From assembly GCA_015039365.1 (NCBI GenBank), contig WION01000512.1, forward strand, positions 1-38,276: a DNA stretch of 38,276 nucleotides. Direction: 5' to 3'. The translations under genes were made by a program, and so were the position numbers. Positions within the stretch are counted from its first letter, which is position 1; every line of letters begins with the position of its first letter. Positions 1 through 38,276 of the stretch are shown piece after piece. This DNA is from Amanita rubescens. Its lineage: Eukaryota > Basidiomycota > Agaricomycetes > Agaricales > Amanitaceae. The notes beneath the pieces are model-generated. The model made no database searches. It was not told where the DNA came from and saw only the letters and a list, made by a program, of their open reading frames with translations.

Positions 1-2024
1 AACTCACTGCCTGTGGGTAATTGAAAGAATTGATAAGGTTGCCTTTCAAACAATGCACAGTGGCATCCTCACTGACTGTTGGTCATAGAAAAGATGACAT
101 GAGACTGCCTTCTGAAAAGGAATGGTACTGATTCACTCACAAGCTTTTGGTCACAGATAAAGGTGCTTATTTAAAAAAAAGTACATGCAATGTCACTTAC
201 TGTCTGTTTGTGATGAGAAATGATGTGATGAGACTTCTTAAGCAGGAACATGAGCATTGTCACCCACTGCCTGTTTATTTTGAAAATAAAAAGTGATGTG
301 ACTGCTTTCTGGAAATGTGCAATGATGGTAACCTACATACTGTTGGTCATAGAAAAAATTTGTAATTACACTGCCTTCATGAATATATACAATCTGGCTC
401 ACATGCTATTGCCATAGGTGAGACTTCCTTTTCAATCAAATGTGTGATATGACTCACAGACTACCATGACAAAAGATGTGATGAAAATGCCCTGCAGAAA
501 AATGTGCAATGTGACTTACTACCTGTTGGAAATGGGGGAGAAATGATAATAAGATTGATTTTCAAACAAAATTGTCATCTCTCACATGCTGTTGGTCACA
601 AGAAAAAAATGTGAGGAGTGTCTTTCAGAAATATGTGCAATCCCCCCACCTGCTGTTGGTCATAGGAAAAGATGAGTGAGATTCCCTTTCAAACATGTGT
701 AATGTCACTCACATACTATTGTCATAAAAAAATGTGGCAAGAGTGCCTTTCAAAAATAGGCATTGTCACTCACAAACTGTTAGTTATAGGGAAATGATGA
801 TGAGACCACATTTCAGAAACATGTGAAATATCACTAACTGTCTGATGTTGGGAGAATGTGAGAATGTCTTTCAAAAATGTGTAATGTGACACTCACAGAC
901 TGTTGAACACAGGAACATGAGATTGCTTTCCATAAAGTGTGATTTCACTCACTCCCTTTAGCAATGAGAAAAAGAGTAATGAGACATTTGGAATGTCATG
1001 TACTACAATGGAGTCACTCACTCCCTGTTAGTAGTTGTAGGGTAAATGAGACCACCTTTCATAAAACTGTGCAATGTCACCCACTGTCTGTTGGTGATAA
1101 TATGCAAGGCTGACATTCAGAAACCAACACAATGTGACTTACTCGCTGTTAGTCATAGGAAAATATGTCACTAATCTCTCTTGATGAGACCTCAGATCCC
1201 ACTTACTTTCTAGTATTTGCCATAAACAGCTATTCTCAAAGATGTGCAATTCAACAACCCACAATCTGTTGCACATAAGGTTGCAATGATTTTCCTAGCA
1301 GCTAAGTGATCAGAATTGCTTACTTCCTGTTGGTTATGCCATCAGGCCTGATATGGGAGAGTAGTGTTATGTACCTACTTTCTGGTGGTTATAGGATGAG
1401 ATATGTATGATGAGACCACCACTCAGCACAAATGACACCTACATCCTTTTGGTTGTGAGATAAAATTGGATCAGGGTTTGATGAACTAAACTTACTACCT
1501 GTTGTTCATGGGGTAGGATGGGATTGACATTGGCAAGGTATCAGTATATAGTGTCACTTACATCCTGTTATTCATCAGATGACATCTGATGAGATCTTGA
1601 AAATAAATAAAGTATGTCACCAACTTTCTGTTACCATTGGATCAAGTCTAATCAAGGACAAAACATGGGTACTGCTCACTTTCTTTATGTAGCAACAATG
1701 GTAAAGTGAGTGCTACATGGAAAGTGGTTTTGCTCACTCCCTGTTGATTATAGGATAGAAGGTGACAATACTGAAAGATTTCTGATAAAGCACATTAACT
1801 CACTTTCTGTTGACCACATATTGCAGCATGAGATGATCTGCTGGTAATATCACCCACCTTCTGTGAAATATGTAAGACTGCTGAGGATCAAAGTGAGCTA
1901 CATATGTATGACCTACAAACTATTGTTTCTAAGACAAGACATCAAATACATGCTAGTTTAGTATTGCTCACCCACTGTTATCTATGTCATCAGATCTTGC
2001 AACAGACAATTTATCACAACCCAC
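1..2024 (-). repeat. Degenerate ~60-bp tandem array; each unit = one intron + one 3-nt exon
   Basis: On the minus strand each unit runs GTGAGTGACATTGCACATG ... TTTGAAAGG ... CTCATCAC ... TATGACCAACAG, then a free triplet, then the next GTRRG donor. The 33 triplets lie at 8, 73, 141, 201, 268, 337, 403, 458, 520, 586, 650, 713, 774, 839, 897, 953, 1022, 1085, 1143, 1207, 1263, 1324, 1379, 1443, 1496, 1562, 1625, 1680, 1738, 1804, 1858, 1917 and 1972 (first base, plus coordinates). Spacing is 53-69 bp, so introns are 50-66 nt. Position +5 of the donor is G in all 33; only two donors (GTTAGT at 839 and GTTGGT at 1625) depart from GTRRG. Units left of about 1150 resemble each other more than those from 1200 to 2024. 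The array continues past the left edge. Confidence 0.8.
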
Positions 2025-3541
2025 CTGTATTTCATCTAGCTCCTCAGACATCTAGAGTCCCATACATTTGACTTTCACTCAAAATATGTAATTAAAGTAT
2101 TACTTACTTGCTGTTGCACATTTTTACACACAAAGTTGATTATTTCATATGAAAATGCCTACTTGTCTATCCACCTATTCCCAATTCAGCTTTGCTGATA
2201 TCAACATGTTTGGCAAAATGTGCTTTACCCAGAAATGGGGGAATTTGGAAAACACTCCAAGAACAACATCATTCCATTTGAGCTTGTTAAGCAAGATATG
2301 TCTGAACAAGGTCAATATTTCTGCATGGGATTTCAAATGTCACACTCACCGGATTGCAGATCTAACACAGAGATCAAGATTATTCATTTGTGTTGAGATG
2401 AACAGCTGTTGTATGCTGATATCATCAATTGCTTCAGCAGTGTGCTGAGTCAATTCAGGACAATTATTCTCTTCTAAATCCATGTCTATTGGACAACATC
2501 ATGAGCATTTTTTCAAGGACGGGATGTTCACTATTCTCACCTTCCAATCGCACAAAGGCCTTTGGAGGGTACTTAGTATCCAACACTTTAGGAAGATAAA
2601 CTGTCTGAAAAATGCTTTCAGCCATTTGTCTGGCCTTTTCCCACTTATCTTCATCCTCTGTATCAGACAAATTGGCACTTTCATTGATTACTTGACCATC
2701 AAATTTGGTGAATACAACCACCAAAGGTACTGTAAAGGTGGTTAGTCCATTGTAAATTTTTTGTATTTGATTAATGGAAAGGAGGATCAACAGAGGTGAT
2801 TTGCCTGACCCAACCCAAGAGTCAAGACATTCCCAGAGAAACTTACCTTTGCCTGTCCCTTTACAGAAGAACTCAAGTTCTGCTGGTAAAATGGGACGAG
2901 GGCTGTCCATTGGTATACAGTACCTGCAAGAGACTTCATCAGCTAGTTATGTAAAGAACCAGTGAAGCATGATACCAAATTGCATGTAACTGATATTTCA
3001 ACTCAATTTCAGCAGATCTCTTCTCAATGAACTCCTGAACAATGTTTAATTCCTCATTTGAACCAGATTCAAATCCCCGAGAATCATGGAAGATGAAATT
3101 ACTTCCTGGGTATGTAATTTGATGTTCAATATCATGTAGGCCTCTCTGTCATTGCTGCAATTAATGGGTATATACAAATGCTATCCTTTGACTGACCTCA
3201 ATTGATGGCATCAAATGTATCACAGACTTTTGAAGCAGTTCACCTGCAGGAGGCTCAATAGTTGGAGAAGGCATAAAAACCAACCCAACTTACCATCCTT
3301 GTCATATATGATGGGCTCTGTCCCCTTTGCTACACCACAGACCTTTTCAAGGATGGTTGTCTTGCCTGCATTAGCCCTCCCAATCACGAGGATACGAAAA
3401 TGTGGGCATTCATATCGCTCTCTGAGAATTTTAACATGTGTCTCGTCTTTACCTGATATGTGCACATCAAATATTGGCAATGTCAAGATACATAATGGAC
3501 CTACTACTTGATGACTCAATAGTACTAGCTGTAGTTGCCAT
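1..3541 (-). CDS. G-domain GTPase with 3-nt micro-exon tail, 3' end outside window
   Basis: GTP-binding protein of the P-loop family expanded in agaricomycetes. Hand-built exons: 3541-3508, 3452-3294, 3243-3197, 3145-2976, 2923-2847, 2729-2541, 2485-2350, 2301-2229, 2174-2163, 2110-2108, 2051-2025, then 33 exons of 3 nt down to 10-8. The frame is continuous: 342 codons, no stop. Seen motifs: P-loop GRANAGKTT (residues 36-44), DSRGF (101-105, G3), TKFD (170-173, G4); the globular part ends near residue 295 (KFPHFW). The start at 3541 was chosen because its exon joins in phase, through a 55-nt intron, to KDETHVKILRERYE. After residue 295 come VDRQ, Q and MSEELDEIQ, then single codons. The G domain and normal exons are strong. 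The tail rests on splice-site regularity alone. The C-terminus and stop lie left of position 1. Cellular role unknown; family membership implies GTP binding only. Confidence 0.8.
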
Positions 3542-4480
3542 CACTGTTGTTTTGTGGTAGGTAATGGGAATCTGTGATTGTCTGTTGGGCATGACTCGAG
3601 TGATGTGGGGCTCAAAATAAAGAACAATAGACTAGTATACCTTCAGAACCAAGCGCGTGAAGCAAGAACTGGAACAGTGGGTCTTGGTCTCGACAAAAGC
3701 AGCTGGTAGATGATGTACTGGGACCCTGGACCAAAGGATCAGCAGACTGATGCAATGACAATTCGTGTAGTGGCTCAACATACCAGAATGCGGGGCAATT
3801 GATGTTGTATTCAAGTTGGGCTAAGGCTGTAGATCAGAGAGATAAAGAGATAATCGGGTGTGTCAGACCTACTAGGTGACCGTGCGACAGGCAACAGATT
3901 ATCAGATATGTAAGAAATGGTGCGCTTTGTCAATCGGACTTGTGGGCGCGAGGCGATGTTAGTGGCGCGCGGTGGTCAAAGAATTGAGTGCGTGCAGGCA
4001 GAGGACGGTCGCCCATATTTGGACAAATTCTCCTGCGCGACGTCACGTCACGCGTCACTCTCCAAGTTCTGCGTTCTGGATTGCGGACTCGCCGGCCGTG
4101 TTTCTCGACTACAGGAGATGGAGCGGAAAGAGAGAGATCTGAATGGGCGCGTAGTACGGCACGCTCGTGAAGGTATTGTTGCCCTTTTTCGTATGCGCAT
4201 AATGGTGCGCTGACTCGTTGCTTCTATAGGCTACAAACCCAGATCGATCCAGGCTGTCCTACCACGCGCTCGCCCCATCCATCCCCCATTTCCGTGACCT
4301 CAAGGAAGGGATGAAGAAGGGGAGGACTGGCAGACGACTTGTGGGCCATTGCCAGCGTTCTCCACCCGGTCACACGACGCGCAAAGTTCATATCCTGGCC
4401 CTTCAATTTCCAACCTGATCGTCCCATTTACCGAAAGAGTGACACTCATTCATCATCACCCGCTATCCCTCGATCGCACC
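3542..4480. other. Intergenic, upstream of the GTPase
   Basis: No open frame here joins convincingly into a gene. It holds the presumed promoter of the minus-strand GTPase. A CRE-like cluster of ACGTCA words sits at about 4038-4058. Base composition changes from AT-rich (GTPase side) to GC-rich near 3920. Confidence 0.5.
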
Positions 4481-4771
4481 ATGGGCAATGCTAAGGCTCT
4501 CTACCCAGGTACATCCACAAGCCGTCACCCTGCTCGCTTAATCTGATGATATTCGACAGTATTATGCACAACAAGGATGAACCGGCCTCTCTGCCAAGCA
4601 ATGGTGGGAGTGCGTCACGATGAATTGAAAAACGAGGGTTATGGGTTCTGTGACGTACGAAAGTTCTTATCTTATGCATGCCTAGGCTCATCCACTTCCG
4701 CAGGCCTCACATCTTCCATCCAGACCCAGCACCTTCCCACCACCCAGATAGTGACCCAACCGGCCCTTTGA
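4481..4771 (+). CDS. Possible two-exon small ORF, unrecognised
   Basis: ATG at 4481 followed by 28 nt (MGNAKALYP), a good donor GTACAT at 4509, a branch-like CTGAT and acceptor CGACAG before 4559. The joined frame stays open to TGA at 4769-4771, about 80 residues. I recognise no domain. In the other frame the second exon reads YYAQQG, stop, TGLSAKQWWE, which looks more protein-like; this could therefore be a broken gene or chance. Listed only because splice signals and frame agree. Confidence 0.2.
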
Positions 4772-5302
4772 CCCCGTATTCCCCTCTATAAATGAGGAAG
4801 GTTAGGAAAGCGAGGGGAGATGTGCGACTCGTTCCCACTTACCCTAATGTACAATCAAAAACCCGCGAAACTCAACAGTATGCCATATATATCCTCTTCG
4901 CTCTTTTTTGTTTAATCTGATCTCTCGTTTTCCCTCTTCAAGATCGACCATCCACAACCAAGTCAGCGAGGAAATGATCGCCCGCAGATGTGAAGTATGG
5001 GTACGGGATATCAGCAAGGGACGCTGAACCGCGTGGATCGGAGATGTGCATGTGGATCAGTCAACGCATATATTGGAATGTATGACAATACTATTTGTAT
5101 CCCTCATGTTCAAATCTATCCTTGCGCCTCATTGCTGCTCGGTAGGGAGGGAAAGGTTCAAGTTGTCCGACTCCTTGTTGATGCGTTCGTCGAAAATGGT
5201 GTCAGTGACCGCTATTCCTTGATGCCTCCATGAGCCGCGCCGACGCTCTCTAACGCATGGAAACTTGACTCGCATGGATACCTTTCCGATTCCGGAAGCC
5301 CG
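4772..5302. other. Leader region of the phosphatase gene
   Basis: Contains a TATA box and then about 480 bp before the phosphatase ATG. A 78-codon frame (4997-5233) shows no recognisable domain and is probably untranslated leader; several short upstream ATGs are present. Confidence 0.4.
4787..4793 (+). promoter_or_regulatory. TATA box (TATAAAT)
   Basis: A clean TATAAAT in a pyrimidine-rich context (CCCCTCTATAAATGAGG), on the plus strand upstream of the phosphatase. Transcription would begin near 4815-4825, giving a long leader. Assignment to the phosphatase is inference. Confidence 0.45.
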
Positions 5303-6055
5303 ATGCCAACGAAGATTTCAAACTCCGATGAAATAAACCCTTTCTCCATGGGCAGGCATCAAGCTCAAGATCCAGCTTCTCCAGTCCTCCCACCATCCCT
5401 GTATCTAGGTCCACGCTCAGCAGCCTCATCTATTCAATTTCTTACAGGAAATGCCATAACCCATGTTTTGAGCGTCGGCGTCAATCCCTCGAGAAAGTTT
5501 GAAGGCGTGATATACCATCGCATCTCCCTCAGCGACTCTGTCGATTCTTCCATCTCGAAAGTCGTGGATGCCGCTTGCGAAATTATTGACGAGGCAATAG
5601 CCTCTAAGAAGGGCACTGGAAAGATTCTGGTACATTGCCAAGCGGGCATTTCACGCTCGCCCACGATCGTCGCTGCGTACTTGATGACGCGGAAGAGGAT
5701 GACTCTGAAAGCTTCTTTGGGAAAGATTGTCTGTGTCCGGCCACAGATCTTGCCGAATATGGGGTTTCTGCAGCAGTTAAAAGAAATGGAGGTGGAATTG
5801 TATGGGAGTAGCTCGTTGGAAGTGGATGAATTGCCAAAACGAGAACAGGATCGGTTGGCTTTATTCGAGGAACATCCAAAAGTCGGAACTGAGACTACGT
5901 CTTGGAACCTTTCTGCAAGTTTTGCTAATTCGTCGGCGTATCGCGAGGTGGAGAGTGATCAAGCTGATCACCTCGACACTTCTAATCTTCTATCAGGACC
6001 GTTCCCTCCTCGTTTAGAATCAGACCCGTCTTCCCTCTCCGAAGCCGAGAACTGA
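5303..6055 (+). CDS. Dual-specificity protein phosphatase
   Basis: Single-exon gene, 250 residues. The dual-specificity phosphatase fold spans roughly residues 28-170: SLYLGPRSAA start, a YHRISLSDS segment carrying the candidate general-acid Asp (78 or 81), and the P-loop VHCQAGISRSPT with catalytic Cys112 and Arg118. The family removes phosphate from phospho-Tyr and phospho-Ser/Thr of protein substrates, often MAP kinases. The QQLKEMEVELYG helix ends the domain. The last ~70 residues are Ser- and acid-rich, probably disordered, with no motif recognised. The substrate cannot be read from sequence. The first ATG of the frame was taken as the start; the ATG at residue 16 is an alternative. Confidence 0.9.
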   Translation: MPTKISNSDEINPFSMGRHQAQDPASPVLPPSLYLGPRSAASSIQFLTGNAITHVLSVGVNPSRKFEGVIYHRISLSDSVDSSISKVVDAACEIIDEAIASKKGTGKILVHCQAGISRSPTIVAAYLMTRKRMTLKASLGKIVCVRPQILPNMGFLQQLKEMEVELYGSSSLEVDELPKREQDRLALFEEHPKVGTETTSWNLSASFANSSAYREVESDQADHLDTSNLLSGPFPPRLESDPSSLSEAEN

Positions 6056-7458
6056 TCCACGACCCCTGAATCGCTATCGTTGGAGGCACTGCACATACAG
6101 ATGTTCGAGCATTCATAGCAATACAATTACCCCAATTCACAGTCGGAAACGGCGAACTTCAACCTTGTATCTTCATCCTCTTCTGCTCAGCCTGATTACT
6201 TTGGTGTAACAGCAACCTCCAACGCCGCACAGACGTTCTGCACACATGTGAAACACAACGGCATATCTACACCTCTTCCCCGATCATCTTCGATCTGACA
6301 GGATCTACCCTTGATCGACGAGATGGGAGAGTATGTCATGCTTGAATTGGACGTTCTCGCTGGATTCTTACGTGGCGGTACGGCGATAGATATGGAGGAT
6401 CGGTCAAGCGAGAAACCGCAGCAACGGACCCTCTTTCTGTTTGTTTGTTTTGGACAATGATAACTTTGATAAGGACCCTCTCGTGTTCGGGTTTTAGTAG
6501 GATAGTGAGAAGCTACGCCTTCTCAACCGTTCCCTGATCAGACGTATAAATGTTTTGTTTTATATAAGAACCCAGCATGAACGTGGGACCACCGCCCCGT
6601 TTGGGTATATGTAGATTATGCCTGTTTATGGTCCCACTTGACGCATCTTTCATTCCGGAGCTGCCCAAGTACTATGCTCAACTGCCTCATTCTCACCCGT
6701 TTTTACTCTTCTCCGATGCCGTTTTCGTCTCAATTCCAAGCACCGGGGTACCGGTCCGGAGATCGTCAGAACAACGAGCAAGTGCGTCCGTCGCCCAGGG
6801 ACATCTGGCAGGATTCCAGTTTTACTCCATAATTCAAGCTGACTTGCCCAGGTTTCTATGCACGCCCCGACGACCATACGCGTTCAGCGCCATTCGCAAT
6901 TTGAAGACTATCGCTTTGCAAGATACGCTGGACAAGCTCGCGGCTCACAAAACTTTAGGCTGCCGGACAGGAGTTCTCGGCCCACCAGCTAGGATATACT
7001 ACGGCCTCTTGAAGTAATATGTGGAACTCGAATGATATTGCTCTTTAGGTAAATATTTCACGAGGTTCCGTAACTCTTGCCTTACATATTCTCCATACCA
7101 TTCAGATTCATTACGAATAGCTCAACGGTTGACAAGACACTTCCCAACTGATCGGACCTGTTTCCAGGTACAAGCTTCGCTGAACCTGTATGAGAGTCTC
7201 AGCATGAGCGGTGAGACGCTACTCTTCATAAACGATAATTTGCAGATTTTGATGTGTTTTTGTGAAGTGTAACCTTTTGAGCAGTGGAGTGCAAACCCAG
7301 CGGGGAGATGATTATCATTTTCCATATCGACCAAAAATGACGTGGATAAAGGCGCTGTCAAACGAGCCTTCAGGTTCACATATACTCTTTCGGCTGCGTA
7401 ACGTAAACGTCCAGAAACTTAAAAGCAATCCACCCATGTTGAATGCCTCAGTATCGAA
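6056..7458. other. Intergenic, 1.4 kb, with a doubtful ORF
   Basis: Holds the 3' region of the phosphatase and the promoter of the first secreted-protein gene. The longest frame (6577-7017 plus, 146 codons) has no recognisable domain and sits only about 10 bp after a TATATAA word, too close for a normal promoter. I see no supported gene. Confidence 0.4.
7419..7426 (+). promoter_or_regulatory. TATA-like element, secreted-protein gene 1
   Basis: TTAAAAGC 40 bp before the ATG at 7459. It occupies the same position as the better-conserved GATAAAAGGCG of copies 2 and 4, so it is probably a diverged version of the same core element. Confidence 0.4.
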
Positions 7459-7888
7459 ATGCAGCTCATTACCGGCGCCATGATCTCTGTCCTCCTAGTC
7501 CTTCAAGTCGCTACGATTGGACGTGCCGTTCCACTTGACTCTGTTGTTTACCGCTGTGAGCATTTCACCTTGATTCACCGTCTTCACTGGCTCACCCTCT
7601 TTTCAAAGGCGGGGGTACGACAGTACGTACTTTGGACTTTTTTTTATTACTATCCCTAAAGCGCAAGGCTCTCTCTTTCAGCCCAAGTGTACGTCCATTG
7701 TTAGCACCATTCTCCGCCCGGAACATGAAACAAATGTTTACAGGCCCTCCTGGATACGAATGCTGTGGCCCATTCGAAGTGGGCGTCGGCGGATTGTAAT
7801 TATATTCATTTTCTTTCCTTTATCATTTTACCGACTGTGGATTTTTAGTTGCGACCTTATAAATCGCGGTCACATATGTCCTTTGTAA
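7459..7888 (+). CDS. Small secreted cysteine-rich protein, copy 1
   Basis: Five exons: 7459-7555, 7609-7622, 7682-7688, 7744-7795, 7849-7888; 69 residues. N-terminal signal peptide MQLITGAMISVLLVLQV..., likely cleaved after GRA. The mature part has six cysteines spaced C-x6-C-x5-CC-x10-C-x8-C, with the family signature PKCPPGYECCGP and the ending ICPL. C-C-CC-C-C is the order seen in inhibitor-cystine-knot (knottin) peptides, which suggests three disulfides; the fold is inference. Exon 3 is only 7 nt. First of four tandem paralogues on the same strand. Function unknown; extracellular. Confidence 0.82.
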
Positions 7889-8378
7889 TTATAAACGATG
7901 CTGTCACTAATTGCTGTATTTTATGCGTGACTGAGATGTGATCCTGTCCTACTTGTCAAAAGCGAAACCAATCTTCTATGTATTGCAGGTCGACACTGCG
8001 CACGTTCTATTCATATTCAGGAACCATTGAATAATCGTCGTACTATTGAAGATCCGAAATTAAACCAGGTATCATCCGTCCACGATTGTCATGCACGTGG
8101 CTCAGCTCAAGGTAAGTAGGTATTCGCATCCAACGTTCATCAGGATAATTATTCACTCGCCAACCACCTGTGTTGCCAGGCGTGGATATTCACACACAAT
8201 AAGGCTATTGATGCTACGTAAAGCAACTCTTCGCAGCTTCCGTAATGAAACCCCTTCCAGTTGCAAGCGGATGCGGCTCAGAAACGAATACCATTTTCAG
8301 AATTGACCGCCTGCGAACCTAACGTAAGTCCATAATGATAAAAGGCGGTCTTCATGAGTGAAACGTATCAGCATCTAA
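7889..8378. other. Spacer between secreted-protein copies 1 and 2
   Basis: About 490 bp, with no extra copy of the conserved GYxCCGP exon and no other gene seen. Ends with the promoter of copy 2. Confidence 0.5.
8337..8347 (+). promoter_or_regulatory. Core promoter element GATAAAAGGCG, copy 2
   Basis: GATAAAAGGCG 42 bp upstream of the ATG, identical to that of copy 4 and one base from copy 3. A TATA-type element so close to the start implies a very short 5' leader of about 10-15 nt. Confidence 0.55.
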
Positions 8379-8797
8379 ATGCAGCTCGTTATTAGCACCA
8401 TCTCTTTCTTCGTTGCCCTCCAGTTCACTATGGTCGGGCATGCTGCTCCTCTTGATTCTGTTGTTCGCCACTGTACGTGTTCTATCTGTGTCAATTTCGC
8501 GAGCTCATCCACTTGTTTAAAGGTGACTGGATACTTACGGTAAGTATTTAAGACGGTTTTTTCACTATGGTACCTGAGATGCAAGGCTCCGTCTCTCAGC
8601 CCAAATGTACGTCCATATTTGACATCTTTCTCTGTTTGGAATATGAAAGACTATGCAGGCCCGCCTGGATATGAATGCTGTGGCCCCATTCAAGCGGGTG
8701 TTGGCGGAACGTAATTACACATTCGTCTCTTCCTTTAGCATTTTACCGACCACCGAACTTTAGCTGCTACCCTATTGGAGACATCTGTCCCTTGTAA
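8379..8797 (+). CDS. Small secreted cysteine-rich protein, copy 2
   Basis: Five exons: 8379-8472, 8523-8539, 8600-8606, 8659-8710, 8764-8797; 67 residues. Signal peptide MQLVISTISFFVALQF..., probable cleavage after GHA. Mature cysteines C-x7-C-x5-CC-x10-C-x6-C, ending in ICPL. Same intron positions and phases as the other copies, including the 7-nt exon 3 (CCCAAAT). All junctions keep the frame and the stop falls directly after CPL, which supports the model strongly. Function unknown. Confidence 0.85.
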
Positions 8798-9535
8798 TCA
8801 TAAACGGTGCAACAGAATTTACTGTATTTTATTCGCTTCTCTGCCTTAGATGTGTATACACTCGGTCTTTAAGTGAGCTCCATCGAAATATTGACATTCG
8901 ATTGACATGGGAACCGCTTCCATGTGACAGAAATTATTGAACATCAGGTCTCGACTAAAATGCTCAGGAACAAATGGTCCTCGTACTTCTACTGGATAGA
9001 TCAGCATTTCCCGTTCACGATTCCCGCGCACGTGAGTTGATTGCAATCTAGCTAAGAATAGAGCTCCAAGTTACCGTCGTTGTTTCTCCTTGAAACCCCC
9101 TTGCTGAGGCCTTGAGGTGCGAATACGTTGATCATTTAAGTAAGAGCAAGTTAACGATTGACAGGACACGAGTAAATCTAATACACATCTTATCAAACTT
9201 TAAGCTTTACCCCTGTCCGATGATCATACGCGCAGTACAACCTTCCAGTCGAGCCTCTTGTTGGACTGGTATTCAGCGTCGTACACGGTGGATGCGACTC
9301 CTGAAACCGTTTTCACAGATTCTAGAGGAGCTCTTGCTCAATTTGATTCCTCTGTAACAGCGAGTGGACGCAACTCGAGATGATTATCGCGTCCCAAATC
9401 GACGAATTGCGGTACTCGTGTCGCTCAAGATCACTGTCAAAACACCCCTGGTTTTGTGCTCTTTCGGCTGCCTAACGGAAAGCTCCAGCATGATAAAAAG
9501 CGCTCTTCCCCAGTGGAATCGAAGTCGGTTTCGAA
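8798..9535. other. Spacer between secreted-protein copies 2 and 3
   Basis: About 740 bp without a recognisable coding exon. The part after about 9430 resembles the upstream region of copy 1 (CTCTTTCGGCTGC at both), so the duplication unit included promoter DNA. Confidence 0.45.
9492..9502 (+). promoter_or_regulatory. Core promoter element GATAAAAAGCG, copy 3
   Basis: 44 bp before the ATG at 9536; one substitution from the element of copies 2 and 4. Confidence 0.55.
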
Positions 9536-9956
9536 ATGCAACTCCTAACCAGTGCCGTCTCTTTCCTCTTAATTCTCCAGCTTACTTTGCTCGGGCACGC
9601 TGCACCTCCTAAGTTTATTTACCACTGTTCGTTTTATACCTTGCTTCAATTTTTCCGAGCTCATTCACTTTCTCAAAGGCCGTGGGCCCTACGAGGTACG
9701 TGACTAAGACAGGTTTCTGCAATAATACTTGAGACGAAGACTCTATTTCTCAGCTCAAATGTACGTTCTTTATTGACACAGTCCTCTGTTCAGAGTATGA
9801 AGCCCAGCTACGCAGGTCCGTGTGGATATGAATGTTGTGGCCCCATTTCCGTGAAACTTGGTGGAACGTAATTATATATTCGCTTCATTATCTCTATCGT
9901 TTACTTAACCACTGGATTGTAGATGCTACCCTGCGGGACGCATCTGCCCATTGTGA
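9536..9956 (+). CDS. Small secreted cysteine-rich protein, copy 3
   Basis: Five exons: 9536-9626, 9679-9695, 9754-9760, 9816-9867, 9923-9956; 66 residues. Signal peptide MQLLTSAVSFLLILQLTLLG, cleavage likely after GHA. It has the family cysteines plus one extra: the usual CPPGYECC reads CPCGYECC, giving seven cysteines and one possibly unpaired. Intron 1 has a weak donor, GTTCGT, unlike GTACGT in copies 2 and 4. Ends ICPL, TGA. Otherwise intact. Confidence 0.8.
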
Positions 9957-11022
9957 TCGTAAACAATACAAGCAATGATTTTTGTATAAGCTGCTATGAT
10001 CTTCACCAAATATACGCACATCTCGTTATCCTTCCGATGATGGTCGGCCTATACTCGTCCTGTGGGTCCGATTAAGGTTTCCACTAACCAATTAGATGAT
10101 CAACACAAACTTAACAATGCAAATCTGTCCACGCACCCGTCCTTAATAATTCAATTTTGGAGACTCTACTTATCCACTCCGTTCGTGAGTGGGATATCAT
10201 TTTCCCCTCTCGAATAGTAATACCAATAGGACGTTGGTCATAGACTCATGGTGAACCTGATGAGAGGCGCTTCGGGATGCGGAGGCACGACTCAACGTGT
10301 TAATGAAGCGTCGTACTGTTGTGTGGGGCCTCATCGGCCACATAGAATAATGACCAACGACCCAGCCGAGGTCGGGAGTACAGATGTCATGGTCGGCATC
10401 TTCTGGTCTCATCACCTATGTACAAATCAGAACTACATCGACCTTGCTGGCTCAACGCTGGAGGCCAATCGGCTTCGCTGAGACGATCTCAAATACGTCT
10501 TCTTTTCGAGCTCGATACGACTCTCCTCAAGTCGTTATGGGAAATTTGAACTATGTGTGTCCCTCCATTCTAGTTAGCAATTTCTCCAATCGCAAATACG
10601 GGCACTCCCACTACCTCGCAAAAAAGTCTTTTCCAGTGCGCTTCCGAGTCAGAAGTAGAGTCTTCCACACGCCAACCATGACGGGGATGGATGAAGGTGC
10701 TGAAGGCTTTTCGCTGTGGGTGTGATATTTAGGCGCTTAGCGCTCCGAACATTGGCGTATGGGGAAATTACGCCGTATATATCAGAGGGTAATGCTGACC
10801 CGGAGATTGGCTTTGACAACAAGAAGTCCCCGAGGAGGAGAACATATTCGAAGATTCAAGAGGCTTGTCAAGCTCGAGACTTGTCGCTCTGGGAGCTGGC
10901 GGCGGAAGCACAGCCGCGGATTTCCCACGCTTGACGGCTGAATGTTTGAACTCATTCCTCTCGGTTTTGACATATCTCCGATGTACCTAGATGGGCGCAA
11001 CCTACACTGATGGTATTCTCGT

Positions 11023-11103
11023 CCTACTGCATCCGCTCATCCAACTGCATCCGCTCACGGCGCTCAGCCTACTGCATCCACTCAGCCTACTGCACCCGCT
11101 CAG
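11023..11103 (+). repeat. 18-bp tandem repeat, four full units and one half unit
   Basis: Units of CCTACTGCATCCGCTCAT type at 11023, 11041, 11068 and 11086, with a 9-bp half unit at 11059. As a multiple of three it would encode PTASAH/PTASTQ/PTAPAQ-like hexapeptides in one frame, but all frames are open here and no gene model includes it. Confidence 0.7.
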
Positions 11104-11200
11104 CAAGCGGCCGCCCATGCTATGCCACCGATAACGGACCTCGCCATCGCGCAGCCCATCAACTATGCCTTTTGCGCCACCTAGCTAAGCGCTCCATGAA

Positions 11201-11211
11201 GATAAAAGGCG
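11201..11211 (+). promoter_or_regulatory. Core promoter element GATAAAAGGCG, copy 4
   Basis: 42 bp before the ATG at 11243, identical to the element of copy 2. Confidence 0.55.
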
Positions 11212-11242
11212 AGCTTCCTGAGTAGCACGCCTCAACATCAAA

Positions 11243-11683
11243 ATGCAGCTTATCGCCAACGCCGCCTCTTTCTTCTTAGTCTTGCAACTTGCTGTGATCG
11301 TTCATGCAGTTCCATTTGACTCGGATACTGTCTACCATTGTACGTGTTAAAATTCGCTTCAGTTTCACGATCATCTCACCCTTTTTTCAAAGGTGATTTA
11401 GGTGCTGCGTCGGTAAGTCCTTCAGACGAATCTCTTCAATTATAGCTGAAGTGGGGCCATGTCTCTCAGCCTCAGTGTACGTCTTTCGCTAGTATGCTTC
11501 TCTTTTTAAATCTGAACTAAAGCGACACAGGCCCGAAAGGATATTCATGCTGTGGCCCCATTATAGATGGTGTTGGCGGAACGTAATTACACATTCTCCT
11601 TATTTTCTATCATTTTACCAACACCGATCTTTAGCTGCTACTATGCAGGCGGTTCGGAAGAGTTCAACTGCCCCATGTATTGA
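11243..11683 (+). CDS. Small secreted cysteine-rich protein, copy 4 (diverged C-terminus)
   Basis: Five exons: 11243-11339, 11393-11412, 11470-11476, 11531-11582, 11635-11683; 74 residues. Signal peptide MQLIANAASFFLVLQLAVIV, cleavage likely after VHA. Cysteines C-x8-C-x5-CC-x10-C-x10-C. The last loop is enlarged by GGSEEFN and the ending is CPMY instead of CPL, the most divergent end of the four. The 7-nt third exon is kept (CCTCAGT). Same gene structure as the other copies, so a paralogue by tandem duplication. Confidence 0.8.
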
Positions 11684-12042
11684 TGGTTGTCACATTTTAA
11701 TCTACTATTTCTATAGTAATATGATGTATACGGTTCTTTACGCGAAGTCATGTGGGACGAAGCTTATGTTTTCTGGAAGGAGTAAAATATTTACGTGAAC
11801 GCCGCCCAAGTTGTCTCACACATGAACCTTGTTTGCGCGTCCCGCGAAGAATGGTTGAAAATGGAAACATTGTAGGCGTCCTTTCTCAATTGGCCCGTTA
11901 ACTGTGGGGAACACGCTAGAAAGGGGTTACTGGACCGAGGAGAACGGTGGTGAAAAAAGTATGTCGACTGGAGTCCGATTTCACCTAAGCTGTTGTAAAA
12001 AGTAATGTATAATGAACGACTACCGGTAGCCGCCTTGAGAAC
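11684..12042. other. Intergenic between convergent genes
   Basis: 359 bp holding the 3' regions of secreted-protein copy 4 and of the kinase fusion. Nothing else seen. Confidence 0.5.
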
Positions 12043-13481
12043 CTATAACCGATCTACTTCATTCATCTCAGCATCCATCTCAGTTGGATTCCCAGAACGT
12101 CGACATCTCTCCAGGTCTACCAAGAAAATGTCGCCGCTTTCCGTTCTACAAAAGTTACGACGTGCGACATCGCCATGAACAAATCCAGCATCGTGAATGC
12201 GGTAGAGGGCCGCCTTCATCTTCTTGCGAAGTGTCGGGTCAATTTCTTCGTCTCCGGGGATGGCGTTGCCAACGGGTTCCAGAGCAAGGAGACGCAGAAT
12301 GCCCCAAATTTCGTAGAAGCCATACAATGTGGGGATCACCTCGCCCTGGAGATTTTCCAGAGCCGCATAAGCGCGGGCCTCGTCGTCTAGTAGATCTACT
12401 ACATCGGGATAGCGCAAGACATCAAAAACTTTACAGACAACCTGAAGGTCACGTTTCCCGACGGATGATGCTAGAAGTCGCGCGTTCACCACACAGCCAT
12501 TCGTTCCATGGCGGGCTGAGCTGAGGTCAAAGCGACAGAGGCAAAATTCAAGAGCGAGACACTGGTAATCACCATCGACAGGTAGTATATGATCTTGAGC
12601 GTCGCCAACAGCTTTCTCCCGTTCCTTCCAGACAGCCGTCGAGGTTCCGAGATTTCGGCCTGGAGGGGCAGAGAAGTGGGTAGGGGACGCATAGAACCAG
12701 TTATCCTCCGCAAGCAATACCATGCCAACCCATGCTTTCAGCATTGAGAAAGGTTGATCAGGTCCATCTAGTTTGACAGTGTAGTACTCAAGGGTCTTGC
12801 GATCAGATGTTTCGGCACGGCGCAGGAACAAGGCGTGGCGCCAATTGGTAAGGATTCCAAACCTGTTGTTGTTGAAAGCCATGTATCCGTAGATTTGTTC
12901 AAGAGCATGCAAGGAATATGTGTCACCATGAGCATTATTAAAAGCAGCGACAACATGCTCCAGATCTGCCTCCCACCAGGTTTTATATTCAACCTACACC
13001 AGCGGGGTTTAGTAACAAGCAAAGAAGTAGCAACTGGAACACGTACAATAAGTTTCGGGTGCGCCGGTTGTGCGTTATTCATAATCCATAAGAAATCCGG
13101 ATCTCCTAGGATTGGGACATTCCCACCGCCTGACGCTCTGAACCGTCCATTGACCCCAAGTTTCTCCAACACTTTTTGAACCGGCTTATGTAACGCCCAT
13201 GTAGCGTAGGAACGAAGGCTTTCTTCGTTTTCCACAAAATCAGTGTCTGCCAAGCCAATATCGAATGGAGTAGAAGACAAATGGGGGTGGGCAGTGGTTG
13301 CAGATTGCACGGCCCGGCAAATATCGTTGGGGAAGGAGGTCCAGAGCGTGAGGGTCCTAAGATTGGTCTTAGGATACCTCCGTGGAGTCAATCTTGCAGT
13401 ACCAGAGCCTGAGGGATCGAATTCTGCGTTTCCGTGATTCGTAAAAGGGAGATCTGGGAGGCTGGTTTGCACAAATTGCAT
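12043..13481 (-). CDS. PD-(D/E)XK-like domain fused to a protein-kinase-like domain
   Basis: Two exons, 13481-13047 and 12993-12043, joined by a 53-nt intron; 461 residues. The N-terminal half reads like a restriction-endonuclease fold: GDPDF (126-130), LIVEYK with E147/K149, then QIYGY (about 178-182), which fits the RecB-type QxxxY motif. The C-terminal half is kinase-like: Lys in VVCKVFD (about 333), a helix Glu in DDEARAYAAL, catalytic loop FVHGDVARRN (Asp about 420) and VDLE in place of DFG (about 438). The junction restores LIVEYKTWWEADLEHVV, which neither exon shows alone. Similar kinases are common in agaricomycetes; substrate unknown. The intact catalytic set suggests an active enzyme. 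Ends in NEVDRL. Confidence 0.75.
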
Positions 13482-14139
13482 CGTTACAAGTCTGGCGTCG
13501 AGATTGGCGTAAATTTCGAACTCCGCCTGCCGGGATCGTGCCGGTCAGGTTTTCTATTGTGAAAAAAAGTGGGACGGAAGAAAGGCGAGATTAATACGCG
13601 ACTCAGTTTGAGTACCTGACGCGGAACGCCCAGCACCTTTGATGGACGCTGACACTTGCAATGATGCAACCCAGTAGGTGGGCGCAACTTACGTATGATT
13701 GTATTCTTGACTTGCTGCACCCGCCCATACTATGCCACTTCGCATCGCAACATTATAGACGTGCTTTATTGACCGGTGTACGCCGCTGGCATGAGCCAAG
13801 GGCGCAGCTTATTCCTCATGCACGGTGCATGGATCGAGTCATGTTAGTTGTCCCTGGAACAGATAAACGGAGAAAAGAATTCAAACATTGACTTCGACGT
13901 TTCACTGGGTATGCGAAACAGACAGAAATTTTAACCAACCATAATCCTTCGGCTGGAGATCACATTCGCCATCCTTGTGATCCAAATGAGATCGTCTACA
14001 CCAAAGCCTTCCGACGGTGTCGGAGGATAACCTTGCACGGCGCAACTAATAATGGCGTCATTAGCAGAGATGTAGATAAGAGGGGTGAGTAGCAGTGCGT
14101 ACCAGTACGGCATCTCGCGGTCCTAAACCAACCATGATG
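13482..14139. other. Intergenic, 0.66 kb, with a doubtful minus-strand ORF
   Basis: Contains the promoter of the kinase fusion and a ~50-bp segment (13676-13730) repeated at 10991-11040. A 60-codon minus frame (14113-13931) begins MPYWYALLLTPLIYIS, signal-peptide-like, but has no recognised domain or splice partners. Confidence 0.4.
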
Positions 14140-14687
14140 TCATGAAGGTGCATCCACTGGCATCACATTCCCCACGCCGTGTCGTTTTCCCTCCCTTCCA
14201 AGACCTGCAGCCCGCTCTGACTCCTCGATCGTGTATGCCGGTTCTTTTAGCTGTTTACACCGTCTTTTGTGAACTTTACTACGCCAGTGCGTGTTAAGTG
14301 CAAAATCTGTTTCAAAATATCTTATTTCGTAGGATTAGCAGGCTTGAAAAATAGTAAGAACGGATGAAGAAACTCACCTCGCGCATTCGATGCAGTAATG
14401 TTGAGCCAATCCCGGCTTTTCAAAGTCCAAGGGTTGCGCCTCCAGCGCAGCCCTGTTCTAGATATTATTTACAGTGTTAAAATGATGGACAATTCGGGGA
14501 TGGGATCCCTTCGTACTTTGGGGTCAAGGTCGATGAGCTGAATCTGATCCAAGTCCCGCGTACGAGCCTATGCAATATAATATTGATGATCTCTATGTTA
14601 TAATGTCGATTTACGTACTCTTGTCCTAGCGCCTCTTTGAACATCCCTCCTGGCGTGGTGGGCCCTTGAACGCCGTAACCGACCCAT
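14140..14687 (-). CDS. BUD20: Bud20/ZNF593-type zinc finger protein, pre-60S ribosome factor
   Basis: Four exons: 14687-14619, 14567-14517, 14457-14378, 14320-14140; 126 residues, the usual size for this family. Starts MGRLRRSRAHHARRDVQRG, the basic N-terminus typical of Bud20/ZNF593, then TRDLDQIQLIDLDPKN and a single C2H2 finger, YCIECARYFETDFALNTHW, with the second His in KVHKRR. Ends VGNVMPVDAPS. Known role in yeast: Bud20 shuttles with the pre-60S particle and helps its export from the nucleus. Every junction keeps frame. Transcribed divergently from the AP endonuclease, starts 89 bp apart. Confidence 0.92.
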
Positions 14688-14776
14688 GGCGTCGTGGGTG
14701 GAAGTAAAATGACCTTTGTTTGGCCACGGCCCCACTGCTACAAACAATAACATCACGCTCACTGGCAGATGCCAGC
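14688..14776. promoter_or_regulatory. Shared divergent promoter, 89 bp
   Basis: The whole space between the ATG of the Bud20-type gene (minus) and that of the AP endonuclease (plus). No TATA box is obvious; both leaders must be short or overlap. Co-regulation of ribosome biogenesis and DNA repair genes is possible but unproven. Confidence 0.6.
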
Positions 14777-17092
14777 ATGCGAATATTGACATGGAACATC
14801 GTAAGCTTATCCTGCGAAACCGGACACTGAGTTTTTTCTGATTTTCCTATCCAGAACGGTATTCGCACTCTGCCTCAGTATTACCCGTAAGCACCAAATG
14901 CTCAGCAGCGTGTTCTGGAAAGCTAACACAGAATTCAGATGGTGCACGTTCAAAGACACGTTCAAGGGGATTTTAGATCACCTACAAGCTGATATCGTCT
15001 GCTTCCAAGGTATCCTACCTGCAAGTGACTGGTCCAATTACGACAAGCTTAGTTGAATTCTAGAAACCAAAACTTCGCGTTCAGCTCTTCCGAAAGACGT
15101 TGCAATTCCAGATTCCTATAATTCATTTTTCTCCTTTCCCATCCGCAAATCAGGCTACTCTGGAGTAGCCGTCTATACACGTGTCGACTCTGTCGTCCCA
15201 ATCAAAGCCGAAGAAGGTTTGAGCGGGCTGCTCCAACCCAAACCGCCTCTTTCTGACTCCGAGCGCATATCTAATAGGGATCTCTACCCGACGCCCCTAG
15301 TGGATGGGCTAGATTCGCAGCTTAACTTTTCAGAACTGGACAGCGAAGGCCGCGCGCTAATGATTGATCTCGGTCTCTTCGTGCTCATCAATGTGTATTG
15401 CCCTAACGACGGAACGGGAACGGAGGAGCGAGATAAGTTCAAAATGGACTATCACAGACTGCTAGAACTACGCGTAAGAAGGTTGCTAGAAGAAGGGAGA
15501 GAAGTGATGGTTCTAGGAGATATCAACGCGTGTGCGGCTGTAATCGATCATTGCGAAGGTCCGCTGATGGTCGCGCGAGGCCAAACAATGGGGATGAAAG
15601 ACGAAGAAGGGTTCTGGGGGACAGGCTGCAGAAGATGGCTATTCGAATGGTTGGCGCACGAAGATAGCGAAGGAACCGTGCATGGAGGACCTATGGTGGA
15701 TATTGTGCGGCGTTTCTGGCCCGATCGGAAAGGAATGTATACGTGTGAGTAATCATACATGTAGCAGGATTTAGAAGCTCAACGCAGCGATAGGCTGGAA
15801 CACGAAACTATCCGCTCGCGAAACTAATTATGGGACCCGCATCGATTATATCTTAGTCACAAAAGGCTTAGTGTCATGGATCAAGTCCGCTGATGTTCAG
15901 CAAGACGTCAAAGGAAGTGACCATTGCCCCGTTTTCGTCGATCTTCATGACGAAATCACGACTCCAGACGGATCAGTAGTTCGGCTCCAAGACATTCTAG
16001 GCGCTCGGAGCTCAGACAGCGCACCTCCGAGGCTAGCCACAAAATTTTGGGATGAATACTCCGGGAAGCAGACTCGACTACACAATTTTTTCACCAAGAA
16101 AGCTGCGGAGTCTTCCAAGACGGGTCCTAATGCACCTGCTCCAGATGAAGGCTCGTTACCTGCTGCATCGCTTGACGATACACCTGAGGTTGCTACTCAA
16201 TCATCCAGCCAATCCCTACCTTCCCCCGCTGATCAGCCATCTCAAGCTATTCTCATCGATGATCCTGTCTCAGTCATTTCTCAGCCTTCGCCGATCACTC
16301 CGACATCTTCCGTGCCCTCCGCGACCAGTACTACTTCTGGTTCCGCAACAGATCGGCCTGAAAAGCGAAAGCTAGTATTAGAAACGCCGCTCGAAAAAGT
16401 TAAGAAACAAAAGGGAAAGAAGGTGCAGAAGAGCGAGTCATCTGAATCGACTAGCCAGACTAAATTATCGAGCTTCTTTGCCAAACCAAAAGCCGCGGTC
16501 GAACCAGAAACAGAACCGTTGGCCGCGTCGAGCGCCACGAAGAAGGGCAAGGGCAAGGACGTACCGTCCTTGGTGGATATTATTGACGTCGATGACTGCC
16601 CAGTCGACGCGACCCTTGTCAAAGATAATATACCCGATGCAGAAGTCGAGGAGCATCATTGCTCGCCTTCTCAATCCTTCACGTCTCAAGGCTCTGCCTG
16701 GTCCACATCATCTAATTACGGTACTCAGAGCAAAGTAAATAACGGCAGCGACGGCAATCGCAACGGCAATGGTAAAGACGCTTGGTCTGCAATCCTCGCC
16801 CCCACACCTATTCCACGCTGCACGGTCCATAACGAACCAGCAAAAGAGTATACGGTTAATAAGCCTGGCCCGAACAAGGGAAAGCGGTTCTTCATTTGTT
16901 CTAGGTAAGACAGATGTTTTATTAGCCGTATTACCCTTGACCAACTTATTTTGCAGACCCGTTGGTCCTGGGTATGACAAAGGGCGGGCTGAACGACCTC
17001 GAGACCAAGTCGATCCACAATATCGTTGTAATTTTTTCAGATGGTCAAGTGTTGTGCGCAAGGAGAGACGCCGTCAGGGCGAGATTAGTTGA
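14777..17092 (+). CDS. APN2: AP endonuclease 2 (class II apurinic/apyrimidinic endonuclease)
   Basis: Six exons: 14777-14800, 14855-14886, 14939-15009, 15064-15744, 15794-16904, 16957-17092; 684 residues. Exonuclease III-type fold: TWNINGIRT, CFQETK (metal-binding Glu), GYSGVAVYT, LGDINACAAVIDHCEG and GSDHCPV (catalytic His). Cleaves DNA at abasic sites and trims 3' blocked ends in base excision repair. The long disordered region holds two PCNA-binding motifs, QTRLHNFF and QTKLSSFF, and KKxK stretches that could act as nuclear localisation signals. A C-terminal GRF zinc finger (CTVHNEPA ... FFICSR ... YRCNFFRW) is split by the last intron. The start gives MRILTWNI, as in the family. Confidence 0.95.
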
Positions 17093-17647
17093 AGTGGGTA
17101 ATAGATGAGCTATTAATTGTTTTGATGTCGAGCTTTCTGTATATATAATGCACGATTAATTGTATGGTGCGCCTTGACGAACCACAATTTTAATCACATC
17201 TTCGACATGCTTAAAGCACAACCAACCGGTGAACCCCTGGCGGCAATCTTCCATTCACAACCTTTGCCGTGTATCGATCATGTCGATCGTCTGGTCATCC
17301 ACATGACCGTTCCAGATCTGCCGTTTTCTACTCTGCCATGTCATCGACATCCACTTCGCTATGGGGTGAGAGCCGACGTGAGCGGAGAAGCATTCGATGG
17401 AGAGCTGCGCAACCAGTTAAGGCAAGCCTCTGGCAACGCCAACTGATCGCACCTCCATTCAACCAACTTTTACGAGGATAGTATTATCATCCGAATTTAA
17501 ACACCCTACTGCCCTAAGCTGTAGGTATATGTAATTAAAAACAAATCCTATCATAACGAAAATAAATAATTGTCCATATCATCCTGGTGACGTTAAAGGG
17601 GTCAACCACTGAGTGTCATTGCGTCGTTCGTTGGTTCGTTTAGGGCT
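17093..17647. other. Intergenic between convergent genes
   Basis: 555 bp with the 3' regions of the AP endonuclease and the receptor. The 90-codon frame at 17174-17446 has no recognisable domain; nothing else seen. Confidence 0.5.
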
Positions 17648-19056
17648 TTATCTGGACGAAAGGAACCGTTCTTTGAGTTGTTTAGCTACTCGTTCATTCC
17701 AACCGTACGTCAACGCATTGGCCAAGCCTACTAGTTGGGTTGTTGCTTGCATGAATTGTGTTATTATACTTGAATGACCTGTTGCCTCCACTAGTCGATT
17801 CGCAATCCCGGGGAGTAAGAGAATGATATAAGCTAATGGATACGCATTCAGAAGTAGGGCCCTTTGGATGGTTTGATATCGACTGTCTGCAGAGAAAGAA
17901 CGTGTTCTTCGCAGTCCAGTTATCTGAGAAAAAGACCAAGTTCCGATACCAGACCTTTCTTGCCGTTGAGTAGAAATGCCTTCCTCACCAGTCTTCGTTC
18001 TTTCCACTTCGACTGAGTCGGTCGTCGATGAAGGGTTTTCGACGTCAAACTGAATCGCCGATGTAGGTTGGGGTTCACTTAGGGTTGTATATGTAAAACC
18101 GTTTCGCGTGTCCGGTGACGGCATTTCTGCTGCTAACGTCCGATAGTGTCGTCGAAGATGGCGATCCTTTAAATAAAGTCAATAGACTATCACTGAATAT
18201 TACGGAACTTCCTACAAGGTAGACGTAAAGACAGATCTTGAAACCATCAGTCTACCGGGTTTCCAAACACGGATCAAATCATACCTCGATCACAATGAAT
18301 AACATCCTCCACCCATGTGTCAGCACATAGCGGAGATATACAGGCTTTGCCTTTAACCAACACCTGCGAACAAGAATTAGTCCTGCATATTATTTCCAAA
18401 TAGAATTGTGTCATACCAATTACCAGTAGCTGGCGCGTACCAACCCATTCCCAGAGCCAGGAAGCCTGAGAAATGCATGTCAAGATTACCTTAGGCTCGG
18501 ACGGTTTAGTGGGTTGTCGCACCTGTGAAAAACGGCAGTGCCCAAATTGCGCAGCAAACTAACACAACATGATTCCTTTTCCATGCGCCTTGGTGTACGG
18601 TTGTGATTGGTCCCCTCCTAGTTATGACAAGAACAGTGCTAATTGCAATAGCTAGGACGGCGCAGTCTGTGGCCTTGGATTTTCACATAAGCAATGTTCT
18701 TTTTTTCGTTTATTCTCTTACCTGAACAGTGATCTGACCTACCACACCATTAAAAACACACGCGGAACCGGGACGTAGGCCCTGCTTCTTTGCTAAAATA
18801 TATAATCCAGCGATAGAGTTGTTCAGTGAATTTAGAAAGTCTGAAAACTCATTCATTAAAGAGAAGGACCTGGATAACAACACCTGGAAAGCATACCGGA
18901 TGCCGCAAGATTCAGAATCAAGACATGTCGAAAGTGGTAATCAAGCGGTAGGATGGTGTAGCAAACCAAAATGAAAGCTGAGCCGATCACGGACATGACG
19001 CTCGCGATGGCCGTGACGATAGCCAATGCAATTGAGAGAGTTGACATTTCTGTCAT
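17648..19056 (-). CDS. Git3-like G-protein-coupled receptor
   Basis: Seven exons: 19056-18897, 18840-18722, 18673-18523, 18465-18417, 18363-18285, 18236-18216, 18166-17648; 365 residues. Seven hydrophobic helices are recovered only when spliced. Helix 2 reads FRHVLILNLAASDFLNSLNN, then PGSACVFNGVVGQITVQATD, the PATGNWCW loop and LRYVLTHGWRMLFIVIE. A third inner loop of roughly 80 residues precedes ALLLNAYPLAYIILLLPGI (helix 6) and a last helix ending LANALTYGWNERV. Family knowledge: fungal Git3/class-V-type receptors sense nutrients such as sugars and signal through G-alpha to cAMP; the ligand here is unknown. Exon 6 is only 21 nt (ICLYVYL). Plasma membrane protein. Confidence 0.88.
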
Positions 19057-20940
19057 TGCTCAATGGCGCGTCGGGGCGCTCAGCACCTTCCGAAACGCAA
19101 GAAGTAAGATGAGCGAGGCAGGGGAGGACTGGATTGTTGCGATTGTGGTCGTCTTAAACCAGAGCTTTTTATAAATGCCCAAAACAGATCTGCGCTCCTA
19201 GTGCGCCCTCTCCTGAGGGGCATTACAGCCGGCTTGGTTTCATGTACACTGACATGTGCAACGTATACGTCCTCGAACAGCGTCCTCAAACAGCCGTCGT
19301 TTGTCGAATTGTAAAGACCTCTTTCACGTTGAAGGGGGTTTGTGTGTCTTTTTCGGGTTTGTGGCACTAGCCAGCATCCACTGATATCGGGACATTTGCC
19401 ATCCAAGCCTGAGAACGGAACGTCATGTGGACCTGTCCTTGGCCGTAATCTCCATATTCGCTAGGAACGAAACAATGCTTGACAATTGTGTAATTGTTGC
19501 TGGATCAGACCCGGTCCGCATGGAAGAGTACCGTGGCCATAGTGCCATATGGCAAGTACTACCACGTGCACCGGTGAAGCAGATGTAAACAATGGAGCAA
19601 ATAACGCGTCGAGCGGCGCAAATTCTTTTTCATCAAAAACCATCGTCGTAGTCAACTGGGCTGCACTTTGCTACTCGTGTTCCATTGGAGTCTGCAAAGT
19701 AACGGAGCGGTGGAAGAGCAAAAAATTGGCTGAACCATTCGTTCGCAGCTATGGGACAAAACTTGCAGCCCCGTCGCCATCGATAGCACAGGGCAGCATG
19801 ACGGTCCTGACAACTTGAACTTGCTACGTAGCATGATTACTCTATTGCGACAGATGACTGAATATATCTCACTACCTCCTGTTAATTTATGCTAACGTTT
19901 GTGCAACTTGTGTCATCTCCAAACGCCTCCCTCACGACGCGTGAAGGTTTCATTACGAATGCTGGCGGCGAATAATATCTTCTGAGTCCTTGGTAAATAA
20001 GCTCTAGATGAACTTGAGTACGTGTCAAGTCGAATTTTGCTGCGGAAGTTTCTGTCGCGTATGTACATGTTTGATTTACATCCTGTCAGTAGAAATTAAC
20101 TTGGTTCCTTTGCTAAACCCGGTGGGGGGAATTCATTAATGTAAATAGACAAACGTTCCAAGTAACTTCAAATGGCAACCTCAACTGGATCCCACTTCAA
20201 CCGCTCTCTATATCTGTACGTCATCAAATTTTCACGATTAAGTGAACTAATAAATACGAGAATCTCGTTATTCCATCCTCATCTCCGCCCTGACATCCGA
20301 ATAGGCATGTAATACAGCGTCGCTGAAGTTAAATATTAAGGTCCACGTCTGTATGAGTTCTCACGTCACGTCATTGATAAGCGGCCACGAGGCAAAATGC
20401 ATGAAGCGTGGCATGAGTGTCAATATTTCATTCATGGAATCGACTGAATGAAGTCTACCTCTATTTGTACAATGCTTAGGGTTCAATTTGTGATGGTATG
20501 AGTAGGGCTCGATGTAAAAACTACATTACACTACAACAGTACAGAGGAGAAATTCCTATTGTGCAGTTCTACGTCCGACTTAGGAGAAAAAAAATGAAAA
20601 GTGTCCCAGGCTGTGATCCATTTGAAGTACAGTGATTTGCATCTGTCGATTCAGAAGTTCAGTAGTCGAACCTTAAAGATAGAGTTAAAAGAAACTTACA
20701 GTGAGAAGATGCCATATAATTAGTAGCACGTACTGACGTATAGTACATGATTAATTGCACATGTAGATGGCAGGATGATGTATGTTCCGATGATTGCGGG
20801 AAAGAAATAGGGAAGGATAAGTATGCGTATTATTGACTATTGGCTGGTATCTCGATGTCGCGGTATAGATGGTATATCATGTACAGGTTGCTGGTATGTC
20901 CGATTTGCGAGGCAGTGCGCCACTTCGCACGGGATCTATT
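19057..20940. other. Intergenic, 1.9 kb
   Basis: Between the receptor (upstream side) and the 3' end of the zinc cluster gene. The short frames at 19080-19406 (minus) and 19549-19818 (plus) have no recognisable domains. I looked for split exons on both strands and found none I can defend. AT-rich, with mononucleotide runs near 20590. Confidence 0.4.
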
Positions 20941-23271
20941 TCAAGCAACAGAAGCTGTGACAGCTTCTTCGACTTTCTTCACTTGATATTCTAAAGTAGC
21001 GTTAGTAGGATAACGTCTGGAATGACAAAAGACACTAACTCATAAATGCACTCTCTTCCGAGAAAAAGCGCAGCGCCTTCAGGACTGTGTAAAGTCCGTT
21101 CCTCGCTTCCTCGTCCGAGGCGTCAGATCCGCCGGGCGTTGTGACGATAGGGATCCATCCTCCGCTTGATCTCAACATTCGTATCCTCACGATCTCATCG
21201 ATAAGAATATTGCTTGCGGTTACCCATAACGTCTGAGCGATGATGTCAGCGATTGAGTAAAATAACAAACACGCGATAACTTACCCCCATTATAGGGCTG
21301 ACAAACACTTCCTCACCCGAAGTCACTAGTCCACAACCGGCAACTATTCTCTTAGCCGCATCTAGACAATACTGCCTCGATGCCGAATCCGCTGCATAGC
21401 CACCTGCCGCATTGTAAGCGTATGCAAAGTGTCCATGGAGCTTGATGATAGCAGCATCCACCAAAGCATGCGCCAATAATAATGACCTGAAGTGGTAATT
21501 CTCCCCATGAGGCGAGATGGGAGAGGAGACGGGAGTGGTGCGGGTTAAAGGTGGTAGAGCGGCCCGAAAGACATCAATGAGGTGGTGTGTCGATTGAAAA
21601 AGGTTTGCGTAATTTTGATAGTCTCGTGGCTGCATGCCTGTAACAAGATTAGAAAAGGTTAAATAAGGCAGAAAATTGAAACACGTACTCGGAGACCACG
21701 TTCCACTCAAATGTGTCGCTCGATGTAACAGCACCGCCGCTTGTGTGCTCATAGCGAAATATGAAAAAGTGGAAGGCGGTACGTTGCCAACGAGAAAGCT
21801 TCGGATCGTATAGCTTCCCTTAATCTCGTCGGGCATGACCTTCTGTTCGCCTTCGTCCACGTCAAAGGGCCAGGGCGTATCGATGCACATCCCAGGTGTC
21901 TCAAACATGCCGCATACCGCAGAGGGACTTTCCAGCGCAACTCCCAACATCTTGCTTAACGTGTACACAGTCCAAAAGCCCGCTATTCTTTCCGCCTCCT
22001 CCTCTCCGTCCCTTGGAGGGGGCATGTACATCAATGAATCTGCCTGCACGCCTATGGGCGCTGGGTGCGCCGCGTTGGCGGATCGTATTTTATGCATTCC
22101 ACTTGAGGTCGCCAAGAAAGTGGCCGTCCCACATTGAAGTTTGGCCTCGAGGAAGCGGCCTGTGCGGAGGAAATAATACGAAAGTAGAATATGCGCCTGG
22201 AGCGTGTGCAGGACCTTTAATGGATGGTTACCCAGAAGATCGGTCGAGATGTGGTGCAGAGCGCGCTGGAGATACAGACGTTCATGTTGTTGTGGAGGTG
22301 GCGGCGGAAGCGGAGGATTGAGAAGCGTACTTGGCGTTGACGATGTATCGGAAGGAGCTGAACGAGATACATGGGTGCCCCAGAGACATATTGCACTAGT
22401 AAGCGCTGGTGTAGGTCGCGTGTGGTGACCGGGGACAAGCAGTATGGAATTACGAATCCGAGCGGGGTTAAGGAAAAGGCCGAAGACAATTGCGTGCGGA
22501 GTAAACTTATCCAACCTGCTGCGGAGTCAGCAAACGAGCGACACAATAAGTATGGATGACTCACAAATTGGAGACTACTATAGGTGGAGGATCCTTGCAC
22601 AGCATAAGATTGGTAGTCTTACAAAGAAGGTAATGACTCACCTCGGTTCCAACTAATGGTGAAGACGTGTAATGTCTCCCTGGGTTGGGTATATTCGGTC
22701 CTGCATAATCTATGTCTGTCGGTTTTGCGTGATAGCTTCTAATTGGAAGCCGCGCACCTGAGGGAAGACTAGATGTGGATGTCGTTGATATTGGCGAAAA
22801 GGGCGACAAACCGCTACCAGAATCGCTGAAAGTCAATAGAGGCGGTGAGTACGTGCGCGGTTCCCCTTCATGTAGTCGAGTGTAGGGGTCGTGCAACGTG
22901 ACAGCAGGCGTCGTTTCATTAGGATGCTCTAATTCGTAAAGTCGTGTTTCTAAACGTGTAACTGTTTCTTCTAGGATTTGTGTTCTCGAGCGCGTCGGGC
23001 CATCCGAGTATTCACAGTCATCTTCTTTGGGGTGTCGCCGACACGGTCCACACGTCGGTTTAACCCCATCGCACTTCTACCAAGGAGTAGTGAGCAACGC
23101 GCAAGCGCTGGGTCGACCCGAGGTACTCACAATCTTCAAAAACCTTTGTAAAAGAATTGAGCAAAACACGCGCAGAAGGAAACTTTCGACGCACCTGCAG
23201 TTCATACACGCCCTCCCCCTCTTCAAAGGCCTCGAGAGACCCGAGCGAGACCTTGATGTCTCTGGTATCAT
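20941..23271 (-). CDS. Zn2Cys6 transcription factor
   Basis: Eight exons: 23271-23195, 23143-23131, 23076-22642, 22593-22565, 22515-21689, 21637-21285, 21232-21040, 20990-20941; 658 residues. Binuclear zinc cluster CMNCRFLKIKCDGVKPTC then GPC and C51 (Cys 22, 25, 32, 39, 42, 51), followed by the coiled linker TQILEETVTRLETRLYELE. The central part (LLDKFTPHAIVFGLF, HTLQAHILLSYYFLRTGRFLEA) fits the fungal-specific regulatory domain. Exon 2 is only 13 nt and supplies RFLKI inside the zinc cluster. The last intron (GTTAGT ... CTAAC ... TTTAG) moves the end from 21035 to 20941 and gives KYQVKKVEEAVTASVA. DNA-binding nuclear regulator; target unknown. Confidence 0.88.
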
Positions 23272-26200
23272 GGCTTGAACAGGTTGCTATGAGCACCAAA
23301 CAGGTTCAAGTTCTTAAGAATGGAGTATACCTGAACTGTTAAGTTGCGGATCAAAAGTTCGTCACAATAATGGAGGGGTTATATACGAGGCTTGACGTAC
23401 CTCATTCTTTTTTCGGGGTAACGACATCGGTGGAATCATAGATGCTACTCCAAATCGAGAAAAATATAGGATCCTGTGCATTCTGGGAGTACGGGATAGA
23501 AAGCCAAGTTCATCCCGTCGACTAGGCTGTGCAAATTCCTCTGCGTTCCGGTTCCACGTGACCGGCAGGCAGCTGGGAACTTAACCGAAATGGAAATAAA
23601 AACCCTTTGGCTGTGTAACTTACTCCATCAATGAAGCGAATTAGGACGCAAATCTTTCGATATCATGATTATAGCTGTGAGGTACGCGCCTTTTCTTGCT
23701 GTGGGTGGCCTGAAAACGGCCTGTTCTCAGAGCATTTGTTACTGAAACTGCACGAGTCACTTTGACTGCCAGATCAGTCGAAATATTCTTGAGGCTAATG
23801 GACCCCATTGTATTAAGGCACATACCTCTCCCTCACGGCATTTGTTGCCCACATATGAGTCCGAATGTATTTGAACCGGAACGTCCTTACAAATCCACGA
23901 ATGAAGCATCGGGGACGGAATGAATGAGCACCACGCGGACCAACATACAAAGCGATTATGACGTATTTCATACGTTTTCCGATCTCTGTGCGGTGGTACG
24001 CGTATGGTGCATGGCCATCGCCGCAGCGACAGCCCGACTGCCTCGCTGCAAAGTTTTCCTGTAAAGTTCCATATATGGAAACCTATCCGGTTAACTAAGA
24101 AACCGGTTCAGCTTACTGATCGAGATCAACGACTATCAACCCATCAATGCCACGTACCTCAACCATCGGCGCAGCACAGTTTCCGAATACAACCAAAGCT
24201 GGCGGCGTGTAAACGCTCAGGCTAAGCGCGGGTCGCTTCCTGTACCCTGCAGGAAATCATGGAGCAAGACATAGTGCATTTGACCATCACGACATGGCCG
24301 CCTTGGCACATGTCATCAATCCTGTACAATTAGTCCATACCTGGACGCGAATAAGGTCGCGTATGTACAGGACGCCATTTCGGACGTTCTCAGAGGTTCT
24401 CAGCCTTTTTTTTTCTTTTCGGATGGCAATAATGCCCTGGCGCGACTGTTGCTAAGCGTGAGAACTAGGATAGCACTTGATTCCTGTGCAGCTGTCTGTG
24501 GCAAGCATGGCGAACACGATAAAGTCTTGGGCGCATGCGGCTTGCCAGACTAGTGATTAGCGCATGTCGTTACACGCGTCGATCTTTCCTAAACGGGAGC
24601 ACAGCTCCCCCCACAGGGGGCTAGCCTTAGTTCCTTTTCTGTCACCGCCTTTGTCGTCGGCTTCGCCTTTTTTAGACGTCTCCATTTTTCATACCATGTC
24701 TCTTCTAAACTAAGCAACCCTAATTCCCAGCTTCGGTACCGTCCACCGCCTCTCCTCTTCTTTCGCATCGTAGGGATTTCGCCTCTCACAACAGCTCACC
24801 CCCTATGGTTTGGTCCGATGTGAGTTTACTTGACTTTAACACCGTCAGCACCTTGGCTTCCCATCTATTTATTGGAATGAAGGATTTCGTGCTTGGGAAT
24901 CTAAGTTAGCACAGTTTCTTCGTCCTTCCATACCCCCCAAAACGTCCTCGCCGTCTTGCCTCTAGCAATTGGAGGTAAAACCAAAACGAGGTGAGTGGTA
25001 CAGAGCCTTCCTGCAGCATGTTTTGTTCAAATGACTGGAAAACTCCTGAATAGTCATGAGGTTCATGCCCGCAGCCGGAGTCAAGATGATGACAGCGTCA
25101 GCACAATTCGCTAATCCGACGAGTTCTGGTCATCCTTTGACTAATACTAGGCTGCTAAAAAGAATCAGCGCCTACGTGTCCAAAGCTTGGTGACTCATGT
25201 ACCTATTATTGTTCTTCGGCAGAACGCAGGCCGCATCATAATCATGCAGATCTTCAACAACCACCCGCCGGGTTTGTTCCATTCTCAACCCCACAACAGG
25301 GTTCTCGCAACTTCATTTCGGATTCTTGTAGCGCCGTCTTGGAGGAACGACATGTTGACCCTAGGATGGGATGGGAATGAAAACTTGGCGAAGCGTAGCA
25401 ATCGAATAATCGGGAAAATGTTCCGGTCCGAGGCCCTCCTGCGATCCCAGTCAGTTCGGTTACCGGTCTAAACTTGGCGAGAAAAAGGCTTACCAACTTC
25501 ATTTTTTAAATTTTTCGAATAACATTCGGTCGTTGAAGTCGTCCGGTGTCGCGAAACGTTCTGAACCTTCTAGATTCCTTTAGCCTAGTTAGGCAAAAGA
25601 ACTGCCAACCTTATATGGCAAGGCCGGATGCAGATCGTTCGACAGTCGGGCAATCCGGGATCTAGGAATTGGAGGCAGTTTTGAATGGCGACCTTCAAAT
25701 GCCAGTTGCCAGTTTATCGACAGACAAAAAGGGACAACGGCGAATGCCGAGTACGTGACGCGTTCAACTTGCCCGAAATGGAAATATTGCTAGTGCCATT
25801 AAGTCTTAGCTGGAACGCTCGAACCACGCATTCATTTTACTTATTGATTCGGGTAATATTTCCATTCAAGACCTCTGAACTTACGTTTCAAATAAATTTA
25901 GGAGTCAAGAATGCAAGGGAAGGAAAAATAGATCTTAAACTCTAATATCAGGCTCATCAGGCGCGGATGTGGACTACGGAATTGGCGTCGTGGCGACGGT
26001 ATGGACGAAAGCAAAGAGAACTCGGACGAAAACACTCCGGACTCTCGGAAATATGAACTCGCTTCGATTACATACTCGTCCGGCGCGAGAGCGAATTTTA
26101 TCAGGAAGTCGCGTTCCGCTGACCGGTCTAGAACATGTCAGCCTAAATTATCTGCTTTCATTTACCCTGGGTCTTTTCTCTTGCAGAGGACGAGCATCTG

Positions 26201-27688
26201 AGGTGGTAGGTTGGCTCTTTGGACAGAAACACTCTTTTTGGCGAAGAAGGGCGTAGTCGCCTGCCATTTAGTTTTGACAACAATCTCAAATTTCGGGTCA
26301 CGTTGACTCACGGACAGCCCCGCCTCGTATTGCTTACGGCCACATCCTTATCTGATGCGCGTCATTCGTCCTCCATATCAGCGACATTCACGATAGTCAT
26401 CGTGAGTCCATGGAGCAAGAAAGAGATAAGTATGCGAGTTGTTTAATTTTTACACGTGGGATACCAGGAACCTACATCCCTATTTAGCTCATCGGCCTCC
26501 GACAAGTACGGCACTCAGTCCCTACGTTTATATAGGCCTGCCAGTCGACCTGGGAGGGCAACTCAATTGACGAGAAAATAAGGGACGACAGAAAAAGGAA
26601 AGCTCCCTGAGCCTCGTATCATATTTCCTTTGGTACGAGCCGGTAACGCCGATTTTTGGGAAGGCTTAATTTTCCATCGAAAAAAAACGAATAGACCGGG
26701 GTCTTGGAGACAGTCTCGAAGAAAGACTTGTGGCTCGATCACGGAATTTACAAAGCAGAATTGCGGCCGCCAGACATCGCTTGGTCTTGTCCTTTCTTAC
26801 GCACCAACCCTAGACTTTTCCTGTCGATTTATCCCGTTGGAGTCGGTCTCCAATCTGTACCGACGAAAGAGTTGAATTTGAACCCAAGTTACTCAGCGCT
26901 CCACAGCCGTTCATGCTGTCAATCTCTTGAACAGCAATTCAGGGATGTTTGGTGGCACCGCGCAGCAGGCAGCATTCTCATTGAATACCCAAGTATGACT
27001 TAATTTATACGGCGTAGCAGCTTACTTTCCAATTGATGTCGGTGGTGCAGAACCTAAACTCTGGACGTGACTTTTGGCTTGGCCAGGGCTTATCCATAAG
27101 GGCTTGAAGCTGTACATTGACTTGGAAGTTCGACAGGCGATAAGGATACGGCCGCCGAATACACGTATACCAAGTGGTTAAGGCTGATACACAGTTTTCT
27201 TGGTCTCTTCGCATTCGGATATAACGAACTGATCGCAATACAAACGCTGCAACGTGTACGCATACGTCATGGGGCGGAGCGCAGTACCCAACACGAGGCC
27301 AATGTAATACGTACTATGCTACGCGTACACCTCAACGCCTCGATTATCGATCGTAGGACCAATACCCGCAACCACAACACTCCGTCTCCAATTGCAATCC
27401 TGTACATCGTATGTGTACAGTGCCCGACGCCAAAGTAGCGCATTATATCATATATCCTATTAGAAGGCAGTATACAGATTCCAGATCAGCCATGAGCAAG
27501 GTACGCCTATCAAACACAGCTCTCTAACCCCAACGAGTCAAATAACATATGTATGACAAGGGATGCACACTACACACGTGCATTATACGGCTGTGTGAAG
27601 CATGACGCCAACGCCTCGTGTCCAAATCGTGACAAGTGAACCTGAAAGGGTTGACGGCAGGGCTCACCGCCACGAGCCACGAGGTTTG
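23272..27688. other. Gene-poor block, 4.4 kb
   Basis: No frame above about 99 codons and none recognised. Candidates seen and not accepted: 23823-23641 (minus, 60 codons), 25187-25471, 25685-25945, 25969-26256 and 26704-27003 (plus). An ATG at 24805 followed by MVWSD and a perfect GTGAGT donor at 24820 looks like a first exon, with a possible second exon at about 24850-24905 (LASHLFIGMKDFVLGNL), but the frame cannot be continued. The block may hold decayed genes or an unrecognised element. Confidence 0.4.
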
Positions 27689-29518
27689 TCACCCGCCCGC
27701 CGCCGATTTCGTCACCCCTGGCCTTCGCTTGACCTTGGTCGGTGTATCAACGACGAAAATGGCGTCTCTGTCGTCGGTCCCTTCAGCACCCATAATAACG
27801 TCTTTTGATTTTGGCAACTCGGATTCCCAAACGTCCATGTCCACGTCGACATTTTCTTGTTCGGCACCCTCAATTCCTGAAGCCAACTCCACTCGTGGTA
27901 TGGAAGTACCAACGGAAAACGATTTTGTCCTGTTCAAGGAAGGCGTCGCCTCAACCAGAGTAATTTCGCTCTCATCCACCGCTTTTGCTTTGCCTTTGCC
28001 TTTGGCTACAACGTAACTCGGGCGCTTGTCCTTCGAAAAGTTATCCTTTGCACCCAAACCCGTCGGTGGTCCAAACACCATCCCCGCACTATCCGAGGCA
28101 GGCGTTGGCGCTTTAGACTTTGCCCTAAACACCCTCGACATGCTGACTTCCCTATTCAACGCTCTCTTCTTGCGTTTCTGCTGATTCGTAGCGTCCCGCT
28201 GACTTTCCCGCTCCTGCTGGAGAGAAACGGACAAGGAACGCGAACGGGACAGGCTAGAACTTGATGTAGATATGGAACGTGACAGAGTAGAGTTTGGATC
28301 TCCCTCTGCAGGCGAATTGGACCGCGTACTGGGCTGGGAATGGATAGGCATGATGATGTCGGCATCGTCATCATTGATATCAGAGACGGGCGATGTAGGG
28401 AACACTTTTTCGTGGAAGAGATCACATAGTTCTGGTAGGTACGATCGAAACCTGTATTTCGTCAGATGCTTGAACTCGTCAAGTAATAAGATACGCACTG
28501 TTTTTCTACGACATCTTCCGTAAAGATCTGAATCCAGTCACGTTCATCGTCGGCCTTGCTTGTCGAAACGTCTTTTCCGTTCATACTTTTCGTGTTGAGA
28601 CTACGATCACTCTCCAAGCCTTGCATAAGCTGCCACGTTGACATTTTATCCATATACACTTCGAGCGCATCCCTCGTCGACAATGGTGCCTTGGCTGGTT
28701 TCTGTTGACGTTGCTTCCCCGGCAAATACGAGCGTTGACGCATCCTAGCGACTGAAGACGACGATGCGTCCTCTGTGTCAAGGGGCTTCGGACCAGGCAG
28801 AGACAGTTTAAGAAAATGAAGTAAAATCTGTATTTGAACTCTTACTTTAATCAGTCCACTACCATCGCATGTATATGCAGCAAACCAAACTTACTCTCGC
28901 CGTTCCATCCGTTCCAACCATGTTATTCTCCATTTCTCGTCTTTCCACGGCTCGGATTCTTCTTCACCACCACTAGCATCTTGACCTAGACCCTCGCTTT
29001 TCTCAAAGCTCAACGCGAACCACATCATATTTTCTTCGATTTCGCCTGCACCCCCGCCGTCGGCGAGAATCTGAGGGAGATCAACGTGGTATTTGTTTGA
29101 GGAGGCACGCGGTGGCATGATCAGCGGATCGAGGAGCGTGTGCAAAGGATGTAGCGAAGAAGGTGAACTTGAAGGCGGCGAGAGAGTCGTGCTCGCATTA
29201 GCTATGGCAGGCACAAATAATGATAGTGGCATGATTGACTATAAACGGTTAAGATCAGAACTATAAAAGTAAGAGACGAATGACGCGAACCTCGGGCAGC
29301 CATAGAAACTGGAGATAAACGCGGACGACGGCGTGATGGTTAGCCTGGTCTTGCTCCTGGTGCTCTTGTTCATGTTCATGTCCGCGTTCAGAGTCCACGC
29401 CCTCAAATTGGTCCGCAAAAGGGTAAGTGTGGATTGCATTTTCCTGAGTAGCAGTCCATCTCGTGTGTTGTGTGAGATCAAGGGAGAGTGGTAGATGTGG
29501 CAAGAGCGAAGTGGACAT
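27689..29518 (-). CDS. SLD3: Probable Sld3-type DNA replication initiation regulator
   Basis: Four exons: 29518-29291, 29238-28895, 28840-28499, 28451-27689; 558 residues. The central conserved part reads REVQIQILLHFLKLSLPGP, then LEVYMDKMSTWQLMQ, DERDWIQIFTEDVVE and, across intron 3, FRSYLPELCDLFHEKVFP. I associate this pattern with the Sld3/Treslin core that binds Cdc45 during origin firing. The C-terminus is Ser-, Lys- and Arg-rich (many S-R and T-P pairs), fitting a CDK-controlled tail. Intron 2 was placed so that the acceptor TAAG|AGTTC keeps the frame (REVQIQ). Intron 1 has an unusual donor, GTTCGC. Nuclear protein. The family call is from motif memory, not a search. Confidence 0.68.
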
Positions 29519-29547
29519 CAAAACAAATGTGGTGCCACATGAGGAAG

Positions 29548-29556
29548 AAAAAAAAA
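29548..29556 (-). terminator. Pol III terminator of tRNA-Pro (T run)
   Basis: Nine A on the plus strand, i.e. nine T directly after the tRNA 3' end on the minus strand. This is the expected RNA polymerase III stop signal. It lies 29 bp before the Sld3 start codon. Confidence 0.8.
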
Positions 29557-29657
29557 GGGCCCAACCGGGAATTGAACCCGGGACCTCACACATTCAAGGC
29601 TCCACAAGAAGCCGGGATAAACCCGAAGCGTGAATCATACGACTAGACCATTGGGCC
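29557..29657 (-). tRNA. tRNA-Pro(CGG) with a 29-nt intron
   Basis: Acceptor stem GGCCCAA pairs with TTGGGCC plus discriminator C. A box TGGTCTAGTCG and B box GGTTCAATTCC are intact. Anticodon stem CACGC/GTGTG with loop TTCGGGT gives anticodon CGG. The intron (29593-29621) begins directly after position 37, the canonical place in eukaryotic tRNA genes. The T arm is CCGGG/CCCGG. The 3' CCA is not encoded, as expected in eukaryotes. Confidence 0.92.
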
Positions 29658-30490
29658 GTCATCAACAGTCTACGCGAAGCTTATCCAAGTTTGTGAGTTT
29701 GATTTTTTGACTATTCTAGTAGTAGCAACTATTCGCCAAAACTAAGGCATGCGAGAACAAAATATCTTAGCAGCGCCACTGCCCCGTTTCGACTTAATCT
29801 CGGTTCTTACCCGTCGAACTGACAGTTTCCCAATGGCGGGCGCCATCGGCGTGGGTGCATACTACCACTAAACCCCTCTCCTAACCATAATTACCACAAC
29901 AGCAACTTTGCACTTTATCAACTATCAATCACCTTTGTGGCGCCTAACAAGGGTCAAAAGACCAAGACTAACGACTTTAGGCAAGTAGTAATTCTTCATT
30001 CCAAGTTATATGAATCCTTCCCCACGCCGAATTCGATCTTTCTCCAGGTGGCTGCGCGCGTATACGATAATCCAGGTTTTCCAGAAGTATGATTACCCCG
30101 AATTAACAATAAGGTCTACGACGTACGCTAACAAACCAAGTTACCTATCACCACACTAAACACTCTTGCTTCCATAACGAGGGCCCCACAAATGGTGGTT
30201 CTATACCTGGAATGAAGGACAGGTCCGCCCAGCTAGGTTTGTTTATGCGGCCGCTTGGCATGGAGTCTGTAACCATGCGGCGCGCGTGCCATGGCAGGTT
30301 GCTGTTGTCATCTCGTAAGTACTCTCACTCTCATCACTGTTCCTTTTTTTTTCTTATTTATTTTATTGACGGTGGTTTTTTCTGTAATGAAGAAATATGT
30401 AATGTGATGTCAAAAGTACGCCGTAAACACCCTTCACTTCTAAGCAAGTAAAAGAACCGAGGCCGCGCCAAACCCGTCTACCACCGCGCC
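29658..30490. other. Intergenic, 0.83 kb
   Basis: Upstream of the tRNA and downstream of the C2HC5 gene. A 79-codon frame at 30212-30451 (plus) has no recognisable domain. Nothing else seen. Confidence 0.45.
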
Positions 30491-31474
30491 TTATGCCTTG
30501 GATACCTCGGGCACATACGTTACGCTCTTATCCAACAAATTCTCCCAAGGTCTATTGGGACCAACAACCCTATCAGCATACTTTGGTTCCCGACCTGGAT
30601 GCGGCACTCTCGTCTGCTCCTCAGGTTCTTCTTCTTTATTCGCATCCGGTCCTCTCGACGCAGGCCGCGAACCGACCGGTGTGGACGAGTAGGACCGTGA
30701 AGAAACAACTACCTTACTCGCCCCACCTTTCGTCGTCATAGACTTGACCGACAAAACCTTATGCTGTGCCTCTTTCTCCTTCGGCAAACTCTGACTACCC
30801 TTCATCGAATGCAACAACGTCGGAAATTCTCCAGCAGCCTTTTTCGCATCCTGTACTTCTTTCTCTCTTTCTCTCTCCTCCCTATCCAGGATGTCTTGGA
30901 TTTGCTTTTCTAGCGAGGCCACGAGCGAGGATTTCTCTTGGGGAGAGAGAATTGCACCAGAGCAAAACGGGCACGCGTACTGAGGGTGGTTCATAGAACA
31001 CAAAATGAACCCACATGTTCGACATATCGGGGTGTAACTCGACAACGCGTGGTCTCTCGCTTTATTAATGAAAAATGGAGGAAGGTAAGGGGGAAAAATA
31101 TATACACCCGCGCAACAATTGATGAACACCTCTCGTTTTTCATTCATAGAAGCTTTATCCTCACCTAAACAGAAACAACCGCCTTTTGGGTCTTTAGCTT
31201 CTCCAGAAGAATGATGAAACGCTTTGAGAAGCTTTTCTAGCCGTACGACCCCTTTGGATTTCGGCTGGACGACGGCCTGACCTTGACCTTTGGTTTGTTT
31301 CTTGTTGTTACCCGATTTGATAGGGCTCGCGTTGACAGGTTGAGGTGGGGAACTGGCAGGTCTAGGCGGGACGCCTGACAAATCTCCTGTCCCTGCCCCT
31401 CTTCCTCTTCCACTCCCTCCTCCTCCTCCCTTTGACCACGCAGTAGTGGTGTGACGTCCCCGAGGTGGTGGCAT
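30491..31474 (-). CDS. TRIP4/Rqt4-type C2HC5 zinc finger protein
   Basis: Two exons, 31474-31108 and 31059-30491, joined by a 48-nt intron; 311 residues. The N-terminus is Gly/Arg-rich (MPPPRGRHTTTAWSKGGGGG) with a GRGRG run. The zinc finger runs GGCFCLGED ... INCCAARDHALSSYTPICR, then TCGFILCSMNHPQYACPFC; removing the intron replaces an implausible hydrophobic insert with AARDHAL. A charged helix (LEKQIQDILDREEREREKE) follows and then a basic, disordered C-terminus. Family knowledge: the domain is found in ASC-1 (TRIP4) and yeast Rqt4, parts of the helicase complex that splits stalled, ubiquitylated ribosomes. This protein is shorter than human TRIP4. Divergent from the GATA gene. Confidence 0.82.
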   Translation of the reverse strand: MPPPRGRHTTTAWSKGGGGGSGRGRGAGTGDLSGVPPRPASSPPQPVNASPIKSGNNKKQTKGQGQAVVQPKSKGVVRLEKLLKAFHHSSGEAKDPKGGCFCLGEDKASMNEKREVFINCCAGVYIFPPYLPPFFINKARDHALSSYTPICRTCGFILCSMNHPQYACPFCSGAILSPQEKSSLVASLEKQIQDILDREEREREKEVQDAKKAAGEFPTLLHSMKGSQSLPKEKEAQHKVLSVKSMTTKGGASKVVVSSRSYSSTPVGSRPASRGPDANKEEEPEEQTRVPHPGREPKYADRVVGPNRPWENLLDKSVTYVPEVSKA

Positions 31475-32460
31475 ACGTCTCTATATCCGATCCCGTACAG
31501 ATTGAGCAAGAGATAGGACACCGAATGCGTCAGAGTGACGGCAGCTTCGGACCGTACACAGGCGTTGTGTCACAGCACGCAACGTTGGTCACACGCAGGC
31601 TTCTCTTCGGTGTAGTTCGGCACTTGCCACCAACATGTTTTTTTTTCGTTTCTTGATTCCGGATATGATCCCATCACCCCCATGGGCCACCAGAGGTACC
31701 ATATCAGTGATCAGAACTGTGTACAAGTGTATATATAGCAGCTATATACGTTAAGGGAACAGTCATAGAACGATGTTAACGGAAAGAACGATTTGTCCCC
31801 CAAGTGCAATGCGTCATTGGTTTTGTGGCACCCAGAAGCGGTATATGAAAAGTATGCACGTTCTTTGGCACGTTTTTAGTCTTTAGCACGCGGTCACTGG
31901 GGGGAAGGGGTAGAGTGGTAAAATAGCAACGACGTAGCATTGGCACATTCTAGAGTCCAGACCAAAGACGTCCTGCTTGATGTGGAGCGAAGAAGAAAGC
32001 GAATAGATAGCGATCTAAAATTATGGGATGGAGACAAAGTTCAGCACGAGGTAGCAAGGTTTCAAGGTTTTTTAAAGGAAGGAGAGAGAACATATGCTAG
32101 ACAGGATAGGCAGGTAGGCAGGGAGTCATGCAGACAGGCACAATGGAAGGTACCGCCGACGATAAGGAGAGAAACTAGAAGGGGAGGATGGAATGGAAGG
32201 GAGAATTTATATGTTTACGAGTCGGTGTGCGCACGAACGTTCGAGCGGAACGATCCGCGGAGAGAGTGGGAGCTCAGAGCGGGTCGGGGGAGTGATCTGA
32301 TGCAGGGCCAGCGTGATAAGCAGAGCGGAATTTGAAGATTTTGAACCAAGCGAACTGGCTCGTTTCCGCCCGCTGTCCTTTCTCTCTTATAAACGACCCG
32401 CGATCACTCTTCTCTGACGCGTCCCCTCTTTGCGCGCCTCATTCTCCCCTCAAAGCATCT
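31475..32460. other. Divergent intergenic region, 1 kb
   Basis: Between the start codons of the C2HC5 gene (minus) and the GATA gene (plus). An open frame at 31940-32335 is highly charged and purine-rich (AGGCAGG and GAGAG runs) with no domain, probably promoter or leader. TATATATAG at about 31731 may be a TATA element. Confidence 0.45.
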
Positions 32461-33805
32461 ATGCCTGCCCGCGTCGACGCATATTCAATGGCAGCTCAGT
32501 CCGTTCATTTATTCATCTATAAAAATTTTATTATTTATTTAACCGTCCCTTCCAGGCACCGTCGCGACTCGTATGACATTTCCCATCGCCGTCCTTCACC
32601 TCCTCCGATTGCAACTTTGAACCCTTCTCCATCACCTTCCATCATCCAGGACCGCTCTGCAATGTCCACCCCCCCAGCCCGCCGTACCCCGCCTCAGCCT
32701 CTCCCAAGTTCTCTTCACAACCCGACTTACTACTCCCATGACCCAGTCATCCTCCACTCCTCTCGTCACCACTCTGTACCCCATTTCCAGTCCCGTACGG
32801 ACAGCATCAACCATTCTTACGGTTTTAGCACTCACCCATCTTTTGATCACCGTTATGACCATTCTGACGGATCAAATCATTCTTCGTATCACAACTCGGT
32901 CCCAATCCCATCACATGCTCCCATCCCCCCGGTCTCACACATTCCGAGCAGTCACGTCCGTGAAGCTTATACCCACCCATACCCTTTACCAGGCCAAGCC
33001 CCCGTCGCCAGCATCTACACTGACGACGCCAATACAAAGCTTAGCGACCGCGTTCGTCGGAGATGCTTCAACTGTTGTACCACCGATACCTCCACCTGGC
33101 GACGATCCAATCTCAGTCCAGGAAAAGTGGTCAGTAATTTCTTTTTTTTTCCCTCGTTCCTTTTCTCACCTTTATCCTCTCTAGTTGTGTAACAAGTGTG
33201 GTTTATTCGAACGAACCCACTCGCGGCCCCGGCCCGAACAATTCCCTCACAAACGTGGCCCACTCACTGGCACCGCACTCAGCAGGTCCAGAACTCCACC
33301 AACGAACCAACTCCCACCGATTTCTTCTCCATACAACAACTACTCTCATATCGCTCCTATCCAGGACCACCATGGCAGAAGAGACTATCAAATGAACCCT
33401 TTACCCGGCCTGCAGACTTGGCACCCTAACGATTCTTCTGGTCCTCCCCCTCCCCCCTTGGGACACGGACACGGCCATGGACATAGCCACGGACACAGTC
33501 ATCACAGTCACGGACACACCGCTTCTGCCCCGATTTCACTGCCTCCCCCTTCTTCCCAGCAACATAACGGCCACGGTCATTCTACTGCGGCTCAGCAAGG
33601 GCCAGGGGCTCAAGGTCAGGGACCTCCTCAAGGCCAAGGACAGGGATCCTCGCAAGGACAGCAGATCTCTAGTACCCCTCCCATGAGGCGGAACACAGGC
33701 GAGTCGAGCACGAGTCCTGGAGGAGGCAGACCTTCATCTCCACCTTCTGTCCGCCCGCAATCGGCCAACCAGGATGCGAGGGACTCGCCCAAGTCCGTGG
33801 CGTAA
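32461..33805 (+). CDS. GATA-type zinc finger transcription factor with His-rich segment
   Basis: Three exons: 32461-32498, 32556-33129, 33185-33805; 410 residues. GATA finger RCFNCCTTDTSTWRRSNLSP, then GKV/LCNKCGLFERTH, Cys-x2-Cys-x19-Cys-x2-Cys, with the basic tail RPRPEQFPHKRG; intron 2 cuts between the Cys pairs. The loop is longer than in animal GATA factors and resembles fungal NPGK-type fingers. Before the finger the protein is rich in His, Ser and Pro. After it lies a Gly-His repeat (HGHGHGHSHGHSHHSHGHT, about 33463-33522), then Gln/Gly repeats. The start was chosen at MPARVDAYSMAAQ because CA|GTCCGT joins in phase to CACCGTCGC, although that donor is weak; MSTPPARRTPP is an alternative start. 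Confidence 0.85.
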
Positions 33806-36800
33806 AAGCGTAAACCCGGAACCTCAGGATGCGATCAGGAGAGAAGTCGAGAAGAACCGTGCAGACGTCACCGGTGCTTGTTGTCGTTCGCGTGCGGTGG
33901 TTCGGTGGCTCTGTATTACGACAGACAATCCCTACCACCAACGTCATTCCCGTCATTCTTTATTGATTGATTAAAACCCGACGTTTGCTTCCGCCTGCTG
34001 CGCCCCTTTACCCATCACAACCATCATCTCCATCATTTTCGATCCCATTATCATCCCCATCATCAATCCTCATTTCGTCATTATTTATTCTTACGAAGTG
34101 CAGAAAAAAAACCGATTGAAAAAAATTTAGTCAAGTACGTATCCCATGTTATGTGCGAAAAAAAATTCTCTTTTCGATACCTTGTTTCTTTCTACCTTTT
34201 TGATTTCTCTCTTTGACCTTGTTCTTCGAAACGTTCGTATCCTTCATTATTCGTACCAAAAAAAGAACCTTTTTCATTCTTTTTGTGGCGCTCGTGTCCA
34301 TCATTTGATATCAATCCACGTTCATGTAATTGGAGATTGCGCGTATGTATACATTAACTCGAGATATCTCTTTCTTTATCGCACGTCATGTCGAGTTTGA
34401 GTCGAAAGCTTGTTTGAAGTGCTGTGTAAATGCTGCGCCGCTGTACGCTGTGGTCTGTGTTCTGACAAAGTCAAACCCAAATTTGACTCAAAGCTTCATC
34501 GCTGTGATCGCTGTATGCATCATATATATAACACTGCAGCTGTGGACTCGACGCTCTCAAAACGAACACAACCAACCGATCCACTTCGATCGATTCCATG
34601 TCCGTTCGTTTCTGATGCATGATGCTGTGATGCGATGGCTTGATATATTGATGCCTGATGATATTGATGATATTGATAACGCGTATACGATTCTTGCGTG
34701 ATCCGTTGACGGTGGAGATCGCCCAGTGACAAGACAAATGACAATCAGACATTTTAGATGATATGATGACATTTCCGAGTCTAGGTCCCTGGACCTGGCC
34801 GTCCCCTCAACCTCCCCCTCTGACCCTCTCTCCCAAACCTGTGTGATGTAAGGTAAACCGTGATCGCAAGTGATCGATGTGATGATCGCGAATGTCAACG
34901 TCGAGTTTCGACGGAACGTTCGCTGACTTTAATCGTCTCACTGGTATCTACTATCGGTGTTCACATGTGCACGTATGTGGTGTGGGGAAGGGTAGAAAGG
35001 TTCCCGTGATATCGCTAATACAACCTAGATTGGCAGTAACACGCCCGAAACGGCCTACTCTCACTCGGATATGGGTTTGTTGGCCAATTGGCTTGTTGGG
35101 CGTATATCTAAAAATGGCGGTTCGAATTCGTTCATTCGCCTGATCGAATACTATATACTTGGTAGATTGCCGCTCGCCTCGGCGATACTTGGAAGTTTCT
35201 AACTAGAGAGCGGGGACAGTATGCGGTACTTGACCGGTTCCGATTAGTGGAATTACTAACGATAGGACAGACCGAATCGATGGCGCAATGGGGTGACGTG
35301 GTAACGACTCGGCATGATCTGGCATGAAGCGCAGTGCAACGAAGTTCCCACACTGGGCCATCCATGGGCCCATGGCGAACGGAATCAACTCAACCTTTAC
35401 GTTATGTGATAACAAAAGAGGCACAAAAGGCACAAGGTCGGCTGGGTACGTACTACGTGTAAGGGTTACACGTATCTATTGGTCGCTACGGACGGGAGCC
35501 GTGTTACTCTCCAAGTCCAGTCCTAAGGGCGCACATATACACTTGTACGGTTTAGTGAGAGAGAAAAAATGGAAGTGTCCTGGTTTGAAACTAAACCTTG
35601 TTTACATCTACTTTGACAGCTGGAATGATGGTGGATTCGTCAGGGTACTTATATATAAGTCCGTACGTACTATATCCTATCTGAATCTTGTAGCAATATT
35701 TAGTATCATGGCATTCGTCCAGGAACTGTTTGTGGCAAGGTGAAGGTTTTTCCCGCACCTGGGGCCTTGCAAGTTCCAGGGTCTCCGGCTTAGAGCTGTT
35801 CTGTTTCAAGCACCACGACCTTGTTTCGACGGCTCACCAACGACGGCCGGCAATTGGTACCGGTTATCACCTGTTATCACGAGCATATTCCAACCCTCCC
35901 TGCACCTGCACTGCAACACATATAAACTGTGATGTATGATGGTTGATATCGATGCATGATGATGGATGATGGGTGTTCAGACGAGTGATGCGAGGTGATG
36001 CGCTGATGCGGAGAGTCGCACCCGACCTGACCCGACTCGCAGTGTCTTGGCAGTGGACATCAATTTTTTTTTCAATTTGATGATGGTGACAGACGGGGAC
36101 GGGACGGGCGGCGAGCGAGCGGCGCAGAGTTTGAGTTGGGTTTCGTCATCGTTTTTGAGCCATCATTCCATGATCGATTGTTAGAGTTACACAGTCACCA
36201 TCAGATGTATCAGATGGGCTGTGTTGCTCCCGTGCTCATATGAGCTCGTGTGCTGTTTGTGCTCGTGCCAGTAGATACGGGCGGGTACGCACGACGGCGG
36301 GCATTGTGTGTATAAACCGGGAAGGCTGGCGCTAGATACCCCCACTCAGAATAACGTTTCAATGAGACGTGTGGCCATGGGATATTATTAGTGCCGTTCC
36401 AATGCCGCTTCTGTCCCACATGCTACCTACCGAATGTGTTCTTTTGTGCATTGAATAAAGTCCTAGCGCGTGTATGGAGAAGAGGAAAACACATGCGCTG
36501 CGATTGTTTACAAAAAAACTTATCTTCGTCATCGATTGTCAATCTTTATATGGCGTAGTACTAGTTCGGTTAACTAACACACTCACGGGCGCGCATCAAC
36601 CTCTTTTATTCCTCAGCGCTTGGGGCACATCGCACAGCGGTCGGCAGTTTCCGAACGAGCGTCCAGATCTGCCTCAGTGCGGTTATAACGCACTCAACTT
36701 GTCGCCAGCGTAAAACCGCAGGCGCTCCCTAGAATAATACTACCGCATGCGGGAACTCAGGTCTGGCCGTGCGTGTGTACTGTCACCTGGGCGGCCTACT

Positions 36801-38048
36801 AGTGTAAAAATACGTATACGGAGAGGTGTTTGAGCCCGCCCAAATTGGTCAAACGCCATCCACGCCACACACAACAGCTGACGTCTAGCTCAATGGCGGA
36901 CCCATACGCGAGGCACCAATCTTATATATTAAACGACCAACAAGGTAGTCTCGTAATCGGACGAAGGCTATTCTTGACCTTCCCATGGCTTCCGTATCAG
37001 TAGGCTGAGTTTATATCGCACGGGAAGCTTTGTCTCCGACTGGCTACGCACTTTTTGTGAGTTGGGTTAAGGTTTCGAAGGACGCACAAGCTTTGCCTTT
37101 TCGCGAGCATAATTGAGAAGCGCAGATGGTGCTCTATGCTGGACATAGCGGATCAAGCTTCAGTGACCTGGATCAACGGTAATCAAGGGCCCTTCGCTAA
37201 GGCCAGCGTCGTCTGATGACTTGCCCTGTTAGAGATTGATAAAACTGGGATCATGTGGTCCAAACCGAGCCGGCTCACTACACATCCGCAGTGATGCTTG
37301 ATGGCGGCACTGCCATGTCTTATTACGAGCGTGAGAGACCTTGGGCAACGCTGCCCACCCACCCCAAGGCATCGGTCAGATGGGAAGAAATGTTGTCTAG
37401 CGGTTACGTTACCGTTGCTGCTTTCTTGTCTGCACGATGGGTCAATCCGTTATCACGGTCAGGTTGGCAGCTTGTTCGCACACTAGAAGGGGTAATGTGA
37501 ATGAATACATATAGTATGGCCAATAGAAGAGCATCGCCGCCATGCCCATATGCCTTTTGGGAACGATAGATAGAAGGTCAGAGTTGCTCACCTCATGACA
37601 AGGAATAAATACTTGCCGTTGCTACATCCACGGAGAAAGAACCACGGTCTTCTTCGCGCGGAATAAACTTCCCCCATATTCATTAAGTAACTCTGGCCAA
37701 ATTGGTGCAAGGACTTTCCACGACGCTGGCGCATGTCAAGCTCATAGGGCGGATCAGATGGCGGGCTAAGGTTAGGTTTAGCGCAGTGCTGATATGGTCC
37801 AGGATTACATAATACAGTCCAGGTCCTCATCAAGGAGTCCACGTTGTAATGACCTTCTTCGGTTCAATTGCACCTTGTTGCCGAGGCCTAATGAAATAAT
37901 ATGATATAGGATTTTCAATCACAGGCGCTAGCAAATGTATACCGTATTACCGGGTGTGCGGGGTAATGCATGTGATTCCATTACCGGTTCATTTCCTTTA
38001 TAAGCGGAAATCGGGTAAGCTAGACGCTTTCTTCCGCAACCACCAGCC
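33806..38048. other. Gene-free stretch, 4.2 kb
   Basis: First ~300 bp: probable GATA 3' region with TC-rich tracts and A runs. Then low-complexity GATGATATT repeats near 34650-34680 and ATGATGG repeats near 35930-35970. The longest frame (35324-35743 plus, 139 codons) has no recognised domain; 37842-37588 (minus, 84 codons) likewise. I found no splice-consistent gene. The last ~150 bp hold the thiolase promoter. Confidence 0.4.
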
Positions 38049-38276
38049 ATGTCTCGTCAAACTTCCACATCATCAGCAAAGGCTCGCGTTCTACAGAGAC
38101 GCGACGATGACGTGGTCATCGTTTCAGCAGTGCGCTCGGCGATTACAAAGGTGTGTCAACATACCCGTTTGAAATTGGGTTAGTGCATCAACCTCGTGCA
38201 TAGGGGCGCAAGGGAGGTTTCAAAGACACGAACCCCGGAGAGTCATTTCCATACTTTCGCATGTACTTCGCACTGT
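38049..38276 (+). CDS. 3-ketoacyl-CoA thiolase, 5' end only
   Basis: Exon 1 38049-38150 and exon 2 from 38204 past the window edge. Exon 1 encodes MSRQTSTSSAKARVLQRRDD then DVVIVSAVRSAITK; exon 2 continues GRKGGFKDTNPGE. DVVIVSAxRTxIxK-GGFKDT is the N-terminal signature of peroxisomal/cytosolic acetyl-CoA acyltransferases, which cleave 3-ketoacyl-CoA in fatty-acid beta-oxidation. After NPGE the reading (SFPYFRMYFAL) no longer resembles the family, so a third exon probably starts beyond a donor at GA|GTCATT (about 38241). No clear PTS2 signal of (R/K)(L/V/I)x5(H/Q)(L/A) form is visible. Catalytic cysteines lie outside the window. Confidence 0.75.

Follow-up and report, generated by a model that had tools for sequence, protein, structure and literature searches.

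In a gene family of the mushroom Amanita rubescens, the linker between two protein parts is very probably laid out one codon per exon, all of these exons being spliced together in frame by the ordinary spliceosome. This organization is predicted for a gene in the window, i.e., the whole stretch of 38,276 nucleotides that was analyzed, and is backed by the likely cDNA of a sister gene. In the 75.7-Mb assembly, the window constitutes contig C454, which breaks inside an array of consecutive 3-nt exons. All genomic counts come from that one assembly, in which the arrays break contigs.

Spliced alignment placed the window gene on the minus strand, from approximately position 3541 down to the contig end, with eight GTPase-domain exons (3541-3505, 3452-3294, 3243-3197, 3145-2976, 2923-2847, 2729-2541, 2485-2350, and 2301-2229) followed by small exons and the array. 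The GTPase part (2229 to 3541) contains the P-loop RANAGKT and is covered by the best protein match, NCBI model P0001 (F5887DRAFT_1075333, Amanita rubescens). The N terminus rests on this model: P0001 begins further upstream, and its second methionine was chosen as the start. Behind the GTPase part, on the same strand, spliced alignment revealed a 12-nt exon encoding VDRQ (2163 to 2174), which aligns with VDRA/VGRD of the JGI proteins P0002/P0022. It is followed by an isolated 3-nt exon, CAA (Q; 2108 to 2110), whose counterpart is the H exon of the paralogous locus L032, contained in the JGI protein P0121, and by a 27-nt exon encoding MSEELDEIQ (2025 to 2051), which aligns with MSATEMKEIQ/MANKQLSEAQ. 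The array itself (8 to 1974, minus strand) consists of 33 consecutive 3-nt exons, WFKKGKKDVDKEIKRTGGSTFYQHVSHYATLSA, every one in phase 0, with 32 introns of 50 to 66 nt, and runs past the contig end. Its first 15 micro-exons (1143 to 1974), WF.KGKK..D.EI.., form an old conserved part, and the first 13 occupy positions common to 10 paralogues. The remainder (8 to 1087) is variable, and its introns are overall closer to a 62-nt founder intron. No transcript of the window gene was found.

A preliminary description of the window had read the array as a protein tail written one residue per exon. In our recount, all 33 units between 1974 and 8 were present, as was the additional one at 2110-2108, each with an exon of exactly 3 nt. 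The array introns measured 50 to 66 nt as described, and the donor frequencies were identical, with G at +5 in 33/33 donors and GTRRG in 31/33; the exceptions are GTTGGT after 1625 and GTTAGT after 839. The GTPase exons enter the array in frame, as claimed. In addition, the 12-nt exon (2174-2163) precedes CAA, and the 27-nt exon (2051-2025) separates CAA from TGG, the first of the 33, all in frame. The intron bodies have diverged widely, as had been noted, with a similarity of 0.59 within the window array versus 0.55 after shuffling, and spacing and splice sites were kept. A chain of [ACT]AG-NNN-GTNNG sites spaced by 45 to 75 nt reached a length of 33 on the minus strand of bases 1-2000, compared with a maximum of 2 in 500 dinucleotide shuffles of these 2 kb and with 0 on the opposite strand. 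In 2-kb tiles from 2200 to 37200, such chains had a length of at most 1 on either strand. The 33-unit chain is thus beyond chance.

Two other contigs carry the array beyond the break. Over 5.1 kb, C179 is 99.96% identical to the window; C165 is a second copy, with approximately 95% identity. Both contain 41 consecutive 3-nt exons, the last 8 encoding S R E Y Q E K L, followed by a pair of introns joined at a 0-nt AG|GT site, an exon TGT, and the exons of a C-terminal domain. The number of 3-nt exons is 34 in the window and 43 in these copies (41 + CAA + TGT). Since the array continues in frame into a conserved C-terminal domain, it encodes an internal linker and not a protein tail. The sequence to the left of the window, where the stop codon had been expected, extends the array by 8 exons, as seen in C165 and C179, and leads into that domain.

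Comparison of C165 with C179 indicated what is maintained. Array introns differ in length in 18/40 cases, with 23 indels, and yet 41/41 exons are kept at 3 nt, in agreement with one residue per exon. The GT, the +5 G, and the AG are unchanged in 41/41. In the intron bodies, 95/1970 bases differ, versus 3/123 codon bases; 3/41 codons differ, one of them silently. Hypermutation of the codons is unsupported, as they change at an ordinary rate between the two copies. In both, the half-intron behind the 0-nt site has an open frame up to a stop (VSDVSGG..LYDSV). A terminal exon VSDVSGGNINGNINLYDSV followed by a stop was considered as the protein end after the array and dropped, because the C-terminal domain lies downstream in frame and the model of P0121 skips the corresponding stretch. 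This exon may nevertheless serve as an alternative end.

The window gene belongs to a large family. A genome search with the P-loop exon gave at least 150 matches (150 scored, 260 candidates), and we fetched 20 GTPase paralogue loci and three short regions. Arrays of 3-nt exons follow the GTPase in 18/20 loci, several of the 18 being mutual copies, so the one-residue-per-exon architecture recurs in the paralogues. The longest unbroken chain comprises 65 units (L025), and the array starts with WFE.GKK..DREI in 10/18 array loci. No array was found in L016 and L022, where foreign sequence begins within the GTPase part. Loss of the AG-NNN-GT spacing in homologues, named beforehand as an outcome that would refute the claim, is not the rule in the paralogues, a few exons being 6, 9, or 15 nt long. 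In 13 nonredundant loci, window gene included (L010, L014, L017, L019, L020, L028, and L032 being omitted as copies of listed loci), the 654 micro-exon codons contain 1 stop versus 44.1 expected (P 7e-19). That single stop belongs to L027 and is forced; L017 and L028, both omitted as copies, have one stop each in their arrays. In the 13-locus arrays, AACAG acceptors with a GTRRGT donor no more than 30 nt away show a distance of 3 nt in 285/289 cases, 6 nt in 2, and 9 nt in 2, and the median array intron measures 61 nt. A 4-nt spacer is present in two arrays (C599 and C254).

We then compared the first 13 micro-exons pairwise over 11 loci, omitting L021, L024, and copies. Codon bases differ in 246/2145 comparisons and residues agree in 527/715, with intron bodies 74% alike; the codon differences amount to 97, 72, and 77 of 715 at positions 1, 2, and 3. 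The codons are thus more conserved than the introns, but changes at the third base are not in excess. Since this base is constrained by the donor site, the test cannot separate selection on the residue from selection on splicing. At this position (donor -1), A or T is found in 619/654 codons and C in 1; the third bases in the GTPase exons of 11 loci are 16% C and 20% G. Codons ending in CA or TA, which would create CAG or TAG with the G of the donor, number 52 of 654, and those ending in AA or GA, which would create AAG or GAG, number 314. Codon choice fits splicing, as if competing acceptors were avoided.

The 0-nt AG|GT site, which follows the chain's last I/L micro-exon, was detected by pattern in 14/18 loci, copies included. 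It was seen by eye in L015 and L030 and was not seen in L023 and L031. A search of the genome for the region with the L015 tail returned 29 candidates, none at E <= 1.

Evidence for inclusion of the micro-exons in mRNA comes from P0121, a 285-residue protein encoded by a JGI contig of 1,099 nt without introns. Its linker, WFETAKNRAKSYSHEDHYFAFGYFRGAHGPEPTKGIFPKGHAQQRHEFGKEIF, is followed by the C-terminal domain, and it tracks the micro-exons of the paralogous locus L032 codon by codon, as expected for one residue per exon. Spliced L032 and P0121 share 278/285 residues. The L032 model has 53 exons, of which 40 are 3 nt, three 6 nt, one 9 nt, and one 15 nt long; the choice of exons in this final model was guided by P0121. 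From the first to the last array residue, 52/53 residues agree over 44 exons (39 of 3 nt + 6, 6, 6, 9, and 15), and the additional 3-nt H exon upstream of the array is included in P0121 as well. A chain built for L032 before P0121 was known, for which only 3-nt exons were sought so that it missed the 6-, 9-, and 15-nt micro-exons, gave 27/27 of the first residues (25 with GT donors only). In its distal part, 10/12 residues were right, the errors being V for K and Q for R.

No contiguous genomic copy of the array part of P0121 was found in the genome. An 83-residue piece of its linker gave 9 genomic matches, all to the last 17 to 20 residues, which are encoded by one ordinary exon. Nor did two genome searches reveal the tail in contiguous form, as a retrocopy; one of them returned zero candidates, a result that is weak alone. 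As the P0121 contig is short and devoid of the introns present in the genomic copies, it is most likely a cDNA of L032 or of a close allele. One-codon exons are almost certainly spliced into mRNA, judging from this sister gene.

The other JGI proteins are from other genes and perhaps from other species. P0002 reads WFEKGKKESDREIEYDG where the decoded L018 reads WFEKGKKETDREIKYDG, 15/17 of the first array residues being in agreement. In P0013, P0017, P0029, and P0055, the sequence continues past the linker as the C-terminal domain. P0004, P0063, and P0077 depart from the expected path near FPHFW, and P0002, P0006, and P0022 depart later, within the linker. Incomplete or alternative splicing may therefore be common. 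The A. rubescens models P0001, P0005, P0007, P0086, and P0118 stop before, skip, or mismatch the linker, i.e., annotation cuts off this gene family.

In fungi, splice-site pairing takes place across short introns, with U1 occupying the last 3 bases of the exon. In the arrays, U1 bound to a donor would compete with U2AF at the acceptor before it for the same 3 bases, and neighboring introns could not commit to splicing simultaneously. Each intron would be defined across its own approximately 60 nt. As one 3-nt exon cannot serve both flanking introns together, the introns should leave successively, one after another. The 0-nt AG|GT site that most arrays have close to their end would fit such stepwise removal, and nothing from it remains in the product according to P0121. 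Zero-nucleotide recursive splice sites are known, and the site found here may be comparable to them. Because the exons are 3 nt long, skipping one would cost one residue and never the frame, and this design would tolerate errors.

Two other readings of the arrays were weighed against complete splicing. The end of P0001 before the array (...AKLNWE), the abundance of the 62-nt founder repeat, and codon changes without third-base excess could all be understood if the array were a decaying, nonexonic tandem repeat that mimics splice sites, with the protein ending earlier as in that NCBI model. We regard this as extremely unlikely: spacing and splice sites are kept although intron bodies are near the shuffled level (0.59 versus 0.55), stops are depleted, the reading frame resumes in a conserved domain, and the codons of the sister array are present in P0121, which contradicts the repeat reading if P0121 represents a cDNA. 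A less remote but still improbable possibility is that the codons are real and most mRNA drops large parts of the array or retains introns, the main product being the GTPase alone or with a shortened linker and the array acting as a slow splicing switch. The JGI proteins that depart near FPHFW or in the linker point in that direction, as do the half-intron open to a stop after the 0-nt site of C165 and C179 and the preservation of the frame when a 3-nt exon is skipped. In contrast, P0121 includes every micro-exon of its model, P0013, P0017, P0029, and P0055 reach the C-terminal domain, and stops are depleted across whole arrays. We favor joining of the complete linker.

In the variable middle part, the introns are similar to a single 62-nt founder, for which the genome yielded at least 410 matches (40 of 158 candidates scored). 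Among the matches listed, founder copies are 100% identical and mostly 65 nt apart, and the array lies 2 to 3 kb behind a GTPase match in 8/11 contigs, the gene not being seen for C650, C88, and C190. L031 has 22 consecutive 62-nt introns with 1 substitution in 1364 nt, surrounded by 23 codons of 7 kinds, and L035 has 24 such introns with 1 difference in 1488 nt and 5 kinds of codon. In L030, a shortened founder variant of its own runs through most of the middle part, again between different codons. Intron pairs that are >=97% identical (n = 264, 231 of them from L031) share the left codon in 23% and the right codon in 22% of cases. Neighboring codons are identical in 48/612 cases versus 42.9 expected, L031 being left out, giving no sign of 3-nt duplication. 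By eye, the intron ends GTGAGTGACATTG and TATGACCAACAG are not inverted repeats.

Near-identical introns between different codons, as in L031 and L035, suggest that introns are copied or homogenized without their codons, and the middle of the arrays was likely filled by spreading or homogenizing copies of one 62-nt intron. Insertion between existing codons fits the identical introns but not the near-constant exon lengths in multiples of 3, and gain of whole units fits the 3-nt exons but not the differing codons. Copying of introns at the RNA level into existing junctions would fit both observations, as a guess. Our tentative proposal, to which we give slightly less than even chances, is that one mobile 62-nt intron fills the linker codon by codon in locus-wide bursts. 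Its copies would lie in phase 0 at intervals of 3 nt, giving each residue its own exon, and the spliceosome would then remove 40 to 65 introns in sequence. If so, propagation would be locked to the codon and would build a hypervariable region, and it would be recent or ongoing, as identical copies occur across loci. A +1 reading of the youngest arrays, which resembled natural coding sequence, was rejected by hand because it does not match the frames on either side of the L031 array.

A rival account of the origin was weighed against the mobile intron, namely, ordinary tandem duplication of a 65-bp unit of codon and intron, with the codons mutating later. The 65-nt spacing is frequent, codon runs such as GGGG, RRR, and GVVGVVGVV occur in L031, and L015 is one unit longer than its near-copy L017. 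Introns were compared within and between loci for 9 loci, L031 being left out of the summary. In five of 8 loci, similarity between loci is about equal to that within the locus, and in L015, L027, and L030 it is higher within, as duplication would predict; the nearest relative of an intron is also somewhat closer along the array than random in L018 and L030. However, in the 8 loci tested, the similarity of introns is almost independent of how far apart they lie in the array, the largest fall being from 0.90 to 0.86 in L030. Moreover, near-identical introns are flanked by codons of 7 and 5 kinds in L031 and L035, highly similar intron pairs seldom share a codon (23% left, 22% right), and the ordinary rate of codon change between C165 and C179 (3/123 versus 95/1970) does not support hypermutation as the source of the codon differences. 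Identical introns with differing codons are therefore not explained by plain tandem duplication, which we consider unlikely. Under the mobile-intron proposal, the arrays would provide a recent, multicopy record of intron spread, with introns identical and codons not.

In titles and abstract starts of the open-licence PMC papers listed, we found no description of an array of one-codon exons or of micro-exons in Amanita. The micro-exon genes (MEGs) of Schistosoma mansoni are described as having exons of 6 to 81 bp (3 to 81 in the abstract), most of 15 bp and 10 to 20 per gene, with introns of 0.1 to 5 kb, and as encoding secreted proteins (PMC10526429). Like the arrays, they combine serial short exons, mostly multiples of three, with variable proteins and are hard to annotate. 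Unlike them, the arrays have approximately 40 to 65 consecutive 3-nt exons in the longer cases and introns of approximately 60 nt, and form a GTPase linker in a mushroom. Thus, of the MEG features, the run of short exons in multiples of three was found (3 nt, rarely 6, 9, and 15, with a 4-nt spacer in two copies) and the long introns of 0.1 to 5 kb were not, the median here being 61 nt.

Exons of 1 nt have been reported for Arabidopsis APC11, with a proposal of intron definition and stepwise removal (PMC4674806), and for Fusarium CYP621A (PMC12940212). Like the 3-nt exons, they are too small to allow simultaneous binding at both splice sites; there is one such exon per gene, in contrast to the run of tens described here. 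Fungal stwintrons are nested pairs excised consecutively by intron definition (PMC12403724). Consecutive excision by intron definition is likewise proposed here, but for a linear series with codons between the introns.

Introners and introner-like elements are also near-identical introns in many copies (PMC9860276, PMC4457414). Ascomycete introners are reported to be without TSD and TIR, and those of Aureococcus to add 12 bp (4 codons) to the transcript upon insertion (PMC9860276). Introners enter many genes, whereas the copies seen here lie 3 nt apart, between codons, in one gene family. Of three introner features, one was found in the arrays, namely, near-identical copies in numbers (at least 410 founder matches; L031 and L035). 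We therefore file the arrays under neither MEGs, for which one feature is lacking, nor introners. Dozens of successive one-codon exons, all present in a likely cDNA, represent a natural extreme test of exon recognition. They raise the question of how two introns separated by a 3-nt exon are handled by U1, U2AF, and the catalytic spliceosome, and they make the order and rate of splicing of adjacent introns measurable within one gene.

As to the protein, the decoded window gene scored 20.2 bits with Pfam MMR_HSR1, under the curated cut-off of 21.9, and P0013 scored 19.3; a PDB sequence search with A2 gave no match at 0.01. Despite the subthreshold score, the alignment shows a P-loop and a TKFD motif. 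Among the matches listed, a fold search ranked immunity-related GTPases (IRG) first, followed by EngB, septin, and dynamin-like GTPases, the fold expected of an IRG or dynamin-like protein being a GTPase plus a helical domain. In the P0013 model, residues 295 to 358, which correspond to the linker, have a pLDDT under 50, and both flanks are mostly confident. The product of the array is thus predicted to be a flexible, fast-changing linker that joins the GTPase to a helical domain.

The introns of some arrays were nearly invariant: runs of 22 introns in the GTPase locus L031 (C82:8565-16564) and of 24 introns in L035 (C604:7917-9479) each contained one base of difference in total, and in both runs the intervening codons were not alike. 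Among the 654 micro-exon codons of the 13 non-redundant loci, C was found at the third base once and G was uncommon there (34 codons, 14 of them TGG).

Some arrays departed from the 3-nt spacing or from an open frame. Spacers of 4 nt rather than 3 nt separate founder introns, the 62-nt sequence that introns of the variable array part resemble, at C599:60719-60724 and C254:13466-13471, which would be expected to shift the frame in these copies. The arrays of L017 and L028 each contain one TGA codon, and the one in L017 occupies the position of a CAA in its near-copy L015. Reading the L026 array by hand, we found a donor lost from one unit and an acceptor lost from the following one, between the array units near 3726 and 3925; no in-frame stop interrupts the 69 nt separating the remaining splice sites, as though intron sequence had turned into an exon.

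Three contigs start inside arrays or at founder introns (window position 1 on C454, C650:4 and C88:4), and therefore the assembly probably breaks there. The GTPase genes of L016 and L022 are interrupted by insertions with sequence stretches in common, which probably represent one mobile-element family.

At L009, on the contig that carries the second copy of the window gene, a relic of an opposite-strand array (C165:41578-41897, + strand; six units, EIEYGV) lies tail to tail relative to the window gene. On the + strand of L024 and L028, convergent second copies with array units and the C-terminal domain adjoin the listed genes.
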